From: Pseudomonas lurida
GTDB lineage: Bacteria > Pseudomonadota > Gammaproteobacteria > Pseudomonadales > Pseudomonadaceae
Reading direction: 5' to 3'
Assembly: GCF_002563895.1 (NCBI RefSeq)
Contig: NZ_PDJB01000001.1
Coordinates: 4,199,501-4,263,500 of the forward strand
Length of the DNA: 64,000 bases
Shown in pieces: positions 1 to 64,000 of this stretch (positions are counted from its first letter, which is position 1; every line of letters begins with the position of its first letter). Both the position numbers and the translations under genes were made by a program. A model generated the notes under the pieces. That model was not told the origin of the DNA. It saw only the letters and a program-made list of their open reading frames with translations, and ran no database searches.

Positions 1-202
1 CATTCCAGCAGTAGGAATCACACCCCTACCCTTGCACGATTTTTCAATTCAAGTAAGGCACTCACTTCCTAAAAGCATGAAGTCCCTATCTGTAATACTT
101 GCAAGTAGGACTTCGTCAGCAACTTCCTAGTCCCGCCTCTGCTCTATTAAAACGCCCTGTTTCAAGGCATGATGTGCCCTCACATCAAGGACGATAAAAA
201 CT

Positions 203-1237
203 GTGAAACACACCCTCACCGCGCTACTGCTGGTTTGCCTGGCAACGCCTGTATTCGCCGATACCACCTCTATCGGCTTCAAGAACATCACCGTCGCCGA
301 TGCGCAGCGCCCTTTGCAAATGGTCGTCTGGTACCCCACCGCCACCACCACGACACCGGAGCTGATCCGCGATGACGCAGTGTTCTTCGGCGCCCTCGCG
401 GTGCCCGACGCGCCAGCAGAGAGCCGCGAACACCCCTTGGTGGTGCTGTCCCACGGCTACGGCGGTAACTGGGGCAATCAGGTATGGCTGGCCAGCGCCT
501 TGGCCCACGAGGGTTACATCGTGGCGGCGCTGAACCACCCCGGCACTACCAGCAAAGACCGCAGCCCCCAGGCTGCCGCGCAGTTGTGGGAACGGCCCAA
601 AGACGTGAGCCGGGCCATCGATGCAGTGATCGCCCAGCCGACGCAATTCGGTGCAGTCGCGAAAGGCCACATCGCCGTGGTGGGCCATTCCATCGGCGGC
701 TGGACCGCCATGGAAATCGCCGGTGCCCGTTTCGACCCGGACCTTTTCGCCCGGGACTGCAATGCCCATCCCAAGCTGGGCGGTTGCATCGGCTACCAGC
801 AGATAAAACCCGCCGAGACACCGACTGCGAAGGCCCAACTGGCCGCAGCCCTGCGCGACGTACGTGTCGGCGCCGTGGTGACATTGGACCTGGGTCTCTC
901 GCGCGGCCTCACCGACGCCAGCCTGGCCGCACTGCCGGTGCCGGTACTGGTGATCGCGGGCGGCGTACCCACGGAGGATATGGACCCCAACCTGGAGTCT
1001 GCCGACATGGTCCGGCGCCTGCCAAAAGCATCGACGCACTACGTAGAGATCACCGACGCCACGCACTTCAGCTTTATGTCGATCTGCAAGCCGGGCGGCA
1101 TGGCGTTGATCGAGGAAGACTCGCCAGGCGATGGCATGATCTGCCGGGATGGTGAGGGCGCGCGACCGAGGGCGGTTATTCAGCAGCAGGTGGTGGCGTT
1201 GATCGATGAATTTCTGGCGCGCTCCTTTCACCCTTGA
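203..1237 (+). CDS. Secreted alpha/beta hydrolase (dienelactone hydrolase / PAF-acetylhydrolase-like)
   Basis: A 344-residue protein with a hydrophobic N-terminal signal peptide (about residues 1-19, cut after VFA), so it is probably periplasmic or secreted. The start is GTG, preceded by AAGGA about 12 bases upstream. The fold is recognisable from the HG oxyanion motif (LSHGYGG, residues 82-88), the nucleophile elbow GHSIGG with Ser163, and a late catalytic His in DATHFS (His288). An extra segment with several Cys residues lies between nucleophile and His, as in PAF-acetylhydrolase-like dienelactone hydrolases. It probably hydrolyses an ester or lactone; the substrate cannot be read from the sequence. 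It stands alone, 42 bp upstream of the MocR gene on the same strand. Confidence 0.85.
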   Translation: MKHTLTALLLVCLATPVFADTTSIGFKNITVADAQRPLQMVVWYPTATTTTPELIRDDAVFFGALAVPDAPAESREHPLVVLSHGYGGNWGNQVWLASALAHEGYIVAALNHPGTTSKDRSPQAAAQLWERPKDVSRAIDAVIAQPTQFGAVAKGHIAVVGHSIGGWTAMEIAGARFDPDLFARDCNAHPKLGGCIGYQQIKPAETPTAKAQLAAALRDVRVGAVVTLDLGLSRGLTDASLAALPVPVLVIAGGVPTEDMDPNLESADMVRRLPKASTHYVEITDATHFSFMSICKPGGMALIEEDSPGDGMICRDGEGARPRAVIQQQVVALIDEFLARSFHP

Positions 1238-1279
1238 AGAAGGCGCAATCACCTGAAACATCGCGATGAAGCCCCCGGA

Positions 1280-2680
1280 GTGATCGTGGATACCCCCAAA
1301 GACGCCTCGTTCGCCTACCAAGCGGTGTATCGCTACCTCGTCGAGATGATCGAGGCCAGCCCTGCGCAAGGCGAGCAGAAGTTACCGTCGCTGCGCCAGT
1401 TGGCGCAGCGCCTCGGCGTGTCGGTATCGACGACCAAGTACGCCTACTCGCTGCTCGAGGATGAAGGCCGGGTTTACGCCAAGCCCAAGTTCGGCTACTT
1501 CACGCGTTGGGTGCCGGGGCCTTTATCGACTGGACACCCGCCGACCCTGCTCGACCAAGTCTTTGCCAGCGCCCGGCAGCCAGGCATGCTGGCCCTGAGC
1601 AGCGACGCCCCTGCGATGCTGCTCTCGCTGGAAAACCCGCTGCTGATGATCGAGCGGGAACTGGCGCGCCTTTACCCGCGTTCACTCAGCCCGCTCTATC
1701 TGCCGTTCGGTGAGCCAGAGTTGCGCGCGGCGTTGGCCGAGCACTACACCTGTTCCACTGCCAACTATTGGCAGGCCGACCAGGTGTACATCGGCGCGGA
1801 CCTGCACAGTGTGCTGGAGTTGTCGCTCAATGCCCTGGGGCTGGAGGGCACGGTGGCGCTGGTGGAATCGCCGTGCTCATGGGCGATCCTGCGCCAGTTG
1901 CAGGCGGCGCACATCCGCGTGATCGAAGTGCCCCTGGACGCCGACGGGCGCTTCGACCTGGTCGCGCTCGATGAACGGCTCAGGCAGGAGCCCATCCGCC
2001 TGGCGGTGCTGTCGTCGACCGTGAACATCCCCCATGGCAGCCGCATGCCAGCTGAGGATAAACAGCAGATCTGCCAGTGGCTCGCTGAGCGGGATATCTG
2101 GTTGTTCGAAAACGACACGTACGGCGAGTTGTACTTCACCCCCCAGCCGGCCCGCTACCGTGACTTTGCCGACCGGCAGAAACTGTTGGTGTTCTCGACC
2201 TTCGACAAGGTGATCGGCGCCGAGGCGCCCTACGGTTATGTGCTGTGCCGAGGGCATGGGCCACAGTTGCAGCGGTTGTTCATGAAGCGGGCGTTTCGAC
2301 TCTCGCCGATCCGCCAGAAAGCTATCGCAAAACTGTTCACCTCCCAGCGCATCGACCCGCATCTGCACAAGCTGCGGGCGGTGCTGCAAGCAAGCATGAC
2401 GCGTATGAACACCCTGCTGGACGAACACAGCCAGGGTACCTTCGAGGTGGTGATGCCCCAAGGCGGTGCGAGCTTCTGGCTGGAGGCCAAGCACCCGGTC
2501 GACATGCACCGGGTGTTCGAACGCCTGCTGGCCGAACGCATCGTCATCGCCCCCGGTGAGTTGTTCAGCCAGCAAGGCGCCTGGAAACAGCATGTGCGCC
2601 TGAGCTTTACCCTGGATTGGAGCAAGGACATCGCCCAGGCCGTGGAGCAACTAGCGCGGGCAATCCGTCACAGCCCGTAA
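1280..2680 (+). CDS. MocR-type (GntR/aminotransferase) transcriptional regulator
   Basis: A 466-residue PdxR/MocR-family regulator with a GTG start. Residues 10-75 form a GntR winged helix-turn-helix ([17 protein letters not shown] is the recognition region). The rest is a class I aminotransferase fold. Aminotransferase landmarks are present: N249 with P-H-G in the NPxG position, FENDTYGEL with Asp279 and Tyr281, and the PLP lysine in STFDKVIG (Lys310). Such proteins bind PLP as a sensor and control neighbouring metabolic genes. It ends 13 bp inside the convergent panB gene, so the two are tail to tail. The target is unknown; the upstream hydrolase is a candidate. Confidence 0.9.
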
Positions 2681-3483
2681 CAGTGCCGCGCCTCAGGGAA
2701 GCGACCATGGCGCACGTCTTCGGCAAACCGCTCGCACGCGTCACGAATCACCGCGCCGACATCCGCGTACTGTTTGACGAAGCGCGGCAGGTGTTCGCCG
2801 CCCAGGCCCAGCACATCTTCAGTGACCAGCACTTGGCCGTCACAGGCCGGTGAAGCGCCAATGCCGATGGTGGGCATTGTCGAGTCGAGGGTGATCTGCC
2901 GCGCAACACCTTCAGCCACCCCTTCGAGCAACAGGCTGAACGCGCCCGCTTGCAGGTTGGCCCGAGCGTCCTCGACTATCACGGCGCCGGTTTCAGCGGT
3001 GAGGCCCTGGGCCTTGAAACCGCCCATCACATTGACGAACTGGGGCATCAACCCCACGTGAGCCATCACCGGAATACCGCGCGCCACCAGAAACTCGACG
3101 GTGCCCGCCAACGCCTGGTTGGCTTCCAGCTTGACGGCGTCGCAACCGGTGCGCGCCAGTACCTGGGCGCAGTTGCGGAAGGCCTGCTCGTTGGATTCCT
3201 GATAACTGCCGAACGGCATGTCGGCGATGACACAGGCCAGGTGCGTGCTATCGACCACCGCCCGGGTGTGGCCGATGATTTCTTCGAGTTGCATGCTCAA
3301 CGTCGAAGGCCGGCCATAACCGACCATGGCCGTGGAATCGCCCACCAGGATGAAGTCGACCAACGGATCGATCAGCTTGGCGATGGCGCTGGAGTAAGCC
3401 GTCAGGGAGACGATCTTCTGCTGGCCCTTCATGGCGACCAGTTGCGGGACAGTCATGCGCTTGGTGCGGGTATGGATGCTCAT
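2668..3483 (-). CDS. panB: 3-methyl-2-oxobutanoate hydroxymethyltransferase (ketopantoate synthase paralogue)
   Basis: A 271-residue PanB-family TIM barrel that transfers a hydroxymethyl group from 5,10-methylene-THF to alpha-ketoisovalerate, the first step of pantothenate synthesis. Landmarks are the LVGDSTAMV metal-binding loop, HVGLMPQ, the LLLEGV strand and the IGIGAS...CDGQVLV C-terminal signature. Several positions differ from usual PanB ([11 protein letters not shown] in place of VGDSLGMV, HVGLMPQ in place of HVGLTPQ). No panC follows, so this is likely a second, divergent copy beside a canonical panB-panC elsewhere. A GGAAG Shine-Dalgarno precedes the ATG. The 3' end overlaps the MocR gene. 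Confidence 0.85.
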
Positions 3484-3633
3484 CAGTGTCTTCCGTTATG
3501 CGCTGGAGGACCCGATTATTGGTGAAAGCAACGGCGATTCAATGCACAGATTGGCGCTAAAAAGCGACCCAGGGGACGGCGTCGGATTTTAAGCTGGTAT
3601 CATCCCGAGCCTGAACAACCCGGGTAGAAAGAC

Positions 3634-3795
3634 ATGAATCGCCAGAAAAAACTGCAGCAGCTCTTCAAGGCCAAAGCCAAGAAGGCCAGCGCCAAATTGG
3701 CGCCGAAGAAAAAGGATACGTACATCAGCAAGGCAGATCGGGAAAGGCTGGCGGCCGAAGCGGCCCAGGCGCCCAGCCTTCCACCTGAAAGCTGA
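3634..3795 (+). CDS. Small basic DUF2986-family protein
   Basis: A 53-residue, Lys- and Ala-rich protein starting MNRQKKLQQLFKAKAKKA. The arrangement of a basic helix, a KLAPKKKDTYISKADRERL core and a short acidic-to-proline tail matches my recollection of DUF2986, a small conserved family of Pseudomonas and Shewanella with unknown function. No membrane segment or cysteines are present; the charge suggests nucleic-acid or ribosome association, which is inference. It lies between divergent panB and the convergent YeeE/YedE gene, with a one-base gap to the latter's stop codon. Confidence 0.7.
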   Translation: MNRQKKLQQLFKAKAKKASAKLAPKKKDTYISKADRERLAAEAAQAPSLPPES

Positions 3796-3796
3796 T

Positions 3797-5005
3797 TCAG
3801 CAACCGCTCAGCGCCACCTGCGGTCGCTCGCCCGCAAAGAAGAACGGCCGCAGACGCACGCCAACGCTGTTGCCGATAAACGCCGCCACCAGCCATACCC
3901 AGCCATGCAGGCTGCCCGAGGCGATGCCGCTGAAATACGCGCCGATGTTGCAGCCGTAGGCCAGGCGCGAGCCATAGCCGAGCAACAGGCCGCCGATTAC
4001 CGCCGCCACCAGCGAGCGCGCTGGAATTTTCAGGCTGGGGGCAAATCGCCCGGCCAGGCCGGCCGCCAACAGCGCACCGAGGACGATGCCGATGTCCATC
4101 ACACTGGTGATGTCTTCCCACACCGGTGCGGCCAGGGCCTTGGCGTTGCCCGGCATCTGCCAGAACGCCCAGCTGGCCACGTCTACACCCAGGCCGCTCG
4201 CAACCTTGGCACCCCACAAGGCGAACGCTGAAGTAATGCCCCACGGCCGCCCCGCCAATGCCAGGGTGGCGTAGTTAAGCAAAGCCAAGCCGATGGCGCC
4301 CCACACCAATGGCCACGGCCCGCGCAGGAAGCGGCGCACGCCTTGGTGCTCGCTTTTTACACCCTCTTCCAGCTGACCGTGGCGGCCCTTCTCCAGGCGA
4401 ACCGTCACCAGCGCAATGATCGCGAACACCGCCAGGCTCAAGCCCAACGCCGGCACCACGCCGAAACTCTTGACGATGGACACTGCCGGGAAGGCCGGGA
4501 GCGCGAACCACCAATCCACGTGGTGCGTGGCAATCAACGACCCGCAGATAAAGAACAACAGCGTCACCAGCATGCGCGCATTACCGCCGCCCACGGTGAA
4601 CAGCGTGCCCGACGCACAACCGCCGCCCAGTTGCATGCCGATCCCGAAAATGAACGCCCCGAACACCACCGACACCCCGGCCGGCGCCACCAACCCGACC
4701 ACTGGCTGCCCGAATAACGTGCCCGCCCCCAACGCCGGGAAGAACAGCAGCACCGCCACCGCCAGCATCACCATCTGCGCGCGCAGGCCGGCGCCGCGCC
4801 GATCATTGATGAAGACGCGCCACGCCGAGGTGAACCCGAAGGCGGCGTGGTAAAGGGTCAAGCCCAGCGCGGCGCCAACCACCAGCAATAGCACCTGGCG
4901 CGAGCCGACCATGTTTTGCAGGAACAGGGCGCCAAGCACCAGGATGATAAAGGCCACCAGCGGCGCGACAGGCTTGCGCGCGGGGGTGAGAGAAAGAGTG
5001 CTCAT
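3797..5005 (-). CDS. YeeE/YedE family membrane protein (sulfur-compound transport)
   Basis: A 402-residue integral membrane protein with about ten hydrophobic segments arranged as two similar halves. Each half carries the family's Gly/Cys-rich motif: first half GMQLGGGCASGTLFTVGGG, second half YGSRLAYGCNIGAYFSG. The conserved Cys in each motif lies in the path used by the thiosulfate transporter YeeE/TsuA, so uptake of thiosulfate or a related sulfur species is plausible. No TusA-like or sulfurtransferase gene is adjacent, which leaves the substrate open. It is convergent with the DUF2986 gene. Its 5' end is followed by the REPIN array. Confidence 0.85.
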   Translation of the reverse strand: MSTLSLTPARKPVAPLVAFIILVLGALFLQNMVGSRQVLLLVVGAALGLTLYHAAFGFTSAWRVFINDRRGAGLRAQMVMLAVAVLLFFPALGAGTLFGQPVVGLVAPAGVSVVFGAFIFGIGMQLGGGCASGTLFTVGGGNARMLVTLLFFICGSLIATHHVDWWFALPAFPAVSIVKSFGVVPALGLSLAVFAIIALVTVRLEKGRHGQLEEGVKSEHQGVRRFLRGPWPLVWGAIGLALLNYATLALAGRPWGITSAFALWGAKVASGLGVDVASWAFWQMPGNAKALAAPVWEDITSVMDIGIVLGALLAAGLAGRFAPSLKIPARSLVAAVIGGLLLGYGSRLAYGCNIGAYFSGIASGSLHGWVWLVAAFIGNSVGVRLRPFFFAGERPQVALSGC

Positions 5006-5084
5006 GGAGTATCTCGGGCAGTTTGAATGGGTTGGTTGCGAGTGGGCGAGTATACCCCGTGGGGCGAAATACAGTGTGGGGGCC

Positions 5085-6290
5085 GGCGAGGCTGCGATGG
5101 CGGTGTGTCAGGCGATGGAAAGGCCAGCCGTGCCGCCGCCTTCGCAGCCTCGCTGGGGCTCGACAGCTCCCACAGTTGATCTTCGTTGTGGCTCAAATTT
5201 CGGTCTACAAAGCAGATCCCTTGTGGGAGCTGTCGAACTTTGGCGAGGCTGCGATTACGGCGTGTCAGGCAATGGAAAGGCCAGCCGTGCCGCCGCCTTC
5301 GCAGCCTCGCTGGGGCTCGACAGCTCCCACAGTTGATCTTCGTCGTGGCTCAAATTTCTGTCTACAAAGCAGACCCCTTGTGGGAGCTGTCGAGCTTTGG
5401 CGAGGCTGCGATGGCGGTGGGTCAGGCGATGGAAAGGCCAGCCGTGCCGCCGCCTTCGCAGCCTCGCTGGGGCTCGACAGCTCCCACAGTTGATCTTCGT
5501 CGTGGCTCAAATTTCTGTCTACAAAGCAGATCCCTTGTGGGAGCTGTCGAGCTTTGGCGAGGCTGCGATTACGGTGTGTCAGGCAATGGAAAGGCCAGCC
5601 GTGCCGCCGCCTTCGCAGCCTCGCTGGGGCTCGACAGCTCCCACAGTTGATCTTCGTCGTGGCTCAAATTTCTGTCTACAAAGCAGACCCTTTGTGGGAG
5701 CTGTCGAGCTTTAGCGAGGCTGCGAAGGCGGTGGGTCAGGCGATGGAAAGGCTAGCCGTGCCGCCGCCTTCGCAGCCTCGCTGGGGCTCGACAGCTCCCA
5801 CAGTTGATCTTTGTCGTGGCTCAAATTTCTGTCTACAAAGCAGATCCCTTGTGGGAGCTGTCGAGCTTTGGCGAGGCTGCGAAGGCGGTGTGTCAGGCAA
5901 TGGAAAGGCCAGCCGTGCCGCAGCCTTCGCAGCCTCGCTGGGGCTCGACAGCTCCCACAGTTGATCTTCGTTGTGGCTCAAATTTCCATCTACAAAGCAG
6001 ATCCCTTGTGGGAGCTGTCGAGCTTTAGCGAGGCTGCGATGGCGGTGGGTCAGGCGATGGAAAGGCTAGCCGTGCCGCCGCCTTCGCAGCCTCGCTGGGG
6101 CTCGACAGCTCCCACAGTTGATCTTTGTCGTGGCTCAAATTTCTGTCTACAAAGCAGATCCCTTGTGGGAGCTGTCGAGCTTTGGCGAGGCTGCGATGGC
6201 GGTAGGTCAGGCAATGTAAATGCCGGCGGTGCCGCCTTCGCAGCCTCGCTGGGGCTCGACAACGCCCACATTGATCTTCACTGTGGTGGG
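5085..6290. repeat. Tandem REPIN array, 157-bp unit, seven full copies plus a degenerate eighth
   Basis: Units begin with the same (g/a)GCGAGGCTGCG string at 5085, 5242, 5399, 5556, 5713, 5870, 6027 and 6184: an exact 157-bp step every time. Each unit contains two inverted REP arms. The left arm reads TTGTGGGAGCTGTCGAG and the right arm CTCGACAGCTCCCACAG, facing each other across about 70 bp, with about 45 bp of spacer between successive pairs (GTGGCTCAAATTTCTGTC region). Paired inverted REPs are REPINs, mobile in trans through RAYT transposases. The last copy decays after 6260 (CTCGACAACGCCCACA). 157 is not a multiple of three, so apparent reading frames here are artefacts. Confidence 0.95.
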
Positions 6291-6366
6291 TAGCTGCGCC
6301 TGCCGCGCTATGCACCCAGGCATTGTGCAAATCGTTCCGTCGGCTTGAGGAGTCCCCGATACAACC

Positions 6367-7635
6367 ATGAGTTTCCTCGGCACCTTCCGCTCCCTGCGAA
6401 GCCCCAATTACCGCATCTGGGCCGCCGGTGCACTGGTTTCCAATATCGGCACCTGGATGCAACGCACCGCCCAGGATTGGTTGGTGCTGACCCAGCTCAC
6501 TGCGCACAACGCCGCCGCTGTCGGCATCGTCATGTCGTTGCAGTTCGGGCCGCAACTGCTGTTGCTGCCGTGGACCGGCTTTGCCGCCGACCACTATGAC
6601 CAGCGCAAACTGCTGATCGTGACCCAGGCGGTCATGGGCCTGCTGGCACTGACGTTGGGGGTGTTTACCATCACCGGGTTCGTCGAGCTGTGGCATGTGT
6701 ATGTGTTCGCGTTTCTGTCCGGCTGCGCCTCGGCATTCGATGCACCGGTGCGGCAGATCTTCGTCGCGGAGTTGGTCGGCGAGAAGGACTTGTCCAACGC
6801 CATCGCGCTCAACTCCACCTCGTTCAATATGGCCCGCATGATCGGCCCGGCGGTGGCCGGCCTGACGATCGCATCGGTAGGCACCGGCTGGGCGTTCCTG
6901 CTCAATGGCAGCAGTTTCTTTGCGGTGCTGGCTTCGCTGTTTTTGCTGCGGGTCTCGGGGCAGCACGCCAAGGTCCGCGCCTTGCGCACCAAGGGCAGCC
7001 TCACCGAAGGGTTGCGATATGTGTGGGCGCGACCGGACTTGAAGGCGATCCTGCTGATGCTGTTCCTGATTGGCACCTTCGGCATGAACTTCCCGATCTT
7101 CATCTCGACCATGGCGGTCCGCGTGTTCGATACCGATGCGCGCGGCTACGGCCTGCTGTCCTCGACGCTGGCCATCGGCACTATCGCCGGCGCACTGATC
7201 GCGGCTGGCCGTGAACGCCCACAGTTCAGCTCGCTGCTCAACGGTGCGGCGATATTCGGGATTGGCTGCACCTTGGCAGCCCTGGCGCCGAACTACTGGC
7301 TGTTCGCGGTGGCGCTGGTGATCATCGGCGTGGGTGCCATGACCTTCAGCAACACCACCAACAGCCTGATGCAGCTCACGACCGAGCCGGCGATGCGCGG
7401 CCGAGTGATCGCCCTGCGCGTGGGCGTGGCCCTGGGTGGAACGCCGATCGGTGCGCCGATTGTCGGTTGGGTCGCTGACCACCTGGGGCCACGTTGGGCG
7501 CTGGGGGTGGGTGCGTTGGCAGGGATACTTGCCGTGGGGGTGGCGCTCTATACCCTCAAGCGCCAACTGGATCGACCCGCCTCGATCATGTCCGCCCCAC
7601 CGAACCCGAAACCGGAAGATCCCCCAACAACTTGA
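6367..7635 (+). CDS. MFS transporter, EntS/DUF894-like exporter
   Basis: A 422-residue major facilitator with about twelve membrane segments. The start SFLGTFRSLRSPNYRIWAAG is typical of the EntS-like (enterobactin exporter, DUF894) subgroup, as is DHYDQRKLLIVTQ after helix 2 and FDAPVRQIFVAELVG in helix 4-5. It probably exports a small molecule such as a siderophore or drug; no biosynthetic genes are nearby to name it. The last 50 bp overlap the convergent nuclease gene. The region upstream is the end of the REPIN array, so promoter elements must lie between 6260 and 6366. Confidence 0.88.
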   Translation: MSFLGTFRSLRSPNYRIWAAGALVSNIGTWMQRTAQDWLVLTQLTAHNAAAVGIVMSLQFGPQLLLLPWTGFAADHYDQRKLLIVTQAVMGLLALTLGVFTITGFVELWHVYVFAFLSGCASAFDAPVRQIFVAELVGEKDLSNAIALNSTSFNMARMIGPAVAGLTIASVGTGWAFLLNGSSFFAVLASLFLLRVSGQHAKVRALRTKGSLTEGLRYVWARPDLKAILLMLFLIGTFGMNFPIFISTMAVRVFDTDARGYGLLSSTLAIGTIAGALIAAGRERPQFSSLLNGAAIFGIGCTLAALAPNYWLFAVALVIIGVGAMTFSNTTNSLMQLTTEPAMRGRVIALRVGVALGGTPIGAPIVGWVADHLGPRWALGVGALAGILAVGVALYTLKRQLDRPASIMSAPPNPKPEDPPTT

Positions 7636-8383
7636 GCCCGGTGCTCTTCACAAAGGTGTCGTAGTCCATCGGTTTCTGGATCCGCGTCTCGGCGTTGGGC
7701 AGCACATACGCCCAGGCACGCTTGCTTGAGGCGTCATACACCAGCTTGAACAGGCGCGTCGGCACCCAGACCTTGTTGTCGCCGATGGTGCCGTAGCCGG
7801 CATCGAACAGCGGGCCGGTGAACACATACACATCCCCCCCCGCACGCTTGGCGAATTTGCGCACGTCGGCCTCGACTTTGCTCCAGACCTTGCGGTTGTT
7901 GGTGGGGTCTTGCGGCACCATGTTCGACAGCGCGAAGGACTGGGCCATGGCATGGGCGTTCGGCGCATCGGCAGCCGGGGCCTGGTGGCCGCGGTCCACG
8001 GCCGGGTGCTGGCTGCGGTAGTCACTCAGCTCCGCACGCCCAGCCTTGGGGATGCGAGGGTCGGGGTAGAACTGGTTGGTGCGCTCTTCGCCTTTGGCGT
8101 CTTTCAACTGCGCGGCATTCAGGCGCTCGACCACCACCAGCGGTGTCTTGCTGGTTTGCGAGTACAGCACCGCAAAGGTGTCGGAACACAGGGCCAGGGG
8201 TTTCATCGACGCCGGGACGGTGGCTGTGTTGATCGGGGTGGTAGCGGGGAAAAGTTGGGCGCAACCGTCGAACGAGCTGCGTTGTTGCGTGGGGGTGTAG
8301 GGATTGGCCAGGCTGCGTGCGTCTACAGCGGTGGAAAGCAAAACAAGGGCCGACAGCCCGACTGCAATATTGCGTAGGTACAT
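7586..8383 (-). CDS. Secreted DNA/RNA non-specific endonuclease (NUC1 family)
   Basis: A 265-residue protein with an N-terminal signal peptide (about residues 1-22, AVDARS at the cleavage region). The DRGH motif (residues 130-133) contains the general-base His133 of the beta-beta-alpha metal nucleases related to Serratia nuclease. The downstream SNMVPQ segment supplies the metal-binding Asn. It probably degrades extracellular or periplasmic nucleic acid, for nutrition or biofilm turnover. The 3' end overlaps the MFS gene by 50 bp in convergent orientation. Confidence 0.88.
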   Translation of the reverse strand: MYLRNIAVGLSALVLLSTAVDARSLANPYTPTQQRSSFDGCAQLFPATTPINTATVPASMKPLALCSDTFAVLYSQTSKTPLVVVERLNAAQLKDAKGEERTNQFYPDPRIPKAGRAELSDYRSQHPAVDRGHQAPAADAPNAHAMAQSFALSNMVPQDPTNNRKVWSKVEADVRKFAKRAGGDVYVFTGPLFDAGYGTIGDNKVWVPTRLFKLVYDASSKRAWAYVLPNAETRIQKPMDYDTFVKSTGLKLLGDLPVSGSVGRT

Positions 8384-8539
8384 GCGTTAGATCTTATGGT
8401 GAGGGTAAACGGACAAGCGCGAATGTTCGTGCGGGGCCTATGACCCTTATAGGGCTGTTTGGTGCCGCAAGGCTCACGGATAAGGTTGAACCTCTCCTAC
8501 ACGAAGGGGCTCAGAACCCTACATCCTCGGGAGAACATT

Positions 8540-9601
8540 ATGACCCAGACAGCCCTAGTCGTTGGCGCCAGCGGCATCGTTGGCAGCGCCATCACCCAGT
8601 TACTGCTCGATAATCAGTGGCAAGTCGCCGCGCTGTCCCGTAGCCCGTCCCAAGTGCCCGGCGTGATCCCGGTAGCCGCCGACCTGCAAGACCCGGCGTC
8701 TGTACAGCAGGCACTGGCCGAGTTGAAACCCTCGCATGTGTTTATCACCACCTGGTCACGCCAGGCCACGGAGGCCGAGAACATCCGCGTCAACGCCGCG
8801 ATGGTGCGCAACGTGCTGGACGCGGTGCGCCCCGCCAGCAGCGTGCAGCATGTGGCGCTGGTCACCGGTTTGAAGCACTACCTCGGCCCCTTCGAGAACT
8901 ATGGCAAGGGCAGCCTGCCGCAAACCCCGTTCCGCGAAGAACAAGGCCGTCTGGACGTGGAGAATTTCTACTATGCCCAGGAGGACGAGGTGTTCGCTGC
9001 GGCCGAGAAAGATGGGTTCACCTGGAGCGTGCACCGCCCGCACACCGTCACCGGCGTGGCCGTGGGCAATGCGATGAACATGGCGACCACCCTCGCCGTC
9101 TACGCCAGCGTGTGCAAACACACCGGGCGCCCGTTCGTGTTTCCAGGCTCCCGCGTGCAATGGGACAGCCTCACCGACATGACCGATGCGCGGCAATTGG
9201 CCAAGCAACAGCTGTGGGCGGCCACCACACCGGCGGCCGCCAACCAGGCGTTCAACATCACCAATGGCGATGTATTCCGCTGGCAATGGATGTGGGGGCA
9301 GATTGCGGATTATTTTGGCCTTGCGCCGGCAGAGTTCCCCGCCGCGCCCGCCCCGCTCGAACGCCAGATGGCCGACGACCAGGCCATCTGGCGCCAGATC
9401 GCGGCGCAACACGGGCTGAAAGAAGCGGACATCAGCCGGCTCATCTCGCCGTGGCACACCGACGCCGACCTGGGACGGCCGATCGAGGTCGTCACCGATA
9501 TGTCCAAGAGCCGCAAGCTGGGCTTCACCGCCTACCAGGCCAGCGACCAGGCCTTTTTCGACGTGTTCGATCAGTTGCGTGATGCGCGGCTGATTCCTTA
9601 A
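8540..9601 (+). CDS. NAD(P)-dependent SDR, progesterone 5-beta-reductase-like
   Basis: A 353-residue atypical short-chain dehydrogenase. The Rossmann motif GASGIVGS lies at residues 9-16 and the family signature NFYYAQED follows near residue 140, as in plant P5betaR/iridoid-synthase-like enzymes (SDR75 type) that are also common in Pseudomonas. These reduce activated enones. An upstream in-frame codon exists, but ATG at 8540 has a clear GGGAG Shine-Dalgarno, so I use it. The stop overlaps the convergent kinase gene by four bases. Substrate unknown. Confidence 0.85.
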   Translation: MTQTALVVGASGIVGSAITQLLLDNQWQVAALSRSPSQVPGVIPVAADLQDPASVQQALAELKPSHVFITTWSRQATEAENIRVNAAMVRNVLDAVRPASSVQHVALVTGLKHYLGPFENYGKGSLPQTPFREEQGRLDVENFYYAQEDEVFAAAEKDGFTWSVHRPHTVTGVAVGNAMNMATTLAVYASVCKHTGRPFVFPGSRVQWDSLTDMTDARQLAKQQLWAATTPAAANQAFNITNGDVFRWQWMWGQIADYFGLAPAEFPAAPAPLERQMADDQAIWRQIAAQHGLKEADISRLISPWHTDADLGRPIEVVTDMSKSRKLGFTAYQASDQAFFDVFDQLRDARLIP

Positions 9602-10617
9602 CCCGACAGCGGCAGCGACACCACAAATTCGCTGCCCTTGCCATGCCCCTCACTCATGCCCGTGACGGTACCGCCATGGGCTTCGACCAGTTCGCGCACC
9701 ACAGTCAAGCCAATGCCCAGGCCGGCACTGTTGAAACCGATTGCGTGGGCGTCCTGCACATAAGGATCAAAAATGAACGGCAAGGCCTTGGCGGTCACAC
9801 CGATGCCATTGTCGGCAATGCTGATCCTCAATCGCCCAGCGTCCACGCTCACCACCATCGCGATAGTGCCACCCGCCTGGGTGTACTTGGCCGCGTTGCC
9901 TAGCAGGTTGTGAAGGATCTGTGCGAGTCGCACGGGGTCGCCGTTGATAGTCAGGGTCGCGTCGGGAAGCGCCACATCGAATTGCTGCCTACGCGCGATC
10001 ATCACCGGGCTGCAGGCGTCGACGGCGGCATTCAGGATGCGCAGCATGTCCACCTCGCGGCGGTGAATGCGCAGTTTTCCGGTGCTGGCGCGCGAGACAT
10101 CCAGCAAGTCGTCGACCAGTTGGGAAATATGCTGGACTTGGCCTTCGATCAACTCGCGCATGCGTGGCAGTTGGTCGCTGGGTAGCCTGACCATGCGCTC
10201 GGCAATCAGGCTGATGGGCGTCAGTGGGTTGCGCAGTTCATGGGCAACCATCGCCAGGATGCTTTTCTGCTGGCCCAACGCACGTTCGGCAGTGGCTTGA
10301 AGCTCCTGGGCGCTGAGTGCGGCGATCACCAGTTGCGCATTGGCTTCGCGCAATTCCTGGAACAATTGTTGCTCCTCGACCTGAGGCGCCGCCACCGCGT
10401 CGGATTGCGCCAGCAGTATCGCCAGCACCAACTGCTGGTTGGCCTCAATCAGTTGCTCGACGTGCTGGGAATCCTCCAAGCGGGTGTTGGCGTCAGTCAG
10501 TTGTTGCTGCAGCGCGGCCAGTACGGCGCGGGCCTCAACCGTTTTCTGGCCGAGCATGAACAACTCATGGGCGGCACTGGCCACCTCACGCTTGTCCCCG
10601 CCCGCGCCTTTACTCAT
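9598..10617 (-). CDS. Soluble sensor histidine kinase of the KaiC-like operon
   Basis: A 339-residue cytoplasmic kinase with no membrane segment. Residues 30-118 are a long helical, coiled-coil-prone linker. The H-box MVAHELRNPL has phospho-acceptor His126, the N-box is HNLLGNAAKYT (Asn241), and the ATP lid boxes are DNGIG (269-273) and GLGIGL (299-304). It starts only eight bases after the KaiC-like gene stops and is surely cotranscribed with it. In cyanobacteria KaiC output runs through the histidine kinase SasA, which has a KaiB-like N-terminus; this kinase lacks a recognisable one. No response regulator is adjacent. Confidence 0.9.
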   Translation of the reverse strand: MSKGAGGDKREVASAAHELFMLGQKTVEARAVLAALQQQLTDANTRLEDSQHVEQLIEANQQLVLAILLAQSDAVAAPQVEEQQLFQELREANAQLVIAALSAQELQATAERALGQQKSILAMVAHELRNPLTPISLIAERMVRLPSDQLPRMRELIEGQVQHISQLVDDLLDVSRASTGKLRIHRREVDMLRILNAAVDACSPVMIARRQQFDVALPDATLTINGDPVRLAQILHNLLGNAAKYTQAGGTIAMVVSVDAGRLRISIADNGIGVTAKALPFIFDPYVQDAHAIGFNSAGLGIGLTVVRELVEAHGGTVTGMSEGHGKGSEFVVSLPLSG

Positions 10618-10625
10618 GAGTCAAC

Positions 10626-12086
10626 TCACACATTTTCAGCGCCCGTGTGCTCGCGGGTCGGTCGACCACCGAGCAGCCCCTCCTGGTCAGCGAGCATCTC
10701 GCCGATCTGCAGGCCATCCTCGTTGATGTGGTATTGGCGCAGCTCATCGCAATGGGCACTGGCGCGCACCTTGACCACGGCCATGATGCGCAGCAAGCGG
10801 CTGCGCACTTCGATGTAGCGCTGCACGATGATCGCATCTGTCAGGAACGCCGTGCCGTAGGGGCTGAAGCGCAGGTCGGTGTAGCGGTCTTCGAGTTCCG
10901 AGGTCATCAACACGCTGACCCCGGCGCGGGTCAAGGCCGTGACCATGCGTGACAACGACTCACGGAAGTCCTCACGAAAGGTCGGCGCCAGGGCCAGCTC
11001 AAAACCCGACAGCGAATCGATGACCACCCGCGTGGCGTTCAAGCGGCTGATTTCGCTGAGCAGCAGTTGGACAATTTCATCAATCGACAGGTCCGGCGCC
11101 CGGCTGTCCACCAGGCCGACTTTGCCGCTGTGGATCAAGTCGGCCAGCACGGCGTTTTGCGAGCGGTTGGGGCGTTGTTCGAATACCGCGATAACGCCGG
11201 TTTCACCATTGCGTGCACCCTCGGCCAGGAAGGTCGCCGCCAGGATGCTTTTGCCCGACCCCGAAGGCCCAGCCACCAGCAGCGAATAGCCCCGCGGCAG
11301 GCCGCCGCCGAGCATGTCGTCGAGACGCGGCACGCCCATTTTCAGGCGCTGAACAGGCAGCGTCATCGGCGCCTCGACCGGGTTGAGGGCAGCCGGTGCG
11401 AACACCTTGATGCCCGAACTGGCAATACGAAAGGTGTGCAAGCCCGGCAAGGTCGGTTGGCCGCGCATCTTCATGATTTCCATCTTGCGCACCATCGAAT
11501 TGCGCTCGACGCTCTGGCGCAACCAGATCAGCCCGTCGGCCACGGTGAAGATCGGGTTGGTGTCGGTCTCGGTGAAGTACTCGCCGATCAGGAAGGTAGT
11601 GGCCTGCCAGGTGGTCATCAACATGCCCAGTTGTTGCACGAACTGCGGCAGGTTGTTATTGGGGTTGTGTTGGGTCTGGCTGGCCAGCACCACCGAGCGG
11701 AAGGAATCGACAAACACCAGCGACGGCGAGTGCGCCTCCACTTCGCTGACGATCCGGCGCAGCACTTCGTCCAGGTTCCCGGCCAGGGTATCGTCGGCCA
11801 GGTTGATGTAGCGGATCGATTGGTTGATCGCTTCGTTGTCGAAGAAGTCAAACTGCTGCTGATAACGCAGCATCTTCAGCGGCGGCTCGCCCAGCACAGT
11901 GAAAAACAGCGCGGGGCGTTCAGGTGTCGCCAAGGCAAACATCATCTGATGCGCCAGCGTGGTCTTGCCACAGCCAGGGGGGCCGGCGATCAGGTTGAAC
12001 GAAAACTCCGGCAATCCTCCGCCCAGCACCTCGTCCAGCCCTGGCACACCGGTAGCCAGGCGGTTGATAGTTACTTTGGTGCTCAT
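10626..12086 (-). CDS. KaiC-like tandem RecA ATPase
   Basis: A 486-residue protein with two RecA/KaiC domains. The Walker A motifs are GPPGCGKT (35-42) and GPSGSGKS (273-280); Walker B strands are LVFVDSFRS (about 123-131) and VVIDSLSG. The second domain keeps the Glu of VFEQRP after Walker A but not a Glu pair. Aligning LTDAII with KaiC ITDTII puts Ala413 and Phe414 where cyanobacterial KaiC has the phosphorylated Ser431 and Thr432, so a canonical phosphorylation cycle is unlikely. I use ATG at 12086, which overlaps the preceding stop as ATGA and follows AGGAAA; a longer form to 12131 would be needless. The gene lies between a small helical gene and a histidine kinase. Confidence 0.9.
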   Translation of the reverse strand: MSTKVTINRLATGVPGLDEVLGGGLPEFSFNLIAGPPGCGKTTLAHQMMFALATPERPALFFTVLGEPPLKMLRYQQQFDFFDNEAINQSIRYINLADDTLAGNLDEVLRRIVSEVEAHSPSLVFVDSFRSVVLASQTQHNPNNNLPQFVQQLGMLMTTWQATTFLIGEYFTETDTNPIFTVADGLIWLRQSVERNSMVRKMEIMKMRGQPTLPGLHTFRIASSGIKVFAPAALNPVEAPMTLPVQRLKMGVPRLDDMLGGGLPRGYSLLVAGPSGSGKSILAATFLAEGARNGETGVIAVFEQRPNRSQNAVLADLIHSGKVGLVDSRAPDLSIDEIVQLLLSEISRLNATRVVIDSLSGFELALAPTFREDFRESLSRMVTALTRAGVSVLMTSELEDRYTDLRFSPYGTAFLTDAIIVQRYIEVRSRLLRIMAVVKVRASAHCDELRQYHINEDGLQIGEMLADQEGLLGGRPTREHTGAENV

Positions 12087-12517
12087 GGCGAATTTTCCTG
12101 CGAAGGGGTGTCGCTCAAAGAAGGTTCCCACACGTCGCGCAGTAAACGCGCGGTCAGCGAAGGCCCGATCAGCGTGGTGAGCAAGGTGTAAAAGGTCGTC
12201 AGCAACACCTCACCCAAAAACAGCGCATCAGCTTCAGTCTGCTCTAGCAATACGGCCTTGAGCCCGGCCCGATCCGTCGCCGCCTGCATGCGGTCGTGCA
12301 AATCGGCGAGTCGCGCCTGGGTCGAGGCGCTGAGGTGCAGGCTGCGGCGCAACAGCGCGACACAGCCTTGCTGCCCAATGATGGGGATGAGTGCTGCGTC
12401 CATGTCCTGCAAGATCGACATGATCGCTTCAGCAATGCCTGCAATATCAGCGGCAGGACCAGCACGGTGCGCCAGAGAAGCTACGATCTGGCGGCTCTCT
12501 TCGCTTAGCGTGGACAT
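12083..12517 (-). CDS. Small all-helical protein heading the KaiC/kinase operon, function unknown
   Basis: A 144-residue protein, predicted mostly helical, with no membrane segment, cysteines or recognisable domain. It reads as three or four amphipathic helices separated by short loops, with an acidic, Pro/Ser-rich tail. I do not recognise a family; it does not look like KaiB (thioredoxin-like) or KaiA. Its stop overlaps the KaiC-like start by four bases (ATGA), so translational coupling and a functional link are likely. It could be a regulator or partner of the ATPase, which is inference from position only. Confidence 0.75.
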   Translation of the reverse strand: MSTLSEESRQIVASLAHRAGPAADIAGIAEAIMSILQDMDAALIPIIGQQGCVALLRRSLHLSASTQARLADLHDRMQAATDRAGLKAVLLEQTEADALFLGEVLLTTFYTLLTTLIGPSLTARLLRDVWEPSLSDTPSQENSP

Positions 12518-12578
12518 GAAGGGCTAATATCCGATGAATTGAGACCCAGCGTACACCCAATGGCGTTCGACCGAGGGT

Positions 12579-13790
12579 TTAATGAGCCACTATCGCCGCT
12601 CCCGCACGCCGTCCCGGCTTGAACCCATGGGCCCTGGCACCCCAGGCAATCGCCAGCGACACGCCAATCAACACCAGCATCGCCCACGGAAATGCCGCCA
12701 CGCCCCAGCGCTCCAGCAACACCCCACCGACGACGCCACTGCCGGCAATCGCACTGTTCCAGGCCACCACATTCAGCGACAGCGCCACGTCCGCGCCATC
12801 CCCCGCCGCGTCGGCCAGGGCGGTTTGCAACAAGGTCGCGGCACCGCCGAAACTCAGGCCCCATACCGCTACGCCGAGGTAGATCACTCCAGGCACGTTG
12901 CCGAACAAGCCCAACGCCAGCGAGACCCCGCCAAACACCACGAGGCTCGTGAGTACCGTGTGGCGCAATAGCGGCTCCACCAGCCTTGCCGTGATCCAGA
13001 TCCCCGCCAGCGCGGCAACCCCGAATACCAACAACACCAGGTCAACCCGATCTGCCAAACCGGCCGGTGCCACAAACGGCGCGATGTAGGTGTAGAGAAT
13101 GTTGTGCGCCAGCATCCAGCTGATGACCACCGCCAGCACCGGTCGCACACCCGGCGTGGTCAGCACCTTGCCCAACGACACGCGTTGATGCGCGGGCTGG
13201 GGCGCGTAGTCCGGGACTTTGACCAGTACCCAAGCGATCAGCACCAGGCTCACCGCCGACATCAGGCCGAAGGTGGTGCGCCAACCCACGCACCCGCCCA
13301 GCCAAGTCCCCAGAGGCACACCCAGCGACAGCGCAATCGGCGTGCCGACCATCGCCAACGCCAGCGCCCTGCCCTGTTGATGCGGCGCGACCATGCGGCG
13401 GGCGTAACCGGCAAGCAGGCTCCAGGCCAAGCCGGCCGCCACCCCCGCAAAGAAACGCGCCACCAGGGTCACGCCATAGTGGGACGACAGCGCCGTGATC
13501 GAATTGAACAGCAGGAAACCGACGATGGTCAGCAACAGCACATTGCGCCGGCGCCAGCCACGGGTGGCAATGGTCATGGGGATCACCGCCAGCACCGCCC
13601 CCAGGGCATACGCGGTCACCATCTGCCCTGCCATCGACGGGGAAATCGCCAGGCCTTCGCTGATTAACGGCAAGAGGCCGGCGGGCAGGGTTTCGGTGAC
13701 GATACAGATAAAACCGGTCATGGCCAGGGCGAGCAAGGCCCCGATGGGCAGGCGGTCGGCTGACGCCGATAAAGTCAGTGAGGGTGTCAC
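12579..13790 (-). CDS. MFS transporter (DHA1 family efflux pump)
   Basis: A 403-residue major facilitator with about twelve membrane segments, starting at GTG behind AAGGAG. The helix 1 region (TGFICIVTETLPAGLLPLI) and helix 2-3 loop with ATRGWRRRNVL resemble the DHA1 group that includes NepI, YdhP and AraJ-like sugar, nucleoside or drug exporters. It is divergently transcribed from the TetR gene, with 123 bp between them. That is the classic arrangement of an efflux pump and its repressor, so induction by the exported compound is likely. Confidence 0.87.
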   Translation of the reverse strand: MTPSLTLSASADRLPIGALLALAMTGFICIVTETLPAGLLPLISEGLAISPSMAGQMVTAYALGAVLAVIPMTIATRGWRRRNVLLLTIVGFLLFNSITALSSHYGVTLVARFFAGVAAGLAWSLLAGYARRMVAPHQQGRALALAMVGTPIALSLGVPLGTWLGGCVGWRTTFGLMSAVSLVLIAWVLVKVPDYAPQPAHQRVSLGKVLTTPGVRPVLAVVISWMLAHNILYTYIAPFVAPAGLADRVDLVLLVFGVAALAGIWITARLVEPLLRHTVLTSLVVFGGVSLALGLFGNVPGVIYLGVAVWGLSFGGAATLLQTALADAAGDGADVALSLNVVAWNSAIAGSGVVGGVLLERWGVAAFPWAMLVLIGVSLAIAWGARAHGFKPGRRAGAAIVAH

Positions 13791-13816
13791 GGGAAACTCC
13801 TTGAGCGCAATTTAGA

Positions 13817-13882
13817 TACTGATCGATACAGATGTTGCGGGCGCGCACAACGCGTTGTCAACGACTTATATATCGACTAGTA
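13817..13882. promoter_or_regulatory. Probable operator pair for the divergent TetR/MFS genes
   Basis: Two inverted, similar 12-mers lie in the divergent intergenic region: TACTGATCGATA at 13817-13828 and TATCGACTAGTA at 13871-13882. The reverse complement of the first (TATCGATCAGTA) matches the second at 10 of 12 positions. Each is partly palindromic and AT-rich in an otherwise GC-rich area. Placement between the MFS and TetR start codons suggests binding sites of the adjacent TetR protein. Confidence 0.4.
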
Positions 13883-13913
13883 TTTATCTCGCCACCCGCA
13901 CCGGAGATCCGAC

Positions 13914-14618
13914 ATGGCACAAATGGGCCGCCCCCGTACCTTTGATCGCGAACAGGCCGTGGACCAGGCCCTGCACCTCTTCTGGCAGCACGGCTACGAC
14001 GCCACCTCCCTCGCCCAGCTCAAGGCCAGCCTGGGGGGCGGGATCTCCGCGCCGAGTTTCTACGCGGCGTTCGGCTCCAAAGAGGCGCTGTTCGACGAAT
14101 GCGTGCAGCGTTACCTGGCGACCTACGCCCAGGTTACCGAATGCCTGTGGGACGAAAGCCTGCCACCGCGCCTGGCGGTTGAAACAGCGCTGCGCCAATC
14201 CGTGCGCATGCAGTGTGAGGACGGGCACCCCAAGGGCTGCATGGTGGCATTGGGGGTGATGAGCGCGCCGAGCCCGGAGAATGCGCGGGTGGCGCAAGGG
14301 TTGACGCAGTCGCGACTGCGCACCCGGGCGGGGCTTGTGGCCTGCGTTGAACGGGCGATGCGCACCGGGCAGTTGCCAGGCACGGTCAACCCAACAGTGA
14401 TGGCGACGGTATTTGATAGTTTCCTGCAGGGCGTTTCGATTCTGGCTCGGGACAATGTGCCCCATGCAACCCTCGACGCGGCGATCAGCCAGCTGCTGCT
14501 GACCTGGGATATTGCAGCGTCTACGGCACCGCCCATCCGTCCCGACAGTGCAGCAGAAAATCCACAAACGCGCGCACCCGGTGTGGCACATACCGCCCAT
14601 GGGGATACAGCAAGGTAA
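13914..14618 (+). CDS. TetR/AcrR family transcriptional repressor
   Basis: A 234-residue regulator. The N-terminal helix-turn-helix runs from about residue 5 to 55: GRPRTFDREQAVDQALHLF, then a turn with SLAQLKASLG and SFYAAFGSKEALFDE. The C-terminal ligand domain contains the CMVALGVMSAP segment typical of the TetR_C subgroup that senses small molecules. It probably represses itself and the divergent MFS pump. The last 98 bp overlap the 3' end of the convergent LysR gene, and the terminal 30 or so residues are low-complexity and Pro/Ala-rich, so this tail may be a recent extension. Confidence 0.88.
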   Translation: MAQMGRPRTFDREQAVDQALHLFWQHGYDATSLAQLKASLGGGISAPSFYAAFGSKEALFDECVQRYLATYAQVTECLWDESLPPRLAVETALRQSVRMQCEDGHPKGCMVALGVMSAPSPENARVAQGLTQSRLRTRAGLVACVERAMRTGQLPGTVNPTVMATVFDSFLQGVSILARDNVPHATLDAAISQLLLTWDIAASTAPPIRPDSAAENPQTRAPGVAHTAHGDTAR

Positions 14619-15444
14619 ACGGCCGCGAGCGTCCCCCGTAGGGCTTTAGCACCTCCACCAGACTGCCGTCGGCCAATTCCTGCTCGACGATAAACTTGTA
14701 GGTCTGGAACAACCCCGCGCCGTGCTTGGCCAGCGTCACGCCGCCCAGCACATCATCGGAGCAGCTGTACCCCGCCTCCCCCGCATATTCCTGCGCCTTG
14801 CCGTCGACCTGGAACAGCCACGCAATGCGACGACCGCTGCTCGGCAATTCGTACTGGATGCACTCATGGGTGGGCAAATCTTCCAGCCCCTGAGGGACGC
14901 CGGCGCGCTTCAGGTAGGACGGCGCCGCGACCACGACCAGCTCGGCATCTTCGAGCAGGCGCGCGATCAGCGAGGAGTCTGGCTGGGCGCGCACGCGGAT
15001 GGCCAGGTCATAGCCTTCGGCGACGAAGTCGATATTGCGATTGCTGATGTGGATATCCACCGTAACCTGCGGGTACAACGCGCGAAACTTCGGCAGCAAC
15101 GGCAACAGGCGATGATGGGCATAGGTGGTGGGAATACTGATGCGCAGCAGCCCCGACGGCACGGCCTGCGCGCCCATCACTTCCTGTTGGGCTTCCACCA
15201 GTTGGGTCAGGGCCTGGCGGCATTGCTCGAAGAAGGTCCGGCCGCTGTCAGTCAGGCGGATGCTGCGAGTGGTGCGCACAAACAGGCGCGAGCCCAGGCG
15301 TTCTTCCAGGCGCGAAATGCTGCGGCTTACGGCAGCCGGCGTGACACCGGCAACCTGCGCGGCGGCGGTGAAGCTGCTGGCTTCGGCGGCAAGGCAGAAG
15401 AGTTCGATACTGCCTAGCTGCAAATCTTCGAAATGGCGCTTCAT
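14521..15444 (-). CDS. LysR family transcriptional regulator
   Basis: A 307-residue LysR-type regulator. ATG at 15444 is preceded by GGAAGGAG, so the longer form is not used. The N-terminal winged helix (residues about 8-66) contains FTAAAQVAGVTPAAVSRSIS. The effector domain has the AVPSGLLRISIPTTY linker typical of the large group that acts on divergent or distant aromatic and efflux genes. Its nearest possible target is not divergent: the TetR gene converges on it and Hsp20 lies upstream on the same strand. Target unknown. Confidence 0.88.
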   Translation of the reverse strand: MKRHFEDLQLGSIELFCLAAEASSFTAAAQVAGVTPAAVSRSISRLEERLGSRLFVRTTRSIRLTDSGRTFFEQCRQALTQLVEAQQEVMGAQAVPSGLLRISIPTTYAHHRLLPLLPKFRALYPQVTVDIHISNRNIDFVAEGYDLAIRVRAQPDSSLIARLLEDAELVVVAAPSYLKRAGVPQGLEDLPTHECIQYELPSSGRRIAWLFQVDGKAQEYAGEAGYSCSDDVLGGVTLAKHGAGLFQTYKFIVEQELADGSLVEVLKPYGGRSRPFTLLYPHGRYVPHRVRAFVDFLLHCRDGWAVP

Positions 15445-15638
15445 GGGCACTCCTTCCCTGATGCTGGAACAACGGCCGTGAGAAATTGCAGCACGCCGAT
15501 GCCAACTGCGCCACATCCTGGTTCAAACCCAATGGCAGGGGCGTAACGGTAACGGTTGATGAAGATGCCGGCTACCGCGCTGAACGTCTTTGGCAATGCG
15601 CGGGTGCCGTGGGTGACTACCGAGGGGGGAACCTGACG

Positions 15639-15668
15639 AATAAAGGCGCTCCGAAGAGCGCCTTTATT
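15639..15668 (-). terminator. Rho-independent terminator of the hsp20 gene
   Basis: A perfect 12-bp stem, AATAAAGGCGCT / AGCGCCTTTATT, with a six-base loop, lies 10 bases past the hsp20 stop. The A/T-rich outer part supplies the U tract on the minus strand. Confidence 0.9.
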
Positions 15669-15677
15669 CATTTCAAC

Positions 15678-16136
15678 TCACTGCTCGCTGATGGATTTAA
15701 CATCAGCCTTGGCAGCACCACCAATCGCAATGCGCTTAGGCTTGGCTTCCTCCGGTACGACCCTGAGCAGATCGATGCTCAGCAAACCATTGGAAAGCTG
15801 TGCACCCTGCACTTCAATGTGGTCGACCAGGCGGAACGACAGACGGAACGCGCGCTGAGCGATACCCTGATGCAGGTAGGTGATGCCCTCGTTGTGTTCG
15901 CGCTTGCCGCCGGCGACGGTCAACACGCCTTTCTCCACCTGGATCTCCAGGTCATCCTCCACCAGGCCAGCAGCCGCGATCACGATCCGATAATGATCGT
16001 CACCGTGCTTTTCGACGTTGTGCGGTGGGTAGGTGGTACCGGCCTCGCTGCGAAGCGCCGATTCGAAAAGGTCGTTGAACCGGTCAAAGCCGACGGAGTG
16101 ACGGAACAGTGGGGCCAAGGAAAGAGTAGTAGCCAT
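15678..16136 (-). CDS. ibpA: Small heat-shock protein, Hsp20/IbpA type
   Basis: A 152-residue alpha-crystallin-domain chaperone that holds unfolding proteins for refolding by ClpB/DnaK. Start MATTLSLAPLFRHSVGFDR and the domain core with YPPHNVEKHGDDHYRIVIA match IbpA of Pseudomonas. The C-terminus has the conserved PKRIAI motif (the I-x-I anchor for oligomer assembly). ATG at 16136 is preceded by CAGGAG eight bases upstream; the upstream in-frame ATG at 16202 would lie inside the leader. A heat-shock promoter and a hairpin-containing leader precede it. Confidence 0.93.
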   Translation of the reverse strand: MATTLSLAPLFRHSVGFDRFNDLFESALRSEAGTTYPPHNVEKHGDDHYRIVIAAAGLVEDDLEIQVEKGVLTVAGGKREHNEGITYLHQGIAQRAFRLSFRLVDHIEVQGAQLSNGLLSIDLLRVVPEEAKPKRIAIGGAAKADVKSISEQ

Positions 16137-16232
16137 TGCAAAATCTCCTGAGGTTTCTCCAAGTGATTTGATACGCGACCCGTATTCGGCATCGCGTAAC
16201 ACCTAAGTAGGTTCAGGCGGAAAAATTTCAAG
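16137..16232 (-). promoter_or_regulatory. Heat-shock (sigma-32-like) promoter and structured 5' leader of hsp20, possible ROSE-type thermometer
   Basis: On the minus strand CTTGAAA (16232-16226) fits the sigma-32 -35 box and is followed after 14 bases by CCTACTT, a partial match to the -10 box. The presumed leader then forms TACGCGA/TCGCGTA (16198-16192 with 16178-16172) before the CAGGAG ribosome site. IbpA leaders in gammaproteobacteria are known to carry ROSE RNA thermometers. The position fits, but I do not see the full classic anti-Shine-Dalgarno pairing by eye. Confidence 0.5.
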
Positions 16233-16392
16233 CGGTGAAACAAATTTTTTTCAGAGTGATTCAATATTTTCTGCGCAGTGCAACGCTGACATTGTTGAAA
16301 AAATTCTCTCCCCTCCACCTGCACGACACAGCCTGTCGCCTCATCGTTGGAGGATAGCTTCAACGTCCAGTTTCCAGCCTGAGGTGCCCTCC

Positions 16393-16527
16393 ATGAAAGC
16401 GCTAGCCTGCTTTGCCATCGGTGTAGTTGTCGGTGTGGTCGTGATGAAAAACAACCAAGCGTTCGATGAAATGAAGAAAGAACTCGATCGAGAAAAACAT
16501 CGGCATGCCTCCCCCTGCACCGCGTGA
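16393..16527 (+). CDS. Small single-span membrane protein
   Basis: A 44-residue open frame: MKALACFAIGVVVGVVVMKN is a hydrophobic helix with a Gly-x-x-x-Gly-like pattern, followed by a charged amphipathic helix (FDEMKKELDREKHRH). A GAGGT sequence lies about ten bases before ATG. It resembles small inner-membrane proteins often found beside stress genes in Pseudomonas, but I cannot name a family. It sits divergent from hsp20 and 128 bp before the WYL gene. Confidence 0.5.
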   Translation: MKALACFAIGVVVGVVVMKNNQAFDEMKKELDREKHRHASPCTA

Positions 16528-16655
16528 GGCAAGCACAAGGATGGCACTCTGCCCTTGGATATACCGGTAGTTAGTGTTAAAACGCCATCAACGGAAATGC
16601 TTGCAAGACACCCAGTCCTTGCGAGCCATCAAGGTAGATTCGAGCATCGTCGCCC

Positions 16656-17693
16656 ATGTCAGATCCCAAAGACCGGCTATTCAGGCACTTGGCCCTGCTA
16701 CGCCTGATCCCACGTGAACCGCGCAGTATTTCCACCGCCGAGCTATTGCAAAAACTCAAGGCCGAACAATTCGACCTCGACTTGCGCACCCTGCAACGTG
16801 ATTTGACCGGACGCTTGGGCCTTGACTTCCCGTTGCTCTGCGATGAAAGCCAACGTCCTTACCGCTGGAGTTTTCCCAAGGACACTCCGCAATTCGACCT
16901 ACCTGCACTCGACACGCCAACCGCATTGGCGTTTGCGTTGGCTGAAAGTCATTTGGGCAAACTGCTGCCACCTAGTGTATTGAACCTGCTCGCGCCGCAT
17001 TTCGAATTGGCACAGCGGCAACTCCAAGGCTTGCAGCACAACACCCTGGCGCATTGGGCAAAACGCGTGCGTGCGCTGCCTAATGGGAAAGCACTGCAAC
17101 CAGCCCCGCTTAACGATGCCGTGTGGTCTGAAGTAGCCACCGCGCTGCTAGAAGCACGACAACTGGAGATCGTTTACCAGAGCCGTAGCAAGGGCAACCA
17201 AAAGTCCTTGCGCATTCACCCCGCAGGCATGGTTTCAAGACATTCCGTGAACTATCTGTTAGGCACAGTCGAGGGGTACAGCGATGTGCGTCAATTTGCA
17301 TTGCATCGTATCCAGCAAGCCACGTGCCTGGAAGCCGCAGCCCAAGAGCAACCGGACTTCGAAATAGATCATTACCTGCACGGCGGTGGTTTCAACAGCA
17401 CCGGCCCGGTCGAGCAACACACACTGGTCGCCGACGTAGCCCCGATGATTGCCTGGCTTTTGAAGGAGACGCCGCTGAGCGCCGAACAAACCCTTACGCC
17501 TTTGCCCGGAAGTGATTGGCAACGGCTGCAGGCCCTCGTGCCCAACGATCAGGAAACCTTCTGGTGGGTTTTCGGCCTCGGCGAAAGTATTCATTTGCAT
17601 CAACCGATCTGCTGGATCCAGGCCATTGCTGAAAAGCTGAACAAGATGGTCGCGCTATACCCCCAAACCTATGCCTGCCAGGAGGTTCAATGA
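16656..17693 (+). CDS. WYL-domain transcriptional regulator (YafY/BrxR/CapW type)
   Basis: A 345-residue regulator: an N-terminal winged helix-turn-helix (residues 4-70, with STAELLQKLKAEQFDLDLRT) and a central WYL domain (about 165-225, EIVYQSRS ... RIHPAGMVSRHSVNYLLG), then a C-terminal WCX-like domain. WYL proteins of this layout repress antiphage loci such as BREX (BrxR) and CBASS (CapW) until a nucleic-acid-like ligand is sensed. Its stop overlaps the start of the next gene as ATGA, so it heads a tight operon of three further proteins, all uncharacterised. Confidence 0.87.
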   Translation: MSDPKDRLFRHLALLRLIPREPRSISTAELLQKLKAEQFDLDLRTLQRDLTGRLGLDFPLLCDESQRPYRWSFPKDTPQFDLPALDTPTALAFALAESHLGKLLPPSVLNLLAPHFELAQRQLQGLQHNTLAHWAKRVRALPNGKALQPAPLNDAVWSEVATALLEARQLEIVYQSRSKGNQKSLRIHPAGMVSRHSVNYLLGTVEGYSDVRQFALHRIQQATCLEAAAQEQPDFEIDHYLHGGGFNSTGPVEQHTLVADVAPMIAWLLKETPLSAEQTLTPLPGSDWQRLQALVPNDQETFWWVFGLGESIHLHQPICWIQAIAEKLNKMVALYPQTYACQEVQ

Positions 17694-19222
17694 AACCCTA
17701 CGACCCAAATGCCCACCAAGGCCAGACTCAAGCGGATATCGCGCAGACCGCCACGGCTTTGGCCACGAATGAAGTGGTCAGTCGCTTTGGCAGCGCCAAC
17801 GCCGAATACATCAAGGGGTTCACCGGCGTCGACAATGAAGTTGGCAAGCAACTGAGCAAAGGCCTCAAGGGAATCAGCTCCGAGGGCACTGGTGTCAAAC
17901 ATCGTGCGGGTTGGGCCGCAGAAGTGGCCAGCACCAGCCGAGACAACGCGCAGGCCATCATCAACAAGTCCACCGAACGAACGATTCGCAGTGATGACCT
18001 GAACCGCTACGGTATTCAAACCGAAGGCAAGTACCGCGAAGCCGTCGACCGCGTACGGGTAGATGCCAAGGGCAATATCATCTACGAGGCACAGACCAAG
18101 CTGGAGGCCAATGGCAACCGTGTGGCTAACCAGGTAAGCCACGAGGAGCACAAGTACAGCAAGTATTTTGGCAAGAAACTCGAACTGCCCAGCGAGCAAG
18201 TAGACGACGCCCGAGCTTACTGTCGCCGGCGTGCTGCGGGTCTGCGCAAGCACGCCGAAACAGCGGAGCTGGAAGGCAAGACCGAGCTCGCCGAGAAATT
18301 CCGCGAGCGTGCGAACAAGTTCGACAAGCTGGAACGCGAAGACATCGTCGACTTGGGCATCACAACCGAGCAGGCCGTCGACTATGTCAATAATCCCAAG
18401 GGCGAGACCCTCAAGGATATTGGCCGTACCAGTCACCAGGCGGGTCTCGAAGGCGCGAAAGTCGGCGCGGTTGTCGGCGGCTCCATTTCTCTGCTGACCA
18501 ACCTGTTCAGTGTCGCCTTGAAGAAGAAAGAGCTCGTTGAAGCTACGCAGGATCTGGCCATTGACACGGCCAAGGCCGCCGCCCTCGGCTACGGCACTGC
18601 GTTTGTCGGAGCTGCCATCAAAGGCGGACTGCAGCAATCGAGCAGCCAGACCATGCGCACACTGTCAAAGACCAATGCACCGGCAATGGTCGTCGATATC
18701 TGCTTGTCTCTGGGCGACTCGATCAAACGCTACGTCAATGACGACATCAGCGAAGCGCAATTACTGCACGAGGTCGGCGAAAAAGGTGCTGGCATGATCT
18801 CCAGCAGCATGATGGCCGCGCTGGGACAAGCCGCAATCCCGATCCCGTTCGTCGGTGCTGCGATTGGCGGGATGATCGGCTACACCTTGTCGTCGATGTT
18901 CTACCACGTCGCCTTGGAAGCCGCCGAGGGCGTGGAACACTCCCGTGTTCACTTGGCGCGCGTGCAGGCCATCGAAGCCGCCGCCCGAGAACAAATCGCA
19001 GAGGAACAAGCTCGACTGGACGCATTTACTCGAAGCGAGATCCCGCAACTGCAACAAGCGACCCTGCAACTGTTTTCCACCGCGGGCATTGCCAGTAGCA
19101 ACGTCAATGACATGGCGGCAGCCATCAACCTGTATGCCGGGTTACTAGGCCAACAGCTGCAATTCCAATCGATATCCGAGTTTGATGACTTCATGGACTC
19201 GGACAGTCCCCTGACTTTCTAA
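17690..19222 (+). CDS. Unknown protein: possible PD-(D/E)XK-like N-domain fused to glycine-rich membrane helices
   Basis: A 510-residue protein I cannot assign to a named family. Residues 65-245 are soluble and charged and contain GWAAEV (Glu78), a strand VDAKGNIIYEAQTK with Asp125, Gln135 and Lys137, and YSKYFGKKLELPSEQ. The E ... D ... QxK spacing resembles a PD-(D/E)XK nuclease core, which is a hypothesis. Residues 255-275 (GAVVGGSISLLTNLF), 295-312 and 366-405 (IPFVGAAIGGMIGY) are Gly/Ala-rich hydrophobic helices of the pore-forming or glycine-zipper kind. The C-terminus is coiled-coil-like. It overlaps the WYL gene by four bases. Confidence 0.75.
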   Translation: MKPYDPNAHQGQTQADIAQTATALATNEVVSRFGSANAEYIKGFTGVDNEVGKQLSKGLKGISSEGTGVKHRAGWAAEVASTSRDNAQAIINKSTERTIRSDDLNRYGIQTEGKYREAVDRVRVDAKGNIIYEAQTKLEANGNRVANQVSHEEHKYSKYFGKKLELPSEQVDDARAYCRRRAAGLRKHAETAELEGKTELAEKFRERANKFDKLEREDIVDLGITTEQAVDYVNNPKGETLKDIGRTSHQAGLEGAKVGAVVGGSISLLTNLFSVALKKKELVEATQDLAIDTAKAAALGYGTAFVGAAIKGGLQQSSSQTMRTLSKTNAPAMVVDICLSLGDSIKRYVNDDISEAQLLHEVGEKGAGMISSSMMAALGQAAIPIPFVGAAIGGMIGYTLSSMFYHVALEAAEGVEHSRVHLARVQAIEAAAREQIAEEQARLDAFTRSEIPQLQQATLQLFSTAGIASSNVNDMAAAINLYAGLLGQQLQFQSISEFDDFMDSDSPLTF

Positions 19223-19256
19223 ATCACCCTGCGTGCTCCAAAAGGATGACTCACCG

Positions 19257-19835
19257 ATGTTGATAAAACTGCTGTCCGATGCGGACAAACATCATTTACT
19301 GGACCTGGCAAAGTTGCTTTCGATTGCCGATAAGCCGCTGCTTTGGGATGGCAAGCGTGCGGATGAACTGACCTCGGGTACCAACCTGGATGCTCTGGTG
19401 ATCCAGGAGGGCGAGCAGGAGTGCGAGCTGATCGCCGACCTTGAAAAATCGGTTGGCAAGCGACCGGACTTCGCGGATTTCATGGAATTCTTTGGCGATT
19501 CGGTCAACGTAAAGAAACGCTTGACCGACGTATTGAAAAAGTACCCCGTGCCCAAAGCTGGCAACCCGGAAACACGCGTTCAAGCCGCCACAACAGTGCT
19601 CAAGGAAATACTGAAGGGCAAATCGTTCGAATTGCCTTCAGCGCCTAAAGTCATTCTTTTCGAGTTGCTACTGGTATCACTTCGTGACGGGCATATCTCC
19701 AGCATCGAGTGGGCGCTGCTCAAGGAATTCCAACAGCACCATCGCCTGGAAGACTTCATTTTTGACGACCTGCTAGAGCGTGCCGAGACGCTGAATCAGG
19801 AAGTCAGCAAAACCATTTCGATCATCCTCGAGTAA
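19257..19835 (+). CDS. TerB-like helical protein in the WYL operon
   Basis: A 192-residue all-helical protein. ATG at 19257 is used; an upstream in-frame codon at 19233 has no better ribosome site. The C-terminal part contains ELLLVSLRDGHISSIEWALLKEF, which has the DG-x-IS-x-x-E-x-x-LL pattern of TerB/DjlA-like helical bundles. These act at membranes in tellurite and phage-associated stress systems. The N-terminal 100 residues are unassigned and acidic. It lies 34 bp after the 510-residue gene and 11 bp before the next, so all belong to one transcript. Confidence 0.7.
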   Translation: MLIKLLSDADKHHLLDLAKLLSIADKPLLWDGKRADELTSGTNLDALVIQEGEQECELIADLEKSVGKRPDFADFMEFFGDSVNVKKRLTDVLKKYPVPKAGNPETRVQAATTVLKEILKGKSFELPSAPKVILFELLLVSLRDGHISSIEWALLKEFQQHHRLEDFIFDDLLERAETLNQEVSKTISIILE

Positions 19836-19846
19836 GGAAACAGAGC

Positions 19847-20875
19847 ATGCCAATTCCCCTGATCATTGGTGCCGTCGCAGCCGCCGCCGGTTTGTACGGT
19901 GCAGCTAAGGGTGTCAGCGGCGCCATGGACCATAGCAGCGCCAAGGACCTGAACAACGATGCCCGCATGCTGGTAAACGACGCGAACCAGAAAGTTGAGG
20001 ATCAACGCCAGAAAACCAATACCACCCTGGAAGATTACGGCCAGCGAAAGTTGCGCGCGTTTAACGGCGTGGTGGCGGAATTTATCGAAACTTTTGAACG
20101 CCTGAAAAACGTCGAGTTGTCGCAAAGCCCCGAGCTGGACAAACTCAATGCAGGCGACTTCACCGGTAAGACGCTCACCGGGCTTCGCCAGGACTACCAA
20201 GCTTTGAAGGACGCCGGGCTAGGCCTCGGTGCCGGCATGGGCGGTGGCGCAGCGCTGGCCTTCGGTGCGTATAACGGCACCATGCTATTGGCCACTGCCA
20301 GCACCGGCACCGCGATTTCTTCGCTGGGTGGTGTAGCCGCAACGAACGCAACATTGGCCTGGCTGGGCGGTGGCTCGCTGGCAGCCGGCGGTTACGGCAT
20401 GGCAGGTGGCATGATGGTATTAGGCGGCATAGTGGCGGGTCCGGCTCTAGCGATCTTTGGCCATGTTTTGGGCAACAAGGGCGAAGAGGCCTTGAACAAC
20501 GCTCGCAGTAATATGGAACAGGCTCGCACTCTGCGCGACCAGGCCGAACTGATGGCCAGTAAGCTCACCGCCATTGAGAAAGTCACAGCGCTGGCGAACA
20601 GCACATTTTCCAAAATCAGCTCGCAACTGCGCCGAAGCGTAAGTGAACTGAAAAAAGTCATTGAACAGGAAGGCGTGGACTATCGCAGCTTCTCCACAGA
20701 GAGCAAGGAAGCAGTGTTTGCCTCAGTGAAGTTTGCCCAGTTGATCAAGGCGATGATAGACACCGCGATCCTCGACAAAGATGGCAACCTGGTCCTGGCG
20801 ACCAAAAAGCGCATCCAGGACGTTGCCGCAGTGGCAAGTGGGCAAAAACCAAGCTTGGATATCCCGGCAGCCTGA
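19847..20875 (+). CDS. Glycine-rich membrane/coiled-coil protein in the WYL operon
   Basis: A 342-residue protein behind AAGGAA. Residues 1-22 are a hydrophobic Ala/Gly helix; residues 35-95 are a charged coiled coil. Residues about 122-210 form a long Gly-rich hydrophobic hairpin (GLGAGMGGGAALAFGAYNG ... GGIVAGPALAIFGHVLG). Residues 210-310 are again coiled coil. The coiled-coil / glycine hairpin / coiled-coil layout recalls apolipoprotein-like and pore-forming toxin subunits such as YaxAB, but I see no firm homologue. A membrane effector partnered with the other two proteins is a reasonable guess. Confidence 0.72.
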   Translation: MPIPLIIGAVAAAAGLYGAAKGVSGAMDHSSAKDLNNDARMLVNDANQKVEDQRQKTNTTLEDYGQRKLRAFNGVVAEFIETFERLKNVELSQSPELDKLNAGDFTGKTLTGLRQDYQALKDAGLGLGAGMGGGAALAFGAYNGTMLLATASTGTAISSLGGVAATNATLAWLGGGSLAAGGYGMAGGMMVLGGIVAGPALAIFGHVLGNKGEEALNNARSNMEQARTLRDQAELMASKLTAIEKVTALANSTFSKISSQLRRSVSELKKVIEQEGVDYRSFSTESKEAVFASVKFAQLIKAMIDTAILDKDGNLVLATKKRIQDVAAVASGQKPSLDIPAA

Positions 20876-20882
20876 GTACACC

Positions 20883-20906
20883 GCGCCCACGCACTGCCGT
20901 GGGCGC
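20883..20906 (+). terminator. Hairpin terminator closing the WYL operon
   Basis: GCGCCCACG / CGTGGGCGC, a perfect nine-base-pair stem with a six-base loop, starts eight bases after the last stop codon. The following bases are CCCTTTCCC, so it is a weak U tract, and some read-through into the YkgJ gene is possible. Confidence 0.65.
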
Positions 20907-20935
20907 CCTTTCCCTGACAAAAGGTATTTCCCTGC

Positions 20936-21226
20936 GTGGACACCTTCCCCTGCACGCAATGCGGCTTGTGTTGTCAACACGTCAACCTCGCACTGGAGAC
21001 TCAATTTCTCGACCGTGGCGATGGCACGTGCCGGCACTACGATGCGGCGAGCAAAGGGTGCAACATCTACAGCGAACGTCCATCAATATGCCGCGTGGAC
21101 CAGCAATACAGCGAGCGATACGCTCGACGCTATAGCTGGGAGGAGTACGTGCGCCTGAACATTGAAGTATGTGAACTGCTGCAAGCCAAGGAGCAACAAC
21201 TCATTCCGACCTACCCGGTGCAGTGA
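20936..21226 (+). CDS. YkgJ-family cysteine-cluster protein
   Basis: A 96-residue protein beginning at GTG. The N-terminus has C-x-x-C-x-x-CC (CTQCGLCC, residues 6-13), followed by GTCRHYD and KGCNIYSERPSICR. These Cys residues are the metal or Fe-S ligands of the YkgJ/CxxCxxCC family, also called UPF0153. Members are small and of unknown role, possibly metal-binding or redox factors. It lies 60 bp after the WYL operon, beyond a hairpin, so the link to that operon is uncertain. Confidence 0.85.
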   Translation: MDTFPCTQCGLCCQHVNLALETQFLDRGDGTCRHYDAASKGCNIYSERPSICRVDQQYSERYARRYSWEEYVRLNIEVCELLQAKEQQLIPTYPVQ

Positions 21227-21690
21227 GGCGCGCCCAATCAATACAGTCGGGCGCAAGGGCCGTTGTGGGATCAAGCAACGCGACTCTGTACACCCAAGCA
21301 AACACGTTCGCTACCTGCCCGCACACGTGCTCCGCCGCAAAAAGCAATTACTAACGGCACACGCCCTGGTCAACCCCGCCTTGATCCTCCACTCGCCGTA
21401 GATCGCCTCCGTCACGAACGCCTGGCAATCAAAGCAAGGGGTGCAAGCCTGGGCGCCGCGCAGCCTGGTGATAATCCTGGCTTTGCAGCGAGCCGAACGT
21501 CGCCAGCAGGCCGACAGCCCCGCCACTGCCGTAGGTAAGCCTGGACGCCTTCGACAAAGGCGTGGGAGATATTTTCAGGTAGCGCACACGCGAGTGTCGG
21601 CTTCATCGCGCAACAGGTGGGCGGAGCCGTCGGGAACCTGCCGGGTTTGCTCCCCCTGCTACGACAAAAAACGTGGCTCCATCTTACGCA
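21227..21690. other. Intergenic region without a supported gene
   Basis: I see no convincing coding sequence on either strand. Open frames here have no ribosome site or recognisable protein. The right end leads into the ArsR promoter. Confidence 0.6.
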
Positions 21691-21718
21691 TTGACATATC
21701 GGTAAATCTCGATATCCT
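21691..21718 (+). promoter_or_regulatory. arsR-type promoter with overlapping palindromic operator O1
   Basis: TTGACA (21691-21696) and TATCCT (21713-21718) are spaced by 16 bp. The spacer is occupied by the palindrome ATATCG-8 bp-CGATAT (21696-21715). A repressor bound there would block RNA polymerase directly. The ATG of the ArsR gene is only seven bases past the -10 box, so the message would be leaderless or have a very short leader unless a second promoter exists. Confidence 0.75.
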
Positions 21719-21724
21719 CGCGAC

Positions 21725-22027
21725 ATGGACTTACTCGAAATATTCAAAGCCCTCTCGAACCGTACTCGACTAGAAATCCTGAAAGGTTTGAAGGATCCCG
21801 AAAAGAACTTCCCCCCGCAGGATGAAGGGGACGTTCATACCGTGGGCGTCTGCGTCAGCAGTATTCAAGAAGGCGTCGGGCTGTCGCAGTCAACCGTGTC
21901 CGATTACCTGGCCACGCTGCATCGAGCGGGCTTGATCGAGACCCGGCGCATCGGGCAGTGGACCTACTACAAGCGAAACGAAGCAACCATCAGCGCCCTT
22001 GCCGAGATCATTGGCAAGGAGCTGTAA
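21725..22027 (+). CDS. ArsR/SmtB family repressor
   Basis: A 100-residue winged-helix protein. The DNA-binding core runs from [16 protein letters not shown] to [34 protein letters not shown]. It lacks the metal-binding CxC of classical ArsR; the single Cys in VGVCVSS could be a redox or electrophile sensor, which is inference. Two nearly identical 20-bp palindromes flank the gene, one in its own promoter and one before the oxidoreductase gene. It probably represses both itself and the downstream enzymes. Confidence 0.88.
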
Positions 22028-22041
22028 TTTTTTACTCCAAT

Positions 22042-22061
22042 ATATCGAGATTTCCCGATAT
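22042..22061. promoter_or_regulatory. Second copy (O2) of the ArsR operator
   Basis: ATATCGAGATTTCCCGATAT: its reverse complement matches the O1 site at 21696-21715 in 19 of 20 bases. It lies between the ArsR gene and the oxidoreductase start. Confidence 0.75.
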
Positions 22062-22088
22062 CCCTTTTTACCGAAACGAGGTAATGCA

Positions 22089-23069
22089 ATGAAAGCGATG
22101 ATGCTTGAATCATTTGGCGGCCCGGATTCGCTCGAACTCTGCGAGGTGCCAAAACCAGTGCCGCACACCGGGCAGGTGCTGGTGCGGGTCCATGCGACCT
22201 CCATCAACCCCTTGGATTACCAGGTGCGACGCGGCGACTATGCCGACCTGGTGCCCCTCCCCGCCATCACCGGCCACGACGTCTCCGGCGTTGTCGAAGC
22301 CATCGGGCCGGGCGTCACGAACTTCGCGCCAGGCGACGAAGTCTGGTACACCCCGCAGATCTTCGACGGCCCCGGCAGTTACGCTGAATACCATGTGGCG
22401 GCCGAAAGTATCATTGGCAAGAAACCGCCCACGCTAAGTCACCTTGAGGCGGCGAGCCTGAGCCTCGTCGGTGGTACGGCATGGGAAGCGCTGACCGTGC
22501 GCGCAGCCCTTCGGGTGGGGGAAAGCATCCTGATACATGGCGGCGCGGGCGGTGTCGGCCACGTAGCGATCCAACTGGCAAAAGCCATCGGCGCCAGGGT
22601 GTTCACCACCGTGCGCGAAGCCAACATTGAGTTCGTTAAAAGCATGGGCGCCGATGTGGTCATCGACTACGAAAAGCACGACTACGTCGACGCCATCATG
22701 CGGGAAACGGCAGGTCGTGGCGTGGATGTGGTGTTCGATACCATCGGCGGCAACACACTGTCGCGCAGCCCCGACGCACTCGCGCAACTGGGCCGCGTGG
22801 TCTCGATCGTGGACATCGCCCAGCCGCAAAACCTGGTCCAGGCGTGGGGCAAGAATGCGAGCTATCACTTCGTGTTCACGCGGCAAAATCGCGGCAAGCT
22901 GGATGAACTGAGCACCTTGGTCGCACAGGGTCAATTGCGCCCCCATGTGGGCGCCGTCTATGCGCTGGCCGACATCGGACTCGCCCATGCACGGCTGGAG
23001 AGCCCCAACAACGGCGTCCAAGGGAAGATCGCGATTGCCGTCGTGCCCACTCGAGGAGCAACGTCATGA
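22089..23069 (+). CDS. NADPH-dependent quinone oxidoreductase-like MDR protein
   Basis: A 326-residue medium-chain reductase. ATG at 22089 follows an A-rich, GAGG-containing ribosome site. The GroES-like N-domain (residues 1-125) contains [12 protein letters not shown], and the Rossmann domain contains [19 protein letters not shown]. There are no structural-zinc cysteines, so it belongs to the zinc-independent quinone oxidoreductase (zeta-crystallin) group. It probably reduces quinones or enals. It overlaps the next gene by four bases (ATGA) and is flanked upstream by the ArsR operator, suggesting induction by an electrophilic compound. Confidence 0.88.
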
Positions 23070-23386
23070 TCTACGAGATCGCCGTGCTGCCCGTCCACAA
23101 GGAACACATCGACGCGTTCAGGCGTGCCTTTGCCGAGGTGGCGCCGTTGCTCAGCCGTGCGAAAGGCTACTTGGGCCATATGCTTGCCCAGGGGGTTGAA
23201 ACACCGGAGCGCTTCAACCTGATCGTGCGTTGGGAATCGCTGGAGGACCACACGCCGGGGTTTGAAGCGAGTGAGGACCATCGGCTGTTCATGTTGGGGT
23301 TGGAGGGCTATTTTTCTGAAGAGCCACAGGTCTATCACATTGAGGGGACGACGTTTACCGCGGATGATGATCGAGCCTGGGTTTAG
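23066..23386 (+). CDS. Antibiotic biosynthesis monooxygenase (ABM) family protein
   Basis: A 106-residue ferredoxin-fold protein with the ABM pattern: [16 protein letters not shown], then [27 protein letters not shown] and a C-terminal EPQVYHIE strand. These small dimeric proteins oxidise quinol-like substrates or clear reactive carbonyls. It is translationally coupled to the MDR gene, so the pair probably acts in one detoxification pathway. Confidence 0.85.
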
Positions 23387-23441
23387 AGGTAGCTTCATCC
23401 TGTACGTTTGGAACTGCACGGAAAAATCCCACGCAAAAAAA

Positions 23442-23461
23442 AGCCTGCATCTCTGCAGGCT
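23442..23461. terminator. Bidirectional terminator between the ABM gene and the tRNA-Asn fragment
   Basis: Stem AGCCTGCA / TGCAGGCT with a TCTC loop. On the minus strand it is followed by an uninterrupted T run, as expected for the terminator of the tRNA-Asn transcript. On the plus strand it can serve the ABM gene. Confidence 0.85.
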
Positions 23462-23479
23462 TCTCTTTATGTCGCTATC

Positions 23480-23532
23480 TGGCTCCACGACCTGGACTCG
23501 AACCAGGGACCCAATGATTAACAGTCATTTGC
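23480..23532 (-). other. Attachment site: 3' fragment of tRNA-Asn(GUU)
   Basis: Read on the minus strand, the sequence gives an intact anticodon arm (AATGA-CTGTTAA-TCATT, anticodon GTT), the T arm (CCTGG-TTCGAGT-CCAGG) and a 3' end GGAGCCA. The 5' acceptor strand and most of the D arm are absent at higher coordinates. A 3' tRNA fragment next to a tyrosine recombinase is the standard footprint of an integrative element. The native terminator just beyond it shows that the left side is chromosome and the right side is element. Confidence 0.85.
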
Positions 23533-23700
23533 TACTGAAAAATCACAAAGGTGCCACGAAAAAACGTGGTGGAGACGTACATCGAATCTATAGCTCAACA
23601 AGAATAAAAACTACCACGCGTCAAAAATAGTCGCGTATCAATAGGAAGTCAAAGCAGCAAAATCTATTGGCCTGTAGGAAAAGTGGACAAGGATGGCCAG

Positions 23701-24624
23701 CTACCGCATCTCCTCCAGTGCATGCCTCACTTGGTCAACATCCACATGAACATATTTCAGCGTGGTACTGATGCTCCGATGCCCCAAGAGATCCTTAACG
23801 ATATGCAAATTGCACCTTGGCTGCCTCATCAAGTCAGTGGCAATCGTATGCCTGAAGCGGTGCGGACTCACGTGCACACCAAGCTTGCGACTGAGCGCCG
23901 TGTAGAAGCGCGAAAGCTGACTCATATCCATCGTTCTACGCATATGCCGCTGAGAGAATTTGTTCACGTTGAAGAGCTGCTCGGTAGACCTAATTCCGCG
24001 CGCTTTGGCATTGATGAGCAAAATCCTCAAGTGCTTAGCGAGTTTGCTGTGGATCGGCACAAGGTGCTCATCAAAGTTTTTTGAGACCTCTGGATGAATG
24101 CAGATCGTCATGTTTTCCAAATCCACATCAAGGGGGCGAAGGCTAAGAAGTTCATTGGCCCGAATGCCTGTGTAGAAAAACGTCTCGAATACCGTCCGCC
24201 AAAACCATGCAGGATGAAACGAAGCCATTACTAGGGTTTTCATTTCAGAACGGGCCATACCCACAAGGATAATTCTCGAGTCTCGAATCAAGCGCTCCTT
24301 AACTGTTTTTGGCGGTCGATTTGGACAGCGCACACCGCATCCCTCGAATGGGTTCTCGAGGAGATTGGTGAGATTGTTTTTTATTGCGTAGCCAAATAAC
24401 GCCCTGAGGTGACGAGCGTATGTGTTCCAACTCACCTCTTTGATATCACGTCCCAGGACTGATCGACGCCAGCTCAAGACCGTCTTCCTGTCGATCTCAT
24501 CAATGAGACAGTCACCTGCAAACCGAATCAGAGCATTGGTAGCGACACGGTACCCCTGTTCAGTCGTAGCTCGCAGTCGCATCTCAAAGAAATAGATCTC
24601 CGGTAATTCTGAGATCACATGCAT
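23701..24624 (-). CDS. Tyrosine recombinase / integrase of the island
   Basis: A 307-residue phage-type integrase. The N-terminal 100 residues form the SAM-like core-binding domain. The catalytic domain shows Arg155 in TGIRANEL, Lys182 in SKNFDE, the HxxR box in PHRFRHT (His255, Arg258), GH at 281-282 in LLGHRS, and the nucleophile Tyr291 in LKYVHV. It lies 168 bp from the tRNA-Asn fragment, its presumed target. Its start overlaps the end of the relaxase gene by 10 bp, so integration and transfer genes are co-transcribed. Confidence 0.93.
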   Translation of the reverse strand: MHVISELPEIYFFEMRLRATTEQGYRVATNALIRFAGDCLIDEIDRKTVLSWRRSVLGRDIKEVSWNTYARHLRALFGYAIKNNLTNLLENPFEGCGVRCPNRPPKTVKERLIRDSRIILVGMARSEMKTLVMASFHPAWFWRTVFETFFYTGIRANELLSLRPLDVDLENMTICIHPEVSKNFDEHLVPIHSKLAKHLRILLINAKARGIRSTEQLFNVNKFSQRHMRRTMDMSQLSRFYTALSRKLGVHVSPHRFRHTIATDLMRQPRCNLHIVKDLLGHRSISTTLKYVHVDVDQVRHALEEMR

Positions 24625-26504
24625 GGTGCTTCATCCTTGAAAGTAGGTGACCCTTTCAACGCCAGATAGGGGTTGTCATAGGGTTTCTCGGTAAATATCT
24701 GAAGCGGATCCTTTAGCAGATAGCCTCTAATGTCTCTGGTTTTACGTGGGCCTCTCACCTCACAGGCCCAAATATTCAAACCACTTGCGCATTTCTCGTG
24801 AATGCTCAGTTTCTCAAAACACCGCTGCACCCACCGCCAATCGGTTGTGCCCTGCTCTTTGGCTACCCTTGCCAATTCAGGATGCTCTTGCGCATACCGC
24901 TGAAAGATTCCGGGAGTCACCAGAAATGCCGTACCGGCCACGCTGTGTACTTTAGCTTTGGCATCGTTGATGACGACTTTATGGGTTACTACACCGCGAC
25001 GAAGCCATCTTACAAAAGCTTTTCCCTGCTCAATCCCGCTCAACATCTCAACCCTTTTGGGTACAACGTCTGGTAGATATTGAGGTTGGGAATATGCGTA
25101 AAGAGATTCAGTCGGTGCAGCCCCCTTGTTGGGAGGGAAGAGATAAGAAGGACAGCTGTCGTTCTCCTCGGTCATACACGTCCGCTGTCCCTCCCAGAGA
25201 TCGTCCGGATACTGCGTCGCCTCCATGTATTCGTCCGGTACTAATTTGTAGCTTGTCTCTGTAGGTTTTTCCGTAAGAACGGGCGACGTGTCCACGAGAA
25301 TATCGGGCGGACGCTGTGGGAAGGTCGCGACCTCTATGTGGGCCTCTTCCCCTGAAGGCTCTAGCGCAGGACCCACCGTGATCAGGCCCGAAAAAGATGG
25401 CGGGCGCTCCCCTCTTTCCCAAATCAATGCAGGTGCGACCTTTAAAAATGTAAGTGTTTTTTGCCATTTTCCACTTTGGACTGTGGCAGTCCATATGGCC
25501 TTTCCTTCAGCATTCACTTGAATGATCGCGTTGTCCTGGAGGACGTTGAACAGTGTGGAGTTCGACGAAGGGATTGAATCGGCCCCCTGGGACAACAAGT
25601 GAGCCCTAAGCTTATCGGCTACTGTCTTGCTCACCAGCCACAACGCATTTTCAGTCAGCCACCCGTCTGAAGCCCGGGGCTGGTTCAACTTCAATTGGTC
25701 GGTTACGAGGTAGCGCAGTCCTTCAATTAACTGACGTTGCGCAGAGTGCTTCGGTGCCGCCAAGGCACGTGAAGGATTACCACCAAGCTCTTGGGCGACC
25801 GACGCTTGGTCAGCCTGCATGACGAGCTCTCCCAATGTGCCGGCATGTTCGTATTGACCCGCGAGGACATAGATGAGCGCGCTCCAAGGATCTGTATAGG
25901 AGCTCAACCAATCCAGGACTGGCTGGGTCAGTATTTGGGTGTAAAGCAGCCCAGCAGCCGCGCCATGGAGCGTGTACTCACGTTCCTTCAGATACTTGAA
26001 GCGGTAATTCCTAGAGATTGGGCCATGCCACGGGTGCCAGCGGGTTCCGTCAGCAAGATGCACTTCCACATCAACCGCTATCTTGCCAATGTCATGAAGC
26101 AAAGCGGCATACGCCAAGGCAGCAGTCCAAATTTCGGTCTGTGCGGCCTGGGTTTCAGGAGTGGCTCCCACAGGTAATAAATGGGACTGACGGATCTTGA
26201 GCGCGAACGCAACGATCTCCAGCCCATGGTCGAGCATCCCGCCAGGATAAGCATGGTGGTGGTTTTCTGAGGCGGGTAGTTGTTGGACCAGCTCGGCGTA
26301 CCGCCTAACAGGCTCCAGATAGAGATCATCAAACTGAGATCGGGAAAGCGAGGTGCGTTGCCAGATATGCTCAAGCAACTTTCTTCGTCGCGGCGTCGAC
26401 AAAAGCTCGGATGCAGTCCTGGGAGCAAGGTACTCATGAGGATCCGCGCCGAAGGTTTGAGATTCAGTTTGGGCGGCCTTTTTCTTCTTCGATTGCCAGA
26501 ACAT
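24615..26504 (-). CDS. traI: MobH-family relaxase (TraI_2)
   Basis: A 629-residue relaxase of the MOBH class used by SXT/R391 and PFGI/PAPI-like ICEs. The N-terminal TraI_2 domain (about 20-330) contains the HD-type metal motifs: ENHHHAYPGGMLDHGLE (residues 80-96) and LLHDIGK (135-141). The C-terminal part (about 480-600) contains the DUF1528 region, with FVRWLRRGVV and GTAFLVTPGIF. It nicks the origin of transfer and pilots the strand to the TraD coupling protein. The oriT itself is not identified; the gene-free 650 bp upstream is a candidate. Confidence 0.92.
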   Translation of the reverse strand: MFWQSKKKKAAQTESQTFGADPHEYLAPRTASELLSTPRRRKLLEHIWQRTSLSRSQFDDLYLEPVRRYAELVQQLPASENHHHAYPGGMLDHGLEIVAFALKIRQSHLLPVGATPETQAAQTEIWTAALAYAALLHDIGKIAVDVEVHLADGTRWHPWHGPISRNYRFKYLKEREYTLHGAAAGLLYTQILTQPVLDWLSSYTDPWSALIYVLAGQYEHAGTLGELVMQADQASVAQELGGNPSRALAAPKHSAQRQLIEGLRYLVTDQLKLNQPRASDGWLTENALWLVSKTVADKLRAHLLSQGADSIPSSNSTLFNVLQDNAIIQVNAEGKAIWTATVQSGKWQKTLTFLKVAPALIWERGERPPSFSGLITVGPALEPSGEEAHIEVATFPQRPPDILVDTSPVLTEKPTETSYKLVPDEYMEATQYPDDLWEGQRTCMTEENDSCPSYLFPPNKGAAPTESLYAYSQPQYLPDVVPKRVEMLSGIEQGKAFVRWLRRGVVTHKVVINDAKAKVHSVAGTAFLVTPGIFQRYAQEHPELARVAKEQGTTDWRWVQRCFEKLSIHEKCASGLNIWACEVRGPRKTRDIRGYLLKDPLQIFTEKPYDNPYLALKGSPTFKDEAPCM

Positions 26505-27090
26505 TCAGCTATTCACCTGCTTCAGTCGTTGGAGAGCCTTTTGCGTTTTTGGCTCATTGACGGCCCGTTTGCAGGTAGGCCTCTTCCCCTTCGACTCCCT
26601 TCCAATAGACCCTTCCGTTTCGCCCTTTCTTTATGGCTTTTTGGAACGAGTAGATCGATGGAAAAACTGGTCTGCGAGGTAGCATGTTTAAAGCTTGTGT
26701 ATCGAGAATGATCAGATACGAGAACAACTGCTGACTAACCTCACTGTTTTCTTCATTGTGAGGACTTACCCGTAACTCCATACGCCTACAGCCCAGCGAA
26801 GACGGCCCCATAGATTCGCTGGGTACCCTCACACCTTCGGGTGCTCGCTAACATTTGAAGCAAGCGCTCGCTGAATATTCTTACAGTCACTGTCGCAATT
26901 GGCAGCTTGATCAAACCCTCCTGCTTTCTCATCCTCCCTACGTGCCCTGCTGACGTTTCAGCAACATGCTCAGGCAGTCCTGATCTAGAAGGCTGCAGTG
27001 CGTAAATCACGCACCGATCACTCGTCCGCCATCGCATTCACCACTGCGGTCACTCGTCAGAATCATTGACGATCGAATGCCTATCACACC
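26505..27090. other. Gene-free region upstream of the relaxase
   Basis: No supported coding sequence on either strand. It lies between the divergent relaxase and DUF3577 genes and must hold both promoters, and could hold oriT. I did not find an obvious large palindrome by eye. Confidence 0.5.
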
Positions 27091-27159
27091 ACCCAACGGG
27101 GAAATCACTTTCCCTGGGGATGAGTGACTTCTCGTTTTTGCCAAGAAACGGAGCAACTC
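27091..27159 (+). promoter_or_regulatory. Structured ICE leader, copy 1 (before the DUF3577 gene)
   Basis: Hairpin 1 is GGGAAA-TCAC-TTTCCC (27099-27114). After TGGGGATGAGTG, a CTCGTTT segment can pair with AAACGGAG (one bulge), which contains the Shine-Dalgarno just before ATG 27160. The same two-hairpin order occurs at 27671, 32271 and 32810. Confidence 0.6.
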
Positions 27160-27630
27160 ATGACGCAATTCTCCACCAACGAAACGAAATACTACGATCT
27201 GCACACTCGCGGTATCGGATACCTGTGTCGCGCACGAGAGGTCCAAGTGCGCAAGGCAGAACCGTTTATGGCAGTGACCGTAGCTGCACTTCACGGCGCC
27301 GCTGATGACGTTGAATACACCTACATCGACTGCCGAGTGACGGGCGCTGAAGCGGACACGCTGATTCGCAATTGCATGGAAGAGATCAACTCAGGGGATA
27401 AGGTCTTGGTGTGCTTCACAATCGGTGATATTTGGATTTCACCTTTCACGTACCAGAAGGGCGACAAAAAAGGTCAGCCTGGTGCGAGCCTCAAAGGACG
27501 ACTGCTCTATCTGTCCATGATCAGAATCAATGGCGAGATCGTATTCAGGGCTCCGCCCAAGGAATCAGCACAGGACGCACAGCCAAACTCCGTTATGGAG
27601 AGCCCAGTGCCCGCCGCAAGCGAGATCTGA
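27160..27630 (+). CDS. STY4534-type ICE protein (DUF3577)
   Basis: A 156-residue protein starting MTQFSTNETKYYDLHTRGIG. The core with YTYIDCRVTGAEADTLI and FTIGDIWISPFTYQKGDKKG matches my memory of DUF3577 / STY4534 proteins, which are carried by SPI-7-like ICEs and are called replication proteins in some annotations. The fold looks like a small OB-type domain. ATG 27160 is chosen for the GGAG ribosome site; a longer frame from 27124 has none. A structured leader precedes it. Confidence 0.8.
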   Translation: MTQFSTNETKYYDLHTRGIGYLCRAREVQVRKAEPFMAVTVAALHGAADDVEYTYIDCRVTGAEADTLIRNCMEEINSGDKVLVCFTIGDIWISPFTYQKGDKKGQPGASLKGRLLYLSMIRINGEIVFRAPPKESAQDAQPNSVMESPVPAASEI

Positions 27631-27648
27631 CCGTCAGCAAAACACCTA

Positions 27649-27667
27649 GGCGCCCCCTCAAGGCGCC
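27649..27667 (+). terminator. Hairpin after the DUF3577 gene
   Basis: GGCGCC and its repeat GGCGCC flank CCCTCAA, a short strong stem without a U tract. It separates the DUF3577 gene from the next leader. Confidence 0.45.
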
Positions 27668-27670
27668 CTC

Positions 27671-27741
27671 ACCCACCCTCGAGGGACAACGACTCCCTTG
27701 GGGACCGCGTGTCTCTTGCAACCCATTCAGAGGTTTACGCG
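27671..27741 (+). promoter_or_regulatory. Structured ICE leader, copy 2 (before the RadC-like gene)
   Basis: Hairpin 1 is AGGGA/TCCCT (27682-27698). It is followed by TTGGGGACCGCGTGTCTCTTG, in which CTCTTG can pair with CAGAG of the Shine-Dalgarno (CAGAGG) with one bulge. The order of elements equals the other three leaders. Confidence 0.55.
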
Positions 27742-28236
27742 ATGAGTCACACCAACGACTTAGGCACTGCGGCCCTACCCACGATCGTCTGCCGTGAGGA
27801 CGAAGATCACTTGATTCAGACGGCCTTACAGATCCTCGACCGTCGGCTCTTTACCCGAGGACCAAAGCTTCAGGATCCCCATGCGGTGCGCAACTACCTA
27901 AAGCTGCAACTCGCTGCGATGGATCACGAAGTCTTTGCGGTGATCTATCTGGACAGCGTGCATAGACCCATTAAATTCGAGGTGCTTTTTCATGGGAGTA
28001 TCAGCAACGCGGTCATCCACCCAAGGCAGGTTATCAAGCGTGCTTTAGCGCATAACGCCGCCGCGATCATCATCGCCCACAACCATCCTTCGGGATGTCG
28101 CAAACCAAGCCTGGCAGATCAACGACTCACTGCCTGCCTCAAGGAGTCGCTGGAACTCGTGGAAGTCAGGGTGCTGGATCACTTCATCATTGCTGAAGGC
28201 TCCCCGGTCTCACTGGCTGAGTATGGCTGGCTATAG
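27742..28236 (+). CDS. RadC-like JAB-domain protein
   Basis: A 164-residue JAMM/MPN+ fold protein. It has Glu63 in [11 protein letters not shown] and the metal motif HNHPSG (residues 113-118) followed by the Asp of LADQ, giving the E ... HxH ... S ... D metal set of JAB proteases. RadC-like genes are common on ICEs and genomic islands; their role, once thought to be DNA repair, is unsettled. I take ATG 27742, preceded by AGAGG. It is preceded by a structured leader and followed by a GC hairpin. Confidence 0.9.
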
Positions 28237-28248
28237 CCATCGACCAAA

Positions 28249-28265
28249 GCGCCCTACCCGGGCGC
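28249..28265 (+). terminator. Hairpin after the RadC-like gene
   Basis: GCGCCC / GGGCGC with a five-base loop, 13 bases beyond the stop codon. The U tract is poor (CCGTTGTT). Confidence 0.5.
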
Positions 28266-28366
28266 CCGTTGTTCCTCACACAGACACAACGTTGCCGACC
28301 TCACTCAGGAATTCTCCCGTTATCGATGGGCTCAGCTTTAAGCGGGCTCAACATTCAGGATCAAGG

Positions 28367-29104
28367 ATGAATGAGCTGGCTCTTTTCTCAGGTGTTGGTG
28401 GAGGAATACTCGGAGGCCAACTCATGGGATGGCGCACCGTCTGTGCTGTTGAGTGTGATGCCTACGCCGCACAAGTTCTCGTGCAACGACAAAACGATAG
28501 AGCCCTGCCGGCTTTCCCGATTTGGTCTGACGTGTGCAGTTTTGACGGTAGATCGTGGCGAGGCATTGTTGACGTGGTATCTGGCGGGTTTCCGTGCCAG
28601 GACATCTCCATTCAAGGCAGAGGCGTCGGCAGTGAGGGTGCTCGATCAGGCCTTTGGAAAGAAATGGCAAGAATCGTCGATGAGGTTCGACCGACTTTTG
28701 TGTGGCTGGAAAACTCCCCAATGCTCGTTACACGAGGCCTTGCCCTGGTCCTCGGTGACCTTACCCAAATGGGGTATGACGCTCACTGGTGTCGTGTATC
28801 AGCGAGTGAATGCGGTGCGCCCCATAAGCGTGACAGGATCTGGTTATTGGCCTACCCCAACAGCGAGCATGGCCAAGGGTTCATCACCCAAGTCGCTGAA
28901 GCGAAAGTGTGGCAGGGACCGAACGAGAGACAGACTGGACCATGCGGTGATGGCGTCAGACAGTGGCCAGTTGAACCCGGAGTGGGTCGAGTGGTTGATG
29001 GGCTGGCCCAGCGGGTGGACCGGATTAAAGCCCTTGGAAATGGGCAGGTACCAAGAGTGGTGGCAAGCGCATTCAGTATCTTGAAGAGCGAGGCAAAAGC
29101 CTGA
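28367..29104 (+). CDS. C5 cytosine DNA methyltransferase
   Basis: A 245-residue methyltransferase. It has motif I LALFSGVGGGILG (residues 4-16), motif IV with catalytic Cys77 in GGFPCQDIS, motif VI ENSPML (115-120), motif VIII HKRDRIW (153-159), and the C-terminal RIKALGNGQVP of motifs IX-X. The target recognition region is short, as in phage and ICE enzymes that may protect the element from restriction. No partner restriction gene is adjacent. Nearly the whole gene is also open in a second frame (28371-29084) with conserved-looking sequence. Confidence 0.88.
   Translation: MNELALFSGVGGGILGGQLMGWRTVCAVECDAYAAQVLVQRQNDRALPAFPIWSDVCSFDGRSWRGIVDVVSGGFPCQDISIQGRGVGSEGARSGLWKEMARIVDEVRPTFVWLENSPMLVTRGLALVLGDLTQMGYDAHWCRVSASECGAPHKRDRIWLLAYPNSEHGQGFITQVAEAKVWQGPNERQTGPCGDGVRQWPVEPGVGRVVDGLAQRVDRIKALGNGQVPRVVASAFSILKSEAKA
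28371..29084 (+). CDS. Overlapping alternative-frame protein within the methyltransferase gene
   Basis: A 237-residue frame starting four bases after the methyltransferase start and running in a different frame over almost its entire length. Its C-terminal part has GSGYWPTPTAS, LDHAVMAS and LNPEWVEWLMGWPSGWT. I recognise this set from phage and ICE proteins that occur beside or within C5 methyltransferase genes. A random frame would not carry such a motif series. The frame has no independent Shine-Dalgarno, so translation may start by re-initiation. Function unknown. Confidence 0.5.
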   Translation: MSWLFSQVLVEEYSEANSWDGAPSVLLSVMPTPHKFSCNDKTIEPCRLSRFGLTCAVLTVDRGEALLTWYLAGFRARTSPFKAEASAVRVLDQAFGKKWQESSMRFDRLLCGWKTPQCSLHEALPWSSVTLPKWGMTLTGVVYQRVNAVRPISVTGSGYWPTPTASMAKGSSPKSLKRKCGRDRTRDRLDHAVMASDSGQLNPEWVEWLMGWPSGWTGLKPLEMGRYQEWWQAHSVS

Positions 29105-29545
29105 GGGTCACTGCCTAGACGCCGAGTTAACGTGCACTGAACCTTGCGTTCGGTAAGAAACCTGAACACTTTTTCAGTGGGTGCTGATTCAGCCTTTCGG
29201 CAGAAAGCTCTGCATATGCGTTGTCTGCCAGTACGGATCGTCTTCCACATCCACCGTCTCAAACCCGTGCTTTTGCCAGAAACTAATCGCACTTGGGAGA
29301 AAGGGATGGGTATGCAGGTACGGCACGTCAATGCCACCGGCGAAGGCTAGTGTCCTCAGATACCCATACAGCTTCGCGGCGAGTCCTGAGCTTCGTTGAT
29401 CTGGACTCACGAACAAGCGCACCACTTCGACGACCTTGAGGCCCGATTAGTCGAGTTGAGGAAAACGGTAATCCTAAGGTAGGTAACCAATGGTCGCGAC
29501 AATCTCGTTGCCCCTGCGAGCTACGAGAAATTGCCCCTTTCCTAG

Positions 29546-30464
29546 GTTCTGTACGAAAACTCACGAAACACCGTTTTCTGTAAAATTCATTGCCATTACA
29601 GCCAGGAGGCCAAGATGGCAAAGCGATATGAACTCCCTGACACCGCCTGGGACCTGATTGCCGATATCTTTACTCGAACCCGACGCACCGGGCGCCCTCG
29701 AGTCGATGATCGCCTGATGCTCAACGGCGTGCTTTGGTTGCTCTGCTCGGGAGCAGCCTGGCGAGATATGCCAGAGCGCTTTGGCCCTTGGTCAACGGTG
29801 TATCAACGGTTTCGCGACTGGCGTAATTGTGGCGCTTTCGATCAAATGCTCCAGCGCCTTCATACCCGGTTGAACGAGCAGGGCTTGATTGATCTGGAAG
29901 CCTGGATGATCGACTCCAGTGCCGTTCGTGCAACCCGAGCCTCATCAGGCGCCGGAAAAAAAGGGGGCCTGAAGAACTGCAAGATCACGCGCTCCGACGC
30001 AGTCGGGGCGGCCTGACAACCAAAATCCACATGCTATGCGACGCCAATGGCGTGCCGCTGCGTTTCCTGCTGTCAGGCGGACAAGCCAGCAATATTGCCT
30101 ATGCCCAACCGTTACTGGATGAGGCTTACATCCCAAGCTTGCGCGGCCGTCCTCGCAAACGCTGCCGATGGCTGTTGGCCGACAAAGGATACGATGCTGA
30201 AGCCCTGCGCCGGTACTGTGATCGTTATCGAATGCAACCGGTAATCCCGTTGCGCAGCATGAAGCGCAAACCCAAGCCGGGTTTACCCAGACTGTTTGAT
30301 CGCCCCAAATACCGGCAGCGCAACATCATCGAACGCATGTTCGGCTGGCTGAAGGAGAACCGCCGCATCGTGACGCGTTTTGACAAGCTCGCAACAAGTT
30401 TTGCAGCGATGGTCTCATTGGCCTGTGCGATGCGGTGCTTACGACAATACTTTTCGTACAGAGC
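29546..30464 (+). mobile_element. IS5-family insertion sequence (IS427-like), 919 bp
   Basis: The ends GTTCTGTACGAAAA and TTTTCGTACAGAGC are inverted repeats with one mismatch. CTAG occurs directly at both junctions (29542-29545 and 30465-30468), giving a four-base target duplication. It carries one transposase split by a -1 frameshift site. The IS interrupts the GNAT gene. Confidence 0.92.
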
Positions 30465-30468
30465 CTAG
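29615..30468 (+). CDS. IS5-family transposase, expressed by -1 frameshifting
   Basis: The first frame (29615-30016, 133 residues) carries the N-domain and the first catalytic Asp in MIDSSAVRA. The second frame, -1 relative to the first and ending at 30468, carries LADKGYD with the second Asp and the RNIIERMFGWLKENRR box with the catalytic Glu. They join at a seven-A run followed by five G (29956-29967), a classic slippery site; the fused product reads GKKRGPEELQDHALRR across the shift. The TAG stop lies inside the target-site CTAG, outside the IS proper. Confidence 0.88.
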
Positions 30469-30771
30469 AACTAGATACGCCGCCTTGAATCCCGCGAGAT
30501 TAGGTGGCGTTGCTGTTTGGCTCAGCGTTGGAAAAATCTGCGCCCTGGCCCCCATAACATTCTCGATCACCTCATCAACTTCCGTGGACTGAACGGGCCA
30601 ATAACGATGTCGATTTGATTTTTTGGCATGGGTGAGACTGTCTCGTTGGCTATGTGTTGGCAGAAAATACACGATTTAGGTGAAATTCAACCTACTGGAT
30701 ACAGATCCGAGATTCTGTAATAGACATTTCAAAAAAGAGGCTAATCCTCTCCCCTGGAATTCAAAACAACA

Positions 30772-30792
30772 AAGGGCCCATCAAGGGCCCTT
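30772..30792 (-). terminator. Terminator of the MvaT-like gene
   Basis: AAGGGCCC / GGGCCCTT stem with a five-base loop, followed on the minus strand by TTGTTGTTTT. It lies 20 bases after the stop. Confidence 0.8.
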
Positions 30793-30812
30793 ATGTTGCC
30801 AAACCATTGATC

Positions 30813-31178
30813 TCACTTCGACAGCCAGGACTCAACGGTGTCTGAACCGTGCTCGGATTTCCATACCTTCAAGGTCTTGTGGTTGCCGCCCTTGGTCTCC
30901 ACCACTTCGCCCGTGTGAGGGTTCTTGTACATCTTCAGCTGACGTGCTTTACGGGTAGCCGTTACCGGCTTGGCTACTGCTACACGGCGACCAGCTTGAG
31001 GGTCAAGGATATTGATTACGTCTTTCAAGCTAAAACTGTACTCCCCCAACAGAGCGCGGAGTTTTTTCTCGAATTCGATTTCCTTTTTCAGACCAGAATC
31101 GCTTTTCATGGACTCAAGCTCTGCGAGCTGAGCCGCCAGTTGTTGCTCGAGCTTACGGTATTCCACTAGACGAGACAT
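30813..31178 (-). CDS. MvaT/MvaU-family H-NS-like nucleoid protein
   Basis: A 121-residue protein with an N-terminal coiled-coil dimerisation region (MSRLVEYRKLEQQLAAQLAE onward) and a C-terminal AT-hook-like DNA-binding domain (KMYKNPHTGEVVETKGGNHKTLKVWK). This is the xenogeneic silencer of Pseudomonas. ATG 31178 follows AAGGAAA; the longer form from 31205 is not used. Its position inside the island suggests an element-borne copy, like Pmr on plasmid pCAR1, that masks the AT-rich cargo and limits fitness cost. Confidence 0.88.
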   Translation of the reverse strand: MSRLVEYRKLEQQLAAQLAELESMKSDSGLKKEIEFEKKLRALLGEYSFSLKDVINILDPQAGRRVAVAKPVTATRKARQLKMYKNPHTGEVVETKGGNHKTLKVWKSEHGSDTVESWLSK

Positions 31179-31395
31179 TGAAGATTTCCTTGATATTGAA
31201 GCCAATCATGGTTGGCATGGTTAGTATGCTAAGGCAATAATGCAGATCAGTCACGGAAAAAACCTATTCTAACGTGCTGGGTTTACTAGCCTCACATGAA
31301 TACTATAAATCAGCTTACGCTAGACATTTCATACCAAGTGAAATTTCAGATTTCTTAACGAGAATTGGTCCTCATTTACTTTTAGGGATGATTTC

Positions 31396-31890
31396 ATGTC
31401 AGCAGACCTTGAACTTCCAGAAAACGCCGAACTACTACTGAAAAAATGGTACACACGCTGCAGCACCGTTGCGGTCGGACATTACAAAACTGCTGATTTC
31501 TACTCGAAAGCGAACATGAGACTAACAGTCACAGCAGCAGTACTATCGACCATAATCGGTACGACCGTGTTCGCTACGCTAGAGGAGCAATCAGGGTTTT
31601 TCTTGAAAATTTGCCTAGGCTTTTTAAGCTTGGCAGCGGCGGTGCTAGCCGCTTTGTCGGTAACAATGGGCTATCAGAATAAGGGGGAGAAGCATAGAAC
31701 TGCCGGCTCAAAGTACAACTCGGCGGGCAGAGAGCTTGAGCAACTCGGCACGAACACTTCAGTGACACAAGAATTACTGGACAAAATACGGACTAGGCTT
31801 GATGCAATAGCTGAAGAGTCTCCCCACCTACCTCGCTGGGTCCATAATGAAATAGCAGACCCTAGTCAGCTATCAAAATGGAATAACTGA
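31396..31890 (+). CDS. SLATT-domain two-helix membrane protein
   Basis: A 164-residue protein. The N-terminal helix (LLKKWYTRCSTVAVGHYKTADFY) is followed by two membrane segments (about residues 42-62 and 72-92) and a cytoplasmic coiled region. This matches the SLATT superfamily (SMODS and SLOG-associating two-transmembrane effector). SLATT proteins are proposed pore-forming effectors in nucleotide-second-messenger defence. No SMODS nucleotidyltransferase or SLOG gene is adjacent, so this copy is an orphan or is controlled in another way. The surrounding DNA is AT-rich. Confidence 0.7.
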   Translation: MSADLELPENAELLLKKWYTRCSTVAVGHYKTADFYSKANMRLTVTAAVLSTIIGTTVFATLEEQSGFFLKICLGFLSLAAAVLAALSVTMGYQNKGEKHRTAGSKYNSAGRELEQLGTNTSVTQELLDKIRTRLDAIAEESPHLPRWVHNEIADPSQLSKWNN

Positions 31891-32270
31891 AGTGGAGCTA
31901 CGCTCCTCCTCTGTATTTTATATTCATCTGGATACAATCAGTGCTCAGGTTTTACACTCAGATAAGGCGGCTTCCCAGACTTTAGGTTTGTGAGCGATCA
32001 ACGCGGTTCAGCAATGACAAAATCCTGCGGCCTCTCCTTTCCTCAATTCGTGTGAAGCAGTCAGCAGAGCCTACAAAAATGCAGGAAATGTCTGACTGGA
32101 TCATCGCAACGTTTAAGCTGATTATTTGATCTGGTTAGCTGTCGTCGACAGCACCTGCCCAGGTGACCATGATCCAGAAGGCCACGAATGCGCTTTACCG
32201 CATTGATCAGTTAAAGCTCACAACGCATTCGGAAGCGTGGGCATCGTCGATATGCTCGCCGACGGAATGC
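31891..32270. other. Intergenic region without a supported gene
   Basis: No convincing reading frame on either strand; a 60-codon frame at 32163 overlaps the leader of the next gene and has no recognisable features. Confidence 0.55.
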
Positions 32271-32341
32271 ATCCACCCCACAGTGACGGGAGCTTACCGT
32301 CAGGTGGGACTCTGCGTCGCTTGCCAACTGCAGGAGACACG
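32271..32341 (+). promoter_or_regulatory. Structured ICE leader, copy 3
   Basis: Hairpin 1 is TGACGG / CCGTCA (32284-32302). It is followed by GGTGGGACTCTGCGTCGCTTG, where CTCTGC can pair with GCAGGAG, the Shine-Dalgarno before ATG 32342, with a single bulged G. Confidence 0.6.
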
Positions 32342-32716
32342 ATGAAACTATCGCTAGCCCTTTATGACGCACTGACTTCTATCAGTGTGCCTAATAACAA
32401 AGCTAAAGCTGTTGTAGAGGCTTGGGAGGATGACGTGAAACATTTCGCATCAAAATCTGACTTAGAGCGGACCGAATCGCATCTTGAGGGCTCAATCTCA
32501 GGACTTCGTACCGATCTCACGGCACTTATAAAAGAGCAAGGTGCAGATCTACGTACATTGATCGAACGGCAAGCAAGCCAATTCCACGGTGCCGTTTCAA
32601 AGCTTGAGTCAAACATCACCGTACTTCGCTGGCAGTTTTGGCTCTTGGTAATTTGCTTCGGCTTCCCCATCCTAAAAAATCTTTATGAGGTTTACGGAAA
32701 AGTCATTGCGTCCTGA
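32342..32716 (+). CDS. Coiled-coil protein with C-terminal membrane anchor, unknown function
   Basis: A 124-residue protein. Residues 1-35 are a soluble head (SLALYDALTSISVPNNKAKA), residues 40-95 are a coiled coil with repeated D/E-L-x-x-x-E spacing, and residues 100-117 are a membrane helix (FWLLVICFGFPILKNLY). It resembles DUF1640/CCDC90-like tail-anchored proteins on phages and ICEs. Expression is probably controlled by the structured leader that covers its ribosome site. Confidence 0.7.
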   Translation: MKLSLALYDALTSISVPNNKAKAVVEAWEDDVKHFASKSDLERTESHLEGSISGLRTDLTALIKEQGADLRTLIERQASQFHGAVSKLESNITVLRWQFWLLVICFGFPILKNLYEVYGKVIAS

Positions 32717-32809
32717 TTTATAGCTTCACCCTCTCAGCCAGCAGTGCCCATTCTGCGGCCTACTAGCTACTAGACGTCGACATCGTCCACGTCTTGATTC
32801 ACACCTATT

Positions 32810-32880
32810 CAGTCCATACGGGGAACACTCCCCGTTTGGGCGACGTGTCTCTCCGTTTTGGGCGTTTTTCGGAGAGACAT
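32810..32880 (+). promoter_or_regulatory. Structured ICE leader, copy 4 (best-formed)
   Basis: Hairpin 1 is ACGGGGA-ACAC-TCCCCGT (32818-32835), seven perfect pairs. Hairpin 2 is CTCTCCG / CGGAGAG (32849-32855 with 32870-32876), seven perfect pairs that hide the Shine-Dalgarno GGAGAG. ATG follows at 32881. Confidence 0.7.
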
Positions 32881-33519
32881 ATGAAAATCGAAAACCTCAC
32901 CTCGCTTCAATCGAAGCTACTTCAGTCGCCAGTCATCTTCTCGCAAGACGCCTGGCACGAAGCGGTGTATCTAGAGCAACCAGCGAGCCTTGGTGACCTG
33001 GGAAACCGCTTAGGCGAAACCCTTCAAGCCGCGTATGCATGCCTTATGTACAGGACCGAAAAAGTAGATGCGGTAGAGCCGTTCTATGAGTTTGGCCTGT
33101 ATCGTTTTCTACCTAGCGGTGATCGTGTCGATCGACACTGGCTGGAGTTACGGCTGATCGTGGAGCACGCAGCGGATCAACCATCCACGCTACGTATTGT
33201 TCTTCGGCGTGAAAGCTCATCTTTAGAATTGAAGGTACCTGATGTCTTTTTTGACCCAGGCCTAATGATGATGACCAATGGCGTGCATTCGCTCATCGAA
33301 CAAGGACTGTTGGATGTGCATCCTCATCTCAACCGTCACCTTGTCGGTGATTGGGGGGATTTGTGCGACCAAGACAAGCTGAGCAATGAGCAGGCACTGC
33401 AGTACGGTGAACGCTTGTTCTCGTCCTACGAGATTGAAGCAGGGCAGGAAAGAAAGCTCTGGATCATCACAGAGAGGGACAGAAGCGTCACCACCTTGCT
33501 TCTACCTTCCGAGTACTGA
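32881..33519 (+). CDS. ICE/plasmid-associated protein of unknown function
   Basis: A 212-residue soluble protein, mixed alpha/beta, with no membrane segment. The C-terminal block (HLVGDWGDLCDQDKLSNEQA, then RLFSSYEI, KLWIITERDRSVTTLLLP) recurs in small plasmid- and ICE-borne proteins as I recall, so this looks like a C-terminal domain conserved among mobile elements; I know no function. It has the most perfect of the four structured leaders, so its translation is probably tightly controlled. Confidence 0.75.
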   Translation: MKIENLTSLQSKLLQSPVIFSQDAWHEAVYLEQPASLGDLGNRLGETLQAAYACLMYRTEKVDAVEPFYEFGLYRFLPSGDRVDRHWLELRLIVEHAADQPSTLRIVLRRESSSLELKVPDVFFDPGLMMMTNGVHSLIEQGLLDVHPHLNRHLVGDWGDLCDQDKLSNEQALQYGERLFSSYEIEAGQERKLWIITERDRSVTTLLLPSEY

Positions 33520-33646
33520 TTCATCACATCGCCGCATTCCATCTGTGGCTCATTCTCCCTCTCTGCGCTCTGTTAGCGCACTGAGGGGGTACTCCTGATT
33601 TTCCATTGCCGCTTATGAACTGGCCTCCCCCCGCAGGTTGCGAAGG

Positions 33647-34030
33647 ATGCAGCAACAGATTTGCCTCGCCGTCAGGAAGCTATCGGTGCCCACATTACTT
33701 GCCAAATCTCGCTCGTATGCGTACTACCGCCAGGATGGTCGCTGTTTCTATTGCGACTATCCAATGTGGGTTAGCTCAGCACCTCGCTACGCAAAGCTGT
33801 ACGGCTGCTCAATCGCGCAGGCCGAGCTCATGAAGTGCACAGCCGAGCACCTCGTGGCAAAACAGGACGCCGGTAACGATCGTGGTTCAAACATCGCCGC
33901 CGCCTGCAAAGTGTGCAACCAGCGCCGACACAACAGAAAGCATCCATCCACCCCTCAGACCTATCAAGAAATGGTGCAACGTAAGCTGAGAAACGGCGGT
34001 TGGCATCCCTTTCAAATAGCAGGTTTGTAA
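33647..34030 (+). CDS. HNH endonuclease
   Basis: A 127-residue protein with a zinc-type HNH domain: CFYCDYP supplies the first Cys pair, AEHLVAKQDAG has the catalytic His in the DH position, and CKVCNQRRHNRK supplies the second Cys pair and final His/Asn. These small HNH proteins cut DNA non-specifically or at short sites. A start at TTG 33638 is possible; ATG 33647 is preferred. It may be a homing, defence or competition nuclease of the island. Confidence 0.8.
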   Translation: MQQQICLAVRKLSVPTLLAKSRSYAYYRQDGRCFYCDYPMWVSSAPRYAKLYGCSIAQAELMKCTAEHLVAKQDAGNDRGSNIAAACKVCNQRRHNRKHPSTPQTYQEMVQRKLRNGGWHPFQIAGL

Positions 34031-34119
34031 GAGCTAAAGACTGCCTATATCCAATTCACTTACGGTCGCGAAATCACTGAAGAATCGCCACCAGCATCAG
34101 CAGCCCGAGCAAAATGGCC

Positions 34120-34971
34120 TCAACGTTCAATACAGCCCAGGCGACTTAGCAATTGGCCCTGTTGCTTCTTAAGCGTCGCCTGCACTGGCAGCGGTAGATC
34201 ACTCCAGAAAGTGAGCCCCGACCTTTCTTCGATCTGATCGACAGTCACTTGGTAAGCGCAGAAGTTCGCGTTGCGCGGAGTCTCTTGGTTCATGACAAAG
34301 GAGGCATGCAGCCCGTTTTCTGGTGAGGGTCCTACAAAGATGATCTTCCAATACCCGCTCGGGATGGTGTGGACGTTGTTCGTCCCTGGGAGCGTGCCCA
34401 CAAAATGCTCATAGAGCGGACCGGTGGCGACGTACACCTCATCGATAGCTACGTCCTTAATTAGATTCCTCTCCTGGTCCTCAAGACGAGCCCAGGATCC
34501 TTGGTTGAGGTCGGATTTCTGAGGGGTGATGTTGGAGAGGTAGTTCAAGGTTTGCCAGTCAGGAACGCCCCCCATCGAGGCAAGGTTCGTCTGATGACCG
34601 CGATCGATCTTTAGCGCAACGTTTGCGCCGTTGTAGTCCACGGGATCAAGTGTCTCGCCGACAGGGACATCCGGATCCGTCTTCCAGTTACGCGGGCGGC
34701 CGCTAGCTGCCGACTCCTTCGTGATTTTGTACGACACCCAGTTTGCAAATTTGGTCGAGCCATTGTTGTTCAGCGTGTAAGCCTCCCGGATCAGAGTTAA
34801 AGGACTTCCGCCGGAAGGACAACCCACCGAGCAGTTATCGAATAAGCGTCCTTCGACAAGCTGGGTGCGCGGCTCGATCGTGGGCTCGGGTGTCCTATCT
34901 GGCGTAGTACATGCTGCAATGAGGGGAAGCGTCAAAAGCGCTAGATGCTTGAGTTTTATACGTCCTTGCAT
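34120..34971 (-). CDS. Lipoprotein DNA/RNA non-specific endonuclease (NUC1)
   Basis: A 283-residue protein. ATG 34971 follows TAGGAG. A lipobox LIAAC with Cys21 predicts a lipid anchor. The nuclease core contains DRGH (residues 123-126, catalytic His126) and LSNITPQ (Asn147), the Serratia-nuclease motif set. It could degrade incoming or extracellular DNA. The gene is unrelated in orientation to its neighbours. A second, secreted family member lies at 7586-8383. Confidence 0.88.
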   Translation of the reverse strand: MQGRIKLKHLALLTLPLIAACTTPDRTPEPTIEPRTQLVEGRLFDNCSVGCPSGGSPLTLIREAYTLNNNGSTKFANWVSYKITKESAASGRPRNWKTDPDVPVGETLDPVDYNGANVALKIDRGHQTNLASMGGVPDWQTLNYLSNITPQKSDLNQGSWARLEDQERNLIKDVAIDEVYVATGPLYEHFVGTLPGTNNVHTIPSGYWKIIFVGPSPENGLHASFVMNQETPRNANFCAYQVTVDQIEERSGLTFWSDLPLPVQATLKKQQGQLLSRLGCIER

Positions 34972-35289
34972 GGTGTAACTCCTAGGGTGAAAAGATGTGC
35001 CCATGAGTGACAACTTGGTGGATCTCGGTTCCATCGAATGCGAACTAAATGAACGGGTCTATTTGAAGCTTTTTAGATACGCGGCCGCACTTATCAGCAG
35101 TCTCAGTCTGAACGCTGTGGTCTTCACTGAGGTTGTCTGTTGATGGCCGAAAACAGCTGTCCTGATGCTCTGCTAGCGGGCAACATCTGCCCTTTGTGAA
35201 GGGCAGAGATCGGCCATCAGCGAGAAATCACTCAGCAACTGGAGAGCCGCAGGCTCTACGACGATGCGCACCTTTGACCCGGGGGACTT
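34972..35289. other. Junction between the nuclease and tail-remnant modules
   Basis: No supported gene. CTGCCCTTTGTGAAGGGCAG near 35190 forms a stem of CTGCCCTT and AAGGGCAG. The region is probably the breakpoint at which the tail cluster joined the island. Confidence 0.5.
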
Positions 35290-35553
35290 ATGGGGTACAT
35301 GGAGCAGCTGCAAGCAAGTGTGAAGTCCTTGGCGGCGGCAGGTGAGACTGGTCGCCGTAGCCTGGATGGGATGATTGGGCCGGTCGACGGCGCAATCAGT
35401 GAACTCAGCGGTGCGGCTTCTGAGCTGGAGGGCGTCCCTTTTGTGGAGCCGGCCATTGGCGAGAAGCAGCAGCGCGTTATGCGTGGGGTGACAGCAGGTT
35501 GGCCAGGTGGTCTCGGTGTACAGCGCAGCCACCTGGGCGGCGTCTCAGATTGA
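35290..35553 (+). CDS. Fragment of a phage tail (tape-measure-like) protein
   Basis: An 87-residue frame with Gly/Ala/Glu-rich helical sequence (MEQLQASVKSLAAAGETGRR ...). It looks like the C-terminal end of a tape-measure-type protein lying directly upstream of gpU in P2-like clusters. Most of the protein is missing and a stop codon lies just upstream, so it is a remnant, and it overlaps the next gene by 47 bp. Confidence 0.4.
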   Translation: MGYMEQLQASVKSLAAAGETGRRSLDGMIGPVDGAISELSGAASELEGVPFVEPAIGEKQQRVMRGVTAGWPGGLGVQRSHLGGVSD

Positions 35554-36121
35554 TGAGCGCTTGGGAGCGCTGAGCGAGCAGGCCGGGCGAGCTGCGACGG
35601 CGATCAACAATATCGCCGGCAAGTTCAGGCCCTCGCTGTCTGGCATTCTCCCGACCGGGGCCTTTGCTGCTGATGCCGCACCGGCGCCGGAGGCGGTGAA
35701 ACCCTTTCCGCACCTGATGATCATGCAGCCGCGTGATCCGAAACAGCAGCCGTACTTCTTCAATCTGGACACGGCGGCCTTTGATGAACTGCGCCGCTCG
35801 ACAGCTTTCTGCTGGGCCTCTCAGGAGCGCCTGACGCGTCGACCAGCCCAGCAGGCTATCGGTGGGGACGAAAAGCTGACGTTGAAGGGCGCCATCTTCC
35901 CGGGCTTCAGGGGCGGCATCAAGCAACTGGACACCCTGCGAACCCTGGGTGGCAAGTTGCAGCCCATGACGCTGACCACTGGCTACGGCGACGTGTTGGG
36001 CACCTGGTGCATGACCAGTGTGGAGGAAGAACAAAGCGCGCTGCTGGGCGGCGGCATCCCGCGTAAGCAAAGCTTTACCCTGGAGTTTGTACGCTATGGC
36101 GACGACATGAAGAACGTCTGA
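35507..36121 (+). CDS. Phage tail protein gpU (P2-like)
   Basis: A 204-residue frame starting at GTG. The C-terminal 130 residues (MIMQPRD ... FDELRRSTAFCWASQERL, GGDEKLTLKGAIFPGFRGG, SVEEEQSALLGGGIPRKQSF) match gpU, which caps the tail tube in P2 and R-type tailocins. The N-terminal 70 residues (YSAATWAASQIDERLG) are Ala-rich helices and may derive from the upstream tail protein. gpU, gpX and gpD follow one another here as in P2. Confidence 0.75.
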   Translation: MVSVYSAATWAASQIDERLGALSEQAGRAATAINNIAGKFRPSLSGILPTGAFAADAAPAPEAVKPFPHLMIMQPRDPKQQPYFFNLDTAAFDELRRSTAFCWASQERLTRRPAQQAIGGDEKLTLKGAIFPGFRGGIKQLDTLRTLGGKLQPMTLTTGYGDVLGTWCMTSVEEEQSALLGGGIPRKQSFTLEFVRYGDDMKNV

Positions 36122-36131
36122 CGGGGATCTG

Positions 36132-36302
36132 TTGGACACCATCTGTCACAACTACTACGGCCATCTGAGCGGCACGGTGGAGGCCGTGCTCGATGCCAAT
36201 CAGGGGCTGGCCGATGAGGTTCAGCCGTACCGAGCTGGTGTGGTGATTGTCCTGCCGGACATGCCGGCACCCACTGAAGAACTTGTGATGCTTTGGGATT
36301 AG
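36132..36302 (+). CDS. Phage tail protein gpX (P2-like, LysM-type)
   Basis: A 56-residue frame with the small LysM-like gpX pattern: DTICHNYYGHLSGTVEAVLD, ANQGLAD and VVIVLPDMP. It starts at TTG 36132 for lack of an ATG; a stop codon (TGA 36116-36118) lies just upstream in frame. gpX attaches to the tail and helps tail assembly. Position between gpU and gpD confirms the identity. Confidence 0.65.
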   Translation: MDTICHNYYGHLSGTVEAVLDANQGLADEVQPYRAGVVIVLPDMPAPTEELVMLWD

Positions 36303-36383
36303 CCAGGCCTGGCTGTCCTTTCCTTCCGTTACGCGTAACGGCCGCCAACATTTCCCCGCGTTGGCGGGGTAACTGGGTGAACC

Positions 36384-37427
36384 ATGACCCCTCGCTTTCG
36401 TGTCGTTGCAGACGGTAAAGACATTACCGCGCTGATCAATGACCGCCTGTTATTGCTGAAAACCACTGACAAACCAGGCATGGAGTCTGACGACTTCGAG
36501 TTGCGGATCGATGACCGCGACAGCGCCGTGGCGCTGCCCAAGCGCGGCGCCGGCATTGAGATCTACCTGGGCTATGCCGAAACGTCCATGGTGCGCCTGG
36601 GCCGTTATATGGTGGATGAGGTCGAGATATCCGGCCCGCCTAACACCATCGTCGTGCGCGGCAAGGCCGGCGACATGCGCAGTACCGGAAAGACGGTGCG
36701 CAGCGGTAGCTGGGAAGATGTGCCACTGTCCAAGATCGTGGCCGACGTGGCTGCCCGCAACGGCTGGACGCCGGTGTGCAACGTCTCCACGAACGTGCCC
36801 CGGGCTGACCAGCTCAGCGAGTCTGATTTCAACTTCATCACCCGCATTGCCAAGCAACACGACTGCACGGCCAAGGTGGCCGATGGAAAGTTGATTGTCA
36901 TGACCCGCGACGGCGGCACCAGTGCGAGCGGCAAGACCTTGGGCACCGTTACCATCACGCCCGCCGATGTCAGTCGGTGGCAATTCCGCTTAGGCGATCG
37001 CAATACGCACAAGGCGGTGGCCACCAAGCATCAGGACAAGAAAAGCGGTGAGCTGAAGCTGATCAGCCTGGACAACACCGATGTGCCCGACGGGCTGCCG
37101 GCGGTGCATCCAGACCGTCATATCTACCCCAATAAGACCGCAGCGGCCCAGGCCGATAAGACCCGCCTGACTGCCTTCAATCGATCTTCTGCAGGCGTTC
37201 GTCTTGAAATGCCTGGGCGTACCGATCTGTTTGCCGAGCGTTCGGTAAACGCCACCGGCTTCAAGGTCGGCATCGATGGCGAGTACCTGGTCGACTCGGT
37301 TGAGCAGGTATTCACTCAGGCTGGCTGGTCCACCACCGTTGAGTGCAATGGCGGCAAGAAAGGCAAGGCCAAAGCCAAAGGCCAGAAGACGAAAAAAACC
37401 AAGGAGGTAAAAGTTCTGGAGCTGTAA
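36384..37427 (+). CDS. Phage late control protein gpD (tail hub)
   Basis: A 347-residue gpD-family protein of P2-like phages and R-tailocins. The start TPRFRVVADGKDITALINDR and the IEIYLGY, DEVEISGPPNTI and TRIAKQHDCTAKV segments are characteristic. gpD forms the hub of the baseplate. The C-terminus is Lys-rich. It ends 24 bp before a strong terminator. Confidence 0.85.
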   Translation: MTPRFRVVADGKDITALINDRLLLLKTTDKPGMESDDFELRIDDRDSAVALPKRGAGIEIYLGYAETSMVRLGRYMVDEVEISGPPNTIVVRGKAGDMRSTGKTVRSGSWEDVPLSKIVADVAARNGWTPVCNVSTNVPRADQLSESDFNFITRIAKQHDCTAKVADGKLIVMTRDGGTSASGKTLGTVTITPADVSRWQFRLGDRNTHKAVATKHQDKKSGELKLISLDNTDVPDGLPAVHPDRHIYPNKTAAAQADKTRLTAFNRSSAGVRLEMPGRTDLFAERSVNATGFKVGIDGEYLVDSVEQVFTQAGWSTTVECNGGKKGKAKAKGQKTKKTKEVKVLEL

Positions 37428-37451
37428 CTGGCGGAACCCATCTCACCATTC

Positions 37452-37475
37452 GCCGCCATCGAGCGGCATTTTTTT
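37452..37475 (+). terminator. Terminator after gpD
   Basis: GCCGC / GCGGC with a six-base loop followed by a run of seven T. Confidence 0.85.
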
Positions 37476-37490
37476 GCCTGGGAAAAAGCG

Positions 37491-38054
37491 ATGTCCATCA
37501 CTGAGCTGCAACTTCAAAGCATCATGCCCAACGCCCGCCGCAAAGCGGGCGTTTTTGTATCCGCGCTAAACGCGGCCATGACCAACCGCAAGATCGACAG
37601 GCCGAAGCGTCAGGCTGCATTCCTGGCCCAGGTCGGGCATGAGTCCGGCCAACTGCAGTACGTGCGTGAATTGGGAAGCGATCAATACCTCAGCAAGTAC
37701 GACACCGGGCCTCAGGCTGTCAAGCTTGGGAACACGCCTGCAGCTGACGGTGACGGCCAACGTTATCGCGGCCGTGGGTTGATCCAGATTACCGTTCACG
37801 ACAACTATTTGCGCTGCAGCCTGGCGCTGTTTGGTGATGAACGTTTGCTGGGCACGCCTGAGCTGCTCGAGCTGCCGCAATGGGCGGCTGAGTCGGCAGC
37901 GTGGTTCTGGTCGGTGAACGGGTTGAACGCACTCGCGGATCAAGATCAGTTCAACACCATCACCCGCCGGATCAATGGCGGGCTCAATGGCCTGGAAGAT
38001 CGGCTGCAGTTGTGGGGCAGGACGAGGGCGGTGTTATGCGTTTCTTCGACCTGA
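37491..38054 (+). CDS. GH19 endolysin (chitinase-like lysozyme)
   Basis: A 187-residue GH19-type lytic enzyme of phage and tailocin clusters. The catalytic Glu51 lies in AQVGHESGQ and the GQRYRGRGLIQITVHDNY block is the family signature. It would cut peptidoglycan to release particles. It is followed directly by the spanin genes. The last 19 bp overlap the Rz start. Confidence 0.87.
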   Translation: MSITELQLQSIMPNARRKAGVFVSALNAAMTNRKIDRPKRQAAFLAQVGHESGQLQYVRELGSDQYLSKYDTGPQAVKLGNTPAADGDGQRYRGRGLIQITVHDNYLRCSLALFGDERLLGTPELLELPQWAAESAAWFWSVNGLNALADQDQFNTITRRINGGLNGLEDRLQLWGRTRAVLCVSST

Positions 38055-38575
38055 TCCCCCCGCAATACCGGCTCGTGGCGGTCAGCATGTTGCTGGTGAT
38101 GTTGGCGGTCGGATCTGCTGCCTTGGCCTGGACCGCGCAAGGCTGGCGGTACGGCCAGCAGTGGGAGCGCTAGGCCCGGCTGCATGCGGACACACTCAAC
38201 GAGTTATCCCAAGCCTCTGCGGCTCTGCAGCTTACCGAGCAGCACAAGCGCTTCGCCCTGGAGCAGCGACTGCAGAACAAAGATGAAGCCCACCACAAGG
38301 AACTGACCGATGAGCAAACGAAACAGGCTCGTCTGCGTGATCGCTTGGCTACTGCTGATCTCCGGCTGTCAGTCATTCTCGCCACCACCGATGCCACGAG
38401 CAGTTGTTCAGTGCCAACCGCCGCCGCCGGCCGCGTGGTTCATGGCACCACAAGAGCCCAACTTGACCCAGCGCATGCTCAACGAATTATCGGCATCACC
38501 GACGCCGGCGACCAAGGATTGATCGCCCTGCGGGCCTGTCAGGCCTATGCAAGAGAAGTTTCTACACCGAAGTAA
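38036..38575 (+). pseudogene. Rz-like spanin (i-spanin) with in-frame amber codon
   Basis: The frame starts MRFFDLIPPQYRLVAVSM with a membrane anchor, and TAG at 38171-38173 interrupts it after 45 residues. Translation beyond it continues in frame as ARLHADTLNELSQAS ... RACQAYAREVSTPK, the normal Rz coiled coil, ending at 38575. A single C-to-T change (CAG to TAG) would explain it. The gene is inactive unless the amber is suppressed. Confidence 0.75.
38310..38522 (+). CDS. Rz1-like outer-membrane spanin lipoprotein, nested in Rz
   Basis: A 70-residue frame, +1 to Rz, wholly inside it. Signal peptide with lipobox LLLISGC and a Pro-rich mature part (SPPPMPRAVVQCQPPPPA) are typical of Rz1. Nested Rz/Rz1 pairs are common in phages. 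Since Rz carries a stop codon upstream, this lysis pair is probably not functional. Confidence 0.7.
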   Translation: MSKRNRLVCVIAWLLLISGCQSFSPPPMPRAVVQCQPPPPAAWFMAPQEPNLTQRMLNELSASPTPATKD

Positions 38576-38586
38576 AAGAAGCTGCC

Positions 38587-38612
38587 GGGCAGGATGTGTC
38601 AACATCCTGCCC
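38587..38612. terminator. Perfect hairpin after the lysis genes
   Basis: GGGCAGGATGT / ACATCCTGCCC, eleven pairs with a GTCA loop. There is no T run, so it may act bidirectionally or as an RNA-stability element. Confidence 0.6.
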
Positions 38613-38797
38613 AGCCACATACCCAGCAAGTGCAGCCAAGTTTACTTTTTATGTAATGCAGAGTGAGCTTCGCGCTAAAGGCTCCTTACCTACCAGTCCT
38701 CGGACTGGCAAAATCTTTGCCTAGCCGACAGCGTAGTTTCGTTGGTTCAAATAACGTCTATCACTAACAATTCTTTCAGTGCAAATTAACCTGGCAC

Positions 38798-39106
38798 CTA
38801 CGCGCTACACGAATTTGATGCTGAACCCCAATGCGGCTTTTCGTCTACCCGCTGCAGGAGTGCGCTCTCAGCCTGACGCAGTAACTCTAAAGCTGATTCG
38901 ACACACACAAGGTAACGAGTCCCTTCATCGGTTAGGCGCAGGTTCCTAATGGTACGGGCAAACAAGCTCATCCGCAGCCGCTCCTCCAAGCGTTTGACGG
39001 CGAAGCTAACGGCGGCAGGGCTGACGTCAAGGGACCGTGCAGCGGCGGACAGGCTGGAGTGGCGAGCTACGCACAAGAAAAGCTCAAGCTCAAAGATCGT
39101 GGACAT
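38798..39106 (-). pseudogene. Truncated LysR-type regulator
   Basis: 102 residues: the winged helix (ELFLCVARHSSLSAAARSLD, then AAVSFAVKRLEERL) and the beginning of the linker helix only. The ligand-binding domain (normally residues 90-300) is absent; the frame ends after HWGSASNSCSA. A free helix-turn-helix could still bind DNA. The gene lies at the border between the tail remnant and the AT-rich block. Confidence 0.6.
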
Positions 39107-39682
39107 ATTTAAAGAATCCTTAACACACCTTCCTTGGTTGCCTTGTTTTTGTGAATCGCCAGAATTGAGAACATAGCTCATCTTCTCTGCGACCTCTACC
39201 TAAAATGAAAAGAGTTCTCATTTTTCGACTGTATCTGCAGAAAAAAATTTAGTTGCGTGCTTTCATATTTAATTTGTTAATTATAAGCATGTCCGCGCAT
39301 TGTATGGTGAGGAATGTTGTGCGGAAATTTCAGAAGTAATTCAGAGTCATCTTTATATTTTTGGTTTTTTCGTTCTTACGGGCATTCGAAGATGAATGCG
39401 TGGTCTCTGTCAATCTGGGTGGTGGTGCAACTAATTTGATGGCAGAAGCCTTGATGTTATTCTTTGCCACTAACAATTTTTTGGAAAGCACTTACCCATT
39501 ATGCCTACTTATCAATTAGTTAAGTCGTTTCTAGTAGCGTATCTTCAAGAGACCATGCCTCGATTAAAAGTATATCAACAAGCTTTTCGATGATGCTGGC
39601 GGCGCCCCAGAATACAAGTGCCTGGAGGGCGAGGTGCGAGTTTGAAATGAACTTGTTCCAGCGTCTCGTAGATGTTTTATAG
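39107..39682. other. AT-rich region without a supported gene
   Basis: No clear coding sequence on either strand. The base composition changes abruptly to AT-rich here, unlike flanking Pseudomonas DNA, and stays so to about 43.3 kb. Confidence 0.55.
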
Positions 39683-40381
39683 AGGGATAAATGTAGCCTT
39701 AATCTGCAACCGGTATATGACACTTCGGGAACAGCCATTCTTTACAGCGAAGCTCTAATAAGGTTCTCTGATGAACGAGCCAGAATCGATACGCAAAGAG
39801 CAATAAGCGCCTTTGAAAAGACTGGTCAGATTAGGTTGGTAGATCGTTATGTATTAGGTGCAGTTATAGGTAGGCTGCAAATTGATTATAGTGCTGTTGT
39901 TGCGTGTAATATTTCTGCCCTGAGTTTCAATCTGGACTTTTGGTGGGAATCCGTTTTGAGAGTTCTAAGAAAAAATCCTTCGGTTGCTAATAGACTAATT
40001 ATCGAGCTGGCTGAAGGGGCTGCAATTGATGATCACTCCGCGTTTATTAAGTTCGTGAAATCGTTCAGGTCATTGGGGGTGCGGTTTGCTCTGGATGATT
40101 TTGGCACGGGTATGCCCCGCGCTGCGGCAATAAAAAATTTTACGTTTGATTACGTGAAATTAGATAAAAGCACAATAAGAAGTCTGAGTAGTGATTTCAT
40201 GGGTTTTGACGCGACATTAAATGTGGTGATGTATATTCAGGATGCAGGGTCGAAAGTAATAGCTGAAGGGATTGAAAGTGAAAACGATGCTTTGAATGCT
40301 AGGAGGCTTGGCTGCAGTTATATGCAAGGCTATTACCTAGGAGGACCTTCGTCAAAAAGAAAACATCTATTAATGTTATGA
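39683..40381 (+). CDS. EAL-domain cyclic-di-GMP phosphodiesterase-like protein with damaged start
   Basis: About 230 codons open after a stop at 39680. The EAL catalytic set is present: EALIR, CNIS, IELAE, DDFGTG, KLDKS and EGIES, and the MQGYYLGGP end. No ATG, GTG or TTG precedes the EAL motif in this frame. Instead AGAGGGATAA-ATG-TAG stands at 39681-39695, a ribosome site and ATG directly followed by a stop, one frame away. A one-base frameshift in the start region would repair the gene. Codon use is AT-rich, suggesting a foreign origin. It precedes an autotransporter. Confidence 0.65.
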   Translation, partial: RDKCSLNLQPVYDTSGTAILYSEALIRFSDERARIDTQRAISAFEKTGQIRLVDRYVLGAVIGRLQIDYSAVVACNISALSFNLDFWWESVLRVLRKNPSVANRLIIELAEGAAIDDHSAFIKFVKSFRSLGVRFALDDFGTGMPRAAAIKNFTFDYVKLDKSTIRSLSSDFMGFDATLNVVMYIQDAGSKVIAEGIESENDALNARRLGCSYMQGYYLGGPSSKRKHLLML

Positions 40382-40654
40382 ATAAAAATTAATATAGTGC
40401 GATGGGGCTGTGTGTTTGAGCGTCTCTAAAAGCAAATTTATTCAATATGAAAGGCGTCTGTAGATATCAAAACATCTCGTCGAATATTGCGTTAAAAACT
40501 TTAAGGCTATTGCAAGAGAGTCCGATCTTAGGCTTTGGGTTGGGTCATTTAAGTTGCGTGTAGTTATTCCTATGTTCCTTTAGTGTGGCACTGAAGTCTC
40601 AAGGTGTAGTGGGCTCTAATAATCTTGTATGTCTGGCTGTGAGGCGATAAAGAA

Positions 40655-43300
40655 ATGAAAATTCAAAAAAATAAACTCGTGTTGGCGATAATAGGTGCTT
40701 CCAGTTGCTATTGGTCTGTAGGAAGTGCTTTGGGTTATGGTATTGCACCAAATCCTGGATCTGTGACTCTTATCGGGACAACATGGAATAATGGAGATGC
40801 TAACGTATACAGCGGGTACACCGCTAATAATTTTTTTGGTAGTCATAGTACTGATGTGATTGTGGAAGCGAAGGATGGCGGTATTTTTCAAGCTTCAGGA
40901 AATATGAAAATCGTAGGCGCTGGTCAGGTAAATCTCTCTAATAAAGGGGTTATTTCTATCGGTTCGTATTTTAATCTTGGAGATAGAAATAACGCCACTC
41001 CGCCGAATCAAGCGGCCAATCAGCTAAGTCTAAACGTATTATCTGGTTCTACTCTAATCGCTCGAGGTCTGAATCTTGGGCGTGGTATAAACGACCGTGC
41101 TACTGTGCTCATTGATGGGGCTGGCACGAGTGTTAATATTGGTGACGGATGGGCGGTTTTAGGTGTCACAGGTGGTCAAGTAAAAGCTACTGTTTCCGGC
41201 GGTGCTGTGTTCAATTCGGCCGAAGCTATCAAGGTAGGGAAAGCAACTGCCGCAGATGGAAGTCATACCCAGTTTATAGTTAAGGATAGTGGCTCGACTG
41301 TTAATACTAAAGATATTTATGCTGAGGGCGATATCAGTATTGGGAGTGGAACTAAAGTAAATGCCACAAATGCTTTAACCTTTAAGGATGCCGGCTCAAC
41401 TGTTACTGTTGAAAACAATGATGGGCAGCAAAGCTTGAATACGCCTAAGGTTGTGTTCAGTAGTCCAGGGACTTTGGTTTTCAATACAAATGGCCCTTCC
41501 GAGTCACTGTTTAATTCGACTATTGAAGGTAAGGGTACTATTAAAAAAACGGGTGATGGCGTCACCAGATTGACAGGTGATAGCTCAAAGTTCTCAGGCG
41601 AATTAAATATTAATCAAGGTGAAATTGTTCTTGATGAAGATTTTGGTGATTCGTTTTCGTCTGCAAATGTTGGCAGTGGTGGAGTGCTCTCTGGGGTTGG
41701 TAATATACTAGGAGCGCTCAGCGTCAGTGACGGTGGGGAGTATAAAGGTTCAGGTGATATTTTTGGGGACGTGAAGATCTCTGATAAAGGAGTATTCGCC
41801 GGTACTGGCCATATTTTTTCGGATTTGAATGTTGGTACGGGTTCGACTTTATCTCCTGGTGCCAAGGCCTTGGGGACTGTAAAAGTTACTGGTAATGCAA
41901 GCTTTAACGATAGTTCTGTATATTCTGTCTCGTTAGATGCAAGCGGAAAAAGCGATCTGGTTGAAGTGAGTTCAGATACAAGTAGGACTAATACTGGGAA
42001 GACGGTCATTGGCAGTAATGTCAATGTTCTTGTTTTCACTATTGACCCAATAGTGGATTATAGAAAGCCTCAGAGCTATACAATTCTTAAGTCTGAAAAT
42101 GGAATTGTTGGTAATTTTTCAAAAGTTGTCCTGCAGAATGGCTTTCTTTCTGCAAATGTTGATCGTCAGAATACGTACATTAATTTAGGTCTTACACTCA
42201 ATCCCAATGCGTTTCAGACTGCGGCTAAAACAAAAAATCAATCTGCAGTTGCAGGTGCTTTATATGGCCTGAGTTCTTCTAGCGAAAATTTGGGTTTGTT
42301 TAATAAGGTCCTGGCGCTTGGTACGGACTTCAACGCTGCTCGTTCGGCTTTTGATGCGTTGTCCGGCGAATTCTACGCTTCTGCTAAAACTGCTCTCATA
42401 GAGAATGAGTTTTCGCTAGGGCAAGCAGTGAATCAACAACTCCTTGGAGAATTTAATAAAGATGGAGAGCTACGCCCGACGAAGTCTGTGTGGATTCGTC
42501 CATACAGTGACAACACTCGGTTCGGGGCTGGTGGGGGAACATCAGCGTTAACAAATAGTACTGATGGTGTGCTTGCGGGTGTTGATTTCCCTGTTTTTAA
42601 CGACGCAAGAGTTGGTGTAATGGCTGGTGCCGGACACTCCAAGTCAGATGCAAAATCTCTATTGACGAAGAACTCATCAGACGACTATAGTTTTGGCGTT
42701 TATGGCTCAAAGGACATAGGCAAAATCTCGTTGCGTGGTGGTGTGATTTACGGCAAGCATGACGTTGATACTAAGCGTGATGTAGAGTTTTCAGGCTTTT
42801 CCGATAAGGTTTCTTCGAAATATACAGTTGATACTATCCAAACCTTTGCTGAGGCGGACTATAAAATTAGTTTGGGTGTGGCAACACTTAAACCATTTGT
42901 TAATTTGTCTCGGATTGACATGGATACCTCAGGGTTTAAAGAAAAGGGTGGTGCGGAAGCAATAACTGGAAAAAGAGATTCGGTTGCGGTTAACACCTCC
43001 ACGGCGGGTGTGCGAACATCGCTGCCTTTTAAGATCAAGAATACTAATGGGTCAATTTATGCGAGTGTTGGATGGCAGCACGTTCTTGGCGATGTAAGCC
43101 CTGACGCAACCATGAGTATCGGTGGCTCTCCTAGTTTCAAAGTCTCCGGCGCAAAGCTTTCGCGTGACGCGGCGATGATTGGCGTGGGTGCAAATATAAA
43201 ACTGCTGAAAGACGTCTCACTTGGCATTGGCTACTCAGGAAACTTTGGTTCCGAAGCTCAAAGCAATGGAGTCGATGCGACCCTGAAAATAGTTTTCTAG
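40655..43300 (+). CDS. Type V autotransporter adhesin
   Basis: An 881-residue autotransporter. The N-terminus has a signal peptide (about residues 1-27). The passenger (to about 580) is Gly/Ser/Asn-rich beta-helix with repeated PATR-type motifs (GTIKKTGDGVTRLTGDSSKF, GSGGVLSGVG, GKGTI and others). The C-terminal barrel, about residues 600-881, begins near SVWIRPYSDNTRFG and ends in ATLKIVF, with a terminal Phe for BamA recognition. It probably exposes a surface adhesin or biofilm factor. The gene is AT-rich and next to the EAL gene. Confidence 0.87.
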   Translation: MKIQKNKLVLAIIGASSCYWSVGSALGYGIAPNPGSVTLIGTTWNNGDANVYSGYTANNFFGSHSTDVIVEAKDGGIFQASGNMKIVGAGQVNLSNKGVISIGSYFNLGDRNNATPPNQAANQLSLNVLSGSTLIARGLNLGRGINDRATVLIDGAGTSVNIGDGWAVLGVTGGQVKATVSGGAVFNSAEAIKVGKATAADGSHTQFIVKDSGSTVNTKDIYAEGDISIGSGTKVNATNALTFKDAGSTVTVENNDGQQSLNTPKVVFSSPGTLVFNTNGPSESLFNSTIEGKGTIKKTGDGVTRLTGDSSKFSGELNINQGEIVLDEDFGDSFSSANVGSGGVLSGVGNILGALSVSDGGEYKGSGDIFGDVKISDKGVFAGTGHIFSDLNVGTGSTLSPGAKALGTVKVTGNASFNDSSVYSVSLDASGKSDLVEVSSDTSRTNTGKTVIGSNVNVLVFTIDPIVDYRKPQSYTILKSENGIVGNFSKVVLQNGFLSANVDRQNTYINLGLTLNPNAFQTAAKTKNQSAVAGALYGLSSSSENLGLFNKVLALGTDFNAARSAFDALSGEFYASAKTALIENEFSLGQAVNQQLLGEFNKDGELRPTKSVWIRPYSDNTRFGAGGGTSALTNSTDGVLAGVDFPVFNDARVGVMAGAGHSKSDAKSLLTKNSSDDYSFGVYGSKDIGKISLRGGVIYGKHDVDTKRDVEFSGFSDKVSSKYTVDTIQTFAEADYKISLGVATLKPFVNLSRIDMDTSGFKEKGGAEAITGKRDSVAVNTSTAGVRTSLPFKIKNTNGSIYASVGWQHVLGDVSPDATMSIGGSPSFKVSGAKLSRDAAMIGVGANIKLLKDVSLGIGYSGNFGSEAQSNGVDATLKIVF

Positions 43301-43313
43301 GTTTAGCTTAGTT

Positions 43314-43341
43314 TGCATCACACATGTATAGGTGTGATGCA
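43314..43341 (+). terminator. Hairpin after the autotransporter gene
   Basis: TGCATCACAC / GTGTGATGCA, ten perfect pairs, 13 bases past the stop. The T run is missing. Confidence 0.65.
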
Positions 43342-44392
43342 GGCTATCAGCTGGCTGGGCGCCGTAGCGCATTCTTTAAGGGAAATATTGCTTCTTCTTT
43401 TGAACAATTTGTTGATGGGGGTTCAATTTATTTTCCTAGCAACTTGATCTTGCTAAGCGTTGCTTTAAATCTAGCTGTCGAAGTGGTTTTAGGTTGGCGA
43501 AAAAAAAACGCGACTGGCTTGGTAGTAGTGGCATTGGCAGTCCTAGAAAACCATCTCAGGCTGACGAATTAGATTGAAGATAAGAGGCCATGTGCGTCGA
43601 AAGAATCGAGGCGCCGGTCGACTCCTATTTAAGTCACCTCCAAAGTACTCGCCGGAATATGAACATTTTGGTAGCGTCGAGGGCTCGCTGCCGCTAACGC
43701 AAATGTGGTTCCTACTCCGCTTAAGACGGAAACCGCTTTTCTAAGGTGTTTTGCACTCGGTGAGTGCCTTTGGCTGACAGCCTCTCCACCGTAGCGTCTG
43801 CCACACACGTCTTGCTCAATTTTGCCAGCAGTATTTTTGCAAGGCAGCAATCGGGTTTGCTTAGAATTCGCACAAGCCAAAGAGCTTTCAGTGGTTTGGC
43901 CGAGCGGGCTAAAGTTATGAGAGAAGGTTATGTCCAATCCATTTCGGACGGATTTTCTCTCTCTAGAGCCTCGAGCGCCGAGCGTGGGGCAAAAATGGGG
44001 CAAACCGTACGCCAAACAATGCCATCCAATGCCAATTAGGCGTTTATGCAGCCTCATGTATTCGCGCATTACAGCCAGCAACCACGGGCTTTTCCCCCAA
44101 TACCCCCCACATACCCCTACACAATCGGGGTGTGAGCGATGCGACGTAGCGAGAGGCTGCTTACGACCCGAAGCGGCCGGTCGGCGCTGGCGTAGAACGG
44201 CCAATCGCTGACTATCGACACGCTGTAACAAACTCTTTAAATTCTCCTCAGAGTTGAGGGCCACAAACGATCGCGGTGCCCTCCAGAGTGCTCAATTTAA
44301 ATCTATAGCGGCATAATAGTTGCCTCGTCCGGAGTAGCTACTCGCACCACAGGGCTACCAAAACTCCCCCGCTCATCCATAAGGTAATTTGC
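43342..44392. other. Region of decayed or non-coding DNA
   Basis: No supported gene over about 1 kb. Open frames (43324-43572 plus, 43629-44264 minus) show no domain, no start signal and no plausible composition. The section around 43900-44110 contains a GTGGTTTGGCCGAGCGGG string resembling a tRNA 5' arm, but no cloverleaf. It may hold the remains of another integration event. Confidence 0.5.
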
Positions 44393-44504
44393 ATGTACCA
44401 CCGATATCTTTCAGCCATAGGGTTTTGCTTCATCCCTACTCTATCCATTCGCTGGAGAACCGCCACCTGAATCCATTGCCGAGTATCACGCGGCCCAGAA
44501 GGAC

Positions 44505-45191
44505 ATGGAAGACCTACAACGCGTTGTTACACGACTTCAGAACTTAGCGGCGCAGACGGACACTGATCCAGCGAAAGGAAGGGCAACTGTTGATGAGCTG
44601 ACGAAGGTCAGTGATCGTATGTACGCGCACCCAGATAATGCCATCGCCGCCGGACATGCCGTCGCTATGTACCAAAAGGCTAAGCTGTTGTTTGGAAAAA
44701 CACCCATAAAAGGCAACAAGACTATTTGTGAACTGTATGGCCAAGCCGCTGAGCGCGGGCTGATGGCGGGTGCGCTGGAGTATGCAAAGTGTGTTCGCTC
44801 TTTCCCAATGAGCGAGGAGTACACCCGGCGGTTGAAAATACTACAAATGGCGGTTGAGGGCCAAGATCCCTATTTGTCGGAATACCCATTGCTGACGGCA
44901 TTCCCGTATTGCTTCCCCAAGAACAAACCAAAGTTGCAACCAGGAGAAGACCCCGTTCAATGGGTCGTGGACAATGCGCGGCCCCAGGCCTTAAGCGCTG
45001 AGAATTTTCGTGCTGAAGGTTATTACACGTTGGCTCTGGGGGTGGCAGACGAGCAAACGAAAGAACTCGCGGCCGGGTTCCTGAAATTGGCTTTCGCTAA
45101 TGGGTGCCGAGAGGACTCGGTGCGAATTGCAAAGTACTTGGGCGTGACAGTGCCTCCGCTGCCTGCCAGAGCTACACCATCGGTGGATTAA
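44505..45191 (+). CDS. Unknown protein, probable lipoprotein with frameshifted N-terminus
   Basis: A 228-residue helical frame with repeat-like helices (AIAAGHAVAMYQKAKLLF; ICELYGQAAERGLMAGALEY) that recall Sel1/TPR repeats. The frame remains open upstream as GEPPPESIAEYHAAQKD. In another frame, MYHRYLSAIGFCFIPTL (ATG 44393 behind AAGG) looks like its signal peptide. One frameshift near 44440 would join them, so I think the true gene starts at 44393. No family recognised. Confidence 0.6.
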   Translation: MEDLQRVVTRLQNLAAQTDTDPAKGRATVDELTKVSDRMYAHPDNAIAAGHAVAMYQKAKLLFGKTPIKGNKTICELYGQAAERGLMAGALEYAKCVRSFPMSEEYTRRLKILQMAVEGQDPYLSEYPLLTAFPYCFPKNKPKLQPGEDPVQWVVDNARPQALSAENFRAEGYYTLALGVADEQTKELAAGFLKLAFANGCREDSVRIAKYLGVTVPPLPARATPSVD

Positions 45192-45313
45192 TTTGCATGG
45201 GCAATTATTTCAAGCGTCGTCTGCAAATTCGGATCTGCCGATGACGTCCGCTTTTGGCCGTATGCTGCCACTCCCGCTGAACGGCTCCCGGCACATGCGG
45301 TATAGAGCGCTTA

Positions 45314-45367
45314 AACGCCGATTTAACCAAGTGTGAGTTGTGAGGAAACCTGCTTCGGCGTTTTTTT
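45314..45367 (+). terminator. Terminator-like hairpin with long loop
   Basis: AACGCCGA / TCGGCGTT with a 33-base loop and a following T run of seven. It lies 120 bp after the preceding stop. Confidence 0.55.
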
Positions 45368-45372
45368 GGTTT

Positions 45373-45414
45373 TTGTGGCGAGCGGGCTCACGGCAAGAAG
45401 CTTGCTCGCCACAA
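45373..45414. repeat. REP palindrome between convergent genes
   Basis: TTGTGGCGAGC / GCTCGCCACAA inverted arms with the Pseudomonas REP core. A single REP pair between convergent genes is typical, in contrast to the 157-bp tandem array. Confidence 0.85.
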
Positions 45415-45428
45415 TCCGTGTAAATAGG

Positions 45429-46256
45429 TCAAGAACCTTGCGGCGTTTCACCTCGTGCCAGCCGCGAATTGATGTCATTGACGACACTCGGCAAGTCGAC
45501 AATAGTGTCGATCATGTAATGCGGGCGAGCGCCTTCGAACATTTTGCCAATACGGGTCCGTTCTGCCGCTAAATCTTCGACGGGTAACGCCTTGAATTGG
45601 TCGTAAGTCAGTCCCAGTGCATTGCCGGAACATGTCAGTGCCACCGTCCACATACCTGCGCTGCGGCCTTCAAGAATGCCAGGCCATGTGTCATCGACTT
45701 TAACGCATGTGGCAACATCGCTGATCCCCAGTGCAATCACGTTAGCCAGCGCCTGTGCCGGGAAAGGCCGACCGTTGGGCACGTCGTCAGTCGCGACCAC
45801 GTGGTCGGCGACGTACCCGTTCTGCCGAGCCAACTCAACCACTTTTTCCATCACAATGGCCGGGTAACCCGAGCAGGAGCCTATTTTAATACCTTGGTCA
45901 CGCAAGGCATTGATGGTCTCCAAGGCTCCAGGAATCAGCGCGGAGTGAAGGGCGATTTTCTCGATTTGCAAGGGCATGAAACGTTCGTACAGTGCAGTGA
46001 CATCATCATCGGTTGGCAAGCGATCAAACGCAGCACGATAGCGCTCGGCGATCTGTGGTTGATTGCACAGCGTGCGGATGTGATCCCACTTGCCCATGCC
46101 CATAGGGCCTCGTGCCTCTTCAAGAGAAACCGCTACGCCGAACTCTGCGAAAGCCTCTACGAAAATCTGGGTTGGGGCGAAAGAGCCGAAGTCAACCACA
46201 GTGCCAGCCCAGTCGAGAACCAAGGCTTGTACATGAGAGGGTTGCTGATAGTTCAT
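45429..46256 (-). CDS. phnX: Phosphonoacetaldehyde hydrolase
   Basis: A 275-residue HAD-superfamily enzyme that cleaves phosphonoacetaldehyde to acetaldehyde and phosphate. The nucleophile Asp15 lies in LDWAGTVVD and the Schiff-base lysine in MGMGKWDHI (Lys56), both exact family marks; SCSGYPA is the next HAD motif. It is the last gene of a minus-strand group containing a LysR regulator, an OPA-type transporter and an Fe-alcohol dehydrogenase. No PhnW aminotransferase is present, so the aldehyde must come from another source. Confidence 0.93.
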
Positions 46257-46342
46257 GGTAAATCTCCAATTTTATGTATGGGATGACCGTCCCTCTCGTC
46301 AACGAGAAGTAGGCTGTTCGAATGTTTTAACGCGTGACAGAA

Positions 46343-47215
46343 TCAAATTTCTGGCGTTGGGCTTGAGTCGAATAATTCCGCAATCATTGGCCGGTTTCTG
46401 CGAATACCCAGACAACACAAGTGGTAGTCGATGGAAAACGGGTGATTTACAAACGTGATCGGTTTTGTCCCTGGCGTTTGGGCGTACTCGACGGCAGACA
46501 CAAAACCGATGCCGATGCCCTTTGCAATGGCATGAACGATGGCTTCTCGACTATTAAGCTGCATAACGCAATTCAACGAGACATCAAGGCGCTTACAACT
46601 TTCTTCTACCAATTGCCGAGTCCGCGAGCTTTTCTCCCGCATCACCCATTTCTCTTGGCTGATTTGCTCGACGTGCACTTCTGCTTGGCTTACCCAAGGA
46701 TGGTCCTCAAGCACAACAGCAATAATTGGATAGCGACGGTACAGCTGCGTATCAAAGCGCTGGTCGAATTCAGACAGCGCCAGGATTGCAACATCGATGT
46801 CGAAGTTGAACAGCCGGTCCAGCGTCTCCTTTTCTGCGGAAAAAGAAGTTTCAAGCTCGATATCTGGATGACGCTGCATCAATTCGTACGTCAGGTTCAT
46901 CGCAATGGGCGGTGACACCGCGCCCAGACGCAACATCCCTGTTTTGTGTTGCTTGAAACTTTGCAGAAGTTGCACGGCCTCATCCTCTTGCCCAAACAGT
47001 CCTTGAGTGATCGCATAGAGTTTGTGCCCTGCGGCACTCATTTCGATGAAGCGGCCGCGGCGGTGGAACAGTTCCACGCAGAACTTTTTTTCCAGTGCGT
47101 TGACTTGCTCACTCACCGTCGGCTGGCCAACGCTGAGGTACTCGGCAGCAAGGGTAAAACTGCCGGTCTTCGCGACAGCGTGAAAAGAACGTAACCACTT
47201 ATGATACTGGTACAT
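46343..47215 (-). CDS. LysR-type regulator of the phosphonate module
   Basis: A 290-residue LysR protein with a full winged helix (FHAVAKTGSFTLAAEYLSVGQPTVSEQV) and effector domain. The order in the minus-strand group is dehydrogenase, transporter, this regulator, phnX. Sitting inside a presumed operon is unusual for LysR; it could be cotranscribed and autoregulated, with a phosphonate or phosphonoacetaldehyde as inducer. The gene is 86 bp upstream of phnX and 54 bp after the transporter gene. Confidence 0.88.
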   Translation of the reverse strand: MYQYHKWLRSFHAVAKTGSFTLAAEYLSVGQPTVSEQVNALEKKFCVELFHRRGRFIEMSAAGHKLYAITQGLFGQEDEAVQLLQSFKQHKTGMLRLGAVSPPIAMNLTYELMQRHPDIELETSFSAEKETLDRLFNFDIDVAILALSEFDQRFDTQLYRRYPIIAVVLEDHPWVSQAEVHVEQISQEKWVMREKSSRTRQLVEESCKRLDVSLNCVMQLNSREAIVHAIAKGIGIGFVSAVEYAQTPGTKPITFVNHPFSIDYHLCCLGIRRNRPMIAELFDSSPTPEI

Positions 47216-47269
47216 AAAAGTTCCTGTGCCTAAGCCGCGAACGTTGGATCAAACCGCACTCACCTACGC

Positions 47270-48565
47270 TTAGCGTCTTATGAACAGCGCGACTGCCGCA
47301 CTGCAAACACACGCCGAAGTCACCACGATGAAGATCAACGATGTATTGCCGGTACTGTCGAGCATACTGCCGATCAGCGGTTCTGCCAGACCCGCGAACA
47401 GATAGGATGAGAAGTTCATCACGCCTGTCGCTGTACCAGCACGCTTAGCGCCAACTAGGTCAGGGCATAGCGCCCAAAAACTCGATGCTGGGCCATAGAC
47501 GAAAAATCCGCACAGGAACAATGCAATGAGGCCCATTGGGCTGTGAGGCGCCAGCGTCCACATCCACAGACTGGTTGCAGCGCCCAGCGCCATGTAAAGC
47601 ATGATCGCCAGGTAGCGTTTGGAACCGAACAATTTGTCCGAGATCCAGCCATTGCTTAGAGCTCCGATGGCCATGCCAACTGGCAACGCAACGGTGATCC
47701 ACTTGGGATCAATCATGCTGTCGCCGCTTTTCCAGTTCGCGCCCAGGAAATGCACGGGTACCCAGACGATTAAGCCGTAGCGAGCGGCGTTTTGAAAACC
47801 TAGGGACACCGCTGCGATGATCAATCGAACGTTCTTCAAAACCGCTTTATAGCGCTGAGCAGAAGTCTCTTCTTCACCGTGGGCTACTTCGTGATTTTTG
47901 TCCTCCGCGTTGGCCACCCCCGTATCGGCAAGGGGTTCAAACCCCATGTCCTGCGGGCGTTCGCGTGCAACCAGATAGAAGATAATGCCCCCCGCCAGCA
48001 TCAGCAGTACGGGCAGGCGGAATATCCAGCGCCACTCTAGGTGCATCACTTCGAGCACCACAATTGAGGTCACATAAGACAACACCGAGGCACTGCCAGC
48101 GGCGAACACGTACAAGCCATACACCTTGCCGCGCTCACCTGCGCTCCACCAGTTGGAGATCAGCCGGCTACCCGGTGCCCATCCCAGAGCCTGGAAATAA
48201 CCGTTGATTCCCCAAGGCAGGATCAGTGCGGCAAAGTTGCTGGCAAAACTGGTCAACCAGTTGGCTGCGCAGGAGAGTACAGCGCCGGCCGTCATGATTC
48301 GGCGGCCACCATATTTATCCGCAAGATTGCCGTTGATGGCCTGGCCTATGGCATACGCCCAAAGCATGGCGGCCGAGGCCCATCCAAGATGTTCTTTGGT
48401 GAAACCGAATTCAGCTTGAATACCCGGGATGGCGAAACCGAACGTTTGCCGACCCGTATAGAAAAACAAATAACAAAACATTGCGGCCAGTAGCATTCGC
48501 CATTGGGCCGCGCGGAACGAGGCAGTGTTTGCGGAAAGAACAGGCATGGTTTGGGCACGATTCAT
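47270..48565 (-). CDS. MFS transporter, organophosphate (OPA) type
   Basis: A 431-residue, twelve-helix transporter. ATG 48565 follows AAGGAAAAG. The helix 1-2 region FYTGRQTFGFAIPGIQ and AIGQAINGNLADKYGGRRIM are typical of the OPA branch (GlpT, UhpT), which carries organic phosphates. In this operon it probably imports a phosphonate such as 2-aminoethylphosphonate or hydroxyethylphosphonate, an alternative to the ABC system PhnCDE, which is not present here. Confidence 0.88.
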   Translation of the reverse strand: MNRAQTMPVLSANTASFRAAQWRMLLAAMFCYLFFYTGRQTFGFAIPGIQAEFGFTKEHLGWASAAMLWAYAIGQAINGNLADKYGGRRIMTAGAVLSCAANWLTSFASNFAALILPWGINGYFQALGWAPGSRLISNWWSAGERGKVYGLYVFAAGSASVLSYVTSIVVLEVMHLEWRWIFRLPVLLMLAGGIIFYLVARERPQDMGFEPLADTGVANAEDKNHEVAHGEEETSAQRYKAVLKNVRLIIAAVSLGFQNAARYGLIVWVPVHFLGANWKSGDSMIDPKWITVALPVGMAIGALSNGWISDKLFGSKRYLAIMLYMALGAATSLWMWTLAPHSPMGLIALFLCGFFVYGPASSFWALCPDLVGAKRAGTATGVMNFSSYLFAGLAEPLIGSMLDSTGNTSLIFIVVTSACVCSAAVALFIRR

Positions 48566-48680
48566 GATCTTTTCCTTATTATTGTTCGGTCCAGCCGATT
48601 GACGTCGGTGGATGGCACCTTTGGTGCAGTAGGAAATCATCGCGGCGAGTGTTCCTGCCGGCAGTGGGTATCAATGCTTG

Positions 48681-49772
48681 CTAAGCAACCAGGGAGCCAA
48701 TGAAATTCTTACCTCGTGCGCCCTGCATGGCGAAATTGATCATCTGTTCCGCCTGCTCAACAGTGACGCCGTAATCCGAAAACTCAGTTTTCACGTTCAG
48801 GCTATGCAGGAAGTTACGCAACTGATCCTGTGCTTTGATCAAGTCGTTACCGAATATTCGCTGAAGTGTCCGGTCGCGTGCCTCGTTATGCCCCCACGCG
48901 AGGCCGAGCACCAGTGGCAGAGTGAACGAGCAGGCGATGCCATGCGGCAAACCGTATTGGAGTGTCATTTCATAGGAGATGGAATGCGCAAGGGCAGTCT
49001 TTGTATTGGAAAAAGCCAGACCGGCCTTGAGCGCAGCCAACGCCATGCGCGAACGCAGTTCCTCATTTGAAAGATCACGCTGCAGCAATGGCAGGCATTC
49101 CAAAATATCTACGATGGCGGAGATGGCGAATGTATCCGAAATCGGGTTGGCGTTGACGTTCCATACCGATTCGAGGGCATGCGACAAGGCATCCAATCCC
49201 GTCGAAACTGTGACACTACCCGGCACCGTCAGCATCAGCTGAGGGTCGATAATGGCGACTTTTGGCCAGGTGCACTCAAGGTGCAGCGAATACTTTTTGT
49301 GACTAGCCGAATCCCAGATCGTCGCCCAAGGCGTAACTTCACTACCGGTGCCCGCCGTTGTAGGAGCAGCGATCAGTAATTTGCTGCGTGACGGTACAAA
49401 GGGTTTGCCTGTCGCCAACAGGGCGAGCAACTCATCGAAACGCCCCGATTCAGTTCCGACGATCAGTGCCTTGGCCGTGTCAATGGCGCTGCCCCCCCCG
49501 ACGGCGATCACCGTATGACAGTCACCCGCCTGCTGCCAAAAACGTTCATAGGTATCTCGCAACTGGGCCACGTCCGGATTGGGTTGGACATCCTCGACTA
49601 CATATATTAAACGGTCGCCCAGCAGATCCTGGATACGCTCAATAAGCCCCAATTCGCGTGCCTCAGGAAAGGTCACCAGAGCCACTTTCTGATTCTCTGT
49701 GACGTCGGCAAGTTGGAGCAGGCTGCCCCAGCCGAAACGTGTATCAACTGGGTTATGGAATCGAGTATTCAT
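48681..49772 (-). CDS. Iron-containing alcohol dehydrogenase, phosphonate-associated (PhpC-like)
   Basis: A 363-residue group III alcohol dehydrogenase. The NAD-binding loop is AVGGGSAIDTAKAL, and metal ligands lie in DALSHALES and ISYEMTLQYGLPHGIA. Relatives in phosphonate pathways (PhpC, phosphonoacetaldehyde reductase) interconvert phosphonoacetaldehyde and 2-hydroxyethylphosphonate. With PhnX present and PhnW absent, oxidation of hydroxyethylphosphonate to phosphonoacetaldehyde is the simplest role here. It is the first gene of the group. Confidence 0.83.
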   Translation of the reverse strand: MNTRFHNPVDTRFGWGSLLQLADVTENQKVALVTFPEARELGLIERIQDLLGDRLIYVVEDVQPNPDVAQLRDTYERFWQQAGDCHTVIAVGGGSAIDTAKALIVGTESGRFDELLALLATGKPFVPSRSKLLIAAPTTAGTGSEVTPWATIWDSASHKKYSLHLECTWPKVAIIDPQLMLTVPGSVTVSTGLDALSHALESVWNVNANPISDTFAISAIVDILECLPLLQRDLSNEELRSRMALAALKAGLAFSNTKTALAHSISYEMTLQYGLPHGIACSFTLPLVLGLAWGHNEARDRTLQRIFGNDLIKAQDQLRNFLHSLNVKTEFSDYGVTVEQAEQMINFAMQGARGKNFIGSLVA

Positions 49773-50384
49773 GGCTAATCCTAGTTTTTGTTGTAGGTGG
49801 CCCCATACTCAGGCGATTGTAACAAAGGCTCAAATCGATAATTCGAAGGCTTCAATCGGCTGAACCGATAAAAGGCCTGCACAGAAGACCGCTTCAATGG
49901 TGCCTGCCGTGTTGAATGGCACTGCGTAGACGGCCTGACACCAAGTTTGAGGCGGCTTACCTGGCCAACTCCAAAGCGCCAGCGCCGACCAATGCGAATA
50001 TGGTTCGGATCGATAAATGCCGTTCGAGAGCGGCTCTGATAGGTACAAAGACGGAAGTGATTTCGGGGAATGAAAAGCCGGGGCGATTCGTGGCTAGTGG
50101 CTAATGCCCTACAGACATGGGCGAGAACCAGCGCACGCAGCTAATACGTCGGTTTTCCAAGCTAGCTAGATCAACACCAGGATTGATTGACAGCTACCTA
50201 GCTTGAACTAAGCACGAATGATCCGCGGGTATGACGAGTTGGAAGACCGCTTCTGGCCGTTATTTGCCCCTCCCATCATCCAAGCCGTAGGTCCTCCTAT
50301 GGGTAGCGGGTAGACTCGATTAGTCTGAGAAAGCTTTATCGGCAATATCAGTTTCTTTGCGGTCACCATCCTTTCAATTTGCCA
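49773..50384. other. Region between the phosphonate module and the conjugation genes
   Basis: No supported gene. It must contain the promoter of the minus-strand phosphonate group and that of the plus-strand conjugation operon. Short frames in both directions lack ribosome sites and domains. Confidence 0.55.
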
Positions 50385-50416
50385 CCTTGTTCCCCCGTTT
50401 GCGTGAGGAAACAAGG
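50385..50416 (+). promoter_or_regulatory. Hairpin immediately before the pilL start codon
   Basis: CCTTGTTCC (50385-50393) pairs with GGAAACAAGG (50407-50416), one bulge, ending at the A of ATG 50417. The ribosome site (GAGGAAACAAGG) is inside the 3' arm. Confidence 0.5.
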
Positions 50417-51004
50417 ATGCTCTACCAACTGAATCGACCGTTGAATGCCGCTACACTGTCCGCTTTGCCGCTAGCGGTAGTCTTGCTTTCAGGCTGTATG
50501 TCGTCTCCCGGATCGGTCGAGCCTGAACCGGTAACGGAGCCTGCCCATATTGCTCGGCCTTTGAGTAACGCTAAGGCTTTCGTACATGCGGAACTCTCAT
50601 CGGCTATTCGTTATGGTCGCTACACCCTTGCCAATACGTCGCCCAGGGCAGAGCAAATCGATCTGCTGACCCAAGTGATCGACATCCAAATACCTGATGG
50701 ACTTGCTCCTACGGTCCGGGATGCATTGGCGTACGTGGTGCGCCATTCGGGGTACCAGTTGTGCCCGACAAATGATGATGTGCAGTCGCTGTACATGCAT
50801 CCCCTCCCGGCCTCGCATTACCGCCTGGGCCCAATCTCATTACGCAACGCGCTAGTGACGTTGGCAGGTGTTGCCTGGCAGCCAGTTATTGATGAAAAGA
50901 CGCGAACCATTTGCTTTGAAACCCGCAGTCCTTATGAGCTCGCGTGGAATGTTGGCTCTGTAAGCAAGACCACAGACAGTAAGACGCGTACGGGAGGTGA
51001 GTGA
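50417..51004 (+). CDS. pilL: PilL N-terminal-type ICE lipoprotein (TIGR03748 family)
   Basis: A 195-residue protein. The signal peptide ends in LSGC, a lipobox. The mature part matches the conserved PilL_1 region of PFGI/PAPI-type ICEs (FVHAELSSAIRYGRYTLANT, TVRDALAYVVRHSGYQLCP, LPASHYRLGPISLRNALVTLAG, AWQPVIDEKTRTICFE). It lies in the envelope and belongs to the type IV-pilus-like part of the conjugation machine. A hairpin covers its ribosome site. ATG 50417 is used instead of 50357. It overlaps the next gene by one base (TGATG). Confidence 0.85.
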   Translation: MLYQLNRPLNAATLSALPLAVVLLSGCMSSPGSVEPEPVTEPAHIARPLSNAKAFVHAELSSAIRYGRYTLANTSPRAEQIDLLTQVIDIQIPDGLAPTVRDALAYVVRHSGYQLCPTNDDVQSLYMHPLPASHYRLGPISLRNALVTLAGVAWQPVIDEKTRTICFETRSPYELAWNVGSVSKTTDSKTRTGGE

Positions 51005-51672
51005 TGAATCGCCGCTCTCTCCTGCCCGCTCTACAAAACGGAACACTGGTGCTGCTAACAGGTGCAGCGTTTTTCCTGGGTGCGCAGCTATCCGCGCGCT
51101 CCTCAGCCATGAAGCAAACGCCTTCAAGCGATCAATTTGAAAGCACTCAGCAGCGTCTCAAAGAGGTGAACGCCAAGCTTGAGACCTTGGAGCAAATGGG
51201 CTTCGTGACTGAGGCGACTTTTCGGATCCGTGAGCTCACCCTTCAGGAGCAGCTTAATGTACTGAATCGGACCAATGAGCAATCTGCTGATGTTCAAGAA
51301 CTGCAGCGTGACTTGGGTGACCTTGCGGAGCAAGTGCAGCTTTTTGATAACCGACTGCAGGCGCTGAAAAACGCCATCGACAGCCTACCTCCTATCACTG
51401 CATCGCCGGCAGCCGCCTCCACTCCACGCCCTTCTCAGCCAAAGGCCTTGGCCAACAAACCCACCGCGCTGCCCTTCAACATACTTGGTGTCGAGTCGCG
51501 CGGAGGTGTGATGTTTTTGGCGGTGGCGGCCACAGATCTGACTCGCCTGGATGATGTGGAGTTACTGCGTCTTACTGGCTCATACCTGGGCTGGAGGCTA
51601 GACGCACTCCTGCTTGATACCGCTCGTTTCAGACGGCCTGATGGCTCCTCGCACAACGTGACGATCAATTAG
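51004..51672 (+). CDS. ICE envelope coiled-coil protein, unknown function
   Basis: A 222-residue protein. One N-terminal membrane segment (GTLVLLTGAAFFLGAQLSA) is followed by about 80 residues of coiled coil (FESTQQRLKEVNAKLETLEQ ...), a Pro/Ala-rich linker and a C-terminal small domain with NILGVESRGGVMFLAV. The layout suggests a bitopic protein reaching into the periplasm. It occupies the place of a conserved ICE gene between pilL and the PFL_4693-type gene; I recognise no more than that. Confidence 0.75.
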   Translation: MNRRSLLPALQNGTLVLLTGAAFFLGAQLSARSSAMKQTPSSDQFESTQQRLKEVNAKLETLEQMGFVTEATFRIRELTLQEQLNVLNRTNEQSADVQELQRDLGDLAEQVQLFDNRLQALKNAIDSLPPITASPAAASTPRPSQPKALANKPTALPFNILGVESRGGVMFLAVAATDLTRLDDVELLRLTGSYLGWRLDALLLDTARFRRPDGSSHNVTIN

Positions 51673-51682
51673 GAGATCTGCG

Positions 51683-52408
51683 ATGAAGCAAAGGTATTTG
51701 GTAATCGCGCTGAGTGGCCTGTGCATTTCAGATTGGTCTGAGGCCTATGCGCAAGACCAGGAGTCAGTCATTGAAAACACTCGTACCCAGGGCCAGCTCA
51801 CCTCCCCATTGGAACAATCAAAAGCCAGTGAATGGGGACTTAAGGCGCAAGAGTGGCAGCGTTACCGCGAGCTGATGGAAGGGCCACTGGGCGTCTACTC
51901 GCCCGGTATTGACCCCCTGACTGCGTTGGGCCTGGAGGCACGCGATAGCGAAGAGCAGAAGCGCTATACAGAGATGCAAGCGCATGCCGAGTACCGCCGA
52001 GTTACAAAGCTGTTTGCTTACCAGAATGCCTACGACGAGGCCTTCGCGCGGCTTTACCCCAACCTGCTATCCGTAAACTTGATAGGTGCCGACAACATAC
52101 CCCAGTCCTCTCCTGTCACGACACAGGCCAGATTGATGGTCTTTGTTTCGATCGACTGCAAGGGATGCGTAGAGCGGGTTATACGACTTCAAAATTCAAA
52201 TCACCACTTTGATCTTTACTTGGTGGGGGCACGAGGCAACGACGAGCTCATTCGAGGTTGGGCCAACAAAGCAGGCATTGACCCGAAGAAAGTGCGAAGC
52301 CGCGACATCACCCTGAATCACGACGGTGGCCGATGGGCCAGCCTAGGTGACGGAGAGTCATTCCCAGCAGTGATGCGACAGGTCAATGGTCAATGGCAGC
52401 GGCATTGA
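51683..52408 (+). CDS. ICE protein of the PFL_4693 family (TIGR03759-like)
   Basis: A 241-residue secreted protein with signal peptide MKQRYLVIALSGLCISDWSEAYA. It has a C-x-x-C pair in SIDCKGCVERVI, which resembles a thioredoxin-like site, and LVGARGNDELIRGWANKAGI and DGGRWASLGDGESFPAVM near the end, as in the family. It is periplasmic, probably involved in the pilus or in envelope disulfides. ATG lies behind GGAGATCTGCG. It overlaps the next gene by 16 bp. Confidence 0.8.
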   Translation: MKQRYLVIALSGLCISDWSEAYAQDQESVIENTRTQGQLTSPLEQSKASEWGLKAQEWQRYRELMEGPLGVYSPGIDPLTALGLEARDSEEQKRYTEMQAHAEYRRVTKLFAYQNAYDEAFARLYPNLLSVNLIGADNIPQSSPVTTQARLMVFVSIDCKGCVERVIRLQNSNHHFDLYLVGARGNDELIRGWANKAGIDPKKVRSRDITLNHDGGRWASLGDGESFPAVMRQVNGQWQRH

Positions 52409-52953
52409 TCGTCGCTGGCATGTTTCTGACAGGAGGGCTGGCAGCAGTAAGCGCCTCAGCTTACGAAGGTCCGCCACCGGCTTATCAGTTGGCAACGCAT
52501 CGCACGGGCGTTCCGGCAGAGGTGCTTTACGCACTGGCGCTTCAGGAAAGCGGTACAGCGTTGCGAGGCCAATTGATTCCCTGGCCCTGGACCTTAAACG
52601 TCGCCGGCAAGCCTTATCGCTTTTCACGTCGCGAGACGGCTTGCAGCGCACTACTTCAAGCCATACGCGATGTAGGTACTAAGGCAGTAGACGTTGGGCT
52701 GGGCCAAATCAATATTGGCTGGAACGGCGAACGTTTTCTCCAGCCGTGCGAAGCCCTGGATCCGTATCGCAATTTGGCGGTGGCTACCGCCCTACTCCGA
52801 GAGCACAAAACCGCAGAAAACGACTGGGTAACGGCCGCGGGACGCTATCACCGCCCGGCGGGCGGTGTACCCGCAGCACGCTATCGAAAGTCATTCGCTC
52901 AACACCTCTCTCGTATCACCCACCCATCACTTCAAGGACCGAAGACGCCATGA
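52393..52953 (+). CDS. ICE lytic transglycosylase (PFL_4694-type)
   Basis: A 186-residue exported enzyme. The signal-like N-terminus (about 1-23) precedes an SLT domain with catalytic Glu52 in YALALQESG and the GLGQINIGWN motif. It opens peptidoglycan for the conjugation apparatus, as VirB1 does in type IV systems. It overlaps both neighbours, which is consistent with one operon. Confidence 0.87.
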   Translation: MAAALIVAGMFLTGGLAAVSASAYEGPPPAYQLATHRTGVPAEVLYALALQESGTALRGQLIPWPWTLNVAGKPYRFSRRETACSALLQAIRDVGTKAVDVGLGQINIGWNGERFLQPCEALDPYRNLAVATALLREHKTAENDWVTAAGRYHRPAGGVPAARYRKSFAQHLSRITHPSLQGPKTP

Positions 52954-53465
52954 AAATGCACCTCGTTTTGGGAGTCGTGACACTCCTGATTTACTCCTTC
53001 ACTCATGCCGCCCTGGTTGTCGTAGAGGATGTTGGAGGTACTTCTGCTCTCCCCTACTACCGAACACTCAACCTGCCCTCTGACGACCAATCGGCCAAGC
53101 CCATGATCTTGCCGCCAGTGCGCATTGATCCATACAGCGAGGCTGATATGTTGCCGGTGAAGTCCGAGCATTTAAGCCCAGGCAAAGTCGAAAACCGCGT
53201 AAACAATGTCCCCGGGCTTGTGCCGTTATTTCTTGTGGGTGACGACTACCTCTCACGTCGCTGGTTAGCAGCCAGGGCGGATCTACTACATGAGATAAGT
53301 GCGGTCGGGTTAGTGGTGAACGTGCAGCACTTAGATGCACTGACAGAACTGCGTGAACTCGGTGCCGGACTTGAAATGGTGCCTGCGTCCGCAGATGACC
53401 TGGCCTTGCGAATGGGTGTGGAGCATTACCCAGTGCTGATCACTGCGACCGGCATAGAGCAGTAA
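52950..53465 (+). CDS. ICE protein of the PFL_4695 family (TIGR03765-like)
   Basis: A 171-residue protein with a signal peptide (MKMHLVLGVVTLLIYSFTHA). The mature part has GLVPLFLVGDDYLSRRWL and LRELGAGLEMVPASADDLALRMGVEHYPVLIT, the recognisable family blocks. ATG 52950 overlaps the stop of the transglycosylase by four bases (ATGA), which decides the start. It is a periplasmic component of the same operon; its role is not known. Confidence 0.82.
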   Translation: MKMHLVLGVVTLLIYSFTHAALVVVEDVGGTSALPYYRTLNLPSDDQSAKPMILPPVRIDPYSEADMLPVKSEHLSPGKVENRVNNVPGLVPLFLVGDDYLSRRWLAARADLLHEISAVGLVVNVQHLDALTELRELGAGLEMVPASADDLALRMGVEHYPVLITATGIEQ

Positions 53466-53467
53466 TC

Positions 53468-55636
53468 ATGACCCAGTCGCACACCATCGAAGCGTTACTC
53501 CGTCCTGCAGTCGAGTTGTACACCGTAACGGTGTGCGTGGTCGGTGCCTATCTAAGCCTGTTCGCACCATGGTCGCTGGCATTGACACCTTTGTTTGGGG
53601 TTGCCGCGGCAGTTTTCTTTCTGGGATTTGGCTGGATCCGCCTGCGCCAGGCACTGGTGGTTCTGCGCTATCGACGCAATATCCGCCGGTTGCCGCGCTA
53701 CGTGATGACCAGTAAAAACGTACCCGTCAGCAATCGGCGTCTGTTCATCGGTATTGGGTTCAAGTGGGAACAGCGTCATACACAGCGTCTGATGCAGACG
53801 TACAAACCAGAGTTTCGCCGGTACGTTGAGCCTACAGCCTTGTTCCAAGCTGTTCGTCACATGGAAGAGCGCATGGAGTACGCCAGCTTCCCACTTAACC
53901 TGGTCTCTAAAGTGACGTCGTGGGACAGCCCCCTGAATCCCGTGCGCCCTCTTCCGCCTGTGGGAGGTTCTACACGCCTGCATGGCGTCGAACCTATTGA
54001 GGTCGATGTGTCGCTACCTTTGGGCGAGCGAGTAGGCCATAGCTTGATCCTGGGCACTACCCGGGTCGGTAAGACTCGGCTGGCTGAGCTGTTTATCACC
54101 CAGGACATTCGCCGGGTGAAACGGGTGAACGGGTTACCTGAATTTGAACCCGTGATTGTCTTCGACCCAAAGGGAGATGCCGACCTACTAAAGCGCATGT
54201 ACATCGAAGCCAAACGTGCTGGCCGGGAGGGAGAGTTTTACGTATTCCATCTGGGCTGGCCGGACTTTTCCTCCAGGTATAACGCCGTGGGCCGCTTTGG
54301 GCGAATATCGGAAGTGGCGAGCAGGATTTCTGGGCAGTTATCAGGTGAAGGCAACAGTGCGGCGTTTCGTGAGTTCGCCTGGCGTTTCGTTAACATCATT
54401 GCTCGTGCACTGGTGGAGCTGGGTGTACGTCCGGACTACCTGAAGATTCAGCAGCACGTGATCAACATCGATGCGTTGTTTATCGAGTACAGCGGCTACT
54501 ACTTCGCCAAGCATGACCCTAAAGCGTGGGAGGTGATCGTCACCATTGAAGGGGCGCTAAACGAAAAAAACACACCATTCAACATGCGAGGTCGGCAAAA
54601 GCGTGTGACAGCCATAGACCAATACCTTTCGAAAACCAGGGTGGCTGATCCCGTAATGGACGGCCTGCGCTCGGCAGTGAGGTATGACAAAACCTACTTC
54701 GACAAGATCGTTGCGTCCCTCCTCCCCCTCCTGGAGAAACTGACCACCGGCCGCATGGCTGAGCTGATATCACCCAACTACACAGACTTGAATGACCCGC
54801 GGCCCATTTTTGATTGGATGCAGGTCATCCGTAAGCGCGCGATCGTGTATGTCGGTTTGGATGCTTTGTCTGACCCAGAGGTTGCCGCAGCCGTGGGCAA
54901 CTCGATGTTTTCAGACCTGGTCTCGGTGGCTGGTCACATCTACAAATTCGGAATTGATGATGGTCTGCCCGGTGCCACCTGCGATCAGAAGATCCCAATA
55001 AATCTGCACGCTGACGAGTTCAACGAGCTGATGGGTGACGAGTTCATCCCGATGATCAACAAGGGCGGCGGCGCCGGGATTCAGGTCAGCGCCTATACGC
55101 AAACCATTAGTGACATTGAGGCCAAGATTGGCAACCGCGCCAAAGCGGGCCAGGTGGTGGGCAACTTCAACAACCTGTTCATGTTGAGAGTACGCGAGAC
55201 GGCGACCGCTGAGCTGCTGACCAAACAGCTACCGAAGGTCGACGTGTACTCAACAACGCTGGTAAGCGGCGCTACAGACAGCTCAGATCCCTCTGGTAAC
55301 ACTGACTTCACAAGCAACACTCAAGATAGGGTCAGCTCTACCAGCGTGCCGCTAATTGAACCTGCTCACATCGTCAGCCTTCCCAAAGGACAGGCCTTCG
55401 CTCTGATCGAAGGAGGAAATCTTTGGAAGGTTCGCATGCCTCTGCCTGCTACAGATCCCGATGAGCTGATGCCCAAAGATTTAAGAGCCTTGGCCGAGAA
55501 TATGCGTAACAGTTACGTCGATGGCGGTGGCGAATGGTGGACCAGCAGCGGTACACGTAACCTGGATGAATCGCTGCCAGCAGGGCTGCAGGATGACGCT
55601 GTGGCGGCAATGGACCAAGAGACACCGCAAGTATGA
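53468..55636 (+). CDS. traD: Conjugative coupling protein TraD (SXT/TOL type, VirD4-like)
   Basis: A 722-residue coupling ATPase. Two N-terminal membrane segments (about 15-55) anchor it. The Walker A motif is LGTTRVGKTRL (195-205), the Walker B strand is VIVFDPKGDADLL (about 228-240), and an all-alpha region and GGAGIQVSAYTQT motif III follow. It brings the MobH-bound DNA to the secretion channel. It lies two bases after the PFL_4695-type gene and overlaps the next gene by four bases. Confidence 0.92.
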   Translation: MTQSHTIEALLRPAVELYTVTVCVVGAYLSLFAPWSLALTPLFGVAAAVFFLGFGWIRLRQALVVLRYRRNIRRLPRYVMTSKNVPVSNRRLFIGIGFKWEQRHTQRLMQTYKPEFRRYVEPTALFQAVRHMEERMEYASFPLNLVSKVTSWDSPLNPVRPLPPVGGSTRLHGVEPIEVDVSLPLGERVGHSLILGTTRVGKTRLAELFITQDIRRVKRVNGLPEFEPVIVFDPKGDADLLKRMYIEAKRAGREGEFYVFHLGWPDFSSRYNAVGRFGRISEVASRISGQLSGEGNSAAFREFAWRFVNIIARALVELGVRPDYLKIQQHVINIDALFIEYSGYYFAKHDPKAWEVIVTIEGALNEKNTPFNMRGRQKRVTAIDQYLSKTRVADPVMDGLRSAVRYDKTYFDKIVASLLPLLEKLTTGRMAELISPNYTDLNDPRPIFDWMQVIRKRAIVYVGLDALSDPEVAAAVGNSMFSDLVSVAGHIYKFGIDDGLPGATCDQKIPINLHADEFNELMGDEFIPMINKGGGAGIQVSAYTQTISDIEAKIGNRAKAGQVVGNFNNLFMLRVRETATAELLTKQLPKVDVYSTTLVSGATDSSDPSGNTDFTSNTQDRVSSTSVPLIEPAHIVSLPKGQAFALIEGGNLWKVRMPLPATDPDELMPKDLRALAENMRNSYVDGGGEWWTSSGTRNLDESLPAGLQDDAVAAMDQETPQV

Positions 55637-55893
55637 AACGGCCATCGCGCATAGAGCTGCGTTTTACAAATATCAGGGCAATGGCACCCTCCATAAGAGA
55701 GATCTCAGGAGAACTCCAGTTACTGCTGGGATGCGCCCAACTCGGTATCTATGATGGACACGCGCTTTTTGATCAGCTTCTGGAGAAAGGCCTAAAACCC
55801 CATTGGGCTAACCCTAGCAGCATACGGATAGAAGACCCCGTCGCAGGTCCCCTGCTCGTTTGTTTTGAACACCGATGCATGACCATTCACTGA
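55633..55893 (+). CDS. Small ICE protein between traD and the membrane protein gene
   Basis: An 86-residue soluble protein with charged N-terminus and the block LQLLLGCAQLGIYDGHALFDQLLEKGL, and a C-terminal Cys/His pair. ATG overlaps the traD stop (ATGA), which indicates translational coupling. I do not recognise the family. Confidence 0.65.
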   Translation: MKRPSRIELRFTNIRAMAPSIREISGELQLLLGCAQLGIYDGHALFDQLLEKGLKPHWANPSSIRIEDPVAGPLLVCFEHRCMTIH

Positions 55894-55906
55894 TCTAGGG
55901 AACGCC

Positions 55907-56656
55907 ATGGCAAGTGCGACCGAAACCGCCAAAAGCCAGCAGCAGTACCGTGAAAAAGGCTGGTGCAGCAAAGCTGTAAATCTACCATTCGCCTTACTCG
56001 GTATCCTGCTGATCTCGCTGTTTTTCAGCATTTTAACGGAGTGGATCGGGCTGTATTTCTTCTGGCCGGAGGAAGGATGGCATCACTCGCGGGACATGCT
56101 GAATAGCGAGCTCGAGTGGATATCCAAATCGTTCACCCAGAGCCTTTTGCTTCAAGACCCTGACCACACAGCACGCTGGATTGTTGGGTTCGTATACGAA
56201 TGGTGTTTTGAGAAAACGGGGTTGATTGAATGGATCAAGCATTCATCCGTACAAGCAAGGGTGAACAGCTCAAAGGGTGGAGACCTTCAGTACTACCTAG
56301 GATTAGCCTACGTTCAAATCGAGAACTACGGCCTGGCAGCGATTTATGCGGCACTGACCTATCTAGCGAGGCTCTTGATTCTGACGCTGACCATCCCCCT
56401 GTTTCTGGTGGCAGTGTTCACAGGCTTAGTGGATGGATTGGTACGTCGTGACCTTCGACGGTTCGGTGCCGGGCGAGAGTCGGGATTTGTCTATCACCGC
56501 GCCAAAATGCTGATTGTGCCTCTAATCGTTGCTCCCTGGATTATCTATCCCGCCCTTCCGATGACTATAAGCCCGATCTTGATACTGCTCCCTAATGCAG
56601 CTGCACTGGGATTTATCGTGACCATCTCCGCAGGAAGCTTCAAAAAATATCTCTGA
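55907..56656 (+). CDS. ICE membrane protein of the PFL_4697 family (TIGR03747-like)
   Basis: A 249-residue membrane protein with about four or five hydrophobic segments (LLGILLISLFFSILTEWIG; a second pair near 150-180; LIVAPWIIYPALPM). The family always lies next to traD in PFGI-type ICEs and probably helps coupling or entry exclusion. After it, the usual conjugation genes (VirB4-like ATPase and others) do not follow; the sequence turns into an IS66 remnant instead. Confidence 0.85.
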   Translation: MASATETAKSQQQYREKGWCSKAVNLPFALLGILLISLFFSILTEWIGLYFFWPEEGWHHSRDMLNSELEWISKSFTQSLLLQDPDHTARWIVGFVYEWCFEKTGLIEWIKHSSVQARVNSSKGGDLQYYLGLAYVQIENYGLAAIYAALTYLARLLILTLTIPLFLVAVFTGLVDGLVRRDLRRFGAGRESGFVYHRAKMLIVPLIVAPWIIYPALPMTISPILILLPNAAALGFIVTISAGSFKKYL

Positions 56657-56796
56657 GTGCAATCTCCTGCCCAGGACAAGAGTACATCAGCACGATGCAA
56701 TGCTTTCAAGCACCCCGACCTACGTTAGCCACAAGTGAGTGGCTCTCCTCGGCCAGTAGCGGATACGTCTAAACAACCACTTGTGACCTTTAGCGG

Positions 56797-56943
56797 CTAA
56801 TTGAAGTAGCAGCTTCGAGGGTTATAGTTCAAGTCGATCTGGTGCAGATTATCAGGTGGGATGAAAGGGTTGCTGCAGCCCGCGCCGTAACTGCACCAGA
56901 CCTGCTGTAAGACTGCTATGACCAGGCAAACGGCAGTCTTCAT
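56797..56943 (-). CDS. Possible small secreted Cys-rich protein
   Basis: A 48-residue frame, MKTAVCLVIAVLQQVWC followed by SYGAGCSNPF and a C-terminal SCYFN. It looks like a signal peptide or short lipoprotein and has a weak AAGGTG ribosome site. No family recognised. Confidence 0.35.
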   Translation of the reverse strand: MKTAVCLVIAVLQQVWCSYGAGCSNPFIPPDNLHQIDLNYNPRSCYFN

Positions 56944-57069
56944 TGATCTTGATCGCACCTTCTCAAAAATCCTCATTGATGGAGATGTTTCTGACGATAC
57001 AGACCTGAACGGTAGACACAGCTCAAAAGGAGAAGCCGTACCGGCGGACATGGGCGTCAATTCCTAGAC

Positions 57070-57393
57070 ACGTGGAACGGCAAGCTGGTCTGTAACGACT
57101 TCGCCGGCTATAAGACAAGCTTCGAGTTGGGCATCACTGAAATCGGCTGAATGGGCCCCGCGCGCCGCAAGTTCTTCGACCTGCACGTCGCGAATAAAAA
57201 GCCAGTTGGCGGAGCAGGTGCTTCAATCGATTGGCGGGCTGTACGAAGTCGAGCCACACTCCAAGGAAATGAGCCACGAAGACCATTGGCAATTGCGCTA
57301 GGAAACGGCGGTGCCCATAGCTGAAAACTGCATGAGTAGATGCTGGCCCAACGCGAACTCGTGCCCGAGGGATCTGCTACGGCCAAGGCCCTG
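57070..57393 (+). pseudogene. IS66-family transposase fragment
   Basis: Translation gives WNGKLVCNDFAGYKTSFELG, then ARRKFFDLHVANK, SIGGLYEVE, and MLAQRELVPEGSATAKAL, unmistakable IS66 TnpC, but in three frames. There are in-frame stops (TGA after TEIG, TAG after WQLR) and at least two frameshifts. Both ends of the gene are missing. It marks a former IS insertion at the end of the conjugation segment. Confidence 0.82.
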
Positions 57394-57561
57394 CAACGCA
57401 TACTGAACACCACCACGCGTTCCCGTGACCGTCACATTCGTTTCCCTGAGTCCCTTCGTATAATCTAAATCAATAGTATTACCAGCAGAGTCCGTAATGA
57501 ACCTGTGTGTATTTGGAGCGTTAGCAGTTGCTTTCGGACCAACCAAAGAGCCAAAAATCAC
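57391..57561 (-). pseudogene. Polymorphic-toxin remnant 2
   Basis: A frame starting GTG and reading NTHRFITDSAGNTIDLDYT and VTVTGTRGG, which I recognise as the usual linker before an HNH/WHH-type toxin domain of CdiA and Rhs proteins. The toxin domain itself is missing, cut by the IS66 fragment. Confidence 0.5.
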
Positions 57562-57872
57562 GAAGCTCTAACGACCCTGACCACGACCTCGGTATGCGTG
57601 TGCGGGTCGGAATGATATTCCGCAGGCTTACCTTGGTTCCCATACCCGTGGTTAGTGTAATCCGTTCTTTCAACCTGCCGGCCATACTGGTCGTACTCGA
57701 TCACAGATTCTTCCAGTTTCCCAGTCGCTGGGTTGTACCTCTCCCGTGTCACACTCCCTGTTCCAGGAGTCGTCTGAAACGGTTTCTTTCCGGTAAATAC
57801 CTCGCCTGGAAACGTTCCTTCATTTACAAAAACTTTCCCCCGCCCGTCGCAGCTGTATCTGCTACCTCTTTT
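57558..57872 (-). pseudogene. Orphan CdiA C-terminal toxin fragment
   Basis: About 100 codons open between stops with no start codon: RYSCDGRGKVFVNEGTF, then PATGKLEESVIEYDQYGRQV and YHSDPHTHTEVVVRV. The KVFVNEGTF and YDQYGR/HTH blocks resemble the ends of CDI and Rhs toxin domains. It follows the immunity gene directly, as displaced orphan toxin modules do. Confidence 0.65.
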
Positions 57873-57879
57873 TCACCAA

Positions 57880-58338
57880 CTAACTTTCGACAAAGTAAAC
57901 ATCAAAAGAGCATTCTAAATCCAAATCCGCCAGAGCTCTCATTTGCTCCGGCCAAAGCACAGGACCACTATGACCTAGCAAGGAAAACCACACACATTTC
58001 AACGTAATTTTAACTCCATCAATTTTTTGAACTGTTCTCAGCGATTCACGATGCGGAGAAATTTTTTCAACTATCCAGTCAATGTGCTCTCTAAGATCTT
58101 TTGACAATACATATCCTTCGGTAGAAAAAAACCAACCAGAGTTTTTTACCTCTCTTGTTAGCCCACGACTATTTGTAACTTTCTCACCAGCGACATTAAT
58201 TAATGTTGGCCGAACCTTCATGATATTAGTGATTTCATCGGGGTGCCTCTCCCCAGGGTAAATCATCAACCTTACATAGCACTCAGCACATGTTTCATAG
58301 TCCGACGAAACAGGAGTAATCCTAGAGTTTTTACTCAT
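57880..58338 (-). CDS. cdiI: CDI immunity protein (DUF4279-like)
   Basis: A 152-residue soluble protein. YVRLMIYPGERHPDEITNIM and SGWFFSTEGYVLSKDLREHI fit DUF4279, a family often found as immunity to polymorphic toxins. Its ATG overlaps the cdiA stop (ATGA), so the toxin and immunity proteins are made together, as in CDI loci. Specific toxin is that of the adjacent CdiA C-terminus. AT-richer than its neighbours, as usual for swapped cassettes. Confidence 0.78.
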   Translation of the reverse strand: MSKNSRITPVSSDYETCAECYVRLMIYPGERHPDEITNIMKVRPTLINVAGEKVTNSRGLTREVKNSGWFFSTEGYVLSKDLREHIDWIVEKISPHRESLRTVQKIDGVKITLKCVWFSLLGHSGPVLWPEQMRALADLDLECSFDVYFVES

Positions 58339-61300
58339 GGCAGATAATCTCTAATATTTCCAATAACCTCGCCAGCTTTACCTACATAATCCCCATTGTC
58401 TAGTATTCTGCCATGAAAATTATTAGGAAGCTTTCCAGCGTCAGCTTTTAATGCCTCAAGTGCTCTGCCCCATTCACGCGGAGCTAAACTTTCACCAAAA
58501 TGCTCATTCAGTGCGTTAGCTGTACTCTTATTGAGAGTATTACCCCCAGTTTGCAAAACATTCGGGACTCGCCCAGATGCACCTACACTGGAAGGAACAG
58601 GTAATGGAAGCCCTTCAGCATCAACCCACTTCCCATTTATTAGCTGATTGCCTTTTGCACCGGCTACTATCTCCTCTGCCGCAGCTCCTGCCCCCTCGGC
58701 GACTGCACCTCCAGCTTTCGCACCAATCTCTGACGCGCCACCCGCACCGGCCCTGGTCCCCGCTCCAGCTAATGCTTCACTTGAAGACTTACTGAACATC
58801 CCAGTGATTCTAGCTATGAACCCCTCGGCAGCCCCGCCCAGCGATTCAGGGACAAGCCCCATCAGGATGAATAACGATATTTCCGCTTTGAGCTTATCGA
58901 CGTCAGACGGCGTATTCTGCGGTGGCAAGCCATCGTCATTAAACTGATCGGTAGGGTCAAGGTGAAACCCCTGATCGTTGTACTTTTCCGCCGTTCCGCC
59001 AATCAGGCTACCTGTCGCCGGGTTCCCACCCGCGGCTCCCGCAGCAATCAAACCAATGATCTGCGCAGTTCCGATCTTCAACTGGCTCCCTGCGGCACTC
59101 AGGTCGGCCGCCTCAAAGCGTGAGCTGACATACTCCGCCAACAGGCCATTCGCAATAGGCGTCAGCCCTTGAGCCACACCACCAGCAATTGCTCCACTGG
59201 CAAAACTCTCTCCGCGAGCCTTGGCGATCAACCCACCCAATGCCGCATGCAAAACCAGCTTTTCAGCTATCTTGGGGGTAACATCCAGATTCGCCGCCAA
59301 GTCACCAATCTTCTTGTTCCCAATTGCGGCGCCTAGTTCAATGCCTTCACCAATGAACGCCTCTCCCAGATTAGAACCTAAGCTTCCGCCGGTAATGACC
59401 GTAGAAACACTGCCGTTGATGAGTGCATGAGTGCCACTTCTCAGGAGAGTATTGGCCCAGTTTTCCGGTTTGAGCATGCTTGAGGCATAGCCAGGATTCT
59501 GTATCGGCCCGCTGGAGGCAACTGTTGAGCCGCCATTAGTCGCTCCGCTCGCGTCGGAAAACCACTTGGTGTCTGCGTAGTTGATGAGACTCGCCGTCAC
59601 GCCCGCAACTGCAGCGTTTTTCAAGCTGCCCGCACTGAACGTTTCTTTCACCGCCAACCCAAGATTGCCCTTGTTATTGATGGTGCTCGTGGCAGCAGTA
59701 GTCCCCAGGCTTGTCGCTACGGCCAAATTGGCGCCCTGCAACCCGAAACCTGCTGGGCCCATGATGAACGACATCAAGATTGCGATCGCAATCTTCGCCC
59801 CTGCCCCCAACCCAGAAGACTCGTACTTGAAGCTATCGTGAATTTCCTTGACCTGGCGCCAATCGATGTCGCCACGCGCTTCTGCTTGCTTCATCCAGGC
59901 GAGATTTGGATCGGCTTGAACCATCGCATCAATGGTTTGACTTACGCTCTGCTGATCGACTTGTTTGATGTCGATTCGAACGCCTTCAACAGCCTTGATC
60001 ACCAATTTACCCTGAGCAATCAATGCACTTTGCCGCAGAGTCTCGTCTGTCTTTCCTTCGCCCTTCATCTTGTACCAAGCCAAGTCGCCCTTGCTCTTGG
60101 TATGGCTCTCGTCGTGATAGTCCTTCACACCTTCAAACACGATACGGCCACCGCTATCCAGCGTCAGGTCCTTACCGCTGTTCAGGCTTGCCACTTGATA
60201 ACGCTGATCGCCACCGCTTTTGAGTGTGAGATCGCCGCCCGTCTTTATTTCGCTTCCGACGTAAGTGCGCTGCGTCACCTCATCTCGTTTCGCCGCATTG
60301 CTCCCCCAACTGCCTTTTTTGGTCATGTCATAGAGGGAGTAGTCGCGGTTGAGCTCTGCCAACAAATTCATCTTATTCCCGGCAGCCAGATAGGCCTCAT
60401 TTCCGGCGTCGATCTTGCTGGAGACCATCGTCACATCATGTAGTGCAGCGACCTTTACATCACCCCCAGCCTCAATCGTTGTGCCCTGCTGCCGAGCATG
60501 GTCTTCTTCCTGATTGATTTTCTTGCCGCTACGTTTGTAGCGATACTCGCTCGACTCCTCGTTGGCAGCCGCGAGGAGGTTCACGTCGGTGCCTGATAAG
60601 TTGACGTCGCCGCCTGCTTTAACATGACTGGCAACCATCGTCAGTTCATTCGTTGCATTAACATCAAGATCTTCACCGACCTTGATCTCACTGGCGTGCT
60701 GCACCGTCTGGCTTTGTTCCCAGAAATGCCGCTTGTCCTGGCGCATCGACCCGGTTTCTTCGCGAGCCGCAGCGATAACAACATCGTTACCCGCACTCAA
60801 CGACGCGCTCTTGCCTGCCGTAATGGCCCCGCCCACGTTTAACAGGTCCCGCGCAGCATGCATCGTCAGGTTGTTTCCGGCTTCAATGCTCGCAGCGCTA
60901 TCCACAACAGCAGTCTTGGAGCTGAACCCTTTTCCACTGTTTTCAATCGTGGTGATGGTCCGGTCGTTGCGGATATCGCCGGTCAACGTGCTCAGGTCAA
61001 CATCCTTGCCTTTGAGGATGCCGCCTTGCATGTTCACCAGGTCCTTGCCCGCGACCAGCTTGAGCTTTTCACCAGCCTCGGCCAGCCTTGTATTCACCAG
61101 GTTATTACCCGCCGCTGCCGACAGGCTTTCACTGGCGCGCAAGGTCCCAGCGTTCTTCAAATCCGCACCGGCAATCAGCGTCACATCCTTGCCTTGAATC
61201 AGCGCGCCATCCGCCGTCAGGCGGTTATTCGCCTGGGCCATGTACAACACGGGCACCAACACGTGTTCACCATTGACCACCTGGTCTTCCATCCAGACGA

Positions 61301-64000
61301 TGTCGTGGGTCAGTGCGGCGACTTGTTGGGAGGTGAGGGTTACACCGACGGCGAGGTTAAGTTGCTCCTTGCTGGCAATGGCGTTGTTCATCAAGTACTT
61401 GAACATGCCTTCATCGGTGGTCTGGCCAGCGATGAAACGTTGTCCGGTTCGGGCAGTAACGGCTTGTTGGATCAGGCGCTGTTCGTAAAGGCCGTCACCC
61501 AGGCGTTTCCAGCTGGTTTCGGGGTCATAGCCGAGGTGGCCGAGCAGGTAGTCCGAGCTCATGAATTGCTTGAGGTCGGTAAAGGCAGAGTTGGTTTCGA
61601 CCAGGTATTTAGGGCCAACAACTACGCGACTGGCGTCCGAGCCCTGGATGTTGGCCTTGCTCAGGTCCTGGCTGTTTTTGGCGGCAGCGGCGCTATCGAC
61701 CACATGGAACAACCCGTTCGTACCGCTCGGCAACGTGAAGCCTGGCAGGGTGGTCGGGTTGACTTGTTGCTGTGCCAGGTCGGGTGGCAGTTGTGGGTTC
61801 AGCACGACCACGGCGGGTTTGGTCACAGCAGTGGCGCCGCCTTTGTCCGAAACCGGTGTAGGCGGTGCGAACTGTACAATGCTGCTGTTTTCCAACTGCT
61901 GGGTAGCCAAGATACTGACGTTGCCACCCGCTTGAATCACCGAGGCGATCGGATCGCCCGGGGTCACGGTGGTGGTATCACCTACGAGACTGAAGGAATT
62001 GAGTGCGCCAACTGGCAACACCTTGGGGTTAGGTTGTGCGTTGTAGGGGTAGATCCAGTTCGCACGGAAACGGTCATCGGTACCGTCAGTTATGCGGCCT
62101 GTGTTCCAAGTACGTGTACGCGTGCTGGTGCCGGTAGTCGCGCCGATGTTTGCGAAGATGTCAGCGGTGATCAGCAGGTCCGCGCCCGAGGCCATAGTGC
62201 TGTATTTATTGAGAACACTTGATCCTTCGACGGTCAGTTTGGTGCCACTCTGGATCAAAGAGCTGGCCGAATCTGTCGCCACCACACTCTTGGAGACTTC
62301 ATGCGCAACGTAGTCGACGTTGTGATGATCACCACTGCAGTCGTAGCACGTTACGCTGAGGTAGCCCGACACGGCTTCGTCGACAGTGCTGAACACATCC
62401 TTGCGGTTGATCACGCTGTCGCTGCGCACTAATACGTCGTTGGTGGCCTCGATATGGCTGGAGATGTTTTCCAACGACGCACTGCGCTCCACGCCGTCGC
62501 GAGCCATTACGCTCAGGCCGCCCAAGCTGTAGATATCGGCGTAGTAATTGGTCAGGTTCTTGAGGCGCAGCGCCATGTCAGTGCCGCTGAAGATCAGGCC
62601 GTGGTCGTTGCGTACAGCGTCAGCGTTCACATCAACCTTGCCGGCACCACCCAGGGTACCGGTGTTCGTGACGTTGGTAGCAGTCAGAGAGAACGCCCCG
62701 CCGCTGGTGATACGCCCGGCATTGATCCACGTGTCGCCTTTACCGGTGAAACTCTGGCTGGCCGCAAGCTTGCCGGTGGATGCCTGGTTGAACTGGCCGA
62801 CGTTGACGTTGAGCACATCAGCTTGAACGTCAGTGCTGTTGTCCCAGGTCGCGGCATCGACGGTCAGTGTGCCGGCAGTGGCAACGCTTCCGCCGATATT
62901 GCTGAACTTCGCCAGATCGACCCCAAAAGTGCCGGTGCCGACATGGAGGATATTACCGTCGGTGTTCTTGAAACTGGACATGCGCAGGGACACGTCATGG
63001 TTGGCGGCTTCGATCATGCCGCTCTGGTTATCGAGCAACTGCGCGCTGGCCACGCTGGCGGTACCTTGCTGGCCAAGAGAACGCAGCTTGCCGTTCTGGT
63101 TGTTGATGGACGCGGCGTCGATCAGCATACCGCTGCTGCCTTCGACCAGGCCAGATTGGTTGCTCAACTCGCCAGTGAGGCCAAAATCGATGGCGTCGGA
63201 GGCCGCTCGGCCTTGGATGTTGTTGAGGTCGTGAGCACGAACCGTCAGCTTTTGCTTGGCCAGCAGGGCGCCGTCTTGGTTGTCGAGGGTGGCAGTGGTG
63301 ATCAGTGCATCGCCACTCAAGGCGGACACTTGGCCGCCGTTATTGATTACTGATTGTTGCGCACCCAAGTCGAGCGAATCGGCCTGGATCAGCCCCGCGT
63401 CGCCCACGACAGTTAACGACTTGCCGTTATCCAGCACCGTTGCCAGGGTGGTTTTAAGTTTGCCTGCAACGCTGGCTAAAACGCCGCCACGGTTATCGAC
63501 ACTCTTGGCATCGATATCGAGTTCGCCGGTCTGGGTGATGACACTGCCATCTTGGTTGTTCAGTCCCTCACTCAGAGTCGCGGTGATTCCGCTCTGACTG
63601 AGCAAGCTGCCGGTGGCGTTGTCCACCGCACCGACGTTGAGGGTTAGGCCCTGCTGGGTGCTGATGATGCCTTTGCCGGAGTTGATCAGTTGCTGGTGGG
63701 CCGTGAGGCCCATTGCATTGGCGGACGCGATGTAGCCGTCGAGGCTGTTGTCGATGATGTCGGCGGTCAGAGTGAGCTGGCCTTGACTGATCAGTTTGCC
63801 GCCTTGCTGATTGATGATTTTGGCGGTAGCGAGAATGTCGCCCTGGCTGGTGATCTGACCCTTAACGTTTTCGACGGTGGTGCCGTCCAGGGTCAGCGCA
63901 CCTTTGGCGGTGATTTTGCCGCTGCTATTGTCTAGGCTGGCCACGTCCAGGCCCAGAGTGTCCTGACTGCTGATGATGCCGCTGGTGTTCTTCACCGCTG
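58335..64000 (-). CDS. cdiA: CdiA-like filamentous hemagglutinin/adhesin, C-terminal part (gene runs off the window)
   Basis: At least 1,888 codons are in view and the 5' end is beyond 64000; the V codon at 63995 is not a start. The visible part consists of hemagglutinin beta-helix repeats (for example AGKDLVNMQGG, GNNLVNTRLAEAGE) typical of two-partner-secreted exoproteins. A DUF637-like region follows (IDIKQVDQQSVSQTIDAMVQ; then hydrophobic GAGAKIAIAILMSFIMGPAG). The C-terminal 70 residues (NKSTANALNEHFGESLAPRE ... GRILDNGDYVGKAGEVI) form a small variable toxin domain that I cannot name. No VENN motif is seen. The TpsB partner and N-terminus lie outside. Confidence 0.9.
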   Translation of the reverse strand, partial: AVKNTSGIISSQDTLGLDVASLDNSSGKITAKGALTLDGTTVENVKGQITSQGDILATAKIINQQGGKLISQGQLTLTADIIDNSLDGYIASANAMGLTAHQQLINSGKGIISTQQGLTLNVGAVDNATGSLLSQSGITATLSEGLNNQDGSVITQTGELDIDAKSVDNRGGVLASVAGKLKTTLATVLDNGKSLTVVGDAGLIQADSLDLGAQQSVINNGGQVSALSGDALITTATLDNQDGALLAKQKLTVRAHDLNNIQGRAASDAIDFGLTGELSNQSGLVEGSSGMLIDAASINNQNGKLRSLGQQGTASVASAQLLDNQSGMIEAANHDVSLRMSSFKNTDGNILHVGTGTFGVDLAKFSNIGGSVATAGTLTVDAATWDNSTDVQADVLNVNVGQFNQASTGKLAASQSFTGKGDTWINAGRITSGGAFSLTATNVTNTGTLGGAGKVDVNADAVRNDHGLIFSGTDMALRLKNLTNYYADIYSLGGLSVMARDGVERSASLENISSHIEATNDVLVRSDSVINRKDVFSTVDEAVSGYLSVTCYDCSGDHHNVDYVAHEVSKSVVATDSASSLIQSGTKLTVEGSSVLNKYSTMASGADLLITADIFANIGATTGTSTRTRTWNTGRITDGTDDRFRANWIYPYNAQPNPKVLPVGALNSFSLVGDTTTVTPGDPIASVIQAGGNVSILATQQLENSSIVQFAPPTPVSDKGGATAVTKPAVVVLNPQLPPDLAQQQVNPTTLPGFTLPSGTNGLFHVVDSAAAAKNSQDLSKANIQGSDASRVVVGPKYLVETNSAFTDLKQFMSSDYLLGHLGYDPETSWKRLGDGLYEQRLIQQAVTARTGQRFIAGQTTDEGMFKYLMNNAIASKEQLNLAVGVTLTSQQVAALTHDIVWMEDQVVNGEHVLVPVLYMAQANNRLTADGALIQGKDVTLIAGADLKNAGTLRASESLSAAAGNNLVNTRLAEAGEKLKLVAGKDLVNMQGGILKGKDVDLSTLTGDIRNDRTITTIENSGKGFSSKTAVVDSAASIEAGNNLTMHAARDLLNVGGAITAGKSASLSAGNDVVIAAAREETGSMRQDKRHFWEQSQTVQHASEIKVGEDLDVNATNELTMVASHVKAGGDVNLSGTDVNLLAAANEESSEYRYKRSGKKINQEEDHARQQGTTIEAGGDVKVAALHDVTMVSSKIDAGNEAYLAAGNKMNLLAELNRDYSLYDMTKKGSWGSNAAKRDEVTQRTYVGSEIKTGGDLTLKSGGDQRYQVASLNSGKDLTLDSGGRIVFEGVKDYHDESHTKSKGDLAWYKMKGEGKTDETLRQSALIAQGKLVIKAVEGVRIDIKQVDQQSVSQTIDAMVQADPNLAWMKQAEARGDIDWRQVKEIHDSFKYESSGLGAGAKIAIAILMSFIMGPAGFGLQGANLAVATSLGTTAATSTINNKGNLGLAVKETFSAGSLKNAAVAGVTASLINYADTKWFSDASGATNGGSTVASSGPIQNPGYASSMLKPENWANTLLRSGTHALINGSVSTVITGGSLGSNLGEAFIGEGIELGAAIGNKKIGDLAANLDVTPKIAEKLVLHAALGGLIAKARGESFASGAIAGGVAQGLTPIANGLLAEYVSSRFEAADLSAAGSQLKIGTAQIIGLIAAGAAGGNPATGSLIGGTAEKYNDQGFHLDPTDQFNDDGLPPQNTPSDVDKLKAEISLFILMGLVPESLGGAAEGFIARITGMFSKSSSEALAGAGTRAGAGGASEIGAKAGGAVAEGAGAAAEEIVAGAKGNQLINGKWVDAEGLPLPVPSSVGASGRVPNVLQTGGNTLNKSTANALNEHFGESLAPREWGRALEALKADAGKLPNNFHGRILDNGDYVGKAGEVIGNIRDYLP

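What the first reader, a model, noticed from the sequence alone, without database searches (positions are those of the whole stretch)
27091..32880. Four ICE genes share a two-hairpin leader whose second hairpin covers the Shine-Dalgarno, with compensatory changes
Leaders at 27091, 27671, 32271 and 32810 have the same order: a GC stem (GGGAAA/TTTCCC, AGGGA/TCCCT, TGACGG/CCGTCA, ACGGGGA/TCCCCGT), then a GGG-containing strand ending in GTG-x-CTC-like sequence, then a CTC-containing segment able to pair with the Shine-Dalgarno. The second pairing changes on both sides: CTCTCCG/CGGAGAG, CTCTGC/GCAGGAG, CTCTTG/CAGAG, CTCGTTT/AAACGGAG. Both stems vary in sequence but keep pairing, which suggests a selected RNA structure controlling translation or antitermination of ICE maintenance genes. 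I know of no named RNA family that fits, but I could not search one.
Basis: partly seen in the sequence, partly recalled or inferred. Interest (0 to 1): 0.82.

Follow-up and report, generated by a model that had tools for sequence, protein, structure and literature searches.

The report
Ribosome-site-hiding RNA leaders of conjugative elements
Many genes of a large group of self-transferring DNA elements in bacteria begin with the same kind of folded RNA, which hides the ribosome's landing site and carries a look-alike of that site, so it probably works as an on/off switch for making the element's proteins.

Summary
Each leader has a GC hairpin (P1) and a second hairpin (P2) that pairs the Shine-Dalgarno strand up to the start codon. 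A nine-leader model gives 128 matches over 41 sources, before ORFs of about 20 sequence families. In 15 named plasmids/ICEs, including pKLC102 and ICEhin1056, 56 of 66 matches end exactly at an annotated start. P2 covaries.

New: the anti-SD strand (C) can pair with the SD strand (D) or with the P1 5' arm and loop (A). A:C fit is leader-specific: for annotation-chosen starts of 15 elements (145 for C:D, 136 for A:C) z is about -11, 0 of 20000 swaps as good; E. coli control zero. Best reading: an element-wide translational switch, closed at rest, trigger unknown, no experiment.

Two window leaders follow Rfam radC RNAs; in relatives 54 of 58 listed radC RNAs are followed by such a leader. Against: a column test on 49 orthologous leaders found nothing; computed refolding barriers are high; direct A-D similarity is modest.

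The parts
26931..27080 (+). radC RNA (RF01754) in front of leader 1
   Evidence: 80.7 bits, gathering 40
27090..27162 (+). Leader 1 of the DUF3577 gene, through its ATG (27160): CCC 27092-27094, P1 27097-27104/27109-27116, GGG 27117-27119, P2 outer stem 27120-27125/27156-27161 over the SD GGAG
   Evidence: fold -28.3 kcal/mol, z -3.2; in the seed of R1; R2 55.3 bits
27670..27744 (+). Leader 2 of the RadC-like gene, through its ATG (27742): P1 27677-27686/27694-27703, P2 27706-27716/27729-27733 and 27736-27741
   Evidence: fold, z -1.3, not beyond chance alone; R1 E 0.4
32121..32270 (+). radC RNA (RF01754) in front of leader 3
   Evidence: 66.1 bits, gathering 40
32271..32344 (+). Leader 3 of the weakly CCDC90-like gene, through its ATG (32342): P1 32277-32281 and 32284-32289/32297-32302 and 32304-32308, P2 32313-32324/32330-32341; nascent fold is A:C
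   Evidence: z -2.7, folds; not listed by R1 or R2; homologous-gene leaders in L012, L014, L015
32812..32883 (+). Leader 4, through the ATG (32881) of a gene without Pfam family: P1 32812-32816 and 32818-32824/32829-32835 and 32837-32841, P2 32845-32855/32870-32880; nascent fold is A:C
   Evidence: z -4.8, folds; R1 E 5.7e-7, not in the seed
27160..27627 (+). Gene under leader 1: DUF3577, annotated in plasmid relatives as STY4534 family ICE replication protein
   Evidence: Pfam PF12101 162.6 bits; annotation of hits
27742..28233 (+). Gene under leader 2: RadC-like JAB domain
   Evidence: Pfam PF04002 138 bits
32342..32713 (+). Gene under leader 3: CCDC90-like match below the Pfam cut-off
   Evidence: 22.3 bits, cut-off 33.5
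32881..33516 (+). Gene under leader 4: unknown; relatives in plasmids partly annotated as DUF6094 proteins
   Evidence: no Pfam family; tblastn hits cover at most part of it

Best explanation
These are cis-acting mRNA leaders that control translation of replication and maintenance genes of SPI-7/pKLC102-like conjugative elements. Four strands lie in order: A (P1 5' arm and loop), B (P1 3' arm), C (anti-SD strand) and D (SD to start codon). In the stable fold A pairs with B and C with D, so the SD is shut. A competes with D for C: if A pairs with C, D is free and the gene can be translated. The leader is thus a translational switch that rests closed and opens when A:B is prevented or undone. 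Shown here by sequence and computation: the strands, their recurrence before many genes in several host groups, leader-specific A:C and C:D fit, and their position at annotated start codons. Inferred: that translation is regulated, that A:C is the open state, and that the signal acts on P1 or on the radC RNA in front of some leaders. The trigger is unknown.
For: 128 model matches over 41 sources, 126 with ATG at the expected place; 119 ORFs in 23 sequence clusters, at least two of them chance. All 225 rows listed for 80 protein-selected loci lie on the strand of the DUF3577 gene. 56 of 66 matches in 15 named elements end exactly at an annotated start. Covariation on 66 leaders outside the model: score 0.292, shuffled 0.141, slid at most 0.085. 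Annotation-chosen starts: C:D z -11.3 (n 145), A:C z -11.1 (n 136), 0 of 20000 swaps; within-element swaps z -8.3 and -8.0, 0 of 5000; E. coli K-12 z 0.1 and 0.0 (n 24, 21). Disjoint pairs at identity 0.5-0.7: A:C native better 67, worse 18; C:D 61 and 20; A:D control 40 and 45. Cut before D, A:C exceeds A:B in 161 of 186 leaders, with a foreign C in 198 of 930; in the full leader opening the SD costs a median 7.7 kcal/mol.
Against: No experiment. The column covariation test on 49 orthologous leaders aligned by sequence found no pair under E 0.05, best 4.1. Close pairs (identity 0.7-0.9) show no significant native advantage: A:C 19 against 14, C:D 16 against 10. Direct A-D likeness is modest: shared substring z -3.0 at the 80% cap, -1.2 at 55%. 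Computed barriers are high: A:B to A:C median 16.6 kcal/mol (146 leaders), open to closed 15.0 (135 leaders), pseudoknots not modelled, so spontaneous switching in time is doubtful. In the window only leaders 3 and 4 show the nascent A:C fold.
Confidence: 0.6

Rival explanations
1. Pseudoknotted lock: the P1 loop pairs with the 5' part of C while A:B and the SD part of C:D stay formed. The loop pairing then shapes one closed structure or a protein site and is not an open state.
For: Most of the A:C signal is between the P1 loop and the first six bases of C (z 7.6, n 42); the stem part is weaker (z 3.8). Direct displacement of A:B has a high computed barrier.
Against: In several leaders A:C runs through stem and loop without a break, for example GGGGATAACAC/GTGTTATCCCC in ICEhin1056, and A:C is the best full-length fold of some (A:C exceeds A:B in 23 of 186). 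The same six bases of C also pair with D (z 7.4), so both cannot hold at once.
Confidence: 0.2
2. Kinetic fuse: each new transcript passes through A:C (SD open) before D is made and then refolds to A:B + C:D, so only fresh mRNA is translated, as in the MS2 maturation leader.
For: Cut before D, A:C exceeds A:B in 161 of 186 leaders, 48 of 60 at under 60% identity, against 198 of 930 with a foreign C; the closed fold is 8.8 kcal/mol (median) more stable at full length (135 leaders).
Against: P1 (A:B) is made first, and its displacement by C has a median computed barrier of 16.6 kcal/mol; under a crude rate about 1% of 146 leaders would do it within 5 s. Window leaders 1 and 2 do not show it.
Confidence: 0.1
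3. RNA thermometer or plain lock: P2 alone matters and melts with temperature or is opened by ribosomes; P1 only insulates it.
For: P2 alone explains SD cover; opening costs a median 7.7 kcal/mol at 37 C.
Against: Leader-specific A:C fit has no place in it. No thermometer family of Rfam matches the leaders; melting was not tested.
Confidence: 0.06
4. DNA-level element: the repeated sequence is a promoter or regulator site, and the RNA folds are by-products.
For: An ICEclc study reports a shared 27-bp motif in eight of nine bimodal promoters (PMC9286271, passages; its figure not seen). In P1, G.U and A.C cells are about equal, 41 and 38.
Against: 56 of 66 matches end exactly at an annotated start codon; all 225 listed rows lie on the coding strand; in P2 G.U exceeds A.C, 138 to 73.
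Confidence: 0.04

Closest known systems
radC RNA motif (Rfam RF01754; Weinberg et al. 2010)
   Same: Lies directly in front of leaders 1 and 3 and in front of leaders in relatives: 54 of 58 listed radC RNAs are followed by one. Same element type.
   Different: The Rfam model ends before P1, or overlaps it by about 30 nt in four cases; it does not contain the SD-pairing hairpin. Many leaders have no listed radC RNA. Some radC RNAs, such as L002 and L018, are not followed by a visible leader. The 2010 table gives radC a question mark as a switch (PMC2864571, one passage).
Translational expression platforms of riboswitches (general knowledge)
   Same: Mutually exclusive pairings decide whether an anti-SD strand covers the SD.
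   Different: No aptamer or ligand is known; the platform recurs before about 20 gene families of one element type, with the alternative strand inside a stable hairpin of its own.
MS2 maturation leader and type I toxin mRNAs (PMC6733600, passages)
   Same: Competing folds and transient structures govern SD access; [quoted passage not shown]
   Different: Here the fold is local and 5' of the start codon, the genes are replication, anti-restriction and unknown ICE genes, and the order of the strands differs.

Membership tests
radC RNA (RF01754) | match to the Rfam covariance model over the leader itself | tested here: not met
   the two window matches end at 27080 and 32270, before the leaders; leaders 2 and 4 have none up to E 1
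radC RNA (RF01754) | same transcript and position, 5' of ICE genes | tested here: met
   54 of 58 listed radC RNAs in fetched regions have a leader at E 0.2 within -33 to 132 nt; regions were chosen for radC hits
SD-sequestering translational switch | conserved pairing over the SD | tested here: met
   the sequence-only column test did not find it
SD-sequestering translational switch | conserved, mutually exclusive alternative pairing | tested here: met
   A:C by swaps and disjoint pairs; close pairs not significant
SD-sequestering translational switch | translation changes with a signal | not testable with these tools
   no expression data or bench work
riboswitch | ligand-binding aptamer | not testable with these tools
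   no ligand known; radC RNA in front of some leaders is only a candidate
transcription attenuator | GC stem followed by a T run in the leader | tested here: not met
   6 terminator-like sites in 26700-33000 against 6.6 expected, none on + in a leader
CsrA/Rsm target | GGA exposed in a hairpin loop | tested here: not met
   0 of 186 leaders have an unpaired GGA between P1 and the SD in the best fold, and the SD GGA is unpaired in 2
RNA thermometer | SD stem melts in the physiological range | not tested
   only a 37 C opening cost was computed

The most novel reading that the evidence does not exclude
A whole class of conjugative elements runs a post-transcriptional regulon: many of its genes each carry a copy of a bistable leader in which a hairpin holds an alternative partner for the anti-SD strand, and radC RNA, a family without known function since 2010, is the optional sensor domain of that switch.
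Probability: 0.4. Interest if true: 0.88.

Novelty: new variant of a known kind. Interest (0 to 1): 0.78.

Why it matters
In the ICE papers I saw, control is described at the level of promoters and bistable transcription (PMC9286271, PMC2892462; passages and one section). A leader shared by about 20 sequence families of genes of one element type, kept in hosts from Haemophilus and Vibrio to Burkholderia and Pseudomonas, points to a second, translational layer that could act on the replication and maintenance block as a whole. It also gives the orphan radC RNA a testable role, and it supplies an RNA family with many natural variants for studying competing folds.

Tried and rejected
Column covariation with a phylogenetic null on 49 orthologous leaders, MAFFT sequence alignment: nothing significant, best E 4.1. 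For that test the annotated starts of L174 and L181 were left out because their upstream sequence was of another kind, and 94 sequences were reduced to 49 at 93% identity.

RNAalifold on the nine-leader MAFFT alignment: ten pairs, none with changes on both sides; on the 49-leader alignment it gave no structure at all.

Genome-wide search with the broad model: 12 of 398 genomes at E 0.001, but only 12 candidates per genome were scored, so prevalence was not measured. In the window's own genome it gave 2 of the 4 leaders and one hit at E 9.

Dropped rows: before the swap test three false or unusable leaders and rows with short strands were taken out of 74 (71 left); two of 350 rows with short strands.

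A spontaneous kinetic fuse was weakened by computed barriers. CsrA-type sites and attenuation were tested and not met.

Literature: ten searches: radC RNA 0 papers, RF01754 2, DUF3577 5, STY4534 1, and combined ICE, ICEclc, pKLC102, riboswitch, SD and MS2/hok terms. In those listings, and in the passages I opened of seven fetched papers (PMC2864571, PMC9286271, PMC2892462, PMC3739013, PMC6733600, PMC2258188; PMC7366521 was seen in a listing only), nothing described this leader. Subscription papers and preprints are not held and supplements could not be read, so the motif of PMC9286271 could overlap the leader.
Full report
What was checked. Each has a GC hairpin P1, flanked in most by a CCC/GGG extension, and then P2, which covers the SD in all four best folds. 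Alone, three of four fold better than dinucleotide shuffles; leader 2 does not. Two of the four follow directly on radC RNAs: 26931-27080 (80.7 bits) and 32121-32270 (66.1 bits).

Relatives. RF01754 was searched in 199 genomes of the genus; 103 have a match at E 1e-4. Reading behind 34 of these hits showed the same kind of leader before a start codon in about two thirds; the others (L002, L018, L024-L026, L031, L033, L034) run into a different, conserved hairpin, and L004 is a sub-threshold match. Forty stretches were fetched, chosen because they hold radC matches. Model R1, seeded with nine leaders of which one is window leader 1, gave 128 matches at E up to 1 over 41 sources. Of the 128, 126 have ATG at the expected place and 119 have ATG with an open frame of 40 codons or more. 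The 119 proteins fall into 23 clusters, at least two of which stem from chance matches on the opposite strand, so I say about 20. Pfam names DUF3577, RadC JAB, ArdC anti-restriction, DUF5983, DUF3275, DUF3085 and a helicase; many have no family. The leader is therefore a module that recurs before unrelated genes of one element type.

Wider spread. A scan of genome contigs with a DUF3577 alignment kept the best 80 of 437 loci, chosen by protein only and mostly Pseudomonas. Model R2, built from the 128 R1 matches, gave 225 matches at E 0.05 there; all listed rows are on the strand of the DUF3577 gene. Of the 80 loci, 75 have one of the 150 best matches within 30 nt of the start of the protein match. 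L140 and L154 have a listed match 33 nt away, L164 and L170 a listed match below the best 150, and L171 has none at that cut. Fifteen stretches of named plasmids and ICEs were fetched: pKLC102, ICEhin1056, and plasmids of Burkholderia, Vibrio (two), Enterobacter, Shewanella, Aliivibrio, Comamonas, Paraburkholderia, Nitrogeniibacter, Serratia, Citrobacter, Erwinia and Stutzerimonas. R2 gives 66 matches at E 0.3, all on the + strand; 56 of 66 end exactly at one of 253 listed starts, two more lie 3 nt off, and every element has at least one. In 49 kb of E. coli K-12 it finds none up to E 10.

Structure. On those 66 leaders, none of which was used to build R2, 83.7% of cells form standard pairs against 73.0% shuffled, 14 of 17 pairs change on both sides (shuffled 9.7), 119 cells against 45, and the covariation score is 0.292 against 0.141 shuffled and at most 0.085 slid; 0 of 500 shuffles reach any of these. 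The alignment was fitted to the model and leans towards it, and the shuffles ignore descent. In P2 G.U cells outnumber A.C cells 138 to 73, which speaks for RNA of this strand; P1 shows no difference, 41 to 38.

Third pairing. The P1 5' arm and loop (A) can often pair with the anti-SD strand (C); in ICEhin1056 the leader before L173 11863 has GGGGATAACAC in A and GTGTTATCCCC in C. I tested whether A fits its own C better than the C of other leaders. With leaders found by R1, whose structure does not contain A:C, the real pairs beat all 20000 swaps at the 80, 70, 60 and 55% identity caps (n 64, 42, 23, 12); A:D and A:reversed C do not. At the 50% cap only 4 leaders remain and 828 of 20000 swaps do as well. 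The direct likeness of A to D, measured by shared substring, is modest: 55 of 20000 swaps reach it at the 80% cap and 3288 at 55%, so I call A a look-alike of D mainly through their common partner C. Most of the A:C signal is between the P1 loop and the first six bases of C (z 7.6), the same bases that pair with the start-proximal strand (z 7.4); the stem part is weaker, z 3.8 (n 42).

With genes chosen by annotation only the result is the same: 145 starts from the 15 elements for C:D and 136 with enough upstream sequence for A:C, z -11.3 and -11.1, 0 of 20000 swaps as good; with swaps kept within one element z -8.3 and -8.0, 0 of 5000. E. coli K-12 genes give zero, with 24 and 21 starts. Swaps ignore descent, so I also compared native and exchanged strands in disjoint pairs of leaders (186 under 90% identity, out of 348). 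At identity 0.5-0.7 A:C is better natively in 67 and worse in 18, at 0.4-0.6 82 and 8, at 0.6-0.8 38 and 20; C:D 61 and 20, 74 and 16, 41 and 15; the A:D control 40 and 45, 38 and 52, 35 and 21 (the last p 0.04). Among close pairs (0.7-0.9) neither helix shows a significant difference, 19 to 14 and 16 to 10.

A failed test. A column-pair test with a phylogenetic null, written in the style of R-scape, on 49 DUF3577-gene leaders aligned by MAFFT without structure gave no pair below E 0.05; the best had E 4.1. Orthologous leaders vary little in P2 and the divergent rows look shifted, so I think power was low.

Energetics. In the full leader C:D holds and opening the SD costs a median 7.7 kcal/mol; A:C exceeds A:B in 23 of 186. 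If the transcript is cut before D, A:C exceeds A:B in 161 of 186 and, at under 60% identity, in 48 of 60; with a C strand from another leader in 198 of 930. In the window this holds for leaders 3 and 4, not 1 and 2. Computed barriers are high: from A:B to A:C before D is made, median 16.6 kcal/mol (146 leaders), and from open to closed 15.0 (135 leaders), both without pseudoknots. So the leader seems poised: the stable state is closed, a conserved competing state is open, and something probably has to act on P1 to reach it.

radC RNA. Of 58 radC RNAs of the capped list that lie in the fetched regions, 54 are followed by a leader at E 0.2, four of these with an overlap of about 30 nt. Of 134 leaders, 54 have a listed radC RNA in front; searches show further radC RNAs there that the capped list lacks, so this is a lower bound, and since the regions were chosen for radC hits neither figure is a prevalence. 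I read radC RNA as an optional upstream domain of this leader. Weinberg et al. list radC with a question mark in the switch column (PMC2864571, one passage).

Mechanism and literature. The logic is that of translational expression platforms. In the MS2 maturation leader a transient structure allows translation before the final fold forms (PMC6733600, passages). In ICEhin1056 three leaders at E 0.3 and a fourth, weaker one precede the last genes of a 15-gene module reported as important for conjugal transfer (PMC3739013, start of abstract and passages). For ICEclc, eight of nine bimodal promoters share a 27-bp motif (PMC9286271, passages); whether it touches the leader could not be checked. In the ten searches I found no description of the leader.

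Verdict. A real, widespread cis-regulatory RNA family of SPI-7/pKLC102-like conjugative elements, most likely a translational switch. Structure and competing pairings are supported by sequence; regulation and its signal are inferred.

Noticed in passing
L002 1501-1636 (own genome C1:5399741-5399876), also L018, L024-L026, L031, L033, L034: A second class of radC RNA without the leader, followed about 120 nt on by a conserved hairpin CGCCCGTCTCTTTC..GAAAGAGACGGGCG; in L002 an integrase-like ORF (recalled resemblance) lies upstream.
   Followed up: partly
window 16131-16198 (-): ROSE_3 thermoregulator match, 62.8 bits, gathering 43.
   Followed up: no
window 28367-29104 (+): ORF that looks like a cytosine DNA methyltransferase (recalled resemblance) lies between leaders 2 and 3 on the same strand without an evident leader of this kind.
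   Followed up: no
window 29615-30468 (+): Transposase-like gene in two frames with an AAAAAAAGGGGG run between them, as in insertion sequences with programmed frameshifting (recalled resemblance).
   Followed up: no
L147 6282-6359 and 7304-7371: A contig labelled Streptomyces carries a Pseudomonas-like DUF3577 locus with two leaders, perhaps contamination of the assembly.
   Followed up: no
L048 3709-3766: Near-palindrome that matches the miRNA family mir-9256 below its gathering score on both strands, probably by shape alone.
   Followed up: no
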